Assembly: GCF_900112585.1 (NCBI RefSeq)
Contig: NZ_FOLY01000001.1
Location: 62,001 to 126,000 of the forward strand
Direction: 5' to 3'
DNA from: Kushneria avicenniae
GTDB taxonomy: Bacteria > Pseudomonadota > Gammaproteobacteria > Pseudomonadales > Halomonadaceae
DNA: 64,000 nucleotides
The number at the start of each line of letters is the position of its first letter. Position 1 is the stretch's first letter. Positions 1-64,000 of the stretch are shown piece after piece. The translations under genes were made by a program, and so were the position numbers. A model generated the notes under the pieces. The model was given only the letters and a program-made list of their open reading frames with translations, searched no databases and had not been told where the DNA came from.

Positions 1-218
1 GGCTCGAGGCTGGCGACAAGGTTATTGTCAGCAACATCGGTGGCATTTCTGCCGGCGACAAGATTGATGCCCAGCCATTCGATGGTAGCGCGGAAGATGA
101 ACCACAGGATCCTTCCGGCATTGATGCCAGTGGCGCCAGTAACGCTCCCGGGCAGGGAACCAGTGTCAGCGGTGAGACCGAGCAGAACAGCGCTGATCAA
201 CGCAGCAGTGACAACTAA
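1..218 (+). CDS. RND efflux periplasmic adaptor subunit, C-terminal fragment
   Basis: This is the tail of a gene that begins left of the window. The open frame enters at base 3 and stops with TAA at 216-218, 15 bases before the pump gene. It encodes about 71 residues. The first part (LEAGDKVIVSNIGGISAGDKI) resembles the end of the membrane-proximal domain of AcrA/MexA-type membrane fusion proteins, which link the inner-membrane RND pump to the outer-membrane channel. The rest is a low-complexity Ser/Asp/Gly/Asn tail, as is common in these adaptors. The tight linkage to the AcrB-type gene supports an adaptor-pump operon. A frame in another register (25-237) is a shadow. Confidence 0.85.
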   Translation, partial: LEAGDKVIVSNIGGISAGDKIDAQPFDGSAEDEPQDPSGIDASGASNAPGQGTSVSGETEQNSADQRSSDN

Positions 219-233
219 GGGCGATTCGAGTCG

Positions 234-3200
234 ATGAATATATCGAGCTTCTTCATCAATCGGCCGATCTTCGCTACCGTCGTCTCGATCATCATTACGT
301 TGATCGGCTTCATGTCGGTGAGAGGTCTGGCCATCGAGCAGTACCCTCAGGTGGTGCCGCCGACGGTGTCGGTGACCGCCAGCTATCCTGGTGCCAGTGC
401 GCAGGTGCTGTCGGATACGGTGGCCTCTGTTCTGACCGAAGAGATCAACGGCGTTCAGGACATGATTTACATCACGTCCACGAGCGCTGATAGCGGTCAG
501 CTGAGCATGCAGGTCTATTTCAACATTGGCACTGATCCTGATCAGGCGACCATCGATGTCAATAACCGGGTGCAGCGTGCGCTGTCGCAATTGCCCACCG
601 AAGTGCAGAATCAGGGGGTCACGGTAGCGCAGCGCTCAAGCAGTGTTCTGATGTTTACGGCACTGTATTCGCCCAATAACGAATACGATCGCTTGTTCCT
701 GAATAACTACGCCAACATCAATATTCTGGACGAGATACGCCGTCTGCCGGGCGTGGGCGATGCTCAGGTACTGGGTAATCAGGACTTCGCCATGCGTATC
801 TGGCTCAATCCGGACAAGCTCTCCCAGTATGATCTGACGCCTGCTGAAGTTGCCTCCGCCATTCAGGCACAAAACACGGTGGTGTCGGCCGGCAAGCTCA
901 ATGGCGAGCCGCAGCGCGAGCCGGGTGCCTATACCTACACGGTCACCACCCAGGGCCGTCTGGAGTCGGCGGATCAGTTCCGCAACATCCTGCTGCGTAC
1001 CAACCCGGATGGTTCATCTCTCAAGCTTAGCGATGTCGCACGTGTCGAGCTGGGCTCGACCAGTTACGGTATCGTGGCGCGCGTCAATGGCTCACCCATG
1101 GCGCCGATCGCCATCTATCAGCAGCCGGGTGCCAACGCGCTGGATGTGGCGGCCGAGGTCAAGCAGACCCTGACGGACATGAAGCAGCGTTTCCCGTCCG
1201 GGCTTGACTATGTCATTCCTTATGACACGACGCTCTTTATCGATGCCTCGATCGAGTCGGTGACGCATACCTTTATAGAGGCGCTGCTACTGGTAGCGAT
1301 CATCGTCTTCCTGTTCCTGCAGAACTGGCGCTCGACGCTGGTGGCCATGTCGGTGGTGCCCATCTCAGTGGTAGGTACCTTCGGTGGTATGTATCTACTG
1401 GACTTCTCGATCAACCTGCTGTCACTGTTCGGTATGATCCTGGCCATCGGGATCGTGGTGGACGATGCCATCGTGGTCATTGAAAACATCGAGAGAATAC
1501 TTGAAGAAGAGCCTGACACGACGCCTCTGAACGCGGCGTTCAAGGCCATGAAAGAGGTGACCGGCCCGGTATTGGCGACCTCCTTTATCATGGCGGCAGT
1601 GTTCGTGCCGGTTGCCTTCATCTCCGGCATGACCGGTCAGATGTATCGCCAGTTTGCCATTACCATTGCCATCTCGGTAGGTATCTCGGCGCTGGTCGCG
1701 CTGTCCTTCACACCGGCCATCAGTGCGATTTTCATCAAGCGTCACAAGGCAGAAGATGACCCGCGCTGGTTGCAGATCGTCAAGAAACCCTTTGTCTGGT
1801 TCAACCGCGGCTTTGATAAGGTCACCAGTGTCTTCATGGCCTGTGTCGGATTCCTGATCAGGCATTTCTTCCTGACCATGGCCATGTTTGCCGGATGCTG
1901 CGTGCTGTCGTGGTGGCTTTACTCGCAGCTTGCTGAAGGGTTGATTCCGGCAACCGATCAGGGTGTGGTCATTGCGTCTGTTAACATGCCTACCGGCTCC
2001 TCGGTCGGGCGTACCGATGAGTACATGCAAAAGCTCTCTGCCGAGCTTGAAAAGGTTCCGGGCGTCGATTATGCAACGTCCATCCCGGGGTTTGACATCG
2101 TGTCTGGTGCGGCCAATACGGCCAAGGGCACCATGTTCCTCTCGATGAAGCCCTGGTCAGAGCGTGATATTACTGCGGACGATCTGATCGGCACCATCAT
2201 GCAGAAGGGGGCGGCCATTCCGGATGGGCAGGCCATGGCCTTTAATCTGCCACCGATTATCGGCTTGTCTCCCACAGGAGGGCTGACCGGGTATCTGCAG
2301 TCGTTAAGTGGGGTCGATGCGGATCAGCTCTACCAGTCAGCGCTCAAGGTCATGCAGGCTGCCAATCAGGATCCGGCGATCGCTCAGGCCTTTACCACAC
2401 TGGATACTTCAGTGCCCACCTATCATATTGAGGTGGATCGGGACAAGGCTCAGAGTCTGGGGGTTAATCTTGATGATCTGAACACGACCCTGTCGAGTAC
2501 GTTCGGAAGCGGCTTCGTGAATTACTTCACGCGGCAGAGTCGTAACTTTCAGGTCTATCTGCAGTCAGAGGACGAGTTCCGGAAATCGCCTGATGATCTG
2601 AACCGGGTTTATGTCCGTGGCGGGGATGGGCAGCGTATTCCGCTATCGACTCTGGTGACCATGACAAGGCAGCAGGCACCCACCACGCTTGATCGATACA
2701 ATGTCTATCCGGCAGCGCAATTCCAGATCAGTGCCGCGCCCGGATACAGTAATGGTCAGGCCATCGATGCTGTTCAGCGCATTATTCAGGATGAGCTGGG
2801 CAACGACTATTCGATGGGGTGGACCGGTGAGGCCTATCAGCAGCAAAATGCCGGAAATGCCGCTACGATCGCCATCGTGTTCGGTATCGTCATGGTGTTC
2901 CTGATACTGGCTGCCCAGTATGAGAGCTGGACATTGCCTCTGGCCGTTATTGCCGCAGTCCCCTTTGCCTTCCTTGGTTCGGTACTAGCGGTCTGGATGC
3001 GCCAGTTTGATACCAGTGTCTATTTGCAGATAGGGCTATTGGTGGTCGTGGGGCTGGCGGCAAAGAACGCGATTCTGATCGTGGAATTTGCCCAGCAGCA
3101 AAGAAAGCACGAAGGGCTGTCGATCATTGAGGCGGCCAAACACGCTGCCCTTCAACGTTTCCGCCCGATCGTGATGACCTCACTGGCCTTCATCGGCGGT

Positions 3201-3455
3201 ACGCTGCCCCTGGCAATGGCCAGTGGTGCCAGCGAAGCGAGCCGACACCATATCGGTACGCCCGTGGTTGGTGGCATGATCACCATCACAATCCTTGCCA
3301 GCCTGTTTGTGCCGGCGACCTATGTGTTCATCATGCAGGGGTCTGAGTGGGCTGGTCGCAAGCTGGGTTTTGGTCAGAAAAAGGAAGAAGCGCAGAATAG
3401 TGCGCATGCCTCCACAGGGCGCTCAACGCACGCTTCCGATGACGATCACAGCTGA
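234..3455 (+). CDS. RND multidrug efflux pump, AcrB/MexB (HAE1) type
   Basis: This is an inner-membrane proton-driven pump of 1073 residues; AcrB has about 1049. It exports hydrophobic or amphiphilic compounds through a tripartite complex. The N-terminus (FFINRPIFATVVSIIITLIG) is the typical first helix. The paired proton-relay aspartates sit in GIVVDDAIVVIENIERIL near residue 405. The relay lysine is in GLAAKNAILIVEFAQ near residue 945, and the conserved arginine is in RFRPIVMTS. The adaptor lies just upstream, so the two are presumably cotranscribed. No outer-membrane channel gene follows; a strong terminator does. The tail after the last helix is charged and His/Ser-rich. The substrate cannot be read from the sequence. 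Confidence 0.95.
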   Translation: MNISSFFINRPIFATVVSIIITLIGFMSVRGLAIEQYPQVVPPTVSVTASYPGASAQVLSDTVASVLTEEINGVQDMIYITSTSADSGQLSMQVYFNIGTDPDQATIDVNNRVQRALSQLPTEVQNQGVTVAQRSSSVLMFTALYSPNNEYDRLFLNNYANINILDEIRRLPGVGDAQVLGNQDFAMRIWLNPDKLSQYDLTPAEVASAIQAQNTVVSAGKLNGEPQREPGAYTYTVTTQGRLESADQFRNILLRTNPDGSSLKLSDVARVELGSTSYGIVARVNGSPMAPIAIYQQPGANALDVAAEVKQTLTDMKQRFPSGLDYVIPYDTTLFIDASIESVTHTFIEALLLVAIIVFLFLQNWRSTLVAMSVVPISVVGTFGGMYLLDFSINLLSLFGMILAIGIVVDDAIVVIENIERILEEEPDTTPLNAAFKAMKEVTGPVLATSFIMAAVFVPVAFISGMTGQMYRQFAITIAISVGISALVALSFTPAISAIFIKRHKAEDDPRWLQIVKKPFVWFNRGFDKVTSVFMACVGFLIRHFFLTMAMFAGCCVLSWWLYSQLAEGLIPATDQGVVIASVNMPTGSSVGRTDEYMQKLSAELEKVPGVDYATSIPGFDIVSGAANTAKGTMFLSMKPWSERDITADDLIGTIMQKGAAIPDGQAMAFNLPPIIGLSPTGGLTGYLQSLSGVDADQLYQSALKVMQAANQDPAIAQAFTTLDTSVPTYHIEVDRDKAQSLGVNLDDLNTTLSSTFGSGFVNYFTRQSRNFQVYLQSEDEFRKSPDDLNRVYVRGGDGQRIPLSTLVTMTRQQAPTTLDRYNVYPAAQFQISAAPGYSNGQAIDAVQRIIQDELGNDYSMGWTGEAYQQQNAGNAATIAIVFGIVMVFLILAAQYESWTLPLAVIAAVPFAFLGSVLAVWMRQFDTSVYLQIGLLVVVGLAAKNAILIVEFAQQQRKHEGLSIIEAAKHAALQRFRPIVMTSLAFIGGTLPLAMASGASEASRHHIGTPVVGGMITITILASLFVPATYVFIMQGSEWAGRKLGFGQKKEEAQNSAHASTGRSTHASDDDHS

Positions 3456-3479
3456 CAGATGCTGTGGTTGGTTGATAAA

Positions 3480-3507
3480 GGTCGCACCTCCGGGTGCGGC
3501 CTTTTTT
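3480..3507 (+). terminator. Intrinsic terminator of the RND operon
   Basis: A 9-bp stem (GGTCGCACC with GGTGCGGCC, one G-T wobble), a 3-base loop and a run of six T. It lies 25 bases after the pump stop codon. Confidence 0.9.
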
Positions 3508-3578
3508 ATGCCTTGTCCATGCCTCAGATATGAAGCCCGCCATGAACGAAAGAGATAGCGCAGGCTTTGACGCGCGCG

Positions 3579-3601
3579 CAGTATCATGATCATCGATACT
3601 G
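3579..3601. promoter_or_regulatory. Inverted repeat upstream of hiuH, possible operator
   Basis: CAGTATC and GATACTG are perfect 7-base inverted arms around a 9-base spacer that contains TGATCA. It lies about 85 bases before the hiuH start, after the RND terminator, where a promoter is expected. It has no T-run, so it is more likely a dimeric regulator site than a terminator. The regulator is unknown. Confidence 0.35.
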
Positions 3602-3686
3602 GGTGACATGATCGGATGCGTGGTCTCTCATTGACACCGCCACGATCATGCATGGGCAGTGGGCGCTTCGTTTTCGGGAGACAGTC

Positions 3687-4040
3687 ATGGCAACGCTGAC
3701 CACTCGAGTCCTCGATCAATATGAGGGCATTGCTGTCGAGGGCATGGTGGTATCACTGGAGGCGCATGGCGATGAAGAGCCCATCATGACGCTTCATACC
3801 AACGCTTCTGGAGCGCTCGATGAGGCGCTGCTGCAGGCGGGCAGCGGCGGGCACTATCGGCTCATTTATCACGTGCGCGATTATTTTCTGAGCCGGGGCG
3901 TCAACTGCCTGCTGCTTGATCAGGTGCCGGCCGATCTGACAATGGCACGCGGTGATAATGAGATCATTGTGCTGCTGGTAAGCCCCTGGGGATACAGCGT
4001 GCATCGTGATAGCGCTTCTGTCAGGCGCCGGAATGCCTGA
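3687..4040 (+). CDS. hiuH: 5-hydroxyisourate hydrolase (transthyretin-like)
   Basis: HIU hydrolase converts 5-hydroxyisourate, the product of urate oxidation, to OHCU in the ureide pathway. The 117-residue protein matches the usual size. It starts LTTRVLDQYEGIAVEGMVV, like the family opening LTTHVLD, and has SPWGYSVHRDS near the end, corresponding to the catalytic SPYGYSTYRGS signature. The substitutions there (WGYSVHRDS) and the extra tail SVRRRNA are slightly atypical. The start ATG 3687 is chosen because it has GGGAG 6 bases upstream and fits the family N-terminus; an in-frame ATG at 3648 would add 13 residues. It converges with the purine permease 4 bases away, and guaD is near, so this is a purine-degradation locus. 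Confidence 0.85.
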   Translation: MATLTTRVLDQYEGIAVEGMVVSLEAHGDEEPIMTLHTNASGALDEALLQAGSGGHYRLIYHVRDYFLSRGVNCLLLDQVPADLTMARGDNEIIVLLVSPWGYSVHRDSASVRRRNA

Positions 4041-4044
4041 TGGA

Positions 4045-5421
4045 CTACCGGGTATCGGCGATCTGTGAGGCGGATTCTACCGCGTCTTCTTCGGTAGCCT
4101 GACGCTCGGGCAGAATCAAATGCATCAAAATGGCCAGCAGGCCGCCCGTGGTGATGGAAGAGGACAGCACGCTCTGCAAGAGCTGGGGGAGCCCGGCAAG
4201 CACTTCGGGCACCAGCTCAACGCCCAGTCCGCCGCCCAGAGAGAGCGCGATAATCATGACCCGCTTGCGCGTCATGCGCTGCTCGGCCAGCATCCGAATG
4301 CCGGAGACGGCGATCAGGCCAAACATCAGGGTCGTGGCGGCGCCCAGCACGGGCTGTGGAATGGACTGTAATATCGCCCCCATGGCCGGAATCGACCCGA
4401 GAACGATCAGAATACCGCCTACAAAAAGGCCGATATGGCGGCTGGCAACGCCGGTCAAGTGAATAATGCCCGTGTTCTGACTGAATGTGGTGTTGGGGAA
4501 GGTATTAAAGATGCCGGCCAGCAGGGAGTTAAAGGCGTCGCCCAGTACGCCACCACGAATGCGCTTCTGATATTCAGGGCCGCTGGTGGGCAGATGTGAC
4601 GCTCGCGACGAACCGGTCAGATCGCCAACGGTCTCGATCGCGGTAATGGCAAAAATGAAGGCCACCGGAATAAAGGCCGCGAGGTCGAAGCCCAGTCCAT
4701 AGCGCAGCGGCTGAGGGAACTGAAAAAGCGGGGCATTTGCCACACTGCTGAAGTCGAGTCGACCCATCAGGGCAGCGGCCACGCAGCCTGTCAAAAGCCC
4801 GACAAACACCGAGCCGACGCGCAGCATGGGATGGCGACTGAGCTGACAAGCCAGCACGGCCCCGATCACGATGACTGCCAGCAGCAGATTGATCGGGTCA
4901 CCCGGAGATTCGGCGCCGTGGCCCCCGGCGATATCGGTGACGCCGACGCTGATCAGGCTCAGACCGATCAGCGTGACCACAACGCCGGTCACGGTTGGTG
5001 TGATCACGCGTTTGAGATGGTGCAGAACGCTGCCCATGGCCATCTCGATCAGGCTGCCGGCGATGCATATACCGAACAGTACCCCCAGCACTTCATGATC
5101 GGAAGCGCCGCGTTCGCGGGCAATCAGCCCTGCCGAAATCAGGGCCGCCACAAAGGAAAAGCTGGTGCCCTGCACACACAAAAGCCCAGAGCCCAGCGGA
5201 CCTATACGCTGAGTCTGAATCAACGTGCTGATGCCGGATACCAGCAGCGCCAGACTGATCAGATAGGGGGCTTCATTTTGCAGACCCAGCGCGCTGGTCA
5301 CGATAATGGTCGGGGCGATGATGGCCACAAAGCAGGCCAGCACGTGCTGGAAGGCCACCAGAAAGGCGGTATGGAACGGCGGACGGTCGCCGTGTCGAAA
5401 GATCAGCTCGTTGTCATGCAT
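4045..5421 (-). CDS. NCS2 family purine (xanthine/uric acid) permease
   Basis: This is an inner-membrane nucleobase:cation symporter of 458 residues. From the chosen ATG (5421) it begins MHDNELIFRHGDRPPFHTA, which aligns with the opening of E. coli XanQ-type permeases (LIFELEDRPPFHQA). Family signatures seen are ETVGDLTGSSR, with the conserved Glu and GD of NCS2 proteins, and FSQNTGIIHLTGVASR. Multiple hydrophobic helices cover the protein. A longer frame from 5571 would overlap guaD by 68 bases and adds a sequence not typical of the family, so the internal start is preferred. It lies 82 bases downstream of guaD on the same strand. Substrate (xanthine, urate or guanine) is inferred from guaD and hiuH next door. 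Confidence 0.88.
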   Translation of the reverse strand: MHDNELIFRHGDRPPFHTAFLVAFQHVLACFVAIIAPTIIVTSALGLQNEAPYLISLALLVSGISTLIQTQRIGPLGSGLLCVQGTSFSFVAALISAGLIARERGASDHEVLGVLFGICIAGSLIEMAMGSVLHHLKRVITPTVTGVVVTLIGLSLISVGVTDIAGGHGAESPGDPINLLLAVIVIGAVLACQLSRHPMLRVGSVFVGLLTGCVAAALMGRLDFSSVANAPLFQFPQPLRYGLGFDLAAFIPVAFIFAITAIETVGDLTGSSRASHLPTSGPEYQKRIRGGVLGDAFNSLLAGIFNTFPNTTFSQNTGIIHLTGVASRHIGLFVGGILIVLGSIPAMGAILQSIPQPVLGAATTLMFGLIAVSGIRMLAEQRMTRKRVMIIALSLGGGLGVELVPEVLAGLPQLLQSVLSSSITTGGLLAILMHLILPERQATEEDAVESASQIADTR

Positions 5422-5503
5422 GGGTGTTCCGCGGAAGTCACGATCGGCGCGCAAGTGTGCCTGACGCCAGGGGGAGATGGCGACCGATTCGGCCGCCGGC
5501 GGG

Positions 5504-6820
5504 TCAGCTGTTTTGAGCGTCGTATATTTTTCTACCCATGATATAGGTGGCGCTGATGCAGCGCTCGTCACCCAGAATCATCAGATTGAAAAGCTGTTCC
5601 ATGAGCGTGGGATCGTGTCGGTCCTTGCGTGCCAGCATGGGCGTGGCCCGTGGATTGATGACCGTAATGTCGGCCTCCTTGCCGGCATCGAGACTGCCGA
5701 TATGATGATCGATATCAAGTACGCGGGCGTTACCCAGCGTATAGGCATAAAAGGCCTGCCAGGGCGTTAGTGGTTGATGCGACAGCTGTCCGACCTTGTA
5801 GGCGTCCTGCAGAGTCTGAAAGGGGCTGAAGCTGGTACCGGCACCAATGTCGCTGGCGATACCTACCCGGACTTCCTGCTCCCGCGCACTGCGCCAGTCA
5901 AAAAGCCCGCTGCCCAGAAACAGGTTCGAGCTCGGACAAAAGGCGATGGCCCCGCCATCATCTGCCAGTCGCTGGCGGACATCGTCATCGATATGGATGC
6001 CGTGGGCAAAAATGGCGCGCGGACGCACCAGATGATACTGCGAATAGACATCTAGATAGTCGCGCGCTTCCGGGAAAAGCGAGGCCACCCAGTCTACTTC
6101 CTGACGGTTTTCAGACAGATGCGTCTGCATCACCATACCCGGGTAGTCACTCAACAAGCGACCGGTGGCAGCCAGCTGTTCAGGGGTCGACGTGGGGGCA
6201 AAGCGCGGCGTAATGGCATACTCGAGCCGGCCGTGGTCATGCCATTTCTCGATCAGCCGCCGACTGTCGCGAATGCCCGTTTCGGGCGTATCACAAAGTG
6301 CCTCGGGCGCGTTTCGATCCATCATCACCTTGCCGCCCAGCATGCGCATGTTGCGATCACTGGCGGCGGTAAACAGAGCTTCGACCGACGCCGGATGCGT
6401 GGTGCAAAAGGCCAGTGCCGTGGTGACCCCGTTGGCCAGCAGCTGCTCCAGAAAAGCGTTGGCAATCTCGTCGGCGTAGGCGCGCTCGCTGAAGCGACTC
6501 TCTTCAGGGAAGGTGTAGGTATTGAGCCAGTCCAACAGCTGGCGGCCATAGGAGGCCGTAATATCAAGCTGACTGTAATGCAGGTGAGGGTCGATAAAAC
6601 CTGGCATGATCAGCTGATCGGGCCAGTGGTCGATGGGCGTTCCTTCAGGCAATGTTTCCAGAAGCAGGGAAGCAGGGCCGCTGTGAAGAATGCGTCCCTC
6701 CTGAATGATGATCAGACCATCCTTTTGAAATTCTACGGTCCCGTCATGAGGCTGATCACTGGTTCCCGGATCGTCATTGAAACTTAGCGTCATGCCACGC
6801 AGGGCGTGAAGACGGCTCAT
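5504..6820 (-). CDS. guaD: Guanine deaminase
   Basis: GuaD hydrolyses guanine to xanthine and ammonia in the cytoplasm. The 438-residue protein is an amidohydrolase-superfamily TIM barrel. PGFIDPHLHYSQ near residue 75 carries the metal-binding HxH motif. TQTHLSENRQEV-like sequence (seen as MQTHLSENRQEV) supplies a metal-binding His, FAHGIHIDD another, and SDIGAGTSFS the catalytic Asp. Length fits E. coli GuaD (439). The start ATG 6820 has GGGAG upstream with good spacing. The purine permease follows on the same strand, consistent with a two-gene uptake and deamination unit. A 26-base inverted repeat lies just upstream. Confidence 0.93.
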   Translation of the reverse strand: MSRLHALRGMTLSFNDDPGTSDQPHDGTVEFQKDGLIIIQEGRILHSGPASLLLETLPEGTPIDHWPDQLIMPGFIDPHLHYSQLDITASYGRQLLDWLNTYTFPEESRFSERAYADEIANAFLEQLLANGVTTALAFCTTHPASVEALFTAASDRNMRMLGGKVMMDRNAPEALCDTPETGIRDSRRLIEKWHDHGRLEYAITPRFAPTSTPEQLAATGRLLSDYPGMVMQTHLSENRQEVDWVASLFPEARDYLDVYSQYHLVRPRAIFAHGIHIDDDVRQRLADDGGAIAFCPSSNLFLGSGLFDWRSAREQEVRVGIASDIGAGTSFSPFQTLQDAYKVGQLSHQPLTPWQAFYAYTLGNARVLDIDHHIGSLDAGKEADITVINPRATPMLARKDRHDPTLMEQLFNLMILGDERCISATYIMGRKIYDAQNS

Positions 6821-7139
6821 ATCGTTCTCCCGTTTTTATACTATTCATGATCAGAAGAAGCCATGAATCTGAACCCTGACTCATTTCGATAGCAGAGCAC
6901 CGATCATATCCATTGCTGATATTACAGCATATTGGTTCAAGGCCGTCCCGCATGGTCATGCCTTTCAAAAGCAGGGTTTGCGAGCGCTTTTTTCGTAGAG
7001 TCGATACCTCCCGGCGAGCGCTATTAAAAGAACTCACGGTAGTGGCTTCAGGATCGTTCATTTCATGCCGTTATAGGAGTCACGTAGCCCTTCGGGGCTC
7101 AGGAAATGATCGAAGGTTATCCGTCCGAGGGGAGTTCGT
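6821..7139. other. Divergent intergenic region guaD / chemoreceptor
   Basis: A 319-base non-coding gap between divergent genes. It holds a perfect 7-base inverted repeat with 12-base spacer (6843-6868), an AT-rich TATAA-like stretch before guaD, and a small UUCG hairpin (AGCCC-TTCG-GGGCT, around 7086-7099) in the chemoreceptor leader. I found no convincing flagellar sigma-28 promoter. Confidence 0.5.
6843..6868. promoter_or_regulatory. Inverted repeat at the guaD promoter
   Basis: ATTCATG and CATGAAT are perfect inverted arms separated by 12 bases; their centres are 19 bases apart. It starts 23 bases upstream of the guaD ATG, overlapping the likely promoter. This spacing suits a dimeric repressor. 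It does not match the repeat upstream of hiuH. Confidence 0.35.
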
Positions 7140-8885
7140 ATGCTAGGCCTGAACCGCAGCGTGAGATACAAGCTGGTTACTACCATGGTGGTCATGGGCG
7201 TTTTCATGATCATTATCGGGATTGTCGGCGTATTTGGCATGAACCGCAGTAACAACAATCTTGAGTCAACCTACAAGAACAATGTATTGCCCTTGCAGAT
7301 GCTGGGCAGTATTCGAACCAATATCAACTGGTCGCGGATTGACTCCTTCAAGGCCCGCGCAGATAGCAACCCCGAGAACGCGGTAAATCTTTTGAGTACG
7401 TATCAGCAGCAATACAAGAATCAGACGGATCAGCTCTGGCAGGACTATGTCGGCACCATCAACTCGTCAGAAGAACGGGCTGTTGCCGACAAGCTGACCC
7501 CGATACTGACAACGTACTGGTCACTTTATGAGCAGGTGGCTCGCAGCATGAGCCAGGGGAATTTTGAATTCACGCCCGTTATTCAACAAACGCGTGACAA
7601 TTTCGAAAGCCTTTCGGAGTCGCTTCAAAGTCTGATTGATATCAACGCACGCCAGTCCGAGCAGTCCTATATGGATGGCATGGCGAATGCCTCGAGATCC
7701 TTCGCCATCATTGTGGCTACCATTGTCGTGGCACTTGGTCTCATGAGCGTTATTGCCTGGGCTCTGATTCGCGGCATCATGGTGCCTCTCCGTCAGGCCA
7801 GCGATGCTGCCGGCAGTATTGCCGAGGGCGAGCTGAACAATACTATCGAAGTCAAGGGCCGTGACGAGTTTGCCGCTTTGCTGCACAGTCTGGGCGCAAT
7901 GCAAAAGCAGCTGGCGCATGTGGTCAACGACGTGCGCGTCAACGCCGAGTCGGTGGGTTCGGCCTCCAGCCAGATCGCTTCCGGTAACGATGATCTGTCG
8001 CGCCGTACCCAGGAACAGGCCGCAAGCCTGGAAGAGACGGCGGCGTCCATGGAAGAGATGACGTCAACCGTTAAACAAAACGCTGACAATGCTGCACAGG
8101 CCAATCAGTTGGCACTCAACGTACGCCAGCAGGCCCGCGAGGGTAGCGAGGTGGTCGAGCAGACGACCGTGGCCATGAATGAGATCAGCACCTCCAGCCA
8201 GAAGATCGCCGAGATCGTTGGACTGATCGATTCGATCGCCTTCCAGACCAATCTGCTGGCGCTTAATGCTGCAGTAGAGGCTGCGCGTGCCGGTGAGCAG
8301 GGCCGTGGATTTGCCGTAGTGGCGAGTGAAGTGCGTACGCTCTCCAGTCGCAGTGCTGAAGCGGCCCGCGAGATCAAGACGCTGGTTGATGACAGCGTGA
8401 CCAAGGTCGCCAACGGCGCCGAGCTGGTCACCCGTTCGGGTCAGACGCTGGGAGGTATTGTCGAAAGCATCAACAGAATGACCGATATCGTGGCGGAAAT
8501 TGCTGCGGCCAGCCGCGAGCAGTCCACCGGCATCGAGCAGGTCAATCAGGCTATCTCGCAGATGGACAGCGTTACCCAGCAGAACGCCGCGCTGGTGGAA
8601 GAAGCCGCGGCGGCCAGCCGCTCGATGGAACACAGTGCGCGGGTCCTCCGTGAACAGGTATCGTTTTTCAAGGTGTCCGGCAGCGGCTCGCGTGGTTACG
8701 CGCCGGTCCCGGTGGCCAGTCGTATGATGGAAACGCCGGCTGATTACCAACCATCGAAAGCGACGAGCTCCTCAAGCCGCACCGAAGCCCCCAGAGCTCT
8801 GGTCAGCACCGAATCATCGCCCAAAAGCAAAAGCTACAAGGCGCCGGCGGCAACCAGCGACACTGATGAGTGGGAAACCTTTTAA
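7140..8885 (+). CDS. Methyl-accepting chemotaxis protein (Tar/Tsr-like)
   Basis: A 581-residue transmembrane chemoreceptor. TM1 spans about 12-32; a four-helix-bundle periplasmic sensor follows (about 35-185); TM2 (FAIIVATIVVALGLMSVIAW) is near 190-210; then HAMP and a long methylated signalling coiled coil. The hairpin tip is IVGLIDSIAFQTNLLALNAA followed by EAARAGEQGRGFAVVA, the near-invariant CheA/CheW contact region. The protein ends DEWETF, which fits the xWxxF pentapeptide that tethers CheR and CheB in high-abundance receptors, on a Ser/Pro-rich linker. The ligand is unknown. ATG 7140 has GGGGAG a few bases upstream. A terminator follows. Confidence 0.95.
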   Translation: MLGLNRSVRYKLVTTMVVMGVFMIIIGIVGVFGMNRSNNNLESTYKNNVLPLQMLGSIRTNINWSRIDSFKARADSNPENAVNLLSTYQQQYKNQTDQLWQDYVGTINSSEERAVADKLTPILTTYWSLYEQVARSMSQGNFEFTPVIQQTRDNFESLSESLQSLIDINARQSEQSYMDGMANASRSFAIIVATIVVALGLMSVIAWALIRGIMVPLRQASDAAGSIAEGELNNTIEVKGRDEFAALLHSLGAMQKQLAHVVNDVRVNAESVGSASSQIASGNDDLSRRTQEQAASLEETAASMEEMTSTVKQNADNAAQANQLALNVRQQAREGSEVVEQTTVAMNEISTSSQKIAEIVGLIDSIAFQTNLLALNAAVEAARAGEQGRGFAVVASEVRTLSSRSAEAAREIKTLVDDSVTKVANGAELVTRSGQTLGGIVESINRMTDIVAEIAAASREQSTGIEQVNQAISQMDSVTQQNAALVEEAAAASRSMEHSARVLREQVSFFKVSGSGSRGYAPVPVASRMMETPADYQPSKATSSSSRTEAPRALVSTESSPKSKSYKAPAATSDTDEWETF

Positions 8886-8920
8886 ATAAAGCGAAACATC
8901 CGCTTTTGATTGAACAGGAT

Positions 8921-8947
8921 ACTCGCCGCGCCAGCGGCGAGTTTTTT
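8921..8947 (+). terminator. Intrinsic terminator of the chemoreceptor gene
   Basis: Perfect 9-bp stem ACTCGCCGC / GCGGCGAGT with a 4-base loop, followed by six T. It is 36 bases after the stop codon. Confidence 0.92.
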
Positions 8948-9107
8948 ATGTGTAGCGAGTAAATGCGGCGAATGAAAAAGGGGCGAGCGATCCTATCGTC
9001 AGGAAATGGCGTTACGTTTAAACGAAATGATGTTACCCGTGCCGACGTAAAAATCGGGAAAGGTCTGAATGGGTCGGCAAGGCTGGGGTGAGGCGTCGTT
9101 CATGACT

Positions 9108-9122
9108 TATACTCGGGTCCGC
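9108..9122 (+). promoter_or_regulatory. Possible -10 element (TATACT) of gltS with shared downstream motif
   Basis: TATACTCGGGTCCGC lies about 50 bases before gltS. The same TATACTCGG--CCGC pattern occurs before the OmpA-type lipoprotein gene (15235-15249). No good -35 hexamer is visible, so the promoter call is weak. Confidence 0.3.
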
Positions 9123-9169
9123 CTTTCTGGCGCTGCAGTGTAGTCCCCCAATAACCAACAGGAACGATT

Positions 9170-10357
9170 ATGACGCTCGGTCCCATAACGACGTTATTTA
9201 TTGCCATTGTGGTGCTGGTCATCGGTCAGCAATGTGTCAAACACGTACGTTTTCTACGTGAATTCAACATACCGGTACCGGTAGTAGGCGGGCTGCTTGC
9301 CACCATCGTTATCACGATACTGCGAGGCTTCGGGATCGAGATCACGTTTTTTGGGGGGCTCCAGGAGCCTTTCATGTTGCTCTTTTTCGCATCCGTCGGG
9401 CTTTCTGCCAACTTCGGGCTGATTCGCGCCGGTGGCTCGAGATTACTGATCTTTTTCGCGCTGGTGGTAGGGCTGCTGATACTGCAAAACATTGTAGGGG
9501 TTGGTATTGCCTCACTGTTTGGCCTGACGCCCGTAATGGGACTGCTGGGCGGTTCGATCACCATGTCCGGCGGGCATGGCACCGGTGCGGCCTGGGCTGA
9601 AGTCTTTACCAATAATTATGGCGTGGAGAGCGCCATGGCACTGGCGATGGCAGCGGCCACCTTTGGTCTGGTGTTTGGTTCTCTGATCGGTGGTCCCACG
9701 GCGTCGCTACTGATTCGGCGCGCTCGGAAAAAGGGGTTGAGTATTAAAAGCGATGATCAGGAAGATGTCGCTGATCTGACCGGCAGGGAGGAACGAACCG
9801 ATGTGGGCAGCATGATTCGTGTTCTGTGCTGTCTCTTTGCAGGACTCGTTGCCGGTACCTTCTTGCATGGGGTGCTCGAAGGGACACCGCTGAGCCTGCC
9901 AACGTTTGTATGGGTCCTGTTCTCCTGCGTCATTATCGGTAATGTCCTGCGTATCACTCGTCTTTATCACGTCAACGATGATGCCAACAATACGGTTGGC
10001 AATGTGGCGCTTTCCGTGTTTCTGGCACTGGCGCTGATGAACCTCAGGTTGTGGGATCTGGCCAATCTGGCGTTGCCGATGCTGGTGATCCTGACAGTGC
10101 AGGTTGCCCTGGTCTTTTTCTATACGACGCAGGTCACTTTTCGAGTCATGGGGGGTGGCTATGATGCGGCGGTTCTGGTCGCGGGCAACTGTGGGTTTGC
10201 CATGGGCGCAACCCCCACCGCCATCGCCAATATGCAGGCGGTTACCGAGCGCTTCGGGCCGTCTCGTCTGGCCTTTATTATTGTACCGGTCGTCGGTGGA
10301 TTTTTGATCGATATCGCCAACGCACTGATCATCAAGGGCTTTCTGTTTTTTACATGA
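9170..10357 (+). CDS. gltS: Sodium/glutamate symporter
   Basis: GltS imports glutamate with sodium across the inner membrane. The protein has 395 residues, close to the E. coli length of 401, and consists mostly of hydrophobic helices in two inverted repeats. Characteristic segments include GGSITMSGGHGTGAAWAEVF in the first half and VAGNCGFAMGATPTAIANMQ in the second; both are conserved reentrant-loop regions of the ESS family. The central cytoplasmic loop is charged (about residues 183-205). In a halophile it may supply glutamate as an osmolyte or nitrogen source, which is inference. It is monocistronic, with a two-way terminator to the right. Confidence 0.95.
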   Translation: MTLGPITTLFIAIVVLVIGQQCVKHVRFLREFNIPVPVVGGLLATIVITILRGFGIEITFFGGLQEPFMLLFFASVGLSANFGLIRAGGSRLLIFFALVVGLLILQNIVGVGIASLFGLTPVMGLLGGSITMSGGHGTGAAWAEVFTNNYGVESAMALAMAAATFGLVFGSLIGGPTASLLIRRARKKGLSIKSDDQEDVADLTGREERTDVGSMIRVLCCLFAGLVAGTFLHGVLEGTPLSLPTFVWVLFSCVIIGNVLRITRLYHVNDDANNTVGNVALSVFLALALMNLRLWDLANLALPMLVILTVQVALVFFYTTQVTFRVMGGGYDAAVLVAGNCGFAMGATPTAIANMQAVTERFGPSRLAFIIVPVVGGFLIDIANALIIKGFLFFT

Positions 10358-10396
10358 AAGAGATTTTTCACCGCCTGATTTTTGGGTAATCAAAAA

Positions 10397-10427
10397 AGCT
10401 GTCTGCGATTGCAGACGGCTTTCTTTT
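10397..10427. terminator. Bidirectional intrinsic terminator between gltS and DASS gene
   Basis: A 10-bp stem (AGCTGTCTGC / GCAGACGGCT, one wobble) with loop GATT. It has T-rich sequence on the right (TTCTTTTT) and an A-run on the left that gives a T-tail on the minus strand, so it can serve both convergent genes. Confidence 0.88.
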
Positions 10428-10442
10428 TGGAAACTGCAATGA

Positions 10443-11897
10443 TCACCAGAGCAGTGACACCAGCATATAAACCAGCAGTGTGATGATGACGGTGCCCGCA
10501 AGGTTAAGAAACAGTCCGGCACGAATCATGGACTGAATCTTCATCTGCCCGGTCGCAAACACGATGGCGTTGGGGGGCGTTGCAACAGGCATCATGAAGG
10601 CGCAGCTTGCAGCGATGGCAGCGGGAACGGTGATCAGCAGCGGCGAAAGCCCCAGAGAAACCGCCAGTGCGCCCAGTAGAGGCAAAAAAGCGGCCGCGGT
10701 CGCCGTATTGGACGTCACTTCGGTGAGGAAGATAATCACCAGAACGACGATGGCAATAAGCCCGATCAGCGGGAAAATGGAGAACAACGACAGCTGCTCG
10801 GCAATCCATGAGGCCAGACCCGAACTCTGGATGATGCCGGCAAGGGCCAGACCGCCGCCAAACAGAAGAAGTACACCCCATGGAAGCGATGCCGAGCTCT
10901 CCCAGTCCATGAGCTTGTCTTTGTCATCATTGCCGGCAGGCATCAGGAATAGTCCGACACCGACTGTCATGGCAATGGTGGTGTCGCTGAGCCAGTCAAG
11001 GCCAAGATTGTTGAGCAGTGGGCGCAAAATCCACGCCAGAGCGGCCAGCAGAAAGGCGAGGCCGACTCGTTTTTCTGCGGCGCTCATGTCGCCAAGCTTG
11101 CCAAGCTCTTCCTTTAAAAGCTTGTCGCCGGCGTCGCTCTGCTCGAGATTGAAGCCCTGTCTCGTCAGCCACCACCAGGCAAGAAGCATCATGGCGATCG
11201 CGACCGGCAGCCCGACAACCATCCACTGCGCGAAGCCGATATCGACGTTCTGATTGTTGGAAAGATAGCCTGCCAGCAGTGCATTGGGCGGTGTGCCGAT
11301 CAGGGTTGCCACGCCGCCGATACTGGCAGAGTAGGCAATCGCCAGCAGCAGGGTGGTGGCGTAGCGGCGAACTTCACTTTCATTGCTTGTGGCAAGCAGA
11401 GCGATGACGGAAGTGCCGATGGGCAGCATCATGATGGCAGTCGCCGTATTGGAAACCCACATGCTGATAAAACCGGTTGCCAGCATGAAGCCGCCAATCT
11501 GCTTTTTGGGGTCGGAACCCACAATGATCAGCGTGCGCAGCGCGATGCGGCGATGCAGATTCCAGCGCTGCATGGCAAGGCCCAGTAGAAACCCTCCCAG
11601 AAAGAGAAAAATAATAGGGTCGGCGTAGGCTGATGTGACTTCCTTGAGTGTGCCGATACCCATGGCGGGCGCCAGAATAATGGGCAGTAGAGAAGTTGCT
11701 GGTATCGGTATGGCTTCTGTCGACCACCATGTCGCCATGAGAAGGGCCAGGCCAATACAATGCCAGGCACTTCCTGACATGCCCTCCGGGGCCGGTACGA
11801 TCAGTACCATCAGGATCCACAGCAGCCCAAGCCAGAGGCCGATGACTGGTGTTTTGCCTGAAGATGGCTTGTCGGTATCCGTTGTCGTATCAGGCAT
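10443..11897 (-). CDS. DASS family (SLC13) sodium:dicarboxylate/anion symporter
   Basis: A 484-residue inner-membrane transporter of the divalent anion:Na+ symporter family, whose members carry C4-dicarboxylates, citrate or sulfate. The two Na+/substrate-binding SNT motifs are visible: SNTATAIMMLPIG in the first half and SNTATAAAFLPLL in the second. The segment PVATPPNAIVFATGQMKI near the C-terminus is also family-typical. The N-terminus has a short polar leader, then WLGLLWILMVLIV as the first helix. The neighbours do not identify the substrate. It converges on gltS through a shared terminator. Confidence 0.92.
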   Translation of the reverse strand: MPDTTTDTDKPSSGKTPVIGLWLGLLWILMVLIVPAPEGMSGSAWHCIGLALLMATWWSTEAIPIPATSLLPIILAPAMGIGTLKEVTSAYADPIIFLFLGGFLLGLAMQRWNLHRRIALRTLIIVGSDPKKQIGGFMLATGFISMWVSNTATAIMMLPIGTSVIALLATSNESEVRRYATTLLLAIAYSASIGGVATLIGTPPNALLAGYLSNNQNVDIGFAQWMVVGLPVAIAMMLLAWWWLTRQGFNLEQSDAGDKLLKEELGKLGDMSAAEKRVGLAFLLAALAWILRPLLNNLGLDWLSDTTIAMTVGVGLFLMPAGNDDKDKLMDWESSASLPWGVLLLFGGGLALAGIIQSSGLASWIAEQLSLFSIFPLIGLIAIVVLVIIFLTEVTSNTATAAAFLPLLGALAVSLGLSPLLITVPAAIAASCAFMMPVATPPNAIVFATGQMKIQSMIRAGLFLNLAGTVIITLLVYMLVSLLW

Positions 11898-11977
11898 GGT
11901 CTGTTCTCGATATCCTGGGGTGAGTCAACGCGCCGAGGACCGATAAATCGGCATAAATCCTCGACTTTATTCATGTT

Positions 11978-11983
11978 TATAAT
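11978..11983 (+). promoter_or_regulatory. Possible -10 box (TATAAT) upstream of galE
   Basis: A consensus TATAAT in the galE leader, about 110 bases before the chosen start. No good -35 hexamer is seen at 16-18 bases. It lies within the long alternative reading frame that begins at 11973, which also argues that this stretch is untranslated. Confidence 0.3.
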
Positions 11984-12092
11984 GAAACAGAAAACGGCTG
12001 TATTTGCACCTTTCGTCGACCGTCAAGGCTGGCGCACGCTGCAGAGCTGTATTGATTCAGTCATTTATCCATTCAGATACAGGGGGAGGCAC

Positions 12093-13115
12093 ATGATTCT
12101 TGTTACCGGAGGTGCCGGTTATATTGGATCTCATACGGTTCTGGCGCTGCTTGAAGCAGGTCACGATGTACTGGTGCTGGATAATTTCTGCAACGCCAGT
12201 AAAGAGTCCTTGAAACGTGTCAGTACGCTGGCCGGCAGACAGGTGCCTTGGGTAGAAGGAGATATTCGTGATGTAGAACTCCTGGATGATCTTTTCAATC
12301 AACACGATATCGATTCCGTCATCCACTTTGCAGGGCTCAAGGCGGTAGGCGAGAGCGTCGAGAAACCGCTGGCTTATTTCGACAATAACGTCAACGGGAC
12401 ACTGGTGCTCTGCGAGGCCATGTCGCGTGCTGGCGTCAAAAAAATCGTCTTCAGTTCGTCGGCAACCGTTTACGGCGACCCGGAATCAGTTCCTATTCGA
12501 GAGGACTTTCCGACCTCGGCCACGAATCCCTACGGTCGGTCCAAGCTGATGGTGGAAGAAATTCTCCATGATCTTGCCGTGTCTGATTCTCAATGGCGCA
12601 TTTCAGTGCTGCGCTATTTCAATCCAGTGGGCGCGCATGACAGTGGCATGATCGGCGAAGATCCCAATGGCATCCCCAATAATCTTGTGCCTTTTGTCAG
12701 TCAGGTAGCGATCGGCCGGCGAGAGAGGCTATCGGTATTTGGAAATGACTATGATACGAAGGATGGTACTGGTGTTCGCGACTACATCCATGTCACGGAC
12801 CTGGCCAATGGTCACTTGAAGGCGCTGGATTATCTGGCGGACCACGATGGTGTGAATACGTTCAATCTGGGTACCGGCAAGGGATATAGCGTACTTGATA
12901 TTGTCCAGGCCTTTGAAAAAGCAAGTGAACGCAAGGTGGTTTATGAGTTCAAGCCTCGCCGTGCCGGTGATATTGCGCGCTGTTTTGCGGACCCGGCCCA
13001 TGCCGAGAAGGCGCTGGGATGGAGCGCCCGATTCGGTATCGAGAAGATGATGATGGATACCTGGCGGTGGCAGCAGAAAAACCCCAATGGCTACGATGAG
13101 TCAGTCACGTCATAA
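12093..13115 (+). CDS. galE: UDP-glucose 4-epimerase
   Basis: GalE interconverts UDP-glucose and UDP-galactose, providing sugars for LPS or exopolysaccharide. From ATG 12093 the protein has 340 residues (E. coli 338) and opens MILVTGGAGYIGSHTVLALL, the NAD-binding Rossmann motif. The catalytic triad is visible: Ser in VFSSSATVYG, with the Tyr and Lys in NPYGRSK. AGGGGGAGG at 12081-12089 is a very strong ribosome binding site for this start. A frame from 11973 would add 40 residues with no family support. A GT4 glycosyltransferase follows 130 bases downstream. Confidence 0.96.
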   Translation: MILVTGGAGYIGSHTVLALLEAGHDVLVLDNFCNASKESLKRVSTLAGRQVPWVEGDIRDVELLDDLFNQHDIDSVIHFAGLKAVGESVEKPLAYFDNNVNGTLVLCEAMSRAGVKKIVFSSSATVYGDPESVPIREDFPTSATNPYGRSKLMVEEILHDLAVSDSQWRISVLRYFNPVGAHDSGMIGEDPNGIPNNLVPFVSQVAIGRRERLSVFGNDYDTKDGTGVRDYIHVTDLANGHLKALDYLADHDGVNTFNLGTGKGYSVLDIVQAFEKASERKVVYEFKPRRAGDIARCFADPAHAEKALGWSARFGIEKMMMDTWRWQQKNPNGYDESVTS

Positions 13116-13245
13116 GCTTTTTCGAACAAGGCTGATGGCCACAGCGTTTCAAGCGATGATCTACAGATAGATACTCGGCTCTTTGGAAACTTCCGGCTGC
13201 CAGTGGCAACATGTCTGCTGAAACCGAAGTCTGAGTGACTCCTGA

Positions 13246-14394
13246 ATGACAGAACATGCAAGCCCCCTGGCTGCCATAGCCATTCGGCAGGTAGAAAAAA
13301 GTACCGGCGCCAGTCGAATCGCTCTTGCACAGGCTGAAGTGCTGACGCGAATGGGGTGTCAGGTTGTGGTGATTGCCGAACGAGGTAATGCCGAGCTGGT
13401 GGCTCGCGCTGGCGCCAGGCTGGTGAAAACCTGGCGCTGGCCTTTCAAGGGGGCCCGGCGCCGTTTCTGGTTCAATCGCCGTGTGCAGAGGTGGACACGC
13501 CGCCATTTGCCGGATTTGCTGATAAGTCATGGTGATGTGGAAACCCCCGATGTTGTTTATCTGCATAACTGCGTACATCTGGCAAGTCAGGCCATACATG
13601 GCCAGGCACTCCCATTGCGTCATGAAGTGGCTGCTATCCACGATCATGTGCTCAAAGGAAAACGCTTTCGACGCGTAGCCGTCAACTCAAGGATGATGGG
13701 AAATGAGCTAACGGTTCGCTATGGCATCGATCCGGACAGGATCGATATCAGTTATCCGGGATATGACCCCGAGCAGTTCTGTCTTGAACGTGCTCGCGCT
13801 GATCGTGCTCAGGTGCGTCAGTCACTGGGTGTGGAGCCCGACAGCTTTCTGATCGGGCTGGTGACTTCAGGTAATTTCAAAAAGCGCAATGTAGAAGGCT
13901 TTGTTGAGATCGCAGCGGCATTGAATCAATTGATGCCTGGTCGCTGCCATTTTCTGGTAGTAGGCAAGGATGATGCCTCACCCTGGCAGCACAAGGCTGC
14001 AGATCTTGGAATTGCTGAACAGTTCAGCTGGCAGTCCACCGTTAATGACGTTGAAATATTTTACGGTGCGCTGGATATTTTTATGCTGCCTGCACACATC
14101 GAAGAGTTTGGGCTTGTCGCACTTGAAGCCATGGCATGCGGCACGCCCGTCATGCTCTCCATGGGTGTTGGCTGCGCAGAGCTTATAGAGGATCGTTATC
14201 CCGAGCTCGTGCTTGATGCCGGAAACGTTCAGAAGTGGGCGCAGTGTGCCAGGGCGATTCTTGAAGATCCCGATAGATGCGAAATGTTGGGCAACGAGCT
14301 GGCTTCGCTGGCAAAAAACTACTCGCATGGACAGCAGCAGCAAAAACTGATTAACGCTTTCAAGGCGCTTGTTGATGAATACCCCGCCCGTTGA
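13246..14394 (+). CDS. Glycosyltransferase, GT4 family
   Basis: A 382-residue GT-B fold glycosyltransferase, likely cytoplasmic or membrane-peripheral. The C-terminal donor-binding domain carries EEFGLVALEAMACGTPVMLS, the EX7E signature of retaining GT4 enzymes. GLVTSGNFKKRNVEGFVEIA marks the start of the second Rossmann domain. The N-terminal half is basic (many Arg in 55-90). It may act in LPS core or capsule synthesis; the position after galE supports envelope sugar assembly but does not name the acceptor. No transmembrane segment is seen. Confidence 0.85.
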   Translation: MTEHASPLAAIAIRQVEKSTGASRIALAQAEVLTRMGCQVVVIAERGNAELVARAGARLVKTWRWPFKGARRRFWFNRRVQRWTRRHLPDLLISHGDVETPDVVYLHNCVHLASQAIHGQALPLRHEVAAIHDHVLKGKRFRRVAVNSRMMGNELTVRYGIDPDRIDISYPGYDPEQFCLERARADRAQVRQSLGVEPDSFLIGLVTSGNFKKRNVEGFVEIAAALNQLMPGRCHFLVVGKDDASPWQHKAADLGIAEQFSWQSTVNDVEIFYGALDIFMLPAHIEEFGLVALEAMACGTPVMLSMGVGCAELIEDRYPELVLDAGNVQKWAQCARAILEDPDRCEMLGNELASLAKNYSHGQQQQKLINAFKALVDEYPAR

Positions 14395-14496
14395 ACAATA
14401 CAGCCCTTCTTCAAGGGCTTATTTATAACGACTGAACAGGCTGGTTTAATTTTTCAGGGCTTTTAACCGCATTTATTTCAAGGAGTGATACCTGCC

Positions 14497-14958
14497 GTGT
14501 CACAAGTCTGGGCGATAATGCTTTTATGTGTGGCGATCGCGATTGTTGGTATTTTGCTTGCGATTGTCTGGCGTATGTATGGCGAGCTGCAACGCCGCAG
14601 GCTGCGTCAGGAACAGGAGCAGGCGCAGGCGGAATATCAGTGTCTTTCCAACCTTAACGTTATTGGGCGAGCCATGCAGGAAGGGCAGATGGATCTGGTA
14701 GAAGGCTGTCTGCGCGCTCGTGTCATTATCGACATCCTTGATAGCGGCTGGTGGCAGGACAAGGAGCTTGGCATCATCGCGGATGTCAGCGACAGCGTAG
14801 CCCATCTGCATACGCACCAGGCACGTTCGGCCCTGACAGCCAGAGAGAGGATGCAGGAAGATCGATACAGGCTGCAGGTGATCAACGAGCACGAAGACAA
14901 TATCCTTGTCGCAGCCCGTAATCTGATCGATCGCACGAGTCATGTAGTCAGGCATTGA
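14497..14958 (+). CDS. Small single-helix membrane protein, DUF2489-like
   Basis: A 153-residue protein with one N-terminal helix (about residues 5-28) and a soluble, charged and largely helical rest. It resembles the DUF2489 family of gammaproteobacterial proteins, for which no function is known; I recall the pattern VIGRAMQEGQMDLVEGCLR rather than verify it. The start is GTG 14497, placed 11 bases after AAGGAG (14480-14485). The GTG at 14485 overlaps that ribosome binding site and is rejected. It follows the glycosyltransferase by about 100 bases. Confidence 0.6.
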   Translation: MSQVWAIMLLCVAIAIVGILLAIVWRMYGELQRRRLRQEQEQAQAEYQCLSNLNVIGRAMQEGQMDLVEGCLRARVIIDILDSGWWQDKELGIIADVSDSVAHLHTHQARSALTARERMQEDRYRLQVINEHEDNILVAARNLIDRTSHVVRH

Positions 14959-15298
14959 TCAAGGCTAATGTCATGAGGATTCTTTTTCTCGAAGTTCGTG
15001 ACCATCAACCTGAAATTTAATCAACATTATAAACAGGGTTTGACTTTCAGCGCTTTCAGTGCGAAAACAGTGTTCGAATACGTCACAATGGATTGCCAGT
15101 GACGCGTTTTTCATCATGGCAACGTAACGTTGTTTCCAGAGGTCAAGGCAGGGTCGTTGCAGGCTGGCTCCAGCGCTACTGATATGCTTTTCTCGTTGAT
15201 AGAAGAAAAACTTTCTAGTGCCGTTGGCGTTGCCTATACTCGGAACCGCTTAGTAACAACATCGTTGCCCTAGCGTTGCAAAAAAGAAGGAGTCTTGC
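14959..15298. other. Non-coding region upstream of the OmpA-type lipoprotein gene
   Basis: A 340-base gap without a convincing gene. It contains a possible -10 box TATACT at 15235-15240 in the shared TATACTCGG--CCGC context and a strong AAGAAGGAG-type ribosome binding site (about 15285-15293) before the ATG. No tRNA, terminator or repeat is apparent. The length is more than a simple promoter needs and could include regulatory leader sequence. Confidence 0.4.
15235..15249 (+). promoter_or_regulatory. Possible -10 element (TATACT) of the lipoprotein gene
   Basis: TATACTCGGAACCGC, about 50 bases before the start codon, shares its pattern with the sequence before gltS at a similar distance. The -35 region is poor (CTTTCT-like), so an activator or a weak call must be assumed. 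Confidence 0.3.
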
Positions 15299-16234
15299 AT
15301 GAATAAATCAACAACTGGCTTGCTGCTGGGATCCGCTCTCGTAATGGGCCTCGCCGGCTGCGCCAGCTCAGGTTCTCAATCTTCTGGTGCTTCCTCCAGC
15401 GGTGATTCCTGGTACTCTTCTCCTTTCGTCTGCGGTCTGGCCGGTGGCCTGATCGGTGGTGGCCTCGGTTACGGTGTCAGCAGCAATGACGATGAAGAAA
15501 CCGGTGCCGCTGTCGGCGCAACTGCCGGTGCAACAGCAGGTGCTCTGCTTTGCTCGGGTGGCGATAGCCGTGAGATGGATTCCGATAACGACGGCGTTCC
15601 GGATTCCCGCGACGAGTGCCCGGGTACTCCGGCTGGTGTTGCTGTTGATGCCAAGGGCTGCCCGATCGATACCGATGGTGACGGCGTACCGGATTACCTC
15701 GATCAGTGCCCGGGTACTCCGGCTGGCGTAGAAGTCGATTCGCGCGGCTGCCCGCTGGATTCCGACGGTGACGGCGTGCCGGACTACCAGGACCAGTGCC
15801 CGAACACCCCGGCCGGCACTCAGGTCAACGCTCTGGGCTGCCCCGCAGCACTGGTACTGCGTGACGTCAACTTCGAGTTCGACTCTGCCAAGCTGACGTC
15901 CAATGCCGAGCAGACGCTGAATGAAGTCGCCGAAAAGCTGAACAGCAATGAGCAGGTTCGTGTTCGTCTGGAGGGCCATACTGACTCTGTCGGCAGCGCT
16001 TCCTATAACAAGGATCTGTCTCAGCGTCGTGCCGAGTCTGTACGTGACTACCTGGCCTCTCAGGGCGTTTCCTCTGATCGCATGGAAGCCCTTGGCTTCG
16101 GTGAAGAGCGTCCGGTCGCCAGCAATGATACTGCCGAAGGTCGCGCGCAGAACCGTCGTACCGAAGTTCATCCGCTGGGTGACGACGGCAAGCTGATGGA
16201 TCGTACCGGCCAGAACGGTGGCAGCAATCAGTAA
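15299..16234 (+). CDS. OmpA-family lipoprotein with thrombospondin type-3 repeats
   Basis: A 311-residue outer-membrane lipoprotein. The signal peptide ends in LAGC, so the lipidated Cys is residue 21. A glycine-zipper segment (GLAGGLIGGGLGYGV) and an Ala/Gly/Thr-rich stretch follow. Three calcium-binding TSP3-type repeats come next (DSDNDGVPD, DTDGDGVPD, DSDGDGVPD, each followed by a Cys-Pro turn). The C-terminal OmpA domain (about 180-290) contains LEGHTDSVGS and NRRTEV, which bind peptidoglycan. Function is structural anchoring between outer membrane and peptidoglycan. The repeats are near-identical, probably by internal duplication. It is monocistronic, with a strong terminator. Confidence 0.93.
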   Translation: MNKSTTGLLLGSALVMGLAGCASSGSQSSGASSSGDSWYSSPFVCGLAGGLIGGGLGYGVSSNDDEETGAAVGATAGATAGALLCSGGDSREMDSDNDGVPDSRDECPGTPAGVAVDAKGCPIDTDGDGVPDYLDQCPGTPAGVEVDSRGCPLDSDGDGVPDYQDQCPNTPAGTQVNALGCPAALVLRDVNFEFDSAKLTSNAEQTLNEVAEKLNSNEQVRVRLEGHTDSVGSASYNKDLSQRRAESVRDYLASQGVSSDRMEALGFGEERPVASNDTAEGRAQNRRTEVHPLGDDGKLMDRTGQNGGSNQ

Positions 16235-16259
16235 TCCTTACTGACTGTCACTCAAGAAA

Positions 16260-16287
16260 AGAGGGCGCTTCGGCGCCCTCTTTTTTT
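16260..16287 (+). terminator. Intrinsic terminator of the OmpA-type lipoprotein gene
   Basis: Perfect stem AGAGGGCGC / GCGCCCTCT with the stable TTCG tetraloop, followed by seven T. Confidence 0.95.
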
Positions 16288-16497
16288 ATATCGATGCCCT
16301 GCAGCAGCATCGACGGTCATTGCAATTCAGAGGTATCGACTGGACGACATTTGTTACTCTTTGCTAGTTTACATGCCGTTTTGATAGCTTGCCCTACGCC
16401 TGCCAGTTTTACGGCGCATCTCCTGTGCCCTGCTGACAATGCAATACCTCAAGTGACTCCTGGTAGCGGTCACCACTGAAACAAGGAAGGAACTCCT

Positions 16498-18396
16498 ATG
16501 CCCGTCGTCACGCTTCCTGACGGTAGCCAGCGTCAATATGAATCCCCCGTATCCATCATGACCATTGCCGAGTCCATCGGCGCCGGTCTGGCAAAAGCGG
16601 CTGTCGCCGGCAGGATTGATGGAGCTTTGGTCGACACGGCCGATGTTGTCGATCATGACGCCGCAGTTGCCATCGTGACTGCCAAGGATCAGGAAGGGCT
16701 CGAAATCATTCGCCACTCCTGCGCGCATCTGATCGGGCATGCCGTCAAACAGCTCTATCCTGATGCCAAAATGGCCATCGGTCCGGTTATTGACGAAGGC
16801 TTTTACTACGACATCGATTTTGGTCAGTCCATTTCGAGTGATGATCTCGAAAAGATCGAAAAGCGCATGCGCGAACTCATCGATGAAGGATACGACGTTT
16901 CAAGAGAATACGTTGGCCGTGATCAGGCCATGGAAGCCTTTGTCAATCGGGATGAGCCCTATAAACAGGATATTGTGTCCCGTATTCCCGAGGGCGAGAC
17001 CATTCGCCTTTATCATCACAAGGAATATACGGACATGTGTCGGGGACCTCACGTTCCCAATACCCGACATCTGAAATCCTTCAAGCTTTTGAAGCTGGCT
17101 GGCGCCTACTGGCGGGGTGATGCCAGCAATACCATGCTGACGCGTATCTATGGCACGGCATGGGCAGACAAGAAGCAGCTCAACGCTTATCTCAAACGGC
17201 TTGAGGAAGCGGAAAAGCGTGATCACCGCAAGCTGGCTCGTCAGCTCAACCTTTTCCATCAGCAGGAAGAGTCGCCGGGCATGGTGTTCTGGCATCCCAG
17301 AGGCTGGGCCATCTGGCAGGCTGTCGAGCAGTATATGCGCAAGGTTTATCATGACGGTGGCTATCAGGAAATCCGCTGCCCACAGGTCATGGATGTCAGT
17401 CTCTGGAAAAAGTCCGGCCACTGGGACAATTATTCCGAAAACATGTTTTTTACGGAATCGGAGAAGCGCGAGTATGCGCTCAAGCCGATGAACTGCCCCG
17501 GACATGTTCAGGTATTCAATTCAGGGCTTCACAGCTACCGTGAAATGCCGATCCGCTACGGCGAGTTCGGTGGCTGCCATCGCAACGAGCCTTCCGGTGC
17601 ATTGCACGGCATCATGCGAGTGCGTGCCTTTACCCAGGATGATGGTCACGTCTTCTGTACTGAACAGCAGATCGAGCCGGAAGTGACCGATTTTCATCGT
17701 CAGGCGCTCAGGGTCTACGAGGACTTCGGTTTTAACGATATTGACGTCAAGATCGCTTTGCGCCCGGAAAAACGCATCGGCAGTGACGAGGAATGGGACA
17801 AGGCTGAAAGCGCACTGCGCGCTGCACTCACGGCCTGTGACGTGCAATGGCAGGAGCTGCCGGGTGAAGGCGCTTTCTATGGACCCAAGATCGAGTATCA
17901 CATGCGTGATTGTCTGGGCCGTGAATGGCAGGTAGGCACCATGCAGGTGGACTTCATGATGCCTGGGCGTCTCGGTGCGCAGTATGTGGGCGAAGATGGC
18001 AACCGGCATACGCCTGTCATGCTTCATCGTGCCATCATCGGCTCCTTTGAACGCTTTATCGGTATCCTGCTGGAGCATCATGCTGGTGCCCTGCCGCTAT
18101 GGCTTGCTCCAGAGCAGGTGGCTGTGCTCAACATTACCGATGCTCAATCGTCCTATGTCTCGTCACTGACCGAGCGTTTGCAACAAGCCGGCCTTCGTGT
18201 CAAGTCGGACTTGAGGAATGAGAAGATCGGTTTTAAAATTCGTGAGCATACACTTCAGAAGATCCCTTATCTGCTGGTAGTCGGAGATAAGGAAGTGGAG
18301 TCGGACAGCGTTGCCGTCAGAACGCGTACTGGTGAAGATATTGGGACAATGAGCGTTGCCGATTTTCTTGCCAGACTTGATACAGAGCGTAGATAG
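16498..18396 (+). CDS. thrS: Threonyl-tRNA synthetase
   Basis: ThrRS charges tRNA-Thr in the cytoplasm. The 632-residue protein is close to E. coli (642). Domain order is TGS (1-62), second additional domain with the editing motif [16 protein letters not shown] near 75-90, class II catalytic core, and the C-terminal anticodon-binding domain from about 535. The zinc-site Cys is in [10 protein letters not shown], motif 2 in [16 protein letters not shown], and motif 3 near [23 protein letters not shown] 16498 has GAAGGAA before it. It heads the thrS-infC-rpmI-rplT cluster. In E. coli thrS is autoregulated at its leader; no clear anticodon-mimic hairpin was recognised in the 210-base leader here. 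Confidence 0.97.
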
Positions 18397-18416
18397 CAGC
18401 ATTTCTTTTCAGCAAT

Positions 18417-18431
18417 GGAGACTTGACGATC
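18417..18431 (+). promoter_or_regulatory. infC: infC ribosome binding site and AUC initiation codon
   Basis: GGAG at 18417-18420 is 8 bases before ATC 18429. The nearest conventional start in frame, TTG 18423, is only 2 bases from the GGAG, which is too close to be efficient. A rare AUN start is a known device by which IF3 represses its own translation (AUU in E. coli). Confidence 0.65.
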
Positions 18432-18968
18432 AAGCGAAATAACCAACGTGGGCGCCCTCAGGAAAAGCGCGCACCCATAAATGACCGTATTCGTGCGGAT
18501 GAAGTTCGGCTTATCGATAGCGAGGGCGAGCAGCTGGGTGTTGTGCCCATGAACGAGGCGCTTGCCAAGGCAGAAGAAGCTGGGCTTGATCTCGTGCAGA
18601 TATCCAACGCCGATCCGATCGTTTGCAAGATCATGGATTACGGTAAACATCAGTTTGAACTGAAAAAGCAGAAATCTGCTCAGAAGAAAAAGCAGAAGCA
18701 GATTCAGATCAAGGAAGTCAAGTTCAGGCCTGCCACCGACGAAGGTGACTATCAGGTCAAACTCAAGAACCTGACGCGTTTCCTTGAAGATGGCGACAAG
18801 GGCAAGGTGACCTTGCGCTTTCGTGGTCGCGAGATGGCACACCAGGAAATCGGCCGCAAGCTCATGGAGCGCGTAGAACATGACTTGGACGAGCTTGCTG
18901 TTGTAGAATCGCGCCCGAAGATGGAAGGCCGGCAAATGATCATGATGCTGGCCCCCAGGAAAAAGTGA
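18429..18968 (+). CDS. infC: Translation initiation factor IF-3, non-canonical AUC start
   Basis: IF-3 binds the 30S subunit and rejects wrong start codons and initiator tRNAs. The protein (179 residues from ATC 18429) has the N-terminal domain with [20 protein letters not shown], a lysine-rich linker ([18 protein letters not shown]), and the C-terminal domain with [27 protein letters not shown] and [10 protein letters not shown]. There is no ATG or GTG near the expected start. ATC is favoured over TTG 18423 by ribosome binding site spacing. It lies 32 bases after thrS, presumably cotranscribed. Confidence 0.93.
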
Positions 18969-19005
18969 TCCGCGGGCAGTTAAACGAGCGTGCCGATGCC
19001 ATCGC

Positions 19006-19034
19006 AGCATGACTGTGGTGGCACGGTATGCTGG
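19006..19034 (+). promoter_or_regulatory. Hairpin between infC and rpmI, possible L20-type regulatory site
   Basis: CAGCAT and ATGCTG enclose a second pairing ACTGTG / CACGGT with loop GTGG; one G is bulged. The stem totals about 12 pairs and is followed at 19041 by a short T-rich stretch (GGTTTTCT). In E. coli and Bacillus, ribosomal protein L20 represses this operon by binding structured RNA before rpmI. This hairpin is a candidate for that role or for attenuation; the sequence alone does not decide. Confidence 0.4.
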
Positions 19035-19073
19035 CCTCGGGTTTTCTAAAAAATATCGTGCGGAGTTATTCTC

Positions 19074-19268
19074 ATGCCGAAAATCAAGAGCAATAGTGGC
19101 GCGGCCAAGCGCTTCAAGCGCACTGCAAAGGGCTTCAAGCACAAGCAGTCCTTTCGCAGCCACATCCTGACCAAGAAGTCGACCAAGCGTAAGCGTCAGC
19201 TGCGCGGTATGAAGCAGATCCATGATGCCGATCGTCAGCTGATCGAGCGCATGCTCCCTTATATCTGA
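19074..19268 (+). CDS. rpmI: 50S ribosomal protein L35
   Basis: A 64-residue, very basic ribosomal protein beginning [20 protein letters not shown], which is the L35 signature, with [12 protein letters not shown] in the middle. The family length is 64-65. It lies between infC and rplT, the invariant gammaproteobacterial order, and about 105 bases after infC; that gap contains the hairpin annotated separately. Confidence 0.97.
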
Positions 19269-19301
19269 GTCGATTTTAACAACTGAAGTCAGGAGGCTTT
19301 A

Positions 19302-19652
19302 ATGGCCCGTGTAAAGCGTGGTGTCGTCGCTCGTCGCCGTCACAAGAAGATTCTGAAGCAGGCAAAAGGGTACTACGGTGCTCGTTCACGTACTTTCCGT
19401 GTTGCCAAACAGGCGGTGATCAAGGCAGGTCAGTATGCCTATCGTGACCGTCGCCAGCGCAAGCGTCAGTTCCGTGCCCTGTGGATTGCGCGTATCAACG
19501 CTGCAGCCCGCACTCATGGCATGTCCTACAGCCGCTTCATCAACGGTCTGAAAAAGGCCGGTATCGAGATCGACCGCAAGATCCTTGCTGATCTGGCCGT
19601 TCACGAGAAGCAGGCCTTCGGCGCGATCGTCGAGCAGGCCAGGGCTGCCTGA
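19302..19652 (+). CDS. rplT: 50S ribosomal protein L20
   Basis: L20 is an early-assembly large-subunit protein and, in several bacteria, the repressor of its own operon. The 116 residues begin [20 protein letters not shown] and include [20 protein letters not shown] and [15 protein letters not shown], all diagnostic. AGGAGG lies 8 bases before the ATG. It follows rpmI by 33 bases and ends before a strong terminator. Confidence 0.97.
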
Positions 19653-19689
19653 CGGTACAGGTGATCCGATCTCACCTGCGCAAGTGCTA

Positions 19690-19724
19690 CAAGGGAAGAG
19701 CCGTTGCTCTTCCCTTGTTTTTTT
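19690..19724 (+). terminator. Strong intrinsic terminator between rplT and pheS
   Basis: A perfect 12-bp stem (CAAGGGAAGAGC / GCTCTTCCCTTG), loop CGTT and seven T. It ends the thrS-infC-rpmI-rplT unit. In E. coli the pheS attenuator follows a Phe-rich leader peptide (pheM); no such peptide is visible here, so this looks like a plain operon terminator. Confidence 0.93.
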
Positions 19725-19758
19725 GTGTGGCAACAATTTATCGTCAGATCCCCGATAA

Positions 19759-20841
<1,083 letters not shown>

Positions 20842-20865
20842 TCCGTTTCGGTATAGCGAGGCAAG

Positions 20866-23250
20866 ATGAAAGTTTCCGAACAGTGGCTGCGTCAATGGGT
20901 TGACGCAGCGCAGGATGTGCAGGCGATTGCCGATCAGATCACGATGGCAGGGCTGGAAGTTGATGCCATTGAACCCGTCTCGGCCTCGTTTTCAGGGGTT
21001 GTGATCGCGCGGGTAGAAGAGGCCAGCCAGCACCCTGATGCGGATCGTCTGCGCGTTTGTCAGCTTGACGATGGCAGTGGTCATCTTCAACAGGTCGTAT
21101 GTGGCGCGCCCAACGTGGCCGCCGGTCAGAAAGTGGCGCTGGCCCGGCCAGGCGCCATACTCCCTAGTGACTTTGCCATCAAGGAAGCCAGGCTCAGAGG
21201 CGTGGCTTCTCACGGCATGATTTGCGCTGAATCCGAGCTGGGACTGGCAGAAGAAAAATCGCCCGGTATCTGGGTGCTGCCGGACAATGCGATCGTGGGT
21301 GAGGATCTGAGGCAGTGGCTGGGTCTTGATGATCACAGCATTGACGTTGACCTGACGCCCAATCGCGGCGACTGTCTGAGTGTCATGGGGCTTGCCCGTG
21401 AGCTCGGCGTGCTTAATCGCCTCGAGGTCAAGGCGCCGGAGATCCTGCCGGTCACTGCACAGATCGATGACCGTTTCGAGGTCCGTCTCGACAATGGTGA
21501 GGCCTGCCCGCGCTATAGTGCGCGCGTAGTGCGCGATGTAGACGTCAGTACGCCTTCTCCGCTGTGGTTGACCGAGTATCTTCGTCGCTGTGGTCTGCGC
21601 TCGATCGATATTGTGGTGGACATCACCAACTACGTGATGCTCGAACTGGGCCAGCCGATGCACGCCTTTGATCTGGATCAGCTTCAGGGACACATCGAGA
21701 TTCGAAACGCCCGGGCCAATGAGACGCTGACGCTGCTGGATGGGCAGGACGTCGAGCTTCAGGAGGACACGCTCTTGATTGCTGACGGTCATGGCCCGCT
21801 GGCCATTGCCGGTGTCATGGGGGGAGAGCGTTCGGGCGTCAATGCTGATACCCGTCATGTGCTGCTCGAATCCGCCTTTTTTGCACCGATTGCCGTGGCC
21901 GGCAAGGCTCGCCAGTATGGTCTTCACACGGACGCCTCGCACCGTTTCGAACGCGGCGTCGATTCAACCCTGCAGGTGCGTGCGCTTGAACGTGCGACAG
22001 GACTCTTGATAGAGCTGGCCGGTGGTCGTCCGGGGCCTGTCATTGAAAAGACCGATCAGCAGGCGCTGCCGGAGGTCTGTCAGATCACGCTGAGCGCCGA
22101 GCGCGTGAGCCGAATTCTCGGTATGACGCTGGAGGATGGCGAGATCAGCGATATTCTCTCGCGCCTTGGCATGACTCTGACGCCACAGGGGCAAGGGCAC
22201 TGGGATGTCAGCGTTCCTGCATGGCGCTTTGATATCCGTCTGGAAGAGGATCTTGTCGAAGAGCTGGCCCGCATTCACGGGTACAACCGTTTGCCCGTAC
22301 GCTATCCGCAGGCAGAACTGTCCCCGCAGCGCGAGGATGACACGAAGGTCTCTCTGGATGTCATTCGCGAGCATCTGGTGGCCGGCGGCTATCAGGAAGC
22401 CATTACCTATAGCTTCGTCTCCGATGAAATCCAGAAGGCATTTGCCCCTGATGCTGTAACGCCCACGCTTGCCAACCCCATTTCCAGCGACATGTCCGTC
22501 ATGCGCTCCAGTCTTTGGGCGGGGCTGAGTCGTGCGTTGTTGCACAATCTTAATCGTCAGCAGCAGCGTGTTCGCCTGTTTGAAACGGGTCTGGTATTCA
22601 GCGGTGATATCGATACGCTGACGCAGGTGCCCATGCTGGGCGGCATGATCTGTGGTACCCGTGATCCGGAAGGCTGGGCGAGCCGTCGGGAGAGTGTCGA
22701 TTTCTTCGATATCAAGGGGGATGTCGAACACCTTCTGGCACTGGGAGGCGCTGAAAATGAATGGCGCTTTGAGCCCGGTGAACATGTCGCACTTCATCCG
22801 GGGCAGTGCGCCCGTATTCTGCGGGGAGATCGTGGTGTCGGCTGGGTGGGTGCACTGCATCCAGCGGTCAGGGAGCGTTTCGGTATCAAGCCCGACGTCT
22901 ATGTCTTTGAGCTTGAGCTTTCCGCCCTGCAGCAGGGCAGACTTGCCGCCTTTACTCCGCTGTCACGCTATCCTGAAGTCCGTCGCGATCTGGCGCTGCT
23001 GGTGGATGAGCAGTTGCCGGTGCAGTCGCTGCTGGATGCGGTTCATGAGCAGGCAGGTGAGGCATTGACGGATCTGCGTCTTTTTGATGTGTATCAGGGC
23101 GCCGGTGTTGAAGAGGGGCGCAAGAGCGTGGCGCTGGGCTTGACCTGGCAGCATCATTCGCGCACGCTGACAGATCTTGAAATCCATCAGGCAATTGACA
23201 ATATTGTAGCGGTTTCCTCGGAACGTTTTGGCGCGTTGCTGCGCAACTGA
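20866..23250 (+). CDS. pheT: Phenylalanyl-tRNA synthetase beta subunit
   Basis: The 794-residue partner of PheS (E. coli 795). It has an N-terminal EMAP-II-like tRNA-binding domain (ASQHPDADRLRVCQLDDG near 50-70), the B3/B4 editing domain, the B5 DNA-binding-like domain (EDLVEELARIHGYNRLP), a catalytically inactive class II-like core, and the C-terminal FDX-ACB anticodon-binding domain (PLSRYPEVRRDLALLVDE onward). The editing domain hydrolyses mischarged Tyr-tRNA-Phe in the family. It is 24 bases after pheS and 40 bases before ihfA, as in E. coli. Confidence 0.97.
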   Translation: MKVSEQWLRQWVDAAQDVQAIADQITMAGLEVDAIEPVSASFSGVVIARVEEASQHPDADRLRVCQLDDGSGHLQQVVCGAPNVAAGQKVALARPGAILPSDFAIKEARLRGVASHGMICAESELGLAEEKSPGIWVLPDNAIVGEDLRQWLGLDDHSIDVDLTPNRGDCLSVMGLARELGVLNRLEVKAPEILPVTAQIDDRFEVRLDNGEACPRYSARVVRDVDVSTPSPLWLTEYLRRCGLRSIDIVVDITNYVMLELGQPMHAFDLDQLQGHIEIRNARANETLTLLDGQDVELQEDTLLIADGHGPLAIAGVMGGERSGVNADTRHVLLESAFFAPIAVAGKARQYGLHTDASHRFERGVDSTLQVRALERATGLLIELAGGRPGPVIEKTDQQALPEVCQITLSAERVSRILGMTLEDGEISDILSRLGMTLTPQGQGHWDVSVPAWRFDIRLEEDLVEELARIHGYNRLPVRYPQAELSPQREDDTKVSLDVIREHLVAGGYQEAITYSFVSDEIQKAFAPDAVTPTLANPISSDMSVMRSSLWAGLSRALLHNLNRQQQRVRLFETGLVFSGDIDTLTQVPMLGGMICGTRDPEGWASRRESVDFFDIKGDVEHLLALGGAENEWRFEPGEHVALHPGQCARILRGDRGVGWVGALHPAVRERFGIKPDVYVFELELSALQQGRLAAFTPLSRYPEVRRDLALLVDEQLPVQSLLDAVHEQAGEALTDLRLFDVYQGAGVEEGRKSVALGLTWQHHSRTLTDLEIHQAIDNIVAVSSERFGALLRN

Positions 23251-23290
23251 ATGCGGTGACGGGATATGATCTCCTACAGGATGTCGGATA

Positions 23291-23587
23291 ATGAGTGCGT
23301 TGACCAAGGCTGAACTGGCAGAGCATCTGCACACGTCGCTTGGATTCTCAAAGCGTGAAGCCAAAATGCTTGTCGAGCAGTTTTTTGACGAAATCCGTGG
23401 CTGTCTCAGGGAAAACGAGCAGGTAAAGCTTTCGGGCTTTGGCAATTTTGATCTGCGCGACAAGCGTGAAAGACCTGGTCGCAATCCCAAGACAGGAGAG
23501 GAGATCCCTATCTCGGCGCGTCGTGTGGTCACGTTCCGCCCGGGCCAGAAGCTCAAGGCTCTGGTGGAAGAGCACGACAAGGCGTAA
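23291..23587 (+). CDS. ihfA: Integration host factor alpha subunit
   Basis: IHF-alpha pairs with IHF-beta to bend DNA at specific sites in recombination, replication and transcription. The 98 residues include [20 protein letters not shown] and the proline-tipped beta arm region [17 protein letters not shown], which intercalates into the minor groove. The length matches (E. coli 99). It ends the pheST operon, and a good terminator lies about 50 bases downstream. Confidence 0.97.
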
Positions 23588-23634
23588 TCCGTTTCGGTCA
23601 AAAAATGACCATGATAATTGCTGTCCTGCTCCTC

Positions 23635-23660
23635 AAAGCCCCGCTCATGGCGGGGCTTTT
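23635..23660 (+). terminator. Intrinsic terminator after ihfA
   Basis: Stem AAAGCCCCGC / GCGGGGCTTT, loop TCATG, short T-run. It closes the pheS-pheT-ihfA unit. Confidence 0.88.
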
Positions 23661-23727
23661 CTATATGGCCGTGCAGGAACGGCACCATGATATTATTTCC
23701 CAAACTTGAAGAGAGTCATTACAGCTT

Positions 23728-24180
23728 ATGCCCAGTGTAGGAATCTATGTTGCAACGGTTTATGGCGGCGCGCTGGATGTGGCCGAGCAGGTCGCACCTC
23801 TGTTTGAGTCGGCGGGATACGATGTCGATATTCATGAAACGCCGATGCTTGATCGGCTGATCGAGCCAAAGCCTGATTTGGCGCTTTTTTGCATTTCCAC
23901 CACAGGGCGTGGCGATTATCCGGGCAACTTCACCGGGTTGAGCAACGCGCTGGAGCAGCAGCGTCCATCGCTTGAGGGGCTTCTCTATGCGCTGATTGCC
24001 ATGGGCGACAGCGAGTATGAGGAGACCTTCTGCGGTGCCGGTCGAAAACTGGATGCACTTTTGACCGAGCTTGATGCACATCGTGTGGTAGAACGTCTTG
24101 AAGTGGACGCTTCCGAGACGCCGATGGCCGATGATGCGGCGCTGCCGTGGGTCGAGCAGTGGCTGGCAGATCAGTCATGA
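23728..24180 (+). CDS. Flavodoxin-like protein (MioC/YqcA type)
   Basis: A 150-residue single-domain flavodoxin, expected to bind FMN and carry electrons in the cytoplasm. The fold pattern is visible: GIYVATVYGGALDVAEQV gives the phosphate-binding loop, with TVYGGA in place of the usual T/S-x-T-G-x-T; FCISTTGRGDYPGN is the 50s loop; and IAMGDSEYEETFCGAGRKLD is the 90s loop with an aromatic Tyr. The family partner (a reductase or biotin synthase) cannot be named. It overlaps the next gene by 4 bases (ATGA), so they are translationally coupled. Confidence 0.85.
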   Translation: MPSVGIYVATVYGGALDVAEQVAPLFESAGYDVDIHETPMLDRLIEPKPDLALFCISTTGRGDYPGNFTGLSNALEQQRPSLEGLLYALIAMGDSEYEETFCGAGRKLDALLTELDAHRVVERLEVDASETPMADDAALPWVEQWLADQS

Positions 24181-24551
24181 GCCGGCAGGGATTGCTGGCC
24201 AGCGGCGAGCGTATCTCGGTGCTTCTGGGACTGGCCCTGACCATGCTGATGGCGGTGCCGGGCTACTATATCGTTCGTGATAACGAGCGTCTGGTGCTGA
24301 TCTGTGGCGGCGCGGCAGCGCTGGTGGTCGTGTCTGCCATTCTCTGGCAGCGCGCCTCAAACAGCGTTAGAGCGGATGTCCTCCGGTCACTGAAAAGGCT
24401 GCTGCTGTGGCTGGCGGCAGGCATAACGGCCACGGCCCTGTGGCATCTGCTCACAGGTCAGGAGCAGTTCTGGTATCAGTGGCTGCCAAGAGCCATGGTT
24501 CTCGGACTTTTGCTGCACGTTGTTTACGGCTGGTGGCGTCCTGCACGGTAA
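24177..24551 (+). CDS. Small four-helix membrane protein, unrecognised
   Basis: A 124-residue protein of unrecognised family. Four hydrophobic helices are visible: about 14-33, 38-55 (LVLICGGAAALVVVSAILW), 71-90 and 99-117. A short basic segment (RADVLRSLKRL) sits between helices 2 and 3. The start ATG 24177 overlaps the flavodoxin stop codon as ATGA, so coupled translation is likely. The pairing suggests a membrane electron-transfer partner or anchor for the flavodoxin, which is inference. No heme ligands or Cys pairs are obvious. Its 3' end forms half of a hairpin. Confidence 0.7.
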   Translation: MSRQGLLASGERISVLLGLALTMLMAVPGYYIVRDNERLVLICGGAAALVVVSAILWQRASNSVRADVLRSLKRLLLWLAAGITATALWHLLTGQEQFWYQWLPRAMVLGLLLHVVYGWWRPAR

Positions 24552-24563
24552 TGACGCCACCAG
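24530..24563. other. Perfect hairpin without T-run at a convergent gene end
   Basis: CTGGTGGCGTC and GACGCCACCAG pair perfectly (11 bp) around a 12-base loop that contains the stop codon of the upstream gene. There is no T-run on either strand. It may protect 3' ends or act with Rho. Confidence 0.5.
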
Positions 24564-24578
24564 CACGCTGATCGCGTA

Positions 24579-25952
24579 TCAGGCGTTGAGGGTATAGCAG
24601 GGTACGTATTCACTGCCCGGCAGCTTCATGCGCCCCTGAGCCACGAAAGAGGTCAGCAGTTCATCAAGGGGCTGCATCAGCTCGCTTTCGGCGTTCAGCC
24701 GGAAGGGGCCGTGGCGTTCGATCGCACGTACGCCCTGCTCCTTGACGTTACCTGCCACAATTCCCGAGAAGGCGCGACGCAGATTGGCCGCCAGCTCATG
24801 TACGTTCTGGCGGCGGTGAAGCGCCAGGCCGGCCATCGAGTCGTGGTCAGGGATAAAGGGCTGCTGAAAGTCGCGGGGGATTTCAAGACGCCAGTTGAAA
24901 TAAAAGGCGTCCTGGTGTTCGCGACGAAACGCGGTCACTTCCTCGATGCCATCGCGCATGGCGCGCGCCACGCCGACAGGATCGTCGATCATGATGCGAT
25001 AGTGCTTTTGTGCCTCGGCGCCCAGCGTAAAGGCGATGAACTCATCGATGCGCCGGAAATAGTCGGCACTGCTGGCAGGGCCGGTAAAGATGATCGGGAA
25101 GGGGATGTCAGCATTGCGCGGGTGCAGCAGTACGCCCAGCAGGTAGAGTATCTCCTCTGCGGTGCCGACGCCGCCCGGGAAGATGATGATGCCGTGCCCG
25201 ACTCGAATAAAGGCCTCGAGCCGCTTTTCAATATCCGGCATGATCACCAGTTCATTGACGATCGGGTTGGGCGATTCGGCAGCAATGATGCCGGGTTCCG
25301 AGATCCCGAGATAGCGGCTGTTGCGACGACGCTGTTTGGCGTGGGCCACATTGGCGCCTTTCATCGGTCCTTTCATGGCGCCCGGGCCGCAGCCGGTACA
25401 GATGTCCATGTCGCGCAGGCCCAGGTGATAGCCGACCGACTTGCTATAGTCGTACTCTTCACGCGAAATCGAATGCCCGCCCCAGCAGACCACCAGATTG
25501 GGATCGCGCGAGGGTTTCATGACGCCTGCGTTACGCAGGATATGAAAGACGGCGTTGGTAATGCCTTCAGCAGAGTCGAGATCAAAACGGCCGTGCTTTT
25601 CGATCTCGTTGGAGACGTAGACCACGTCGCGCAGTACCGAAGAGAGCAGCTCGCGGATACCGCGGATCATGCCGCCATCAACGAAGGCATGCGCCGGCGC
25701 GTTGGTAAGTTTCAACCGGATCCCCCGATCCTGCTGAATGACCTCGATATCAAAGTCGTGATAGGTCTCCAGAACGCTGCAGCTGTCATCGACCATGGTG
25801 CCGTAATTCAGAATGGCCAGTGCGCAGCGGCGCAGTACATCGTGCATCCCGTTGGAAGACGTATCCCGCAGGCGATTGACTTCCTGCTGTGAGAGTACTT
25901 CAAGACTGCCTTCCGGAGAGATGGTAGTCGAAATGCGAGTGGCTTCTGTCAT
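24579..25952 (-). CDS. ppnN: Nucleotide 5'-monophosphate nucleosidase, LOG family (PpnN/YgdH)
   Basis: PpnN hydrolyses pyrimidine and purine nucleoside monophosphates to base and ribose 5-phosphate; in E. coli it responds to (p)ppGpp. The 457-residue protein (E. coli 454) contains the Rossmann-like LOG domain with CTGCGPGAMKGPMKGA and PGGVGTAEEILYLLG, the PGGxGTxxE signature. ATG 25952 is chosen because the following ISPEGSLEVLSQQEV aligns with the start of E. coli YgdH (ISPLGSMDMLSQLEV). A frame opening at 26045 would overlap yfcL and adds 31 unsupported residues. Confidence 0.9.
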   Translation of the reverse strand: MTEATRISTTISPEGSLEVLSQQEVNRLRDTSSNGMHDVLRRCALAILNYGTMVDDSCSVLETYHDFDIEVIQQDRGIRLKLTNAPAHAFVDGGMIRGIRELLSSVLRDVVYVSNEIEKHGRFDLDSAEGITNAVFHILRNAGVMKPSRDPNLVVCWGGHSISREEYDYSKSVGYHLGLRDMDICTGCGPGAMKGPMKGANVAHAKQRRRNSRYLGISEPGIIAAESPNPIVNELVIMPDIEKRLEAFIRVGHGIIIFPGGVGTAEEILYLLGVLLHPRNADIPFPIIFTGPASSADYFRRIDEFIAFTLGAEAQKHYRIMIDDPVGVARAMRDGIEEVTAFRREHQDAFYFNWRLEIPRDFQQPFIPDHDSMAGLALHRRQNVHELAANLRRAFSGIVAGNVKEQGVRAIERHGPFRLNAESELMQPLDELLTSFVAQGRMKLPGSEYVPCYTLNA

Positions 25953-26014
25953 CCTCTTCGATATCCTTTTCCTGCGATCAACTAATGCCAGAGCGAACCC
26001 TGACGGCAATGTCA

Positions 26015-26299
26015 TCAGGTCGTCCGGCTCAGAGCGTTCTGCCACAGCTCCTCGATGCGTCGGCGATCATCTGCTTCCATGGCATCTTCCATGAAGGTGC
26101 TTTCCAGCCACTGTCGATAGGTGGCATCAAAATCCTCGGCTGTCACATCCTCAGGATCGTAATGCGCCATCTCCTGTACAAGCTCGATCTGTGGAATCAT
26201 GTAGCCCAGCGCAAAAAGATCATCATCGGGGGCCTCGGACTCCATTAAAAGCAGTGTTTTCTTGATGTTTTCGGCGCGTTCCAAAAAGGGATCGGACAT
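26015..26299 (-). CDS. yfcL: YfcL family protein
   Basis: A 94-residue acidic cytoplasmic protein. DDDLFALGYMIPQIEL matches the most conserved part of E. coli YfcL (DDELFASGYLRGHLTL), and a Trp-containing C-terminus (EELWQNAL) also matches (DMWENLF). The family has no established function. It lies 62 bases upstream of ppnN on the same strand, so the two may be cotranscribed. It is divergent from the LysR gene, with about 200 bases between. Confidence 0.75.
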   Translation of the reverse strand: MSDPFLERAENIKKTLLLMESEAPDDDLFALGYMIPQIELVQEMAHYDPEDVTAEDFDATYRQWLESTFMEDAMEADDRRRIEELWQNALSRTT

Positions 26300-26496
26300 G
26301 AGGGGTATTCCAGTGACCAGGGGTGTCAGAAAGCATGTTTGTGGATGCTAACACGAGAGCACGGGGAGCTCATGCGAGCCACGGCATTTTCTGATAAGGT
26401 AGCCGGTCACGCCGTATCTGTCTGATCAGAAATGAAGATTTTATCTGCCCCGGCCACACACTGCGGTCAGGGCCGTTAGTGAGCTGACAACGCCTC

Positions 26497-27429
26497 ATGT
26501 TCAATGCCCAATATTTCAAGACCTTTATCACGCTGGTGGAAACAGGCAGCTTTACCCATACGGCGCACAAGCTGGAAATGACCCAGCCCGGGGTCAGCCA
26601 GCATATTCGAAAACTTGAACACTATCTCGACAAGACCCTGCTGCGCCGTCACGGCCGCCGTTTTACCCTGACGGAGTCGGGCAGACGCGCCTATGACTAC
26701 GCCATTCGACTGTTTGCCGAGCACGAGCAGTTTCGTCATGCGCTGGATGATGAGTCACTCAGCAGCGGTGACTGCCGTATCGCCAGCCCTTCCAGCATCG
26801 GGCTGATGTTTTATCCCTTTTCACTGGGATATCAGCAGATCCATACCGGTCTGACGGTCAGCTATAATTTTGCCTTCAATGCCGAAATCGTTCAGGACGT
26901 CATGGCTGATCGCTACGATCTGGGGATCGTGACAGACATCACGCGCCATCCTGATCTTGAATATGAACTCTGGCATCACGAACCGCTGTGCCTGGTCGTG
27001 CCTGCCGATTTTCGCGGCAACGGCATTCAGGAGCTGCTGGCGCTGGGGTTCTTGAACTACTTTGACGGTATTCACAATGCAAGCCAGGTGCTGCGTGAAA
27101 ACTACCCCGACGAGTTTCGCTCGATCAGTCATTTCCCGCAGAAGGGGTATACCAACGATGTGGCGGTCGTCCTTGATGCCGTCGCAAGAGGGCTGGGGTT
27201 TACCGTCGTACCACGGCCAGTGCTGGAAACCTCGCCCTGGCAGCGTCAGGTACAGGAGGTACCGCTATCGGTACCCGCCTATGAACCACTGTATGTGCTG
27301 ACCCGCCGGGGCGTTGAACTGCCTCGTCGTTATCGCCAGCTGCTGGATGAATTCCGTGAGCAGCGCCGTAACGCTCTTTATGGCTATGAAGCGCCCGCTG
27401 ATATGGTGTCTGACGAGCACAACACCTGA
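26497..27429 (+). CDS. LysR-type transcriptional regulator
   Basis: A 310-residue LTTR. The N-terminal winged helix spans about 3-62, with TGSFTHTAHKLEMTQPGVSQ and HIRKLEHYLDKTLLRRHGRR as the recognition and wing regions; the linker helix runs to about 90. The effector domain follows, with DLGIVTDIT and VARGLGFTVVP typical of periplasmic-binding-like folds. The yfcL-ppnN pair is divergently transcribed and is a possible target, although LTTRs with ligands of unknown type cannot be assigned by position alone. A hairpin, not a classical terminator, follows. Confidence 0.88.
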   Translation: MFNAQYFKTFITLVETGSFTHTAHKLEMTQPGVSQHIRKLEHYLDKTLLRRHGRRFTLTESGRRAYDYAIRLFAEHEQFRHALDDESLSSGDCRIASPSSIGLMFYPFSLGYQQIHTGLTVSYNFAFNAEIVQDVMADRYDLGIVTDITRHPDLEYELWHHEPLCLVVPADFRGNGIQELLALGFLNYFDGIHNASQVLRENYPDEFRSISHFPQKGYTNDVAVVLDAVARGLGFTVVPRPVLETSPWQRQVQEVPLSVPAYEPLYVLTRRGVELPRRYRQLLDEFREQRRNALYGYEAPADMVSDEHNT

Positions 27430-27494
27430 AGCTTTCTCCTGTCTGACCTGCCGGGACACGGGGCTTGCAGGCAACAATCCGACAGCGCACATGA

Positions 27495-27528
27495 TCAGGC
27501 CGACAGAGCATCTACTCTGTCGGCCTGA
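27495..27528. other. Perfect 14-bp hairpin without T-run between convergent genes
   Basis: TCAGGCCGACAGAG and CTCTGTCGGCCTGA pair perfectly around a 6-base loop, midway between the LysR gene and gcvP. Neither strand has a T-run, so it is not a standard intrinsic terminator. Confidence 0.6.
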
Positions 27529-27542
27529 ATCGTCACGAGCCA

Positions 27543-30437
27543 TTAATCTTCACGATAGTCATCGATGCTTGGGCAGCTGCAGATCAGGTTGCGATCGCCA
27601 TAGACGTTGTCGACCCGGTTGACGCTGGGCCAGAACTTGGCCGTTTTCGTGTCCTGTGTTGGGAAAGCGGCCTGCTCGCGTGAGTAGGGCCAGGGCCAGT
27701 CGTCGCTGTACAGATCAAACTGAGTATGGGGTGCGTTGACCAGCACATTGTTATCGCGGGCGACATCGCCCTGTTCGATGGCACGAATCTCTTGGCGTAT
27801 GGCTATCATGGCTTCGCAGAATCGGTCCAGCTCATGACGAGATTCGGATTCCGTTGGCTCGATCATGAGGGTGCCTGCCACCGGAAAGGACATGGTCGGG
27901 GCATGAAAGCCGTAATCCATCAGACGCTTGGCGATGTCTTCTTCATCGATGCCGCTGGCGGCCTTGAGCGGACGAATGTCAATAATGCACTCGTGCGCCA
28001 CATGGCCCTTCCGGCCGCGATAAAGAACGCTGTAGTGCTCGCTCAGGCGGTGGGCCACATAGTTGGCATTCAGGATAGCCGCTTCGCTGGCTTCACGCAG
28101 ACCTCTGGCGCCCATCATGACAATGTAGGCCCAGGAGATCGGCAGAATCAACGCGCTGCCAAAGGCGGCCGAGGCCACGGCGGTGCCGGGTTCGAAGCGG
28201 GTCTTTCCCTGACAGTGCACATGGCTTGGCAGATGCGCTGTCAGATGCGCCTTGACGCCGATCGGCCCCATGCCGGGGCCACCGCCGCCATGCGGAATGC
28301 AGAATGTCTTGTGCAGATTGAGATGCGAGACATCGCCACCGTAATCGCCCGGTCGACACAGCCCGACCTGAGCGTTCATGTTGGCACCGTCGATATAGAC
28401 CTGACCACCATGCTGATGCACGATCTCACAGGCCCGGCGGACGCCTTCCTCGAAAACGCCGTGGGTCGAGGGGTAGGTCAGCATGATGGCCGATAGATCG
28501 GCGCTGTGCTTTTCGGCCTTTGCCTGTAGATCATCGAGATCGATATTGCCGTTGGCATCACACTCCACCACCACGACCTTCATGCTGGCCATGGCCGCCG
28601 AGGCCGGATTGGTGCCATGCGCCGAGGACGGGATCAGGCAGATGTGGCGGTGCCCCTCATCGATGGACTGCTGATAGCGCCGAATGGCCAGAAGGCCGGC
28701 ATATTCTCCCTGCGCGCCCGAGTTGGGTTGCATGGAAATGGCGTCGTAGCCGGTCACCTCAACGAGATAGTCTCCCAGCTCTTCAATCATTTTCAGATAG
28801 CCGGGCACCTGCGATTCGGGGGCAAAGGGATGAATATCGGCGCACTCCGTCCAGGAGAGCGGCACCATCTCGGTGGTGGCGTTAAGCTTCATGGTGCATG
28901 AGCCCAACGGGATCATGGCATGGGTAAGCGACAGGTCCCGATTTTCGAGACGCTTAAGATAACGCAGCATCTCCGTTTCACTGTGATAGCGCGAAAAGGT
29001 TGGATGCGTCAAAAAGCTCGACTGCCGCTGACAGGATGGCGGCAGTTGCGCGTCAGTCTTTTGCAGCTCGGCATCGATCGCGGCGATATCATGGCCGTGC
29101 TGGTCGCCCAGTATCACGGTGAAAAGCGATTCGAGATCCTGCAGGGTGGTGGTTTCATCCAGGCTGATGCCCACGCGGCCATCTTCGCGATAGCGCAGAT
29201 TATGACCGGCGGCTTCGGCGCGCTGTTGCAGGGTGTCGGCATCATCAACGCGCAGCGTCAGCGTATCAAAGAAGTGCTCGTTTTCGACGTTGATCTGACC
29301 GACTTTCAGGCCATGGGCCAGAATCCGGGCCATCCGGTGCACGCGTGTGGCAATGGTGCGAATGCCCTCGGGCCCGTGATAGACCGCGTAGAATCCGGCG
29401 ATGTTGGCCAGCAATGCCTGAGCCGTACAGATATTGGAGGTCGCCTTCTCGCGGCGGATGTGCTGTTCACGGGTCTGCATGGCCATGCGCAGCGCCGGTT
29501 TGCCGTGACGATCGCGGGAAACGCCGATCACGCGCCCCGGCATGGATCGCTTGAGATCATCGTTGACGGCAAAAAAAGCCGCATGCGGGCCGCCAAAGCC
29601 CATGGGGACGCCAAAGCGCTGAGCCGATCCCAGCGCAATATCGGCACCCATTTCGCCGGGTGGCTTCAAAAGCGCCAGCGCCAGCAGGTCCGTGGCGACG
29701 GCCACCATGATGTTGCGGTCATGGGCACGTTCAATGAGGTCGCCGAGATCCGCGACACGGCCATCCTCGGCCGGATACTGCACCAGCGCGCCGAAGACAT
29801 CGTACTGCTCGAGCGTCTCGAGGCGGTCAACGATGACCTCAAGGCCCAGCCATTTTGCTCTGGTCTGCACGACGTCCAGAGTCTGAGGGAAAATGTGATC
29901 CGCGACGAAAAAGGCCGAGCTCTTGTTTTTTCGATTGGCACGTTTGCATAGCGCCATGGCTTCGGCCGCTGCGGTGGCTTCATCCAGCAGGGAGGCGTTG
30001 GCCAGCGCCATGCCGGTCATGTCCATGACCATCTGTTGAAAGTTGAGCAGCCCTTCAAGGCGCCCCTGGGCAATTTCAGGCTGATAAGGCGTATAGGCCG
30101 TATACCAGCCCGGATTTTCCAGCACGTTGCGTGCGATGACCGCGGGCATGATGGTGCCGTAATAGCCGGCGCCGATGTGGTTTCTCATCACTCGATTCCG
30201 GCCCATCATCCCTTTTAGCCGGGTCAGCGCCTCGAGTTCCGAGACGGGCTCGGCCAGCTCGAGCTCGTTTTTCAAACGAATATCGGGCGGGATGGCGTGA
30301 TCGAGAAGTTCCGCCATCGAGTCGGCACCCAGTGCCTCCAGCATGTGATGACGTGCCGTGGCGTCGACCCCGATGTGACGGTCAATAAACGCATCATGGG
30401 TGAAGAGTTCATTCAGCGAGCGGGAGTCAGCGGCCAT
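27543..30437 (-). CDS. gcvP: Glycine dehydrogenase (decarboxylating), P protein
   Basis: GcvP decarboxylates glycine with pyridoxal phosphate and passes the aminomethyl group to the lipoyl arm of GcvH. The 964-residue protein (E. coli 957) is the fused two-domain type: the N-terminal half keeps the fold but lacks the PLP lysine, and the C-terminal half has it in [38 protein letters not shown] near the start and [20 protein letters not shown] in the middle are also typical. gcvH lies upstream, 140 bases away on the same strand. Confidence 0.97.
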
Positions 30438-30577
30438 GGCATATCCGTAAGGTGACGTATCAGAAGGGTTCTGCAGGGTGCAGCAGACGGATGAACAAAC
30501 GATGCATCAAAAGCTTGTGACAGCCGGGAGGAGGTCAGCCTCGTGGTGTCAGTCGTAAACGCTATCGGTCGTCGCGA

Positions 30578-30976
30578 TCAGTCGTTTTCTTCATTGGCGA
30601 CAAGCTCGGTATAGCCATCGGCATCCATCAGCGATTCGAGTTCATCGGGTTCGGCCAGGCGAATCTTGATCAGCCAGGCATCGTCATAGGGACTTTCGTT
30701 GAGGCTTTCAGGAGCGTCTTCGAGCAGCGTATTGACGCCGAGCACCTCGCCGCTCAGCGGCGCATAAAGGTCGGAAGCGGCCTTGACCGATTCGACCACA
30801 CCGAACTCCTCACCGGTTGTGATGGTGCTGCCCACTTCGGGTAGCTCCACAAACACCACATCGCCCAGTGCCTGCTGGGCATGATCGGTAATGCCGATGG
30901 TAACGGTGCCATCGCCATTGTCCTGAACCCATTCGTGGCTGTCCGAATAGCGAAGGTTAGAGGGGATCTGGCTCAT
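30578..30976 (-). CDS. gcvH: Glycine cleavage system H protein
   Basis: GcvH carries the lipoyl group that shuttles the aminomethyl intermediate between P, T and L proteins. From ATG 30976 it has 132 residues. SDSHEWVQDNGDGTVTIGIT is the conserved opening, and the lipoylated lysine is K65 in VESVKAASDLYAPLSG. The start is chosen because AGGA lies about 9 bases upstream and because the preceding 8 residues (frame from 31000) are not family-like. It leads the gcvH-gcvP unit, and the gcvT gene lies on the other side of a divergent region. Confidence 0.96.
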   Translation of the reverse strand: MSQIPSNLRYSDSHEWVQDNGDGTVTIGITDHAQQALGDVVFVELPEVGSTITTGEEFGVVESVKAASDLYAPLSGEVLGVNTLLEDAPESLNESPYDDAWLIKIRLAEPDELESLMDADGYTELVANEEND

Positions 30977-31084
30977 GTTGTATGTCCTGTTCAATGCCAA
31001 GATGACGGATGGCGAAACATCCCGGGATAACGAGGCTGACCTGCCTATAGGGTGGCTTCAGGCGGCCTGCTCGTCCACTGCTGA

Positions 31085-31098
31085 TTGCGGATCGGCAA
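31085..31098. promoter_or_regulatory. Imperfect GATC-centred palindrome, site 1
   Basis: TTGCGGATCGGCAA: the outer TTGC/GCAA and inner GATC are symmetric, and only the two flanking G positions break symmetry. It lies in the gcvH/symporter divergent region, three helical turns from the perfect palindrome at 31116-31131. Confidence 0.4.
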
Positions 31099-31115
31099 TT
31101 TTGTCACGTCAGCGT

Positions 31116-31131
31116 GTTTCCGATCGGAAAC
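31116..31131. promoter_or_regulatory. Perfect 16-bp palindrome, site 2
   Basis: GTTTCCGATCGGAAAC is a perfect palindrome, followed by CTTTTTG-type sequence on the plus strand. It could be a dimeric regulator operator. As RNA it would also form a short 6-bp hairpin with a T-tail (weak terminator) on the plus strand. Confidence 0.45.
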
Positions 31132-31310
31132 TTTTTGCTTATCGTAACGTTGCCAATTACTGACCGAAAGGGGCAGACGTGAAAAACGTCGGCCTCTGAT
31201 ATGCCTTGCCATGACATCAGGAGAGTCAGCCTGTAGATTCTCATGAAGCGCCAGTAACGAATGGTGTTCATTGGATAATGACGTCAATAACAAATACGGG
31301 GATATCGGTC

Positions 31311-32675
31311 ATGGATGTTTTACAGGGACTGGTGGAAGGTATTAACGGCGTGGTCTGGGGACCACTGATGCTGGTGCTGCTGCTGGGTGTCGGGCTTTAT
31401 CTGCAGATAGGACTCAAGGGCATGCCGGTGCGCAATATCGGCCGCGCCTTTGCCCTGCTCTGGCAGGGGCGTACGCCGGGCGAAAAGAGCAGCGGCGAGA
31501 TTTCATCGTTCAACGCGCTGATGACGTCGCTGTCGGCCACCATCGGTACGGGCAATATTGCCGGCGTGGCCACCGCCATCGCGCTGGGTGGCCCAGGAGC
31601 CGTATTCTGGATGTGGATGACGGCACTGGTAGGCATGGCCACCAAATACGCCGAAGCGGTCTGCGCCGTAAAGTATCGCGAGCGCGATGACCACGGCAAT
31701 TTCGTGGGCGGGCCGATGTATTACATCAAGAACGGCCTCGGCAAGCGCTTTGCCTGGCTGGGGGTACTGTTCGCTTTGTTCGGTACGCTGGCGTCCTTCG
31801 GGATCGGCAATACCGTTCAGGCCAACTCGGTCGCCGATGCGCTGTCGACCTCGTTCAATATTCCCACGTGGGTCACCGGTCTGGTCATCATGGTACTGGC
31901 AGGTGCGGTGATTCTTGGCGGCATCCAGCGTATCTCAAGCGTTGCCGGTCGTCTGGTGCCGTTCATGGCCGTGGCCTATCTGCTGGCGGGTCTGGTCGTA
32001 TTGGCCATCAATTATGCCGCTGTACCCGATGCCCTCTGGTTGATCGTTCGTCATGCCTTCACGCCCATTTCGGCCGCTGGCGGCTTTGCCGGTGCCGCCG
32101 TCGCTGCGGCCATTCGTTTCGGCGTGGCGCGAGGCGTTTTCTCCAATGAAGCCGGTCTTGGTAGTGCACCGATCGCCCACGCCGCAGCGCAGACCAATAG
32201 CCCCGTCAGGCAGGGCATGGTGGCGATGCTGGGGACCTTTATCGATACCATCGTGGTCTGCTCGATCACGGCGCTGGCCATTGTGACTTCCGGGCAGTGG
32301 CTCGAGGGGGATTCCGGTGCTTCGCTGACGTCGCTCGCCTTTCGTACGGCCCTGCCCGGACCGGGCGACTATATCGTGGCCATCGCGCTGGCGATTTTTG
32401 CCTTTACCACCATCCTGGGCTGGTCTTACTACGGTGAACGGTGCTTTCAGTATCTCTTTGGCAGCGGCGCCGCGCGCTTTTATCGCATCGTTTTTGTGCT
32501 GGCAATTCCTGTCGGGGCAATGGCACACCTTGATTTCATCTGGCTGCTGGCGGATACCTTCAATGCCCTGATGGCGATCCCCAACCTGATTGCGCTGGCG
32601 CTGTTGTCACCGGTTGTGTTCAGGCTGACACGGGAGCATTTTGCCGAGCAGAGTGGTGGTCAACGTCAGAAATAG
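31311..32675 (+). CDS. AGCS family sodium:alanine/glycine symporter
   Basis: A 454-residue inner-membrane symporter of the alanine or glycine:cation symporter family (AlsT/YaaJ/DagA). Family signatures include SSFNALMTSLSATIGTGNIAG, the conserved binding-site helix, VGGPMYYIKNGLG, and the later GVARGVFSNEAGLGSAPIAHA. ATG 31311 is preferred over 31278 because GGGGA lies 8 bases before it, while 31278 has no ribosome binding site. It precedes gcvT by 80 bases on the same strand, which points to glycine as a physiological substrate. Confidence 0.92.
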   Translation: MDVLQGLVEGINGVVWGPLMLVLLLGVGLYLQIGLKGMPVRNIGRAFALLWQGRTPGEKSSGEISSFNALMTSLSATIGTGNIAGVATAIALGGPGAVFWMWMTALVGMATKYAEAVCAVKYRERDDHGNFVGGPMYYIKNGLGKRFAWLGVLFALFGTLASFGIGNTVQANSVADALSTSFNIPTWVTGLVIMVLAGAVILGGIQRISSVAGRLVPFMAVAYLLAGLVVLAINYAAVPDALWLIVRHAFTPISAAGGFAGAAVAAAIRFGVARGVFSNEAGLGSAPIAHAAAQTNSPVRQGMVAMLGTFIDTIVVCSITALAIVTSGQWLEGDSGASLTSLAFRTALPGPGDYIVAIALAIFAFTTILGWSYYGERCFQYLFGSGAARFYRIVFVLAIPVGAMAHLDFIWLLADTFNALMAIPNLIALALLSPVVFRLTREHFAEQSGGQRQK

Positions 32676-32755
32676 GCGGATGCCACAGGCGTGTCCTGTT
32701 CAAGAGGGCACGCCCGTGGAGCAATTTACATTCATGAATCGGGTCTGGAGGAGTT

Positions 32756-33871
32756 ATGTCAACCCTGCATCGAACGCCGCTTTACAGGCTCTGGCAACAG
32801 CGTGGAGCAAAGTTCGTTCCTTTTGCCGGCTACGAGATGCCAGTGCAGTTCGACATGGGGATCAAGCGCGAGCATGAGCATACCCGGCACCAGTGTGGTC
32901 TATTCGATGTCTCGCACATGGGTCAGATGCTGATCCGGGGAAGTCATCCCGCACAAGCGTTGGAGCGCGTGTCTCCGATCGATGCCGTTGGCATTGCGCC
33001 CGGACGTCAGCGTTACGGCCTTTTTACCAGCAACGTGGGCGGTATTCATGATGACTTCATGGCGGTCAATGCCGGTGACCATCTTTATCTGGTGGTCAAC
33101 GCGGCGTGTCGCGCCTCGGATGCAGCACTGCTGAGAAGCGGGCTGGGGGATGAAGGGGCGCTTGAAGTGCTCGAGGATCGGGCGCTACTGGCGCTTCAGG
33201 GGCCCATGGCGCGTGAGGTCATGCGCAGGCTGTGTCCACAGGCGGCAGCACTGACCTTCATGCAGCACGCCCGATTCGAGATTATGGGACATGAGCTCTG
33301 GGTCAGCTGTTCAGGATATACCGGGGAAGATGGTTTTGAGCTGTCGGTGCCCGATGACGGTGCCATCGAGATCGCCGAGTGGCTGCTGGAGCAGGAGGCG
33401 GTGGCCCCCATTGGTCTGGGCGCACGTGACTCGCTGCGTCTTGAAGCAGGTCTTTGCCTGTATGGCCACGACATGGATGGAGATACGACGCCCATTGAAG
33501 CCTCTCTTGGCTGGGCGATCGGCAAGGCACGGCGACAGGGCGGTGCGCGTGAAGGCGGCTTCCCGGGGGCTGATGTCATCCTGACTCAGCAGGGCAATCA
33601 GGATACCGATTACGTCAGGGTCGGGCTGAAAGCCGACGGCAGGGCGCCGGTGCGCGAAGGCGTCGAGCTTTTCAATGCCAGTGGTGACCCCATCGGCAGG
33701 GTCACCTCCGGCACCTTTGCGCCGTCCATTGGCGTTCCGGTCGCCATGGGCTATGTTCGACGCGAATTCAGCGAGCCCGGTCAGACCCTGCAGGCCGAGG
33801 TTCGCGGCCGGCGCCTGGACATGAGCGTCACGTCGATGCCTTTTGTCACCACCCATTATTATCGTGGTTAG
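32756..33871 (+). CDS. gcvT: Aminomethyltransferase, glycine cleavage T protein
   Basis: GcvT transfers the methylene group from the H-protein lipoyl arm to tetrahydrofolate and releases ammonia. The 371-residue protein (E. coli 364) opens TPLYRLWQQRGAKFVPFAGYEMPVQ in two segments typical of the family, and has FDVSHMGQM, SCSGYTGEDGFEL and GARDSLRLEAGLCLYGHD, which carry folate-binding and catalytic residues. GGAGGAG is the ribosome binding site. It is separated from gcvHP and instead sits behind the AGCS symporter. Confidence 0.96.
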   Translation: MSTLHRTPLYRLWQQRGAKFVPFAGYEMPVQFDMGIKREHEHTRHQCGLFDVSHMGQMLIRGSHPAQALERVSPIDAVGIAPGRQRYGLFTSNVGGIHDDFMAVNAGDHLYLVVNAACRASDAALLRSGLGDEGALEVLEDRALLALQGPMAREVMRRLCPQAAALTFMQHARFEIMGHELWVSCSGYTGEDGFELSVPDDGAIEIAEWLLEQEAVAPIGLGARDSLRLEAGLCLYGHDMDGDTTPIEASLGWAIGKARRQGGAREGGFPGADVILTQQGNQDTDYVRVGLKADGRAPVREGVELFNASGDPIGRVTSGTFAPSIGVPVAMGYVRREFSEPGQTLQAEVRGRRLDMSVTSMPFVTTHYYRG

Positions 33872-33882
33872 CCAAAAACCTG

Positions 33883-33908
33883 AAAGGCCCTGTTTAACAG
33901 GGCCTTTT
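33883..33908 (+). terminator. Intrinsic terminator after gcvT
   Basis: Stem AAAGGCCCTG / CAGGGCCTTT, loop TTTAA and T-run. On the minus strand the tail is only three T, so it mainly serves gcvT. Confidence 0.88.
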
Positions 33909-33933
33909 CGATGAGAAGCGAGATGTGAGGGTC

Positions 33934-35235
33934 TTAAACCAGCCACATGGCAGGGTTGGGCCAGAATAGCAGGGCAAACAGCACCAGCAGTTGCAGGGCG
34001 ATAAAGGGCAGCAGCGATACAAAAATGTCCTTGAGGCTGATTTCCGGGGGGGCAACCCCCTTGAGATAGAACGCAGCGGGGCCGAAGGGTGGGGAAAGGA
34101 ACGACACCTGCATATTGACGGCAAACAGGATGCCGAACCATATCGGGCTATAACCCAGCTGAACAATGATGGGGACAAAGATTGGCAGGGTCAGCATTGC
34201 GACCCCGATCCAGTCGAGGAACATCCCCAGCACCAGCAAAATGCCCATCATCACCAGGATGATGACGATCGGGGAGACGTCGAGTCCCATGATCATGCCT
34301 GATATGAAGCGGTTACCGCCCATCAGGTTATAAACCCCGACCAGCGCTGCTGCGCCGATACCGATCCAGATGATCATGCCGCAGGTCATGAGCGTCTGAC
34401 CAAGACTTTCGTGCATGGTCTTGAACGAGAACTCACCGCGCAGCACGATCGCCAGCAACACGCCGAACACGCCCATGGCTGCTGCTTCAGTGACCGAGGC
34501 AACACCGTCATAGATCGAGCCCAGAACAAGCACCGCAATCAGTGCCGGTACGATGATGGCCTGTAGTGCCTTGCCCCTGGTGGCGAAGGTCTCGCGGCGG
34601 TCTTTTTCGGACAACGGAGGACCAAGGCTGGGGTTTTTCAGGCAGCGCGCCAGTACATAGCCGATGTAGGACAGCATCAGGATCACGGCCGGGGTAATGG
34701 CGGCGGTAAACAGATCGGCAATGGAAACGCTGGCAATCAGCCCGTAGATGATCAGTACGATCGAAGGCGGCATCATGGTGCCCAGTGAGCCGCCGGCACA
34801 GACAACGCCGATGGACAGATGCTTGTCGTATCCCAGTCGTAGCATCTGTGGCAGAGCAAGAATGCCCAGCAGGACAATTTCCCCACCGATAATTCCCGAA
34901 AGTGCCGCCAGAAAAAACGCCACGATCACGGTCTGTACTGCAACGCCGCCGGGCAGGCGCCCTGCAAATACACGCATGGCATTGAACAAGTCCTTTGCAA
35001 TACCGGAGCGGTCCAACAGCGACGCCATCAACACGAACATCGGCACTGCCACCAGTGAATACTCGGTTACAAAGCCATAGATGCGGCTGGTGACCAGCGG
35101 CATGGCCATTGGCCCGAACCAGCCAAAGGTAAAGGCCAGTGCGACCAGACCGGTAATGAAGGCCAGCGGCAGGCCGGTAATCAAAAGGGCGAAGATTGCC
35201 CCGACCATTAAAATCGTACCGTCGGCAATGGTCAT
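33934..35235 (-). CDS. TRAP transporter large permease (DctM type)
   Basis: The 433-residue large membrane subunit of a tripartite ATP-independent periplasmic transporter, with about 12 hydrophobic helices. The family motif is seen in GGSLGTMMPPSIVLIIYGL and in ALSGIIGGEIVLLGILALPQ. It forms the ion-coupled transport channel with DctQ. It overlaps the DctQ stop codon as ATGA, so translation is coupled. The order on the minus strand is DctP (two copies), DctQ, DctM. Sodium is the usual coupling ion. It converges on gcvT. Confidence 0.93.
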   Translation of the reverse strand: MTIADGTILMVGAIFALLITGLPLAFITGLVALAFTFGWFGPMAMPLVTSRIYGFVTEYSLVAVPMFVLMASLLDRSGIAKDLFNAMRVFAGRLPGGVAVQTVIVAFFLAALSGIIGGEIVLLGILALPQMLRLGYDKHLSIGVVCAGGSLGTMMPPSIVLIIYGLIASVSIADLFTAAITPAVILMLSYIGYVLARCLKNPSLGPPLSEKDRRETFATRGKALQAIIVPALIAVLVLGSIYDGVASVTEAAAMGVFGVLLAIVLRGEFSFKTMHESLGQTLMTCGMIIWIGIGAAALVGVYNLMGGNRFISGMIMGLDVSPIVIILVMMGILLVLGMFLDWIGVAMLTLPIFVPIIVQLGYSPIWFGILFAVNMQVSFLSPPFGPAAFYLKGVAPPEISLKDIFVSLLPFIALQLLVLFALLFWPNPAMWLV

Positions 35236-35864
35236 GACGCGTTCTCCCCGTCATTGTGTCGTGCCTCGGCAGATTTGCCCCGAAGAGACTGAATGAAATG
35301 GACCAGCGACTGCACGCACATGACCATCAGCGCGACCATGATGATGCCTTTCACCAGTGCCGGAAATGGCGGATTCCATGAAGTACCCGAGCGCTCCAGC
35401 TGCCAGTCCCCCATGGGGTTGTGCGAGGCATCCCAGAACATGGTGAAGGCGGCGTAACTCATTGCGAGACAGAACCCGAAAGTGACCAGATCGTTGAAAC
35501 GATCCAGCCATGAACGCAGCCGTGGCCCGGCACTGTCATAGAGCACGCGCACCCGGATATGACGATTGCTGGCCAGGGCTGCCGGGCCGCCAAGAGCAAA
35601 GCTGACGGCCACCAGCATCACCACGCTTTCATGCACCCAGGAGGTCGGGGAGTTGAAGCCATAGCGCATGAGAACTTCATACACACTGATGGCCATGGCC
35701 GCAAAAACCAGCCAGGCCGCACCGCGGGCACACCACACGACGCCGCGATCGAGAACGCTGCGCACCGGGTCTGGAGCATGATCAATATGATCAGGGTTGG
35801 AGCGAGCGAGTTCCTCCTCGCCAGCCTCGACAACGCCATGCTGTCGTTGAGGGCCTGTAGACAT
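35232..35864 (-). CDS. TRAP transporter small permease (DctQ type)
   Basis: A 210-residue small membrane subunit with four helices after a polar N-terminal extension of about 45 residues. EVLMRYGFNSPTSWVHESVV near residues 63-82 matches the DctQ consensus (the RY-F--P--W--E pattern) that contacts the large subunit. The extension is longer than in most DctQ proteins and the start may lie further in. It overlaps DctM by 4 bases and lies about 88 bases after the first binding-protein gene. Confidence 0.9.
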   Translation of the reverse strand: MSTGPQRQHGVVEAGEEELARSNPDHIDHAPDPVRSVLDRGVVWCARGAAWLVFAAMAISVYEVLMRYGFNSPTSWVHESVVMLVAVSFALGGPAALASNRHIRVRVLYDSAGPRLRSWLDRFNDLVTFGFCLAMSYAAFTMFWDASHNPMGDWQLERSGTSWNPPFPALVKGIIMVALMVMCVQSLVHFIQSLRGKSAEARHNDGENAS

Positions 35865-35951
35865 GAGACAGCCTCTGCATCAGAGAAAATTGATCGGAGG
35901 ATGGCACGGCCATGTCGTGCATCCGGCCGTGCCTGCGCAAGGACTGTTCAA

Positions 35952-37010
35952 TCAGGATGACGTGTCTGTTGCTGCATTGCTGTCTTCGGCGGGCAGCAGA
36001 TTGTGCGCCTGAAGATAGGCCACGACCGAGTCATAGTATTCACGGGTGATGTCGTTGCGTTCAGCCCACTCGGCCCACTCCTTGCGGGCGATATCGCGGA
36101 ATTTCGCCCGCTCTTTTTGAGACAGATCAATGATCTCGATGTCTGGATTCTCGCGGGCCTGTCGTACGGCTTCCAGATCGCGTGTCTTGAGCTCGGCGAC
36201 CATTTCATACGCCAGTGCATCCACTGATGTGGTCAGTATGGTCTGCAGATCGGCCGGCAGGCTCTGCCAGATATCATTGTTGATCGAGACCGCGACCATG
36301 GGCAGGGAGTGGAAACCGGGATAAAGCGGATAGGGCGCAAAGTCATGCAGGCCCTGAGCCTGATTGGTAGCAAAAACAGTGTAATCGGCGGCATCGATGA
36401 CGCCTTTTTCAAGGCCTGTATAGACCTCCGAGCCCGGCAGGTTGACCGGTGTGGCACCTGCCTTTTCAAAAATGTTGTAGACCATGCCCTCCGGTGCTCT
36501 CAGCTTGAGCCCCTTCATGTCGGCAATGGAATGTACCGGCTTGCTGGAAGGCAGAGACTCAAGGCCGGTCGCCGCGGCACCGATCAGGTGAAGGCCGTAG
36601 GGTTCGACCAGCTTGTTATAGAGTACCTCGCCACCAGCATTATTCATGTAATCGAGAAAGTCGTAAGGATCGCTCCAGGCTCCGACCAGATTACCCATCA
36701 TCCCGAAAGCAGGATTCTGGCCGGTGAAGTAGCTGGGGTCGGTCAGATGCCCCTGCAGGATGCCGGAACGCACTGCCTGCAGCGTTTGATTGGCCTGTAC
36801 CACGGCGCCAACCGGTAATATCTCGATGGCGATGCGGCCATCCGACATTTTCGATACGTTGTCTGCCCACGCCTTTTTCATTTCGAACTGGGGCTCACCA
36901 GACGTCTCCGATGTCTGGAAGGTCCATTCATACTCGGCGGCCTGGGCGTTAAATGCGGCACTGCCAAGTGCCACAAGGAGGCAGGCTTTTAATGGAAAAC
37001 GTATAGACAT
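35952..37010 (-). CDS. TRAP solute-binding protein (DctP family), copy 1
   Basis: A 352-residue periplasmic binding protein. The signal peptide (CLLVALGSAAFNAQA) is cleaved before AEYEWTFQTSETSGE. The conserved substrate-contacting Arg is expected in GLKLRAPEGMVYNIF, and NLPGSEVYTGLEKGVIDAAD is the typical DctP segment. It is clearly paralogous to the next gene upstream; about two thirds of residues look identical by eye. It lies between that paralogue and DctQ. The substrate, an organic acid in most TRAP systems, is not determinable. Confidence 0.92.
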   Translation of the reverse strand: MSIRFPLKACLLVALGSAAFNAQAAEYEWTFQTSETSGEPQFEMKKAWADNVSKMSDGRIAIEILPVGAVVQANQTLQAVRSGILQGHLTDPSYFTGQNPAFGMMGNLVGAWSDPYDFLDYMNNAGGEVLYNKLVEPYGLHLIGAAATGLESLPSSKPVHSIADMKGLKLRAPEGMVYNIFEKAGATPVNLPGSEVYTGLEKGVIDAADYTVFATNQAQGLHDFAPYPLYPGFHSLPMVAVSINNDIWQSLPADLQTILTTSVDALAYEMVAELKTRDLEAVRQARENPDIEIIDLSQKERAKFRDIARKEWAEWAERNDITREYYDSVVAYLQAHNLLPAEDSNAATDTSS

Positions 37011-37044
37011 GATGGGTTCCCTTTACCGTTGTTATTGATGTATT

Positions 37045-37059
37045 CCCGGTAGCGCCGGG
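37045..37059 (-). other. Small hairpin between the two TRAP binding-protein genes
   Basis: CCCGG and CCGGG pair around a 5-base loop just after the stop codon of the first cistron. There is no T-run. Such stems can raise expression of the upstream binding-protein cistron by blocking 3' exonucleases; that role is inference. Confidence 0.35.
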
Positions 37060-37065
37060 CCGCTA

Positions 37066-38085
37066 TCAAAGCAGATCGCGTGAACGCAGAAATTCGGTGG
37101 CCGAATCATGGATTTTCTGTGTCATTTCATTGCGACCGGCCCATTCCTGCCACTCCTTCTCGGCGGCCTGACGAAACTTTTTGCGCTCTTCCGGCGGCAG
37201 ATCCAAGGGGTGTACGTTGGGGTCCTGCTCGAGTTTCGCCAGCGTCTCCAGATCCTGCTCCTTGAGGCGTGCGATCAGGTCATAGGCCATGCGATCGAAG
37301 GCCGTCTTGAGCGTGACCTGCAGATCTTCCGGCAGACCGTCCCAGATCTGCTTGTTGATCGACACGGCGATCATGGGCATGGAGTGAAAACCGGGGTAGA
37401 GCGGGTAAGGAGCGAACTGATGAAGCCCCTGAGCATCGTTGTTGGAAAGCACGGTAGAGTCGGCCGCATCAATCACGCCCTTTTCCAGACCGGTATAGAC
37501 TTCGGAGCCAGGCAGATTGACCGGTGTTGCCCCGATCCGCTCGAAAATGTTGTAGACCATCCCTTGTGGGGCACGAATCTTCAGACCCTTGAAATCCTCG
37601 ATGGTCTTGATCTCTACCGTGGAAGGCACGGACTCCAGCGGGAAGGTGGCCGCTGAGATCAGATGCACGCCGTAGGGCTCGACCAGCTCGTTATAGAGCT
37701 CTTCGCCGCCGGCATATTTCATGTATTCAAGAAAGTCATAGGGGTTTTGCCATGCGCCGACCAGATTGCCCAGCATGCCAAAAGCCGGGTTCTGACCCGA
37801 AAAATAGCTGGGATCTGTCATGTGTCCCTGCAGGATCCCCGCGCTTACCGCCTGAAGGGTTTCGGTTGGACCCACCACGGCATTGATCGGCATTACTTCA
37901 ATGGCGATGCGACCATCGGTCATGGTTTCGATCCTGTCGGCCCACTCCTGTTTGATCTTGAAGCTGGGCTCACCAGAGGTTTCAGAAGCCTGAAACTTCC
38001 ATTCGTATTCGGCGCTATAGGCGTTGAGCGATAAAGTACCCAGCACGAGAAAGGCACCAGCTTTCAGCCAGGGGGGATTCTTCAT
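37066..38085 (-). CDS. TRAP solute-binding protein (DctP family), copy 2
   Basis: A 339-residue periplasmic binding protein, first gene of the TRAP unit. The signal peptide ends in LSLNAYSA before EYEWKFQASETSGEP. GLKIRAPQGMVYNIFERIG and NLPGSEVYTGLEKGVIDAAD match copy 1. Differences from copy 1 include DSTVLSNNDAQG in place of DYTVFATNQAQG, which lies near the ligand pocket in DctP proteins, so specificity may differ. It lacks the Ala/Asp/Ser-rich tail of copy 1. Confidence 0.92.
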   Translation of the reverse strand: MKNPPWLKAGAFLVLGTLSLNAYSAEYEWKFQASETSGEPSFKIKQEWADRIETMTDGRIAIEVMPINAVVGPTETLQAVSAGILQGHMTDPSYFSGQNPAFGMLGNLVGAWQNPYDFLEYMKYAGGEELYNELVEPYGVHLISAATFPLESVPSTVEIKTIEDFKGLKIRAPQGMVYNIFERIGATPVNLPGSEVYTGLEKGVIDAADSTVLSNNDAQGLHQFAPYPLYPGFHSMPMIAVSINKQIWDGLPEDLQVTLKTAFDRMAYDLIARLKEQDLETLAKLEQDPNVHPLDLPPEERKKFRQAAEKEWQEWAGRNEMTQKIHDSATEFLRSRDLL

Positions 38086-38431
38086 GGGCGTGCTCCGTTG
38101 AACTAGGCGGGCAGGAAAAACGACGGGCCTTCAAGCCTTGCATGCTCGGCAATGTGGTGCGCCATAGTCCCCGTCCGGTTTTTATAATCATGTCGGACAC
38201 AGCATTCAGTAATACGGCGTAGCTGGCTGTAAGACGTTAGTCCGGAGCGTTACCAAAGTTAAAGAAGGCAGAGCTGGCGGAAGAATCCGTTCCGGCAGTA
38301 AGGGGGGAGCTGGGTCGTCATGACATGAATCACGCCACTGAGTGCGGATCCGTGACAATTTCTACTTGTAAAAAAGCCGGCGCTCTTGCGAGCGCCGGCT
38401 TACAGATCATTTCTCAGTGCGGTGTCATTGG
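38086..38431. other. Intergenic region TRAP operon / PAP2 gene
   Basis: A 346-base gap upstream of the TRAP unit and downstream of the PAP2 gene, both on the minus strand. It holds the PAP2 terminator (38370-38401) and should hold the TRAP promoter; a TTATAA-like box (about 38178-38183, minus strand) is the only candidate. Nothing else is apparent. Confidence 0.4.
38370..38401 (-). terminator. Intrinsic terminator of the envelope-gene operon
   Basis: Perfect 12-bp stem AAGCCGGCGCTC / GAGCGCCGGCTT with a 4-base loop. The T-run is on the minus strand (A-run at 38370-38375 on plus), 30 bases after the PAP2 stop codon. Confidence 0.9.
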
Positions 38432-39001
38432 TTACATGCCAAACAACATGCCGCGCAGGGCAACAATGATTAGTGCCATGCCGTGTGCCAGCACAAAGCC
38501 GATCAGGGCGCCGGCGATGACATCGGTGATGTAGTGCAGCCCAAGAATGATGCGCGACAGCATGACCAGTACGGCGAAGGGGGCCACCACAATCAGCATC
38601 TGAGGCACAAAAAGTGCTGCCAGGGTGGTAAACATCACCGCATGCAGTGTATGGCCGCTTGGGAAACTGTAGCGATCCAGTGGCGGCATGGTGCAGGGGA
38701 TTTCAAAGGAGATGTAGGGCCTTTCACGACACAGCCTGTTCTTGAGCAGACGGTAGAGAATGCCGCCTACTGCGGCTGAAAGACCGAAACAAACGCCCAG
38801 AAACCAGCCGTACCACCACTGTGTCAGTAGCGGAATGCACAGGCACATTGCAATCCAGGCCGGTGCATCGCCCAGTCGGCTGGCCCAGCGCAGGACAAAA
38901 AGAAGGGGACGATAGGCACCGAGGCGAGCCAACCGGTTACACGCCTTCCACTCGAGCGTGTCGAGCCTTTTGAACACTGGAATAAGTCGTTCACCTGCCA
39001 T
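38432..39001 (-). CDS. PAP2 family phosphatase
   Basis: A 189-residue integral membrane phosphatase with about 5-6 helices. The three PAP2 signature motifs are present: KNRLCRERPY (KxxxxxxRP type), PSGHTLH, and SRIILGLHYITDV (SRxxxxxHxxxD). The catalytic His residues are in PSGH and LHYITD. Family members remove phosphate from undecaprenyl pyrophosphate, phosphatidic acid or similar lipids. It overlaps the glycosyltransferase gene by 11 bases and is the last gene of a four-gene overlapping unit. Confidence 0.9.
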   Translation of the reverse strand: MAGERLIPVFKRLDTLEWKACNRLARLGAYRPLLFVLRWASRLGDAPAWIAMCLCIPLLTQWWYGWFLGVCFGLSAAVGGILYRLLKNRLCRERPYISFEIPCTMPPLDRYSFPSGHTLHAVMFTTLAALFVPQMLIVVAPFAVLVMLSRIILGLHYITDVIAGALIGFVLAHGMALIIVALRGMLFGM

Positions 39002-40223
39002 CGTTCACCTCCTGTGCCTGAAGCAGATAGTCAATAAAGGCATCGCCAATCTTTGGCCAGCCCAGTGTATGTACCCGCTCGCAGGCAGTACGCCCCATCT
39101 CCCGCGCAGAGTCCATATCGTGGCAAAGGGTCACTGCCGCCTCGATAAACTGCGCCGGTTGATCGGGGGCGGCAAGCTTACCGTGTCTGTCCTCACAAAT
39201 CAGCTCGCCTGCGGCGGCATAGTCAAAGGCCACGACGGCCAGTCCGCTGGCCATCGCCTCGGTGACCACATTGCCAAACGTTTCCGACAGCGACGGAAAC
39301 AGAAAGATATCCGCGCTGGCGTAGTGTCTTGCCAGCGCTTCGTCGCGCTGAAACCCGGCAAACTGTGCCCATGGCAGCCGTTCTTCCAGTAGAGAACGCT
39401 GCGGACCATCACCGACCAGTACCGCCCTGAGATCAGGCTGGTGCCTGCGCATGGCCTCAAGCGTATCGATCAACAGCAGCACATTTTTTTCAGCTGCCAG
39501 CCGTCCCACGTAGAGTGCAACGGGGGTATGGTCATCCGCGTCCCATTGCGCTCGCAGCGACGTGTCACGGTGAGAGGGCGAGAAACGCTCGCAGTCCAGC
39601 CCTCTACTGAGCACCTTAACATTGTCATAACCGTATTGGGTGAGATTGTCCGCCTGGGCTTTGGTCGGCACCAGTGTCATGGTCGAACGATTATGGAAAC
39701 GGCGTAGAAAGGGCCTCACCAGCGGTGCCAGCACCTTCAGCATGATGTAGTGACGGCTGTACTGGTCAAAGTTGGTATGAAAACCGCTGATGACGGGGAT
39801 GCACATGCGGCGCGCCTGATTCAGCGCCGTCAACCCGAGCGGGCCTTCGGTGGCGATGTAGATGACATCGGGTCGATGGGTCCGCCAGAGTCCTGCCACC
39901 CTGCGCCGGGCCGGCAGCCCCATGCTGACGCCGTCGTAATCCGGAATGGGGATGGCACCGACCTGCAGCTCCTCGCTCATGAGATCGTCATGATGAGCGG
40001 TCCGCGGTCTCGGGCGAATCAGCTGCAGTGCTATGCCACGCGCATGCAGATGGCGCGACAGATGGCCCAGCGTATGCGTGACGCCGTTGATTTCGGGTGC
40101 CCAGGTTTCGCTCACAAAAGCGACCTTCAAGGATGAACGGTGATCAGGGTGACGTTGTCCAGTGTCGTCATCGTTCATGACAGTCGCAGGGCGATCCGGT
40201 GACGTTTTTGTATCGTGTGTCAT
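38991..40223 (-). CDS. Glycosyltransferase, GT4 family (MgtA/PimB-like)
   Basis: A 410-residue GT-B glycosyltransferase. The N-terminal acceptor domain starts VAFVSETWAPEINGVTHTLG, a pattern shared with lipid mannosyl- and glucosyltransferases that modify diacylglycerol or phosphatidylinositol. ALYVGRLAAEKNVLLLIDTLEA and SLSETFGNVVTEAMASGLAVV in the second domain carry the donor-binding Lys and EX7E motif. The first 30 residues are polar and dispensable-looking; a later start is possible. Its ATG overlaps the lipoprotein stop codon (ATGA). With PAP2 and acyltransferase neighbours, a membrane-lipid acceptor is plausible. Confidence 0.85.
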   Translation of the reverse strand: MTHDTKTSPDRPATVMNDDDTGQRHPDHRSSLKVAFVSETWAPEINGVTHTLGHLSRHLHARGIALQLIRPRPRTAHHDDLMSEELQVGAIPIPDYDGVSMGLPARRRVAGLWRTHRPDVIYIATEGPLGLTALNQARRMCIPVISGFHTNFDQYSRHYIMLKVLAPLVRPFLRRFHNRSTMTLVPTKAQADNLTQYGYDNVKVLSRGLDCERFSPSHRDTSLRAQWDADDHTPVALYVGRLAAEKNVLLLIDTLEAMRRHQPDLRAVLVGDGPQRSLLEERLPWAQFAGFQRDEALARHYASADIFLFPSLSETFGNVVTEAMASGLAVVAFDYAAAGELICEDRHGKLAAPDQPAQFIEAAVTLCHDMDSAREMGRTACERVHTLGWPKIGDAFIDYLLQAQEVNDGR

Positions 40224-41068
40224 CGCACAATCTGCCTGGGGTTGAAGGGGCGTCCGGCGTTGCGGGTATCAAACAGCAGGTCATGGCGACCGGTGCCGGC
40301 GTCGCGACGTATTTCGCACACAGGCGTTCCTGCATTGATCCGCTGTCCATTGCTGACCTCAAGGCGGTCACACTGGGCATACACACTTTGCAGATTCTGG
40401 TCGTGATGGATGATCACGACGCCCCCGAGCTGGCGCATGGTGCCGGCGAAGCGAACAGTGCCGGAGGCAACGGCGCGGGCGGTTCGATCGCTGCCGGCAG
40501 AAATGAGCATGGGCTGCAGGGCATCGCGGCCGTCTTTGCCGAATTCGCGCTGAACCTGACCGCCGCGCAGGGGCCATGACCAGGGGCCGGCCCCCTTCGG
40601 CAGGGCGCTGACAGGTGCCGGGGTGGTCCGGGCGCCGGCAGTCCCGCTGGGCCGGGAGGCCGAGGCATTGCCAACAGGAACGGTCAGCATCTGGCCGATG
40701 CGTAGACGGTTGGGGTCGATACTACGGTTGGCAGCGCTGATGCGGCTGCTGGAAGTGCCGAAATGGCTGGCAATGCGGCCCAGTGTGTCGCCGCTTCTGA
40801 CTGCGTAGCGATACTGGCCGTCCCCCGGAGCACGCTCGTTACGACCGGGAAGCATCAGTTGCTGGCCGATGCGCATGTCGTTGGACCTGACCGCCGGATT
40901 GAAGCGCTGAAGACGCAGCAGTGGAATGCCGGCCTGTCGGGCAATGGCACTCATGGTGTCGCCACGCTGGACGGTGATGTAGCCGGCCTCGCCGCCACCG
41001 CCGGCGTTACGCCCCGCGCAGCCGGCCAGCAAAAGAAGCACTACCAGGATCAGGAGTCGGTGGTACAT
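40220..41068 (-). CDS. LysM/M23 lipoprotein, NlpD-like, with degenerate peptidase site
   Basis: A 282-residue lipoprotein: ATG 41068 gives MYHRLLILVVLLLLAGC, with the lipobox LAGC (Cys17). Two LysM domains follow (YITVQRGDTMSAIARQAGI and YAVRSGDTLGRIASHFGT, about 30-75 and 83-128), then a C-terminal M23/LytM domain (about 165-282). The zinc-binding HxxxD and HxH motifs of active M23 peptidases are absent (ALQPMLISAG and SVYAQCDRL stand in their places). NlpD and EnvC likewise have dead sites and activate amidases. It overlaps the acyltransferase gene by 19 bases and GT4 by 4. Confidence 0.87.
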   Translation of the reverse strand: MYHRLLILVVLLLLAGCAGRNAGGGGEAGYITVQRGDTMSAIARQAGIPLLRLQRFNPAVRSNDMRIGQQLMLPGRNERAPGDGQYRYAVRSGDTLGRIASHFGTSSSRISAANRSIDPNRLRIGQMLTVPVGNASASRPSGTAGARTTPAPVSALPKGAGPWSWPLRGGQVQREFGKDGRDALQPMLISAGSDRTARAVASGTVRFAGTMRQLGGVVIIHHDQNLQSVYAQCDRLEVSNGQRINAGTPVCEIRRDAGTGRHDLLFDTRNAGRPFNPRQIVR

Positions 41069-41928
41069 GAAAGCTGCTGATCCTTTTCCTGCCATAGTGC
41101 GTTGATCCATGCCTGAAAGCGTTCCCTGTAATGCGTGTCGTTGAGGTAGTCACCGCCGGGCATCCAGTCAGGGATATCCCGTCGTCCTGCCCTCAGGTCG
41201 ATGACCGCGCTTTTGCCACATAGCAGATCCCGAAAGCGGGTTCGGCCATGGCGATAATCAAGAGTGACGTCGATGATGCCCGAGAGCTCGTGCCCCATCG
41301 CCGTCATGACCAGGGCGCAGCCGCCGGCCCGCGGTTTGAGTAGATGGCGATAGGGGCTCTGTTGCTGTTCATGTTTAGTGCGGGTAAAGCGCGTGCCTTC
41401 GGCAAAGTTGTAGATGGTAACAGGCGTACGATCGATTTGGGTCAGCAGTTTTCGGGTGGCTTGTAGATCGTGACGGGCCAGATGCGGTCGACGCTTCAAC
41501 TGCGCGGCACTGTAGCGTCGCATCATGGGAAACTCGAGCGCCCACCAGGCCAGCCCGAGCACGGGCACCCAGATCAGCTCACGCTTGATGAAAAAGCGCG
41601 GCATCGGCAGGTGATCATGCAGGGCGTACAGCATGACAAACACGTCCGTCCAGCTGCGATGGTTGGCAATGACCAGCCAGTGACGCTGTCGCGACAGCGT
41701 ATCGGGGATCGAGATGCGCCACTCTGGCTTGAGCCAGTGCCGTATCCAGACATTGTTGCCGGTGATCCAGAGGCTGGCGATCCTGTTCAGGCCGCCAAGC
41801 AGACGCCGCTGCATCGAGGGGAAGGGAAGGATCACCTTTAAAAGACTGAAAAGAATCAGCGGTATGCCCCAGAACAGCGTATTGCTGACCAGCAGCGTGA
41901 TACTGATGATGCCCTTGAGCCATGCCAT
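41050..41928 (-). CDS. Lysophospholipid acyltransferase, PlsC/YihG family
   Basis: A 292-residue inner-membrane acyltransferase. The catalytic HX4D motif is in VIANHRSWTDVFV (about residue 88-100), and EGTRFTRTKHEQQQ is the glycerophosphate-binding region (FAEGTRFT). One N-terminal hydrophobic segment anchors it. It most resembles E. coli YihG, a PlsC-like protein. It is the first gene of the overlapping unit acyltransferase, lipoprotein, GT4, PAP2, so lipid remodelling is the theme. A long non-overlapping gap separates it from the divergent MFS gene. Confidence 0.88.
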   Translation of the reverse strand: MAWLKGIISITLLVSNTLFWGIPLILFSLLKVILPFPSMQRRLLGGLNRIASLWITGNNVWIRHWLKPEWRISIPDTLSRQRHWLVIANHRSWTDVFVMLYALHDHLPMPRFFIKRELIWVPVLGLAWWALEFPMMRRYSAAQLKRRPHLARHDLQATRKLLTQIDRTPVTIYNFAEGTRFTRTKHEQQQSPYRHLLKPRAGGCALVMTAMGHELSGIIDVTLDYRHGRTRFRDLLCGKSAVIDLRAGRRDIPDWMPGGDYLNDTHYRERFQAWINALWQEKDQQLSCTTDS

Positions 41929-42072
41929 GGTATGCCGATCCTTGTTGCAGTGCCCGTATCCTAATGGATCGTCCCTGTCGGGCCCAGTCGGTATGACACT
42001 GCGCTGTCGGGGGCACTACAATGCCGACCCGCCTGAAACGTAGCGACCTATCCATTACCACGGGAGTATTGA

Positions 42073-43356
42073 GTGCGGAATCTGCCATCGACATTACCAG
42101 TCCTGTTCATCTGTGAAATCTTCTTTTTGCTGGGCCATGGTCTGATCATGACCCTGCTGGGCGTGCGCATGTCGCTGGAAGGGTTTCCCTCGCAGATGGC
42201 CGGGCTATTGATGTCGAGCTTTTCTCTCGGCTTTGTGGTGGGCAGCTATCTGCTTGAAAAACGGATTCGCTCGGTGGGCCATATTCGCGTGTTTTCCGCC
42301 TGCGCCGCAGTACTTGCCGTCACTGCCATGCTGCACGGGCTGTGGGTCAATCCGTGGGCATGGCTTTTCTGGCGTCTGTTTGGCGGTGCCGCGACGGCCG
42401 GGCTGCTGATGGTCATGGAGTCATGGGTTTCGGGAGAATCCAGCAACGACAATCGGGGACGGGTGCTGGCGATCTATCTGGTCATCTCCACCACTTCGCT
42501 GGCGGGCGGACAATGGCTGCTCAACGTCGCGGATCCGGCAACGATGGTCCTGTTCAGCGTGACGGGCATCCTGTTTGCACTCTCTCTTATACCGTTATCC
42601 ATTGATCGCATTCACGGGCCGGTGCGCTCCGGACACGAAACCGCGCTCAAGCTGCCGCTCAAAACGCTTTACAAGCGCGCCCCCGTGGGGCTGGCAGGGG
42701 CCTTTGCGGCCGGCATGATGGTACAGGCCTTTTTTGCGATGACGCCGTACTACGGCCAGGAAATCGGGCTGTCGACCGGTCAGACCGCTCGGTTCATGTC
42801 CATTACGACTCTGGTAGCGCTGGTGGCGCAGTGGACGCTGGGGCGCATTTCCGACCGGCTTGATCGGCGCAAGGTGATCCTGTTCATGGCGCTGGTCATG
42901 GCCATATCAGGAGGCGTCATTTCCATGGTGGCGCGCGTCGACTATCTGTTTCTGCTGCTCGTGGCCTGTCTGCACACGGCCATGCTGCATACCCTTTACT
43001 CTCTGAGTCTTGCCCATACCAATGACTGGCTGGAGCCGGAGGAGGTCATTCAGGCCAATGCCAAACTTCTGATCTGGTACGGGATTGGCTCGATCGTCGG
43101 GCCGTTCAGCGCATCACTGGCCATGCAGTTTTTCGGCCCTGATGGGCTCTGGATGTTTCTGGGGTGTGTGTCGCTGTTGCTGGCGGGATTTATTCTCACG
43201 CGCCTGCGAGGCCGCCGCAGCTGGGCCCCTGAAGTGGCTCAGGAGCCCTGGGTGCCGACCGCGCCGATGGAGACCTCTCACTACGTAGAGCTGGATCCGC
43301 GCTATGAACCGCATCAGTTCGAGCTCGAGTTTGGCGTGGAACACGGTCAACAATAG
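42073..43356 (+). CDS. MFS transporter, YcaD-like
   Basis: A 427-residue major facilitator protein with about 12 helices and a hydrophilic C-terminal tail of about 45 residues. GFPSQMAGLLMSSFSLGFVVGSYL is the helix 2 region. Start codon GTG 42073 follows GGGAG with suitable spacing. The tail ends in acidic and aromatic residues (HYVELDPRYEPHQFELEF). The pattern resembles the YcaD group, of unknown substrate. It is divergent from the acyltransferase gene, and converges on the fructosamine-kinase-like gene, 15 bases apart. Confidence 0.82.
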   Translation: MRNLPSTLPVLFICEIFFLLGHGLIMTLLGVRMSLEGFPSQMAGLLMSSFSLGFVVGSYLLEKRIRSVGHIRVFSACAAVLAVTAMLHGLWVNPWAWLFWRLFGGAATAGLLMVMESWVSGESSNDNRGRVLAIYLVISTTSLAGGQWLLNVADPATMVLFSVTGILFALSLIPLSIDRIHGPVRSGHETALKLPLKTLYKRAPVGLAGAFAAGMMVQAFFAMTPYYGQEIGLSTGQTARFMSITTLVALVAQWTLGRISDRLDRRKVILFMALVMAISGGVISMVARVDYLFLLLVACLHTAMLHTLYSLSLAHTNDWLEPEEVIQANAKLLIWYGIGSIVGPFSASLAMQFFGPDGLWMFLGCVSLLLAGFILTRLRGRRSWAPEVAQEPWVPTAPMETSHYVELDPRYEPHQFELEFGVEHGQQ

Positions 43357-43371
43357 CGGCCGGTGGCAGTT

Positions 43372-44214
43372 TCAGCTCTGTGGCAGATGAGCGATCGCCG
43401 ATTGCACGCCCTGGCGGTAGCTGCCGCCAAACATGTACAGGTGGTTGAGCAGCGGATAAAGCTGGAACAGCGCGCGTCGGCGTGGCCAGTCCCCGGGGGC
43501 GTCCCCGTCCCAGTAGGCCTCATAAAAGGCATCGGCCGGGCTGCCAAAGAGTTCCAGCAGAGCAAGATCTGCGTCAGGGTAATGGCGATAAATCGCCGGA
43601 TCGATCAGCGTCGGGCCCTGTGTGCTGAAATGCACGTTACCGGACCAGAGATCGCCATGCACCAGGCTGGCCGGGGCATCCGGCAGCCAGCTTTCCAGCG
43701 CGTTGGCAACGCTTGAAATCTGATCAAACAGTGCACGATCCATGCGTTTTTTCTGCAGACACTTCTCCGCCATCGGTAGCAGGCGACACTCGCGCTGAAA
43801 AACGCGCCCGTCGTTGTAACCGGTGTTGAGCTGTGGTGTGGTGCCGGCAAAATTATCGCGGTGCCAGCCATGTTCAGCGCTGGTATGGGCGTGCAGGGCG
43901 CGAAGCCCGCGACCAAAGGCCTCGTGCGCCTGCCGATCGGGCCGGGCCGGTGGCAACCAGGTCATGACCAGAGCACCGGGCAGCTCGCCCACGATATCCG
44001 GAATGATCAGACCGGTGTCCGCTTGCCGCAGTGCTTTCAGGCCGTCGGCCTCTGCTTCAAGACCCTCGGACTCGGCGTGTTTGACCACTACATCGCCACT
44101 GGCCGTGGTGACCCGCCAGACCTGTCCGATATCGCCGCCACCGAGTGGCTCTGGGACGTTTGTGGCGTGAATGCCAAGCGCCTCAAGCGTGGCCTGTGGT
44201 GTTGATGACGTCAT
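43372..44214 (-). CDS. Fructosamine kinase family protein (YniA-like)
   Basis: A 280-residue kinase-fold protein. Family members phosphorylate protein-bound fructosamines or related sugars; the bacterial YniA function is not settled. SLVHGDLWSGNVHFS holds the catalytic HGDLxxxN motif (APH-like), with DPAIYRHYPDADLA as the metal-binding part, and GGDIGQVWRVTTASGDVVVK the nucleotide loop and Lys. ATG 44214 has GGGAG upstream, a better site than ATG 44238. Neighbours are an MFS gene and the KefB-type antiporter, without clear functional link. Confidence 0.87.
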   Translation of the reverse strand: MTSSTPQATLEALGIHATNVPEPLGGGDIGQVWRVTTASGDVVVKHAESEGLEAEADGLKALRQADTGLIIPDIVGELPGALVMTWLPPARPDRQAHEAFGRGLRALHAHTSAEHGWHRDNFAGTTPQLNTGYNDGRVFQRECRLLPMAEKCLQKKRMDRALFDQISSVANALESWLPDAPASLVHGDLWSGNVHFSTQGPTLIDPAIYRHYPDADLALLELFGSPADAFYEAYWDGDAPGDWPRRRALFQLYPLLNHLYMFGGSYRQGVQSAIAHLPQS

Positions 44215-44294
44215 GACGCGCTGCTCCCGTATCGACATGAGAAATGTCTTTCCAGCGTAGCAATGACATAAAAGCGGATTAAGCCGGCGCTCGA

Positions 44295-46115
44295 TCAGCT
44301 CTGATCCGGCGCGTCATCGTCATGCCCCCGGCGTCCTGGCGCATCCCGGTGATGGTGGTCTCTCTCCTCGCTCTGAAACAGCTTGTAGAACTCCTCGATG
44401 GCGGCACGATCGCTTTCCAGCAGCTGGGCGTTGTCGTTGCGGTATTGATAGGACTCTTCGAACAGACGAACGTCAAAGTCGCGGAAGGTTCTGACCGCCT
44501 GGCTGGCACTGGCGCTGGGATAGCCCAGACCGACCAGCACTTCCTGGGAAAGCTCGAGACTGGCCGCAAAGGTTTCCCGTACGACGACTTCCACACCCAG
44601 CTCCTGCAGGCGCCAGGCATGGTGGCGGTTACGGGCACGGGCATGAATGCTCAGGTCGGGATAATTTTCTCGCACCAGCCTTGCGATGGTCAGCGAGGCC
44701 TGTTCGTCATCCACACAGATGATCAGCATACGGGCGCGGTCGATACCCGCCGAGCGCAGCAGCTCCAGTCGGGTGGCGTCGGCATAATAGATGCGCGAGC
44801 CAAACTGGCGAATGAACTCGACCTGGCGAATGTTGGGGTCCAGCGCTGTAAAGCGCACGTTCTGCATCTTGAGCACGCGCGCCACCATCTGCCCGAAACG
44901 TCCCAGCCCGGCGATGATGACGGGAGGCTCATCATCGGGGAACTGATTGTCCCAGCCGGTCGTGGGCTTGAGTCGATTCCCCAGGCGCGTGCCCAGCGTA
45001 TACAGAAAGGGCGTGCACGCCATCGAGATCGTTACGGCCGCAATACAGAGACTGGCGATGCGCTGTTCGAAGACGCCGGCGGCCACGGCCGTGGTCAGCA
45101 GGACGAAATCAAACTCGCCCCCCTGGGCAATCACGGCTGCCAGCCTTGGAATGTTCTGACGCGGCAGGCGCGCAATGACGCCGACCACGCAAAGCACCAG
45201 TATCTTGACGACCAGAATGGCCAGCGTGATGCCGATCACTGTCAGCAGATTGTGCAGCACCAGCACCAGGTCGACCGACATGCCGACCGATAGGAAAAAA
45301 AGCCCCAGCAGAATGCCCTTGAAGGGCTCGATGTTGGCTTCAAGCTCATGTCGATAGGGCGTATCCGCCAGCAGAACCCCCGCCAGAAAGGCACCCAGCG
45401 CCATGGAAAGACCGGCCTGTTCCATGACCCAGGCCGTGCCCAGCACCATGAAAAGGGCGGCGGCGGTAAAGACTTCGTGCACCTCGCTGCGGGCGACGAC
45501 GCGCAGCACGCGCGGAAAGACAAAGCGACCGACCAGCAGTGTGGCCACCACGATCGCGGTGGTTCTGGCAATCGTCAGCCACAGATTGGCGTCTTCAGCG
45601 CCGCCGTTGCCGGCAAGAATGGGGATGACCGCCAGCAGTGGAATGACCGCCAGGTCCTGAAACAGCAGGATGGCGAAGGCGCTCTGGCCATGAGGGCTGG
45701 CAAGATGCTGATGCTCGGTCAGAAGCTGCAGGGCAAAGGCCGTGGAGGAGAGCGCCAGCGTCAGCCCCAGCAGTATCGAGGCGGCCTGCCCCAGACCCAG
45801 CATGAACCCCAGCGGGGTCAGCAGCAGGCCGGTCAGCAAAAGCTGAAGGCTCCCCAGCCCGAAAAGACGCCCGCGCAGGCGCCAGAGCCTGGATGGCTCC
45901 AGCTCCAGCCCGATCACGAACAGCAGCATGACCACGCCGATTTCGGAAACATGAAGGACCGACTCGGGGTCGGCAATAAAGCCGCTGATGGAAGGCCCCA
46001 GAATCAGCCCCGCACACAGATAGCCCAGTATCGATCCCAGACCAAAGCGTGCAAACAGGGGAACGGCCAGCACGGCAACGCCCAGCATGACCGTCGCTTC
46101 AAACAGAAAATGCAT
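44295..46115 (-). CDS. Monovalent cation:proton antiporter-2, KefB/KefC type
   Basis: A 606-residue protein (KefB 601, KefC 620). The membrane part has about 12-13 helices, beginning MHFLFEATVMLGVAVLAVPL and containing ALSSTAFALQLL and AIPAIL-like segments (PLLAVIPILAG). The C-terminal Rossmann RCK/TrkA-N domain (about 390-530) starts PVIIAGLGRFGQMVARVL. KefB/C are potassium efflux systems gated by glutathione adducts; a conserved gate role here is inferred. ATG 46115 follows GGAGAG at good spacing; the longer frame to 46199 lacks support. No ancillary kefF/kefG subunit gene is adjacent. Confidence 0.9.
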   Translation of the reverse strand: MHFLFEATVMLGVAVLAVPLFARFGLGSILGYLCAGLILGPSISGFIADPESVLHVSEIGVVMLLFVIGLELEPSRLWRLRGRLFGLGSLQLLLTGLLLTPLGFMLGLGQAASILLGLTLALSSTAFALQLLTEHQHLASPHGQSAFAILLFQDLAVIPLLAVIPILAGNGGAEDANLWLTIARTTAIVVATLLVGRFVFPRVLRVVARSEVHEVFTAAALFMVLGTAWVMEQAGLSMALGAFLAGVLLADTPYRHELEANIEPFKGILLGLFFLSVGMSVDLVLVLHNLLTVIGITLAILVVKILVLCVVGVIARLPRQNIPRLAAVIAQGGEFDFVLLTTAVAAGVFEQRIASLCIAAVTISMACTPFLYTLGTRLGNRLKPTTGWDNQFPDDEPPVIIAGLGRFGQMVARVLKMQNVRFTALDPNIRQVEFIRQFGSRIYYADATRLELLRSAGIDRARMLIICVDDEQASLTIARLVRENYPDLSIHARARNRHHAWRLQELGVEVVVRETFAASLELSQEVLVGLGYPSASASQAVRTFRDFDVRLFEESYQYRNDNAQLLESDRAAIEEFYKLFQSEERDHHHRDAPGRRGHDDDAPDQS

Positions 46116-46212
46116 GGTGGGCTCTCCAGGCGATTCGGGGCGGGGGGCGAAAACAGCCGGGACTGTCATGGGATTGACCGTGCCGGCCGGTCGCGTCAAA
46201 GACGATCAAACG

Positions 46213-47028
46213 TCAGCGATACTGCCCGCTGTCGGCCTTTTCGATCAACGCCTTCAGCGGCGAATAGATGTCCGGAGTGCAGGCCAGCAGATTCTCGCCG
46301 TAGAGCTCTGAAGAGATGCCTTCCGGGCAGTCATAGACATGACCGATACGCGCGCCGGCTTCTCGTGCAATCATGGCACCGGCGGCAAAGTCCCAGGGGG
46401 AGCTGCTTTCATAATAGCCATCCAGTCGGCCACAGGCCACGGCGCAAAGGTCCAGTGCAGCGGCGCCGTTGCGACGGATGTCGCGGCAGTTTTCAAGCAC
46501 CGCATGCAGGCGTCTGAGCAGCGGGAAGCGGGCGTCGCGGTCATAGGGGAAGCCGGTACCGATCAGGGAATCATCAAGCTTGCGCGTCCCGCTGACCGAG
46601 ATTGGATCGTCGTTGCACCAGGCACCGCCACCACGAAGCGCGCTGAAGGTTTCGTTCAGAAAGGGGGCATGAACGACACCCATCTGTACACGTCCTCGAT
46701 CGGCCCAGGCGATGGACACTGCAACATGATGATGGCCATGGGCAAAGTTGACGGTGCCATCAATGGGGTCCACGACCCATAGCGGCCTGTCCTCCCCGAG
46801 ATTGTGACGCCCGGGCGAGAGCTCTTCCGTCAGGCGAGCTTCCCCCGGGAACAGCGACTCAAGCTGCTCGTTGATATAGCGATCAACGGCAACATCGATG
46901 TCGGTCACCAGTTCATTGCCATGCTTGATGTTGCGCTGAAGGCTACCTCCCTCACGCGCTTCCCTGATACGTCGTCCAGCCTCATGGGCGATACGGGTGG
47001 CCTGCTCGAGGCGCTCTTCAAGGGTCAT
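46213..47028 (-). CDS. Inositol monophosphatase family protein (SuhB/CysQ-like)
   Basis: A 271-residue Mg-dependent phosphatase. The metal-site motifs are LTEELSP, DPIDGTVNFAHG (DPxDGTxxF) and SSPWDFAAGAMIAREAGA (WDxxxG). Family members act on inositol phosphates, fructose-bisphosphate or PAP, and SuhB also modulates ribosome assembly; which applies is unclear. AGGAG precedes the ATG. It follows the response regulator gene by about 54 bases on the same strand, so it may lie at the end of the RegBA operon. Confidence 0.9.
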   Translation of the reverse strand: MTLEERLEQATRIAHEAGRRIREAREGGSLQRNIKHGNELVTDIDVAVDRYINEQLESLFPGEARLTEELSPGRHNLGEDRPLWVVDPIDGTVNFAHGHHHVAVSIAWADRGRVQMGVVHAPFLNETFSALRGGGAWCNDDPISVSGTRKLDDSLIGTGFPYDRDARFPLLRRLHAVLENCRDIRRNGAAALDLCAVACGRLDGYYESSSPWDFAAGAMIAREAGARIGHVYDCPEGISSELYGENLLACTPDIYSPLKALIEKADSGQYR

Positions 47029-47081
47029 GCAAACTCCTGTCAGATGTTGTCGTTAAAGATGGGTTGCTTGCAGGGCATGAC

Positions 47082-47618
47082 TCAGCGCTTGACCGGGCGT
47101 TTTTGCAGCTTGCGCTGCAGGGTGCGCCGGTGCATGCCCAGGCTGCGGGCGGTGGCAGAGATATTGCCGTCGTTTTCCTGCAGGACGCGCTGGATATGCT
47201 CCCAGGTCAGTCGATTGACCGAGGGCGGATTTTCGGCAATCTCGGCATCCGGATTGCCTTCCTGAGCATCGAGAGCCTGCAACACCTCGCTGACCTCGAC
47301 CGGCTTGCAGAGATAGTTCACGGCACCAAGCTTGATCGCCTCGACGGCCGTGGTAATGCTTGAATAGCCGGTCAGGATCACGATTCGACAGGCCGGGCTG
47401 ATCGAGAGCAGCGTCGGCAAGAACTGCAGTCCCGAGCCTTCCTCGAGCTTCAGATCCAGCGTTGCGTACTCGGGCGGCCGGTGCTGGGCGAGCTGGCGGG
47501 CTTCTTCAATGGTGGCCGCCAGCATGACATCGAATTCCTGGCGCGTCAGAGCGCGCTCCATGATTTGGCGAAAGACGGGGTCGTCGTCAACGACCAGAAA
47601 GGAGGCCTTTTCGTGCAT
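47082..47618 (-). CDS. regA: Redox response regulator, RegA/PrrA/ActR type
   Basis: A 178-residue response regulator. The receiver domain begins FLVVDDDPVFRQIM; the phosphoacceptor Asp is in YATLDLKLEEGSG, and the Lys in YLCKPVEVSEVL. The C-terminal part (WEHIQRVLQENDGNISATAR to LGMHRRTLQRKLQKRPVKR) is a Fis-type helix-turn-helix, the hallmark of RegA/PrrA proteins, which control respiration, nitrogen and carbon metabolism in response to redox. ATG 47618 has AGGA 9 bases before; ATG 47627, which overlaps the kinase stop as ATGA, has AGGA adjacent. Coupled to the kinase. Confidence 0.9.
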   Translation of the reverse strand: MHEKASFLVVDDDPVFRQIMERALTRQEFDVMLAATIEEARQLAQHRPPEYATLDLKLEEGSGLQFLPTLLSISPACRIVILTGYSSITTAVEAIKLGAVNYLCKPVEVSEVLQALDAQEGNPDAEIAENPPSVNRLTWEHIQRVLQENDGNISATARSLGMHRRTLQRKLQKRPVKR

Positions 47619-47623
47619 GACGT

Positions 47624-48922
47624 TCATTCCTGTGACATGGAAGCGGGCACGGCCGGATTGGCGTCCGGATGCGGCAGCCTGACCTCGGTCAGCGTGCCCC
47701 CTTCGGTCTGGTTGTAGAGACTGACGCTGCCACCGAAACGGTCCAGCGTCGAGTGAGTCAGAAACAGCCCGATGCCCAGTCCTCTGGACTGGCCGGAGAT
47801 AAAGCCTTCTCCCATGCGACGGGCAATTTCCATCGAAATGCCCGGGCCATGATCGACAATCGAAATGACGATCCGGCGCGTGTCTTCCTTGAAGGAACTT
47901 TCACTCAGGGATATGGCGATATCCTGCGGATTGGCATCGGCGGCGTTGTTGAGCAGGTTCATGATGGCCTGATCCAGTGTCGGGTCGGCCATCAGCGGTA
48001 TCGCGCGATGCTCGATGTCGATCGTATGAGTGACATCGGGGCGCATCACCAGCCAGCGCTGAATCAGCGTTTCGAGCCAGTCGGCGGCATTGACGCGGGC
48101 GGGCGGGTCGCTCTGGCGGCGTTCGGCGCTGGCCACTAGCTCGCGCAGGTGACGCTTGCAGGTATCGACCTGGCTGCGCAACAGATCAAGATCGGCGCGC
48201 TGCGTGTCGGTGACGGGCTCGGATTTCATCTCCTCGATCAGCATGATCATGGTGGACAGCGGTGTTCCCAGCTCATGCGCGGTACCGGCTGCCTGACTGG
48301 CCACGGCCAGAATCTGCTCGTTGCGCAGGGCAGCTTCGCGCGTGTGGGACAGCATGCGATCGCGTTGGCGCAGGGTATCGGCCATGCGAAAGATCACGAA
48401 GGTGATGAGCCCGGCGCACAGGGCAAAATTGAGCCACATGCCCAGAACATTGAGCGTCAGAAGGCTGTCGCCGATCGTATGGCGAAGTTCCGGCACCGGC
48501 TCGAAAAAGACCATGAGCATCGAGTAGGCCAGAAAGGCCGAGGCCGCCGTAATGCAGGCATGGCGCCATGGCTGGGTCGCCGCCGCCATGGCCACGGGAA
48601 TCAGATAATAGGTAATGGCCGGGTTGGTCGCGCCGCCGGTGTAATAAAAGATCAGTGTCAGGCCCGTCACATCGATAAGCAGATGAATCAGATACTCGAT
48701 ATCGGTGACCTGACGCGTCTGACCGAGCCGCCACCAGGTTGCCACGTTGAAAAGTCCCATGGCAACGATAATGGCGATGATCGGTACGATCCGGAGCTTG
48801 AAGTTCATGACCTCGATGCCAAAGAGGATCACGACCAGAAAGCAGGTCCAGGTAATACCGCGGGCGATGGTCAGTCGTACCAGGTTACGAGCCGGAGTGG
48901 TCAGCAGTAGCGGCTGCGTCAT
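47624..48922 (-). CDS. regB: Redox sensor histidine kinase, RegB/PrrB type
   Basis: A 432-residue membrane kinase with six helices in the N-terminal half. YYTGGATNPAI is the RegB ubiquinone-binding-type GGxxNP motif. TAHELGTPLSTM contains the phosphorylated His. SQVDTCKRHLREL has a Cys at the position of the redox-active cysteine described for RegB. ATPase motifs: LLNNAADANP, VDHGPGISME, GLGIGLFLTHSTL. ATG 48922 is chosen over a longer frame that begins with a non-membrane stretch. RegB responds to quinone and thiol redox state in the family; oxygen or redox control is inferred here. Confidence 0.9.
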   Translation of the reverse strand: MTQPLLLTTPARNLVRLTIARGITWTCFLVVILFGIEVMNFKLRIVPIIAIIVAMGLFNVATWWRLGQTRQVTDIEYLIHLLIDVTGLTLIFYYTGGATNPAITYYLIPVAMAAATQPWRHACITAASAFLAYSMLMVFFEPVPELRHTIGDSLLTLNVLGMWLNFALCAGLITFVIFRMADTLRQRDRMLSHTREAALRNEQILAVASQAAGTAHELGTPLSTMIMLIEEMKSEPVTDTQRADLDLLRSQVDTCKRHLRELVASAERRQSDPPARVNAADWLETLIQRWLVMRPDVTHTIDIEHRAIPLMADPTLDQAIMNLLNNAADANPQDIAISLSESSFKEDTRRIVISIVDHGPGISMEIARRMGEGFISGQSRGLGIGLFLTHSTLDRFGGSVSLYNQTEGGTLTEVRLPHPDANPAVPASMSQE

Positions 48923-49131
48923 GAGCGTCCAGAGCGAAGAATGTAGCCGTATGTGTCCATGATATCGCAATCACCATGGGGGCGTGGAGTAAAGAATCGG
49001 TCAGGCGTGTGGCGGTTATTCAAACACTGGCGCTGCGGTACGATCGCGCCTAACGTGAGAAGAGCCGGGCGGGCACCCGGAACGATCCTGACATGCCCGC
49101 TCGGCCCTGCGCCTCGAAGGAGGAGATGATC

Positions 49132-49362
49132 ATGATGATGCAATCCCGTGTTGATGCCTGTCGTATCCCCCCGATGGTCATGAGCGAACCGCCGGTCCAG
49201 CCACCGGATCCGGAGCCGCATTCGCCGCCCGAAGAGCCACCACGGCCGCAGGAGCCGCCGGTAGAGGAGCCACCGCTGGAAGAACCGCCATTGCAGGATC
49301 CGCCGCCGTCCCAGCCTCCGCCTGAAGTACCGCCGGAACAGACACCCCCCTATCAGTCCTGA
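49132..49362 (+). CDS. Proline-rich micro-protein, unrecognised
   Basis: A 76-residue protein. A short N-terminus (MMMQSRVDACRIPPMVMSE) is followed by about 55 residues of Pro/Glu-rich periodic sequence with repeated EEPP and PPxxEPP units; roughly 40 percent is proline. There is no signal peptide, Cys pair or hydrophobic helix. AAGGAGG (49117-49123) lies 8 bases before ATG 49132; ATG 49126 is only 2 bases away. The strong site supports real translation, and poly-proline stalls suggest dependence on EF-P. Function unknown. It lies upstream of prfC, whose product acts at release. Confidence 0.6.
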   Translation: MMMQSRVDACRIPPMVMSEPPVQPPDPEPHSPPEEPPRPQEPPVEEPPLEEPPLQDPPPSQPPPEVPPEQTPPYQS

Positions 49363-49399
49363 TATTGATATCGGGGCACGAACGCTTTGTTTACTCGAC

Positions 49400-49425
49400 A
49401 GCCGATCCCGCGGGGTCGGCTTTCT
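49400..49425 (+). terminator. Hairpin after the proline-rich gene, probable weak terminator
   Basis: A 9-bp stem (AGCCGATCC / GGGTCGGCT, one wobble), loop CGCG and a short TTTCTG tail. The tail is weak, so termination may be partial. Confidence 0.5.
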
Positions 49426-49551
49426 GCGGCCCGTTTGACCGAGGTTGTGGCCGATCCATCGGGTCTTCTATTCCCGCACTCGGGAGTGCCTGTAGAATAC
49501 GCGCAAATCCGTTCACGCCCGACTGTGTACATAATGACTACTGAAGCACCC

Positions 49552-51138
49552 ATGACCGATACCCGGATCGCCCAGGAAGCCAGCCTTCGCCGAACCTTCG
49601 CGATCATTTCCCACCCTGATGCGGGCAAGACCACCATTACCGAAAAACTGCTGCTGTTTGGCAACGCCATTCAGGTAGCCGGTGCTGTCAAGAGCAAGCG
49701 CCAGGACCGCAGCACTACCTCGGACTGGATGAAAATGGAGCAGGAGCGTGGCATCTCCGTTACCACCTCGGTCATGCAGTTCCCCTACAAGGGGCGCATC
49801 GTCAATCTGCTCGACACGCCGGGCCACGAGGATTTCTCCGAGGACACCTATCGCACGCTGACCGCGGTGGACTCGGCGCTGATGGTGGTAGATGGCTCCA
49901 AGGGTGTCGAGGACCGTACCATCAAGCTGATGGAAGTCTGCCGGCTGCGCACCACGCCGATACTGACCTTCATCAACAAGATGGACCGTGACACGCGCGA
50001 TCCGATCGAGGTGATGGACGAAATCGAGACCGTGCTCAATATCGCGTGCGCGCCGGTGACCTGGCCGATCGGTATGGGTCGCCATTTCCGTGGGGTCTAT
50101 CACCTGATCAATGACACGGTGCATCTCTATCGTCAGGGGCAGGGCAACCGTATTCCGGAAGATGTCCGGATCGAGGGGCTGAACAATCCCGAGGTGGATG
50201 AGGCTCTGGGCGCCGCGCAGGCCGCCGAGCTGCGCGATGAGATTGAGCTGGTACAGGGGGCCTCGCACGAGTTTGACCTGGACGCCTATCGCCGCGGCGA
50301 GCTGACACCGGTGTTTTTCGGCACGGCCATGGGCAACTTCGGCGTGCGTGAAATGCTCGATGGCTTCGTCGAGTATGCCCCGTCGCCTCGTCCGCGTGAG
50401 ACCAACGTGCGGGAAGTCGCGTCCGAGGACGGCAGTTTTACGGGCTTTGTCTTCAAGATACAGGCCAACATGGACCCGCGTCACCGTGACCGGATCGCCT
50501 TTCTGCGCGTCTGCTCGGGCAAGTATGAGCGCAACATGAAAATCCACCATGTGCGCATCAAAAAGGACGTCAAGATTGCCGATGCCCTGACCTTCATGGC
50601 CGCTGACCGCGCCCATGTCGAGGAAGCCTGGCCGGGCGATATCATCGGGTTGCACAACCACGGCACTATCCAGATCGGCGATACCTTCTCCAGCGGCGAG
50701 CAGATGCGCTTTACCGGCATCCCGCATTTTGCCCCCGAGCTCTTTCGCCGCGTACGTCTGAAGGACCCGCTCAAGACCAAACAGCTCCAGAAAGGGCTTC
50801 AGCAGCTCTCCGAAGAAGGCGCAACGCAGGTCTTCATGCCGCTGGACAACAACGATCTGATCGTGGGCGCGGTCGGCCTGCTGCAGTTTGATGTGGTGGC
50901 CCACCGTCTCAAGGATGAATACAAGGTGGACTGCATCTATGAGCCGGTCAACGTACAGACCGCGCGCTGGATTCACGGTGATGAACGCAAGCTCGACGAG
51001 CTGCGCAACAAGGTCAGTACCAATCTTGCCATCGATGGCGGTGGGCATCTGACCTATCTGGCGCCAACCCGGGTCAATCTGCAGCTGATGGAAGAGCGCT
51101 GGCCCGATCTCTCCTTTGACGCCACGCGCGAGCACTGA
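49552..51138 (+). CDS. prfC: Peptide chain release factor 3
   Basis: RF3 is the GTPase that releases RF1/RF2 from the ribosome after termination. The 528-residue protein (E. coli 529) has G1 [10 protein letters not shown]3 DTPGHEDF and G4 NKMDRD, then the RF3-specific domains ending in [20 protein letters not shown] 49552 is chosen because it gives exactly the same 12 residues before [15 protein letters not shown] as the E. coli protein. An in-frame ATG at 49534 would add 6 residues. The long antisense open frame opposite this gene is not a gene. Confidence 0.96.
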
Positions 51139-51292
51139 TCAGTAAGGGAGCCGGAGGCAGCAGGCCTCCTGGACTCTCGGGGCCTGATGGTTCGCTATAG
51201 TAAGGCTGGTAAGCGGTAAGGCTTTTCAACAGCGCTGCGGTGGTCGCCTGCTCGACCATCCCCAATGGTATTCAGGCCCGGGAGAGAGTGGT

Positions 51293-51796
51293 ATGCCAAG
51301 GTTTTTCAGAGAGTTTCGGGATTTTGCCGTCAAGGGCAACGTCGTGGATCTGGCGGTGGGGATCATTATCGGATCGGCCTTTACCGCCATCGTCAACAGC
51401 CTGGTCAAGGATGTCTTTACGCCGGTACTGGGACTGATCACCGGCGGCATCAATTTCACCAATCTGTTCGTGGTGCTCAAGGACGGGGCGCAGACGGCAG
51501 GGCCCTACAATACGCTGGCAGATGCGCAGGCAGCGGGGGCAGTGACCATCAATTACGGCATTTTTCTCAATGCCATGATTTCGTTCACGCTTGTCGCCAT
51601 GGTCTGCTTTCTGCTGATTCGCAATATCCACCGTATTCGCGAACTGGGCACGCGCAAGGAAGAGGACGCACCGGCAGCAGCGCCTACCGTTCGCAACTGC
51701 CCTTTCTGCATTACGCCCATCTCGGTACAGGCCACCCGCTGCCCGAGCTGCACGTCCGTGCTGGACAGCCCGAAGGATACTGCCTCCACGACATGA
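51293..51796 (+). CDS. mscL: Large-conductance mechanosensitive channel with C-terminal zinc ribbon
   Basis: MscL opens under high membrane tension and saves the cell from osmotic downshock. The 167 residues start MPRFFREFRDFAVKGNVVDLAVGIIIG, matching E. coli (TM1); FLNAMISFTLVAMVCFLLIR is TM2. E. coli MscL has 136 residues; this one carries an extra C-terminal zinc ribbon, with CPFC and CPSC separated by 14 residues (residues about 140-160), in place of the usual helical bundle. The ribosome binding site is GGAGAG. A large palindrome follows. Confidence 0.93.
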   Translation: MPRFFREFRDFAVKGNVVDLAVGIIIGSAFTAIVNSLVKDVFTPVLGLITGGINFTNLFVVLKDGAQTAGPYNTLADAQAAGAVTINYGIFLNAMISFTLVAMVCFLLIRNIHRIRELGTRKEEDAPAAAPTVRNCPFCITPISVQATRCPSCTSVLDSPKDTASTT

Positions 51797-51830
51797 TGGC
51801 TGCTGGCGGACTGGTAACAATGCAACGTGT

Positions 51831-51854
51831 TGCGCCGGGTCATGACCCGGCGCA
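51831..51854. terminator. 24-base perfect palindrome between mscL and ygfZ
   Basis: Two 12-base arms, TGCGCCGGGTCA and its exact reverse complement, meet without a spacer. TTTGTTTG follows on the plus strand, so it may end mscL transcription as a hairpin with a 4-base loop. The T-tract is broken, so the terminator call is moderate. Confidence 0.6.
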
Positions 51855-51877
51855 TTTGTTTGCCCGCATGGAGTGGT

Positions 51878-52918
51878 TCAGTCGGTCAGGGTTTCCGGAT
51901 CGAGTCGTTCCAGTGCATAGGGCAGTGGCATCAGATGCGCCGGCTGGCCGTTGACGCTCAGTGACGGTATGTCATCTTTAGTGGTCACAATGGCCAAAAG
52001 CTCGACATGGTCGTCCGCAGCCGGCGCACTGCTGACCACTTCTCCCAGCGCCTTGTCACGGTCGGTATCAACCACGTCCGTGCCGGGTGTTACTGCCTCG
52101 TTGCCGGAGATGGTGAATCGCATCAGGCGCTTTTTGACCTGACCCCGATAGTGTGCTCTGGCCACGACTTCCTGACCGGTATAGCAGCCCTTCTTGAAGC
52201 TGATGCCGGCCAGCGCTTCCCAATTGAACATCTGCGGCAGCCACTTCTCGCGCTGTTGCTCGTCAAGCCATAGAAGACCGGCTTCAATGTCCAGCCGTTT
52301 CCACAGGGCGGAGGGTGCCAGGACAAGGTCAGAAGATGCTGCCTGGCAGATCGTAGCGAGTCTTTCGTGCGGCGCGATCACCATCAGGCGCATGGTGTCG
52401 TGAGGATGGCGGGTCACGGCCAGCGCCTCATCACTGCTGACGCGCACGCCCCACATCGCCTGTGGCAGCGCTGCAAGGGCAGGGTCAAGCACCTTGCCGA
52501 CCTGTGGTCCGACCAGACCGGCAATGCCGAGATCATCGCGCAGGGTCAGTTCGGCCTTGTAGAACGCGGCGTATTTACTCAGATGCTGATGCAGTGCTTC
52601 GGCGATGCTGCGATCCAGCAGCATCCAGAAACACTCCGACGTTACTCGAATGATCTGAACGTTGGCGATCACTCGCCCCTTGGGCGTGCAAAAGACCGCT
52701 GGCGGGGCGATGGTCGAGGTGGCGTGCGCGGTCGAGGCGCTTGCCTGCCCCTGCAGGAATCGGTCGCTGTCCGGACCGCGGACCTCCAGAACGACCCGGT
52801 CATCCAGCGGAACAAGGGCCGTCTGGTTTTGAAGATCAGGATTGATGTCGGTCTGCGAAGGCAACGACTGCTCATCTGACAGGTGCTGCAGAAAGGTCTG
52901 TCGGTGCGGGTGGCTCAT
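51878..52918 (-). CDS. ygfZ: Folate-binding protein YgfZ
   Basis: YgfZ binds tetrahydrofolate and assists iron-sulfur cluster enzymes, including MiaB. The 346-residue protein (E. coli 326) contains the diagnostic KGCYTGQEVVARAHYRGQVK, including the conserved Cys in KGCYTGQE. The fold is GcvT-like. ATG 52918 follows CTGGAG with good spacing, and the preceding frame (from 53131) is not family-like. It is divergent from the HMA-like gene, 151 bases apart. Confidence 0.93.
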   Translation of the reverse strand: MSHPHRQTFLQHLSDEQSLPSQTDINPDLQNQTALVPLDDRVVLEVRGPDSDRFLQGQASASTAHATSTIAPPAVFCTPKGRVIANVQIIRVTSECFWMLLDRSIAEALHQHLSKYAAFYKAELTLRDDLGIAGLVGPQVGKVLDPALAALPQAMWGVRVSSDEALAVTRHPHDTMRLMVIAPHERLATICQAASSDLVLAPSALWKRLDIEAGLLWLDEQQREKWLPQMFNWEALAGISFKKGCYTGQEVVARAHYRGQVKKRLMRFTISGNEAVTPGTDVVDTDRDKALGEVVSSAPAADDHVELLAIVTTKDDIPSLSVNGQPAHLMPLPYALERLDPETLTD

Positions 52919-53069
52919 GGTGACTCCAGAAAAATTTGCGCAAACGGTGCCAATGACGCAGGGTTGACCTGCCTGCACTGCGTTGTCATATAACGGTGCA
53001 TAGCCGGGCAGGAACATCACTTTACCAGCAAGTGCAAGCACTGCATCACTATCAGGAGAGAAGGACGTC

Positions 53070-53261
53070 ATGGCGTTAACATTTACCCTCAGTGGCCTGA
53101 AGGATTCCGATGATGTCAATCGGCTGACCACGGCGCTGATGGAGCTTGATGGCGTGGATACCGTTCAGGTCGCCCGTGAATGGCTCGAGGTGGAAGGGCG
53201 CGTGCAGCCCGGGCGCGTGGTCGAGGTCATCGAAAGACTGGGATATTCGTCAAAACGCTGA
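53070..53261 (+). CDS. HMA-like small protein lacking the metal-binding cysteines
   Basis: A 63-residue protein with the ferredoxin-like pattern of heavy-metal-associated domains: FTLSGLKDSDDVNRLTTALM, then ELDGVDTVQVAREWLEVEGR and a final VVEVIERLGYSSKR. CopZ/HMA proteins have a CxxC in the first loop; here that loop reads SDDVNRL with no cysteine anywhere. Metal binding by Cys is therefore impossible. It could be a regulatory or protein-interaction relic. GGAGAGAAGGA precedes the ATG. The gene is divergent from ygfZ and 86 bases before the OsmC gene on the same strand. Confidence 0.65.
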   Translation: MALTFTLSGLKDSDDVNRLTTALMELDGVDTVQVAREWLEVEGRVQPGRVVEVIERLGYSSKR

Positions 53262-53347
53262 CACGTTTGATTCGTCACGCTGAATCAACGATATCTGACC
53301 TCCCTCATGGCCGGGGGAATGAAAATGGTCCGGGAGAGTGAAAAACG

Positions 53348-53761
53348 ATGAGCATTCTTGTTGAAACAGAACGTGAAGGGACGCTGCGTCAACGCATTGT
53401 CTTCAACGATCACGACGCGCTTTATGCCGACGCCCCGGCCAGTGCCGGCGGTGAGGAGAGTGCGCCGGACCCGCATGATTACTTCGATATCTCGCTGGCG
53501 ACCTGCAAGGCAATGACCGTTTTGATGTACGCCCGTAGAAAGGAGATGCCGCTCGATGGCGTCAGCGTTCGCGTAACCCGCGACAGCAGCAACGAGCGGG
53601 ATGGGCATTATCGGCTACAGGTCGATATCGGTCTGATCGGTGATCTGAGCGCCCAGGCCCGTGACCGTCTCCTGGAAGCCTCCGAGCAGTGTCCGATCCA
53701 GAAGCTGATGACCTCCGGGCAGATCGATATCGAGACGCGCGCCCATCTGGGTGGTGCCTGA
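53348..53761 (+). CDS. OsmC/Ohr family protein
   Basis: A 137-residue member of the OsmC superfamily of thiol peroxidases, which reduce organic hydroperoxides with two Cys. The candidate Cys residues are in LATCKAMTVLMYARRK and SEQCPIQKLM, the expected relative positions for the catalytic pair. The YfgD-like subgroup and OsmC proper cannot be distinguished here. The first gene after it on the right is in the AT-rich island, on the other strand, after a T-less hairpin. Confidence 0.85.
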   Translation: MSILVETEREGTLRQRIVFNDHDALYADAPASAGGEESAPDPHDYFDISLATCKAMTVLMYARRKEMPLDGVSVRVTRDSSNERDGHYRLQVDIGLIGDLSAQARDRLLEASEQCPIQKLMTSGQIDIETRAHLGGA

Positions 53762-53815
53762 TCAGCGCTTTTGCGACACGGATCGACACGATCCTGTGAC
53801 AGGACGCCATCAAAC

Positions 53816-53844
53816 GCCATGCTGCCCTCCCCGGGCAGCATGGC
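53816..53844. other. Perfect 12-bp hairpin without T-run after the OsmC gene
   Basis: GCCATGCTGCCC and GGGCAGCATGGC pair perfectly around TCCCC. No T-run follows. It lies 55 bases after the OsmC stop codon, like other T-less hairpins at convergent ends in this window. Confidence 0.5.
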
Positions 53845-53933
53845 TTGCAATCCCCTGTGCCTGTCTTCATGTAGGTGTAAAACGTCCTTCGTGACGCTTT
53901 CCGCTGCTCCACCATCCTGACCATCGACTACGC

Positions 53934-53946
53934 TTATCGGCGATAA
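53934..53946. repeat. Left copy of a 13-base near-identical repeat flanking the island
   Basis: TTATCGGCGATAA; the right copy is TTATCGGCAATAA (55614-55626), 12 of 13 identical and in the same orientation, 1.68 kb apart. Both are also near-palindromic. This could be a chance match or a boundary repeat. Confidence 0.3.
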
Positions 53947-54115
53947 CCCGTCCATCGGCCAGCGCGTGCGTGGTGGTTCCGGAGTATTTCAACCTCATCG
54001 CTATCTGAAGCGCCTCGGATATGTACAATTTTTCCCTTAAGAGTTAATTTCTTTTAAATTATTATTTAATTTAGTTAGTAACAATACGACTGAGTGTAAT
54101 ATGGGAATTTCAACG

Positions 54116-54469
54116 CTATATTCCTTTGCCCGAGCTTGCCTTTATTCTTGATAAGGCTAATTTTGTACGTTTATATTCGTTAAAATATTCTTTATATTCT
54201 TCTAAAGTGCCTAGCATTTCCTGTTCAAATTCCTTATAGGATTCTTCTGTTTCAGCATCAAAATCACTGTAAATAGCTTCAAATTTATCTATGTGCTTCT
54301 CAATAGTGTTTAGCTCAAATTCTCTATATTCTTGGCTATTAATGGCTTTATCAGAGATGTAATAGCTTGTCCTGAACTTTTGCTTATAATGATCATTTGC
54401 GCCTGATAATTGTAAGTAGACTTTTTCAAAAAACTTAAAGCTGTCAAGTTCTCTGTGTATATATAACAT
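54116..54469 (-). CDS. Acidic helical protein in the AT-rich island, unrecognised
   Basis: A 117-residue, AT-rich, acidic frame, predicted largely helical, for example YKEFEQEMLGTLEEYKEYFN. It overlaps the end of the membrane-protein frame by 26 bases in the +1 register. The AGG of its only candidate ribosome binding site (AAAAGGG) sits one base from its ATG, which is too close, so independent initiation is doubtful. It may instead be the distal part of one gene broken, or read through, at AAAAGGG. Codon use and composition match the island, not the host. No family was recognised. Confidence 0.5.
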   Translation of the reverse strand: MLYIHRELDSFKFFEKVYLQLSGANDHYKQKFRTSYYISDKAINSQEYREFELNTIEKHIDKFEAIYSDFDAETEESYKEFEQEMLGTLEEYKEYFNEYKRTKLALSRIKASSGKGI

Positions 54470-55448
54470 CCCTTTTAGTGTTTTCGTGTAGCTGGATTAT
54501 TGAAACCCGCGCAGAGTTAATATTGAAAAGTTTGGTTATAATTGATGTGGTCTCGCATCTGCCAAATGAAAGAATTTGATTTATAATCGAAGAGAATAAA
54601 TGTTCTGATTTACTTAGGTCGTAAGCATTTATACCTGTATTCCTTCCGTGAAATATTACATCTCCAGTTTTAAGCGTACTTTTAGGTTCGCAGCCTAATA
54701 GTGAGTGTAATCTTATATAGTAATTCACATCAAACTCTATTGGTTCAAGTTCGCTTTCCGGTATCCATTTTTTTCTTTTTTCAATTAGATAGCCTAGATT
54801 TGGTTTTTCTTTCAGTTCGGTATTTTGTAAATCGATATCAGTTTCTATATGATCAAACGTGTTTTTAGGGAAAGCCATTTTATATAGCTTTTCTTTATCT
54901 TTTAACACAAAGGTTTTGTTTCTTGAGTTTTCAAAATTTTCAAGCATTTCGAAGAACATTTTCTTGTGATGCATAAAGAATTCAAAATTTAAAGTTCTTG
55001 CCTGTTGCTTGTTTATTTTTTCCTGTGCAGCAAGATTTTGTTTGAACGCTTTGTCTTGTTTTTTAAGATATAGTAGTGTTCCTATTACTGAAAAAGCAGT
55101 GACAAGGGTGAATAGTCCCGAGAGCAAAGTTCCAAAAGTAGACCACTTTTCAATGTCGGTAAGTGGGTTCAGCATTTCGCCAAAAGTGAAGTTATTTGAA
55201 ATTACGTAAAAGGCTGAAGTTACTATCGCAAAAGCGAAGGCACTAACAATAATTAAGCCAAATGCTCTTTCTTTTGTTATAATATTGGACGGCTTAAATG
55301 CCGTTTTTTTAAAAAAGTTAAAAACTATCGAAGATGCTTTGTTAGTTTTCTTTCTCAGCTTTTTAGCTAGCAAATATGATTGGCATCCCATTGCGAAAGA
55401 GACTAGGGAACATGCAAAAATACCAATAAAAAAAGCTGTAAGACTCAT
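54444..55448 (-). CDS. Three-helix membrane protein of the AT-rich island, possible defence effector
   Basis: A 334-residue protein. Helices are at about 4-22, 62-83 and 105-128, followed by a coiled-coil segment (about 130-150) and a soluble domain starting NFEFFMHHKKMFFEMLENFE, then KLYKMAFPKNTF. ATG 55448 has GAGAGGTG at good distance. The membrane-helix pair, then an F--HHKxF motif, resembles from memory the membrane effectors associated with some retrons and abortive-infection genes; no reverse transcriptase is nearby, so this is a guess. Base composition is strikingly AT-rich, which indicates transfer. The C-terminal end is VIYTQRT, in the overlap. Confidence 0.6.
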   Translation of the reverse strand: MSLTAFFIGIFACSLVSFAMGCQSYLLAKKLRKKTNKASSIVFNFFKKTAFKPSNIITKERAFGLIIVSAFAFAIVTSAFYVISNNFTFGEMLNPLTDIEKWSTFGTLLSGLFTLVTAFSVIGTLLYLKKQDKAFKQNLAAQEKINKQQARTLNFEFFMHHKKMFFEMLENFENSRNKTFVLKDKEKLYKMAFPKNTFDHIETDIDLQNTELKEKPNLGYLIEKRKKWIPESELEPIEFDVNYYIRLHSLLGCEPKSTLKTGDVIFHGRNTGINAYDLSKSEHLFSSIINQILSFGRCETTSIITKLFNINSARVSIIQLHENTKRDVIYTQRT

Positions 55449-55509
55449 TTTCACCTCTCTATTTTTTAGCATTTCCTCATGCCTGAGTCGCAACATCAAG
55501 TAGACAATG

Positions 55510-55541
55510 AAAAAACCCGGCACGAAGGGAACGTAGCCGGG
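55510..55541 (-). terminator. Minus-strand intrinsic terminator upstream of the island gene
   Basis: On the minus strand: CCCGGC / GCCGGG with an inner ACG / CGT pairing, loop TTCCCTT, then six T. It would stop a leftward transcript about 60 bases before the island gene start. Confidence 0.6.
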
Positions 55542-55613
55542 CTGAAAGGGTGGGGAAGTGTATTCACACCATTCGAGTGCGTCAGGAAGTCCCCCGGCGA
55601 CCTGTTACCTATG

Positions 55614-55626
55614 TTATCGGCAATAA
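55614..55626. repeat. Right copy of the 13-base repeat flanking the island
   Basis: TTATCGGCAATAA, one mismatch from the left copy at 53934-53946. Together they bracket the AT-rich segment. Confidence 0.3.
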
Positions 55627-55680
55627 TTCAGGCCACCTTCAATAATTAAGTAAAATCTAACGTTTTCACTTTTTGCGGGA

Positions 55681-55700
55681 TACTGTTTAAATGTACAGTA
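55681..55700. promoter_or_regulatory. LexA (SOS) box upstream of uvrB
   Basis: TACTGTTTAAATGTACAGTA is a near-perfect gammaproteobacterial SOS box: CTG, 10 bases, CAG, with TA on both outer sides as in the E. coli consensus. It is 231 bases before the uvrB ATG, and a terminator lies between. uvrB is a LexA target in E. coli. Confidence 0.9.
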
Positions 55701-55702
55701 AT

Positions 55703-55867
55703 CGTGTGAGAGTTCTAAACGTTCGAATAGTGAAGGGCAGAAGAGGACACAAAAGGCAGCGTGGTCTAAATTATGGGCACACATGAGACGCCACAGCAGC
55801 CAGTCACGAACAGGTGAGATTCTGGCATAGAGTGGAACGCTTAAAAGCCCTGCGTCGGGGCTTTTTT
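55703..55867 (+). ncRNA. Possible SOS-controlled short transcript or uvrB leader
   Basis: The interval from the LexA box to the plus-strand terminator is about 165 bases. It has no ORF with a good ribosome binding site; one 14-codon frame (ATG about 55774) and one Arg-rich 31-codon frame (ATG 55691, inside the box) are present but unsupported. It may be a small RNA, or a leader with an attenuator that RNA polymerase must pass to reach uvrB. The proposal depends on promoter position, which is uncertain. Confidence 0.3.
55843..55867 (+). terminator. Intrinsic terminator between the LexA box and uvrB
   Basis: AAAAGCCC and GGGCTTTT pair around a 7-base loop, with a run of six T (55862-55867). 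It lies 64 bases before the uvrB start codon, inside its leader. Confidence 0.8.
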
Positions 55868-55930
55868 CATACGCATCAACCGCTTAAGTTTATTCATTAT
55901 TTCTTTACATGTTACCTGCACGGAGTGCGC

Positions 55931-57961
55931 ATGAATCGTGAGTTTCGCATTGCCTCCGACTACAAGCCGGCAGGCGATCAGCCGGCGGCCATCGATGGGC
56001 TGATCAAGGGACTGGATGCCGGGCTGGCGCATCAGACCCTGCTGGGGGTCACGGGCTCCGGCAAAACCTTCACCATGGCCAATGTGGTCGAGCGTCTGCA
56101 GCGCCCGACCATCGTCATGGCACCCAACAAGACACTGGCGGCGCAGCTCTATGGCGAGTTCAAGTCGTTTTTTCCCGACAACGCCGTCGAGTACTTTGTC
56201 TCCTATTACGATTACTATCAGCCCGAGGCCTACGTGCCTTCGTCGGATACCTTCATCGAGAAGGACGCCTCGGTCAACGATCATATCGAGCAGATGCGCC
56301 TGTCGGCGACCAAGGCGCTGCTGGAGCGTCGTGACGCCCTGATCGTGGTGTCGGTCTCGGCCATCTACGGTCTGGGTGATCCGGATCAGTATCTGAAGAT
56401 GCGTCTGCATTTCAATCGCGGTGAGCTCATCAACCAGCGCGATTTCCTGCGTCGGCTGGCGGAGCTTCAGTACACCCGCAACGACACGGACTTTCGGCGC
56501 GGTACCTATCGCGTGCGGGGCGATGTGATCGATATCTTCCCGGCCGATGCTGATGATGAAGCGGTGCGCGTGGAGCTTTTTGATGACGAGATCGACACCA
56601 TCAGCCTGTTTGATCCGTTGACCGGAGAAGTGCGCGGCAAGGTGCCGCGCATGACGATCTACCCCAAGACGCACTATGTCACGCCGCGAGAGACGATTCT
56701 CGGAGCGATCGAATCAATCAAGGAAGAGCTGGCGGAGCGGCTCAAGTATCTGCGCGATCATGACCGTCTGGTCGAGGCGCAGCGCCTTGAGCAACGCACG
56801 CTCTACGATATCGAGATGATGCTGGAACTGGGCTACTGCAACGGGATCGAGAACTACTCCCGCTATCTCTCCGGTCGTGATCCAGGGCAGGCGCCGCCGA
56901 CCTTTTTCGATTACCTGCCCGACGATGCGCTGGTGTTTATCGATGAGTCTCACGTCAGCGTTCCGCAGGTAGGCGGTATGTACAAGGGGGATCGTTCGCG
57001 CAAGGAAACGCTGGTCGAATACGGTTTCCGTTTGCCCTCGGCGCTGGATAACCGCCCGATGAAGTTCGAGGAGTGGGAACTCATCCTGCCGCAAACCGTT
57101 TTCGTCTCGGCAACGCCCGGGCCCTACGAAGAAGCGCACGCTGGTCAGGTGGTCGAGCAGGTGGTGCGTCCGACCGGACTTGTCGACCCCGAGATCGAGG
57201 TGCGTCCTGCCAGCACTCAGGTGGATGATCTGCTCTCCGAGGTGAAGGCCCGCGTGGAAGTGGGCGAACGGGTGCTGGTCACGACCCTGACCAAGCGCAT
57301 GGCGGAGGACCTGACCGACTATCTCAGCGAGCACGAGATCCGGGTGCGCTATCTGCACTCCGACATTGATACCGTCGAGCGTGTCGAGATCATTCGTGAC
57401 CTGCGTCTGGGCAAGTTCGATGTGCTGGTAGGGATCAACCTGCTGCGCGAGGGGCTGGACATTCCGGAAGTGTCGCTGGTGGCCATTCTGGACGCTGACA
57501 AGGAAGGCTTCCTGCGTGCCGAGCGTTCCCTGATCCAGACCATCGGGCGTGCGGCTCGTAACGCTCACGGCAAGGCCATTCTCTACGGGGATCGCATCAC
57601 CGGCTCGATGCAGCGGGCCATGGACGAGACCGGACGCCGACGCGAGAAGCAGCTTGCCTTCAATGAGCAGCATGGCATTACGCCGCGCACCATCACCAAG
57701 AACGTCGCGGACATCATGGAGGCGGCGCAGGCCCCCGGAACTCGTCGCGGCAAGCGCAAGGACGAACGGCAGGTAGCCGAGTCGGAAGGTCAGTACACGC
57801 CTGAAGCGATCGGCCGAATGAGCCTTGATGATGTCAACCGTGAGATCAAGAAGCTCGAGGATCGCATGCATGAAGCCGCTCAGAACCTTGAGTTCGAGAC
57901 CGCCGCGTCGCTGCGCGATCAGATGCAGACGCTCAACGCGCGCCTGATCGAGCTGAAATGA
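55931..57961 (+). CDS. uvrB: Excinuclease ABC subunit B
   Basis: UvrB is the damage-verifying helicase-like core of nucleotide excision repair. The 676-residue protein (E. coli 673) has Walker [15 protein letters not shown], the beta-hairpin region [12 protein letters not shown], helicase motifs FIDESHVS and RAARNAHGK, and a C-terminal UVR domain ([21 protein letters not shown]). ATG 55931 has GGAG upstream and gives the family-like N-terminus [20 protein letters not shown]; the frame from 55814 adds 39 unsupported residues and includes the terminator. A LexA box lies upstream. Confidence 0.97.
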
Positions 57962-58043
57962 CGTTCAATGTCCCGTGTCAGGGAAGGCACGGGACATTGT
58001 GTCGTTGAGCATTGGTGATTAACAGGACAATGGACGTCAGAAC

Positions 58044-58871
58044 ATGCCGGAAGGACCCGAAATAAGACGTGTTGCCGATCGACTCGGCAAGGTGCTGGCG
58101 GGGCGCACCATCGAGGATGTCTGGTTCGCCTTTGATCGGCTCAAGCCGTTCGAGGCACGCTTGAGGGGGCAGAAGGTCACAAGCGTCGATAGCTGGGGCA
58201 AGGCGCTTTTGACCTGCTTTGAAGATGACCATGTCATCTACTCGCACAATCAGCTTTATGGCGTCTGGCGGATCATGCGCCGCGGCAGTGAGCCTGCCGG
58301 CAAACGCTCGCCTCGTCTTCGCCTGAGCACTGCGACGCATTCGGCGTGGCTGATGAGTGCCTCCGATATTTCACTCTGGCGCCGCGAAGAGCTTGATCAG
58401 CACCCGTTTCTATCAAGGCTGGGTCCCGATCTGCTTACCCATGATGTCAGCATTGATGATGTCGTGGCCCGTCTTCAGGACGCGCGCTTCATGCGGCGTC
58501 GATTGGGGGCGCTGCTGCTGGATCAGCATTTTTATGCCGGTATCGGCAACTATCTGCGCTCGGAAATTCTGTTTTTTGCCGGCCTGCACGAGCGCTATCG
58601 GCCCATGGATCTCGACGCTTCGCAGTGTCGCTGTCTGGCCGAGCAGGTCCTGGAGGTGACGGCGCGTGCCTGGCGTCATGCTGGCGTGACCAATCTCAAG
58701 GCATGGCGTGACCCCATGATCGAGGCCGGTAAGCCCAGAGAACGCTGGCGTCATGCGGTGTTCAATCGCGCTGCCGAGCCCTGTCATGCCTGTGCCACGC
58801 CGATTGAAAAAATCATGGTGTCCTCACGCCGGCTCTATTTCTGCCCGCACTGTCAGGCCGACAGATCCTGA
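58044..58871 (+). CDS. nei: Endonuclease VIII
   Basis: Nei removes oxidised pyrimidines and cuts the abasic site. The 275 residues (E. coli 263) begin MPEGPEIRRVADRL, where Pro2 is the catalytic residue and Glu3 the general acid, and have VWFAFDRLKP and LYSHNQLYGVW-like YSHNQLYGVWRI, both typical of Nei rather than MutM. The C-terminal zinc finger is CHACATPIEKIMVSSRRLYF then CPHC. It follows uvrB by 82 bases on the same strand, so the two repair genes may share a promoter. Confidence 0.95.
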   Translation: MPEGPEIRRVADRLGKVLAGRTIEDVWFAFDRLKPFEARLRGQKVTSVDSWGKALLTCFEDDHVIYSHNQLYGVWRIMRRGSEPAGKRSPRLRLSTATHSAWLMSASDISLWRREELDQHPFLSRLGPDLLTHDVSIDDVVARLQDARFMRRRLGALLLDQHFYAGIGNYLRSEILFFAGLHERYRPMDLDASQCRCLAEQVLEVTARAWRHAGVTNLKAWRDPMIEAGKPRERWRHAVFNRAAEPCHACATPIEKIMVSSRRLYFCPHCQADRS

Positions 58872-58962
58872 TGCAGACATCAGGCCATCCGGGGAAATGA
58901 TTCATGTGTCGTAGTGGGTTATGCTCTCCCCACTGCTTCAATGACAAGGGTGGGTCCCCTCA

Positions 58963-60384
58963 ATGACAGCCTTGCTGGGCGGTCTGTTCATTATCTGTCT
59001 GCATCTGCTGGGCGCGCTTTCGGGGCTCATGGCATTGATGTCGAGTCGCACGTCCCAGGGGGCCATCGCCTGGATGATTTCGCTGGTCACCTTTCCGTAT
59101 CTGGCCATCCCGGCCTACTGGTTTCTGGGGCGGCCTCGCTTTTATGGCTATGTCTCGGCGCGTGAACAGCGCGATACGTCACTGAGGCGCGTGCTTGATC
59201 GGTTTCGAACGCTGGTCGAGCCGGCCTTTGCCCATCCCGAGGATGCCCGTCTTCGCGCGGTGGAAAGGCTGGCCATGCTGCCGATGACCGGTGATAACCA
59301 CTGTCAGCTGCTCATCAACGGTCACGACACCTTCGAAAGTCTGTTCGAGGGCATCGAACAGGCCGAGGATTACGTCCTGATCCAGTTTTTCATCGTGCGG
59401 AACGACGCTCTGGGGCAGGCGCTCAAGAGGCGACTGATCGATTGCGCCGCGCGCGGCGTACACGTCTTTTTCCTCTACGACGAAATCGGCACGCACGCGA
59501 TGCCGGATCGTTACTTTGAGGAGCTGCGTACGGCGGGAGTTGCCGTAAGTCCTTTCGGTTCCTCGAAGGGCTGGCGGCATCGTTTTCAGGTCAACTTCCG
59601 CAATCATCGCAAGATCATGGTGGTTGATGGCCGGCAGGGCTGGGTGGGCGGTCTCAACGTGGGCGTCGAGTATCGTGGCGAGAGCAAAAAGCACGGCCAC
59701 TGGCGGGATACCCACCTGAAGTTGATCGGTCCGGCCGTGCTGGGGCTACAGGAGTCCTTCTGGGAGGACTGGCACTGGGCAACCGGTGATATCCTGTCGC
59801 TGGCCTGGCATCCGCGCCGGGCACCGGGAGAGGCACAACAGCATGTCGTGATCGTGCCTTCCGGCCCTTCGGACCCTCTGGAGACGGCAAGTCTCTTGAT
59901 TCAGCACGCCATCAACCAGGCCAATGAGCGCTTCTGGGTGACCAGCCCCTACTTTGTACCGGACCAGGGCGTGCAGGACTCTCTCAAGCTGGCGGCCCTG
60001 CGCGGTGTCGACGTGCGCGTCATGATGCCGGAGCGTCCCGATCACCTGCTGGTGTTTTTATCGGCTTTTTCGTTTCTGGGCGAAATGATTCGCGCCGGTG
60101 TTAAAATATACCGTTATCAACCCGGTTTTCTGCATCAGAAGACTTTCCTGATCGATGATCACACCAGTGCCGTCGGTACCGTCAATCTGGACAACCGCTC
60201 GTTTCGGCTCAATTTCGAGGTGACGGCCTACGTGGCAGATCAGGGGTTCGCGGCCGACGTGGCGCAGATGCTGGAAAAGGACTTTGCCAGCTGCCGGCAG
60301 GTGACACTCGAGGAGATTACCAGGCGACCGCTGTGGCACAAGCTGGCGGCGCGGGCGGCCTATCTGGCATCACCGATACAGTGA
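58963..60384 (+). CDS. cls: Cardiolipin synthase, phospholipase D superfamily
   Basis: Cls condenses two phosphatidylglycerol molecules to cardiolipin. The 473-residue protein (E. coli ClsA 486) has two N-terminal helices (about 5-28 and 35-58), then two HKD motifs: NHRKIMVVDGRQGWVGGLN and HQKTFLIDDHTSAVGTVNLD (HxKxxxxD). PYFVPDQG and RDTHLKLIGP are also typical. Cardiolipin rises with salinity in halophiles, so a role in osmoadaptation is plausible (inference). Its stop codon lies in a hairpin loop. Confidence 0.95.
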   Translation: MTALLGGLFIICLHLLGALSGLMALMSSRTSQGAIAWMISLVTFPYLAIPAYWFLGRPRFYGYVSAREQRDTSLRRVLDRFRTLVEPAFAHPEDARLRAVERLAMLPMTGDNHCQLLINGHDTFESLFEGIEQAEDYVLIQFFIVRNDALGQALKRRLIDCAARGVHVFFLYDEIGTHAMPDRYFEELRTAGVAVSPFGSSKGWRHRFQVNFRNHRKIMVVDGRQGWVGGLNVGVEYRGESKKHGHWRDTHLKLIGPAVLGLQESFWEDWHWATGDILSLAWHPRRAPGEAQQHVVIVPSGPSDPLETASLLIQHAINQANERFWVTSPYFVPDQGVQDSLKLAALRGVDVRVMMPERPDHLLVFLSAFSFLGEMIRAGVKIYRYQPGFLHQKTFLIDDHTSAVGTVNLDNRSFRLNFEVTAYVADQGFAADVAQMLEKDFASCRQVTLEEITRRPLWHKLAARAAYLASPIQ

Positions 60385-60395
60385 TCGGTGATGCC
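60366..60395. other. Perfect 12-bp hairpin without T-run spanning the cls stop codon
   Basis: GGCATCACCGAT and ATCGGTGATGCC pair perfectly; the loop ACAGTG includes part of the TGA stop. There is no T-run. It lies between convergent genes. Confidence 0.55.
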
Positions 60396-60413
60396 ACAGG
60401 CGAAGAGGCCGGG

Positions 60414-61658
60414 TCAGGTGCGGGACGGTCCGGCGTTGTAGGTTTCCAGATCGATTTCACGCTCGCTCTTGCCGATCAGGGTCGTGACCATGATATCACC
60501 CGAAACGTTCACGGCTGTTCTTGCCATGTCCAGAATCCGGTCAATACCGGCGATCAGGCCCAATGCCTCCAGCGGCAGATTGGTCTGGGCGAACACGATC
60601 GACAGCATGATCAGTCCGGCGCCGGGCACCCCTGCCGTGCCGATCGAGGCGAGGGTGCCGGTCAGAACGATCATGGCGTAATCCACCATGCTCAGGTCCG
60701 TACCGGTCAGCTGCGCCACAAACAGGGCAACCACACCCATGTAGAGGGCAGTACCATCCATGTTGATGGTGGCGCCGACCGGCAGCACAAAGCCCGCCAC
60801 GCCCTGAGAGATGCCGAGCTTTTCACGCGCGCAGCGAATGGAAACGGGTAGCGTTCCAGCGCTGGAGGCCGAAGAGAAGGCCACCACAATGGCATCCAGA
60901 CTGCCGGTCAGATAGCGCATCGGATTGAGCCGTGCCAAAAGTGACAGCAGGCCGCTGTAGACCACCAGCACATGCATAATGCAGGCGAGATAGACAACGC
61001 CGATGACCTTGATCAGCGGAATCAGTACGGAAAGACCGTACTGGCCGGCGACCACGGCAATCAGGGCAAAGACGCCGACCGGGGCACAGGCCATGATCAG
61101 CGAGGTCAGCTTGTAAAGGGCTTCGGCGACAGAGTTGATAACCCGAATGGCGGGCTGGCCGCGCTCGCCGATCAACACCAGCGAAATGCCCAGGGCAATG
61201 GCGAAGACGATGATCTGCAGAATATTGCCTTCCACCATGGCGCTGATTGGATTGGTCGGTACTAGGCCGACGAGGATCTCGGTCAGGGTAGGGGCTTCTC
61301 CCGGTGAGACGCTGTTGTCCATCTGCATCTCGACGCCGGTACCGGGCTGGAAGATGGTCGCCGCCAGCAGGCCCAGCGAGATCGCAAAGGCGGTCGTGAG
61401 CAGATAAAGCGCTACGGCCTTGCCGCCGATTCTGCCCATCTTGCCCGGGTCCCCCATCGAGACGATGCCGCTGATCAGGGAAGTAAAGACCAGCGGTACG
61501 ATCAGCATCTTGATGGCATTGATAAAAAGCTCACCAATGGGTGAGAGCCAGCGGGCGTGCTCACCAAGCAGCCAGCCGGCAATGACGCCCAGTACCAGAC
61601 CTGCCATAATTTTCTGCCACAGCGGAATGCCACTGCGTGCGCTTGTGTTTCGGGACAT
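60414..61658 (-). CDS. Dicarboxylate/amino acid:cation symporter (DAACS, GltP/DctA-like)
   Basis: A 414-residue inner-membrane symporter with eight helices and two hairpin loops. SSASSAGTLPVSIRCA is the serine-rich hairpin 1 signature, INMDGTALYMGVVALFVAQ is the TM7 region, and GTLASIGTAGVPGAGLIMLS is hairpin 2. The NMDGT motif binds sodium in sodium-coupled members. The substrate (glutamate, aspartate, C4-dicarboxylate or serine) is not determined. It is divergent from the HypT-like regulator, about 100 bases apart. Confidence 0.93.
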   Translation of the reverse strand: MSRNTSARSGIPLWQKIMAGLVLGVIAGWLLGEHARWLSPIGELFINAIKMLIVPLVFTSLISGIVSMGDPGKMGRIGGKAVALYLLTTAFAISLGLLAATIFQPGTGVEMQMDNSVSPGEAPTLTEILVGLVPTNPISAMVEGNILQIIVFAIALGISLVLIGERGQPAIRVINSVAEALYKLTSLIMACAPVGVFALIAVVAGQYGLSVLIPLIKVIGVVYLACIMHVLVVYSGLLSLLARLNPMRYLTGSLDAIVVAFSSASSAGTLPVSIRCAREKLGISQGVAGFVLPVGATINMDGTALYMGVVALFVAQLTGTDLSMVDYAMIVLTGTLASIGTAGVPGAGLIMLSIVFAQTNLPLEALGLIAGIDRILDMARTAVNVSGDIMVTTLIGKSEREIDLETYNAGPSRT

Positions 61659-61757
61659 GAGACTGTCTCTATTGTGATTGGGTATAGTGATTCTTTTCCA
61701 GATAAGCAGCCTATCACCTGACGGCCCGGGGCGGTTAGAATCGCGGCCTCGTGCTTT

Positions 61758-62711
61758 ATGGAATCAGGCGGACAACAGGGCAGGGGCGACGCGTTGAATC
61801 TGGAAACCAAATGGCTGGAAGACTTTGTAGCGTTGAACGCTACCCGCAGCTTTTCTGCCGCCGCTCGTCGTCGACACGTCACTCAGCCTGCCTTTAGTCG
61901 ACGCATTCGCGCGCTGGAACAGGCCACCGGTGTCATGCTGGTCGACCGCTCTACTACGCCTGTCAGCCTGACCTCGGAAGGCCAGCTCTTTCTGGTAACG
62001 GCGCGCAGTCTGGTGGAGCAGCTCAACGAGAGCATCAGTCATCTTCGTGGCCTGAACATTGCCGATGAGGCGCTGGATATCGCGGCGGCGCATTCGCTGG
62101 CGCTGGCTTTTTTCCCGCGCTGGATTTCCCGATTGCAGAAGGGGGTCGGGGAGCTGCCAACGCGGCTCATTGCCATGAATGTGGGAGATGCCATCCATGT
62201 CCTGCGCGATGGCAACTGTGACCTGATGCTGGCCTATCATGACCCCTACGCCACCATGCAGCTGGACAGCGAAGTCTTTCCGTCCTTTTCCATTGGTCAG
62301 GTCTGCATGCTGCCGGTCTGTGTGCCGGATGATCACGGCAAGCCGCTGTTTGACCTAGAAGCCGGCGAGAATATTCCGCATCTGGCCTATACCCAGGGCG
62401 CTTTTCTGGGGCGCAGCGTTCGCATGCTTTTGAAAAATGATCCGCTGCGACTGCGGCTGCGTACCATTTATGAAACGGCCATGGCGGAAGGGCTCAAGGG
62501 CATGGCGTTGCAGGGGGTGGGCATGGCGTGGATTCCGGATTTCTGCATCCATGAGGAGCTGGCGTCCGGACGGCTGGTGCGCGCCGGAGACGAGAAATGG
62601 AACATACCGCTGGATATTCGGCTCTATCGCTGCTCGTTGGTCCACAAGCCCGATGTCGAGCGGCTCTGGCATCAGCTGCAGAAACTACCGCGCGATTTTT
62701 TGAAAATGTAG
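61758..62711 (+). CDS. LysR-type regulator, HypT (YjiE)-like
   Basis: A 317-residue LTTR. LETKWLEDFVALNATRSFSAAA and VTQPAFSRRIRALEQATGV match the start of E. coli HypT, the hypochlorite-responsive regulator (IETKWLYDFLTLE, VSQPAFSRRIRALEQAIGV). HypT is activated by methionine oxidation; whether the key Met residues are kept was not aligned. The start could be TTG 61794, after a GGGGCGA-like site, or ATG 61758, which resembles the longer N-terminus of E. coli HypT. Likely target genes include the divergent DAACS symporter, which is inference. Confidence 0.75.
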   Translation: MESGGQQGRGDALNLETKWLEDFVALNATRSFSAAARRRHVTQPAFSRRIRALEQATGVMLVDRSTTPVSLTSEGQLFLVTARSLVEQLNESISHLRGLNIADEALDIAAAHSLALAFFPRWISRLQKGVGELPTRLIAMNVGDAIHVLRDGNCDLMLAYHDPYATMQLDSEVFPSFSIGQVCMLPVCVPDDHGKPLFDLEAGENIPHLAYTQGAFLGRSVRMLLKNDPLRLRLRTIYETAMAEGLKGMALQGVGMAWIPDFCIHEELASGRLVRAGDEKWNIPLDIRLYRCSLVHKPDVERLWHQLQKLPRDFLKM

Positions 62712-62803
62712 CTTTCAGGAGATGGTTTTCCTGGTTGTCGCGTGTCGCACCCTCGCGTGGCTGTGCCAGGCTCTATGGCAACATCTGCAGCAGGGAGACC
62801 ACC

Positions 62804-63070
62804 ATGCGATACATGCAGGCGCGAATCACTGGTCACGTACAGGGCGTAGGGTTTCGTCAGGCCACGGTGCAGCGTGCTCGTGAACTGGGCGTCGTGGGAT
62901 ACGCGCGAAACCGTGATGATGGCAGCGTGGAAGTTGGCGTCGCGGGCAGTGACGAGCAGGTAATTGCCCTGGTCGAATGGCTCAAGACGGGGCCGCCTGC
63001 CAGTCGGGTCGATCACGTGGCGAGCGAGGCGATAGCACCGCAGTCGTGGTCTGATTTTCAGGTCCGCTGA
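62804..63070 (+). CDS. acyP: Acylphosphatase
   Basis: AcyP hydrolyses acyl phosphates such as carbamoyl phosphate. The 88-residue protein has GHVQGVGFRQATVQRARELG, where the phosphate-binding loop and the Arg of GFR act, and VGYARNRDDGSVEVGVAG, which contains the catalytic Asn. The length (E. coli YccX 92) fits. AGGGAG precedes ATG 62804. A longer frame from 62597 overlaps the LysR gene in another register and is not supported. A bidirectional terminator follows. Confidence 0.93.
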   Translation: MRYMQARITGHVQGVGFRQATVQRARELGVVGYARNRDDGSVEVGVAGSDEQVIALVEWLKTGPPASRVDHVASEAIAPQSWSDFQVR

Positions 63071-63110
63071 CTTCCAGGTCCGCTGACATGAAACCCGACT
63101 CGCCGGAATA

Positions 63111-63143
63111 AAAAACGCCATGCCCTGTCGGCATGGCGTTTTT
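63111..63143. terminator. Bidirectional intrinsic terminator between acyP and otsA
   Basis: A perfect 14-bp stem (AAAAACGCCATGCC / GGCATGGCGTTTTT) around CTGTC. It has T-runs on both strands, so it ends both convergent genes. Confidence 0.95.
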
Positions 63144-63182
63144 GATGCTCACATATGTCATGTATCTACATGAGTCGTGTGG

Positions 63183-64000
63183 CTACTGACCGTCAGCATG
63201 GCGCGCAGCCGCAGACTGATCCAGTGCGGTCACGAAGCTTTCTCCCCAGCGATGAATGTCATTGGTGCTGATCACTCGATGCAGACGCTGCCAGCGCTCC
63301 TTGCGCTCTTCCAGCGACATGGAAAGGGCTGCATCCAGCATGTCAGCCATTTCTTCGACATCGAAGGGGTTGCACAGCATGGCGCCATCAAGCTCTTCGG
63401 CCGCACCTGCCATGTTGGACAGCAGCAGAACACCCGGATCCTCGGGGTCCTGAGCGGCCACGTACTCCTTGGCGACCAGGTTCATGCCGTCCCGTAGTGG
63501 CGTGACCAGCCCGACACGGCTCTGGCGCATGAAGCCCATCAGGGTTTCACGGTCGTAGCCGGTGTTGAGATAGCGCAGGGGCATCCAGTCATAGGTCGAA
63601 AAGCGACCGTTGACGTGCCCAGCGACGCGCTCCAGCTCGCGACGCAGGCTGGCATAGCGCTCCACCCCGGTTCTCGACAGCGGAGCGATCTGCAGATAGG
63701 TCACGTTGCCATAGCGTGTATGGGTATTTTCCAGTAGCTGCTCGAAGGCCTGAAAGCGCTTGTAGAGCCCCTTGCTGTAGTCGAGACGATCCACCCCGAT
63801 GATCAGCGGGCCGCCCTGCAGGGAATCCTTCAGCCGCTTGCTGCGAGAGGACTGTTCCCCTTTTTCGGCCATCTCGCGGGCGGTATCCACATCGATCGAG
63901 ATGGGGAAGACGCCGGTATTGATGCGGCGATGGTCATAAATGACGGTATTGCCTTCCACGATGGCCACGCCACTGCGCTCGACATTCTCGAGGAAATGCC
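63183..64000 (-). CDS. otsA: Trehalose-6-phosphate synthase, C-terminal part
   Basis: OtsA makes trehalose 6-phosphate from UDP-glucose and glucose 6-phosphate; trehalose is a compatible solute. The gene runs off the right edge; the last 271 residues are present. GVDRLDYSKGLYKRFQAFEQ is the GT20 donor-binding motif, and SRVGLVTPLRDGMNLVAKEY, then PGVLLLSNMAGAAEEL, form the nucleotide-sugar site with the conserved Glu. The frame stays open to base 64000, so the apparent GTG start at 63968 is internal. No otsB phosphatase follows downstream; it may lie upstream, outside the window. Confidence 0.94.
   Translation of the reverse strand, partial: HFLENVERSGVAIVEGNTVIYDHRRINTGVFPISIDVDTAREMAEKGEQSSRSKRLKDSLQGGPLIIGVDRLDYSKGLYKRFQAFEQLLENTHTRYGNVTYLQIAPLSRTGVERYASLRRELERVAGHVNGRFSTYDWMPLRYLNTGYDRETLMGFMRQSRVGLVTPLRDGMNLVAKEYVAAQDPEDPGVLLLSNMAGAAEELDGAMLCNPFDVEEMADMLDAALSMSLEERKERWQRLHRVISTNDIHRWGESFVTALDQSAAARHADGQ

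Follow-up and report, generated by a model that had tools for sequence, protein, structure and literature searches.

A LexA box flanked by terminators in a stretch of inserted DNA upstream of uvrB in Kushneria avicenniae

In the window, i.e. the whole stretch of 64,000 nucleotides analysed here, uvrB starts with an ATG after GGAG and lies beyond the right terminator, as a first reading of the letters (the sequence-only reading) had it; the UvrB domains of its product were confirmed (Table 1). The DNA in front of it is interrupted by an AT-rich insert. Native intergenic DNA ends at 54007 and resumes at 55913, the junctions reading CGCTATCTG, insert, TACCTGCACGGAGTGCGCATG, and the uninterrupted counterpart in the genus genomes G001 and G003 is CGCTACCTGCACGGAGTGCGCATG. 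Between the insert and the uvrB ATG there are 18 bp, and a repeat of 6 bp with one mismatch flanks the insert. The LexA box, both terminators and an "island" to their left all belong to this one insert of 1,905 bp. The sequence-only reading, which saw a box between the island and uvrB, had the elements and their order right, but not that they form a single insert. At an E value of 0.001, the sole match to the insert itself in a sample of 201 genomes of the family was 94 bp in G001, and phage and plasmid records gave no match. No transposase was seen among its ORFs. Tn7-type ends (TGT...ACA with a 5-bp duplication) were rejected by eye, as the flanking 5-mers differ. The insert looks like mobile DNA.

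Table 1. Features upstream of and including uvrB (positions in the window)
Feature	Position	Strand	Basis
Native uvrB promoter TTGCAA-17-CATGTA, weak -10	53845-53873	+	genus comparison
TATCTG, left copy of an imperfect direct repeat, possibly from the target site	54002-54007	+	empty site CGCTACCTGCACGGAG in G001, G003
Insert, 1,905 bp, GC 35.3% (window 57.2%)	54008-55912		empty-site comparison
117-aa ORF, probably C-terminal part of cargo gene in another frame	54116-54469	-	side-by-side reading
Cargo gene, membrane protein, 334 aa from ATG 55448 (start chosen)	54444-55448	-	homologs in G582, G077
Structured RNA element R1, ends in left terminator	55493-55651	-	5 copies, compensatory changes
Left intrinsic terminator, 3' end of R1	55510-55541	-	-16.9 kcal/mol, z -4.98, T6
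LexA box TACTGTTTAAATGTACAGTA	55681-55700	+	exact search, shuffles, genome count
Predicted short RNA, box to right terminator	55701-55867	+	start point inferred
Right intrinsic terminator	55843-55867	+	10-bp stem, -12.9 kcal/mol, z -2.73, T6
Weak promoter candidate TTCATA-17-TTTATT	55866-55894	+	score 7.22; 19% of shuffles match or beat it
Right direct repeat TACCTG, then native uvrB leader	55913-55918	+	empty-site comparison
uvrB	55931-57961	+	Pfam UvrB, UvrB_inter, UVR

The box, present in a single copy in the window by exact search, shows the characteristics of a LexA operator, i.e. the CTGT-N8-ACAG palindrome, an A/T-rich centre and TA flanks, with all 12 palindromic positions intact. It encloses a TG-extended -10-like TTAAAT on the + strand (55687-55692) and a -10-like TACATT on the - strand (55695-55690). 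The full TACTGT-N8-ACAGTA occurred in none of 100 shuffles of the window and none of 3000 dinucleotide shuffles of the insert, and only twice in the whole 3.6-Mb genome, the uvrB-side box being one of the two. In this full form the box proposed earlier is significant. The loose core CTGT-N8-ACAG alone is not: 0.63 sites are expected per 64 kb, and the genome holds 50 of them versus 46 for the reversed control pattern.

The second perfect box (C11:32271-32290) lies 13 bp before a radical-SAM-like gene, so named by eye. Host lexA (C8:350905, 99.7 bits) is itself directly preceded by TACTGTATACATCAACAATG, a box with two mismatches, and from this position we infer that the host LexA uses boxes of this kind. 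A further strong box at G000 C16:99275-99294 ends 18 bp before another radical-SAM-like gene. By their boxes, both radical-SAM-like genes are likely SOS genes of the host. Between these three host boxes (one at lexA, the others at the radical-SAM-like genes) and the start codons lie 10-18 bp, versus 230 bp at uvrB; from the box to the ATG of the cargo gene it is 232 bp. Such a long distance does not prove that the box belongs to neither gene, since other AT-rich boxes of the host lie about 45 (L100), about 64 (L099) and about 330 bp (L097) before the next ORF.

That the box has terminators on either side was borne out by folding, both forming a hairpin followed by a T6 run. The left hairpin is kept in all five aligned copies of R1. 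A generic terminator scan of 54800-56300 listed no site at all, neither of these two included, where 1.7 were expected in shuffles; we attribute this to the A/T pairs of the stems, which take up the T runs. The region 55701-55875, covering the predicted short RNA, folds at -55.4 kcal/mol (z -2.97, with none of 200 shuffles as low), and both the minimum-energy and the centroid fold retain the terminator hairpin. The longest ORF in this region has 26 aa and none is convincing; by eye, no small hydrophobic peptide ORF of the tisB/istR type and no clear ribosome-binding site were found in the predicted SOS transcript. Rfam gave no match at gathering level over the whole window, and at a relaxed threshold the best scores in the region were 15.6-18.6 bits, far below gathering (rimP, asX2, anti-hemB, MIR4376). 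In viral contigs, the right-terminator pattern had no match. The left one was found in 37 contigs, all rejected on account of one shared coding-like sequence context, perhaps that of an endolysin; five of the 37 matched R1, in the hairpin alone.

On either strand a promoter candidate overlaps the box: TTCACT-16-TTAAAT with TG on the + strand and TTTAGA-18-TACATT on the - strand. Their scores are at shuffle level, 44% and 34% of shuffles being as high, so that promoter direction and activity at the box are predicted only. The best + candidate of the region, TTCAGG-18-TAAAAT (55627-55656), lies upstream of the box, as does TCGGCA-18-AATAAT (55617-55646). RNA starting from these could read through the box, and LexA could act as a roadblock. 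Weak promoter elements nearby, together with the frame-broken cargo gene described below, would fit a box that is a relic in a decaying insert, has no effect and starts no RNA. We consider this rather improbable, given on the other side an intact palindrome, one of the top two matches of the whole genome, and two intact terminators.

The uvrB region was matched in 57 of 58 genomes, and upstream DNA was read for 30 loci, i.e. the window and 29 relatives. None of the 29 has a CTGT-N8-ACAG core within 450 bp upstream of uvrB, the nine other genomes of the genus included, and none of these nine has a run of at least five T in the last 176 nt before the gene. In the comparison of leaders, which the sequence-only reading had proposed, box and terminator are absent from all nine, and the conservation that an attenuator of uvrB would show was not seen. 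A native-type promoter, with a TTG-type -35 and a CATATA-like -10 at 17 bp, lies at -176/-177 in six of the nine. Its counterpart in the window, which the promoter scan ranks low, lies in a region that aligns with G001 at 82%. Cut off by the insert, it is now about 2 kb upstream of the gene, and its transcripts would have to cross the 1.9-kb insert, whose genes point the other way, and get past the right terminator.

Degenerate boxes were surveyed as the best two sites per locus. In one relative of the 29 (L014) a 7-of-8 AT-rich box overlaps the uvrB -10, and in two (L028, L029) 6-of-8 AT-rich half-boxes do; the three come from three other genera of the family and their boxes are partly degenerate. 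The 7-of-8 cores in L003, L005, L007 and L021, GC-richer and off the promoter, were not counted as boxes. LexA may thus have controlled uvrB early on in the family, with the control lost in this genus. This possibility, to which L028 and L029 point, speaks against regarding the present arrangement as wholly new.

How, then, might uvrB be expressed? A promoter independent of LexA between the right terminator and uvrB had been named beforehand as evidence against a link with the box, and the search found a single weak candidate there. Constitutive expression of uvrB from this AT-rich right end of the insert, with the box serving the insert only, is a reading to which we give tentative credence, somewhat short of an even chance. 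The candidate scores 7.22 against a maximum of 7.82 on the + strand of 55400-55945, and the gene has probably inherited its independence of LexA, because the uvrB promoters of the genus have no LexA boxes. On the other hand, the candidate has no A at position 2 of its -10, and 19% of shuffles score as high.

At the opposite extreme, uvrB would have been captured by the SOS response: the promoter at the box would be its main one, termination at the right terminator would be incomplete or relieved, and uvrB would rise with damage. This would give the gene a promoter where the native one is 2 kb off and behind a terminator, and where just one weak alternative lies right of the terminator; in E. 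coli, too, uvrB is SOS-controlled. The K-12 box lies at -94 to -75, ends 74 bp before the ATG and has one core mismatch. LexA boxes upstream of uvrB are common to both cases, but the present one is perfect, is separated from the gene by 230 bp and a terminator, and arrived with the insert. The remark that the SOS promoter of E. coli lies close to uvrB holds well against these distances, and an SOS promoter of that type, with the box in the promoter and no terminator before the gene, is not what we find here. With a T6 terminator of -12.9 kcal/mol between box and gene, boxless uvrB genes in the genus and nothing in the one genome concerned that hints at selection for such a link, we regard such a capture as unlikely.

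The main gene of the insert, here called the cargo gene, has homologs in G582 (33%) and G077 (29%) and no other match in 250 genomes of the family. Each homolog is encoded by one ORF (380 and 394 aa) that runs on beyond the end of the 334-aa ORF of the cargo gene, which is overlapped by the 117-aa ORF with an apparent change of frame near 54444-54469. BLAST gave no match of the 117-aa ORF to the homologs, and its assignment follows from reading the sequences side by side. This frame change may be a real mutation or a sequencing error. Besides the window, more distant profile relatives were found in 8 of 390 genomes of the order and 5 of 321 of the class, with the N-terminal membrane part in common. 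Three of six scanned, out of these 13, have a putAbiC domain (PF16872) above cut-off further along the protein. The cargo protein itself had no significant match in Pfam (PF16872 included), PADLOC or PHROG, none in IMG/VR or PDB, and at most matches far below cut-off in NCBIfam. The G077 homolog was not found in phages or plasmids, and the sole cargo homolog in genome_contigs, from Billgrantia kenyensis, is apparently the G582 locus. The N-terminal membrane part with its W..FG..LSG-type motif is as in the putAbiC-bearing proteins; the domain at residues 178-301 of the relatives, however, is unmatched in the frame-broken cargo protein. These profile matches make the protein a distant relative of the putAbiC (phage abortive infection) proteins. 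A literature search for "putative phage abortive infection" with SOS found no paper. The G077 homolog has a LexA box of its own, TACTGTGTGTGTATACAGCC, which ends 34 bp before its ATG. No LexA box lies within 250 bp of the G582 homolog, and none was found by the ten ORFs scanned among the 13 distant relatives (all but L137, L144 and L147).

To the left of the box lies R1, present in five copies in four of the ten genomes of the genus, that of the window included. The other copies (gene names by eye) lie between comF and yihE in G001, just after comM in G001 and G003, and by a comM fragment in G005, the latter at the edge of a prophage-like region. All sit in inserted DNA that is missing at the same place in other genomes: the intergenic DNA at comM in G001 and G003 exceeds that in G000, G004, G005, G008 and G009 by about 230 bp, the comF-yihE gap of G001 is about 495 bp longer than that of G003, and comM of G005 is interrupted. 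The consensus structure pairs 94.2% of cells versus 87.3% in shuffles, and 6 of 21 pairs carry compensatory changes versus 2.6 in shuffles, for five sequences, two of them near-identical, with the structure derived from the same alignment. Folded as a single sequence, 55507-55610 does not stand out (z -1.14). A model built from these same five copies found no further strong copy in 121 genomes of the family (strict filters, 24 candidates scored per genome among the genomes listed), the next best scoring 31.8 bits. Five weak matches of 22.9-31.8 bits (G008, G072 twice, G087, G058) resemble ordinary terminators and were not counted, nor were short DNA matches, at E 0.001-0.05, from further genera of the order. 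The R1 core pattern was absent from genome_contigs, and of seven sub-threshold Rfam matches at four R1 loci none fell on R1. The R1 terminator of G005 is followed, some 35 bp on, by a perfect LexA box, on the opposite side of R1 compared to the window, and the comF locus of G001 has a one-mismatch LexA core. At the same cut-off, no LexA box was found in the 6-kb loci of the two comM copies.

Taken together, we lean, by a small measure, to the reading that the operator is the insert's own and makes one or more short SOS-controlled RNAs, with uvrB depending on read-through, on a weak promoter at the right end, or on both. LexA would repress promoters that overlap the box. Upon DNA damage, a structured rightward RNA of about 170 nt would be made and stop at the right terminator, and a leftward RNA would run through R1 and stop at the left terminator, before the cargo gene. 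If the RNAs from the box stop at the flanking terminators, the left one before the cargo gene, the box would be the insert's own operator, and it probably is since one of the two close cargo homologs, that of G077, has its own LexA box. uvrB would be expressed via incomplete termination, via a weak promoter that is independent of LexA and lies at the right end of the insert, or both; fed by incomplete termination, it would be at most weakly SOS-responsive.

For this reading we counted the absence of the CTGT-N8-ACAG core at uvrB in 29 of 29 relatives, the empty sites, the G077 box, the box by R1 in G005, lexA with its box, the folds, and the short distances (10-18 bp) from box to start codon at lexA and the two radical-SAM-like genes. 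Against it we counted the shuffle-level promoters, the + candidates upstream of the box, the boxless G582 homolog and ten distant relatives, the frame-broken cargo gene, the mismatched 6-bp repeat, the absence of a transposase and the long distances of other boxes. Capture by the SOS response and LexA-independent expression of uvrB are the two extremes of the reading preferred here, so that the confidences given for them overlap with its own. The options put forward earlier, a short RNA or read-through with attenuation, are still the right pair. Insertion is likelier than an evolved uvrB attenuator, because box, terminators and island are one insert and the genus promoter has no LexA box.

A more far-reaching version would be a divergent SOS switch producing two structured non-coding RNAs. 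The leftward one would include R1, taken as an undescribed family of RNAs on mobile elements of the genus that controls the accessory gene of these elements, and the insertion would have brought uvrB under the same switch. As a whole we hold this to be improbable.

The arrangement is unusual, its parts are known. In E. coli, the tisB/istR and dinQ/agr loci have a LexA-controlled short transcript and a neighbouring small RNA. A LexA-controlled short transcript is what we predict here too, but the toxic membrane peptide ORF of those loci has no evident counterpart at the uvrB box. Read-through from E. coli nemRA is reported to raise glyoxalase I (PMC3739934). There, as possibly here, a stress-inducible promoter feeds a downstream protective gene; the nemRA case was studied experimentally, whereas the uvrB case is an option read from DNA alone. 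In the literature searched, work on read-through and SOS small RNAs offered analogies alone, and the search for uvrB with a LexA box in Halomonas found no paper.

At this locus inserted DNA has come between a core gene of DNA repair and its promoter, with a LexA operator offered in exchange, a clean natural case for which the nine insert-free genomes of the genus can act as controls. One can test here how a uvrB free of LexA joins, or fails to join, the SOS response, and the locus has brought to light a small covarying RNA element in inserted DNA.

Some further observations concern the other R1 loci. The extra comF-yihE DNA of G001 (L031:6515-7009), which holds the R1 copy, also contains TTTACCCCA-like repeats (by eye), and from its sequence looks like the remnant of an integrated element. 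In G005 (C26, about 756.8-789.6 kb; L107/L108/L073), comM is split after residue 281 and its 3' part lies beyond the region, which contains ORFs resembling, by eye, a Tn7-type transposition set and metal transport genes, followed by a large serine-recombinase-like ORF and phage-like genes. A 129-aa ORF (L073:4585-4974, - strand) overlaps the perfect LexA box at 4887-4906 and has an internal ATG just after the box. Halomonas phage QHHSV-1 matches this ORF at 38% over about 76 residues, and in L075 the cargo homolog has next to it a small ORF (74-310, - strand) that by eye resembles the 129-aa one.
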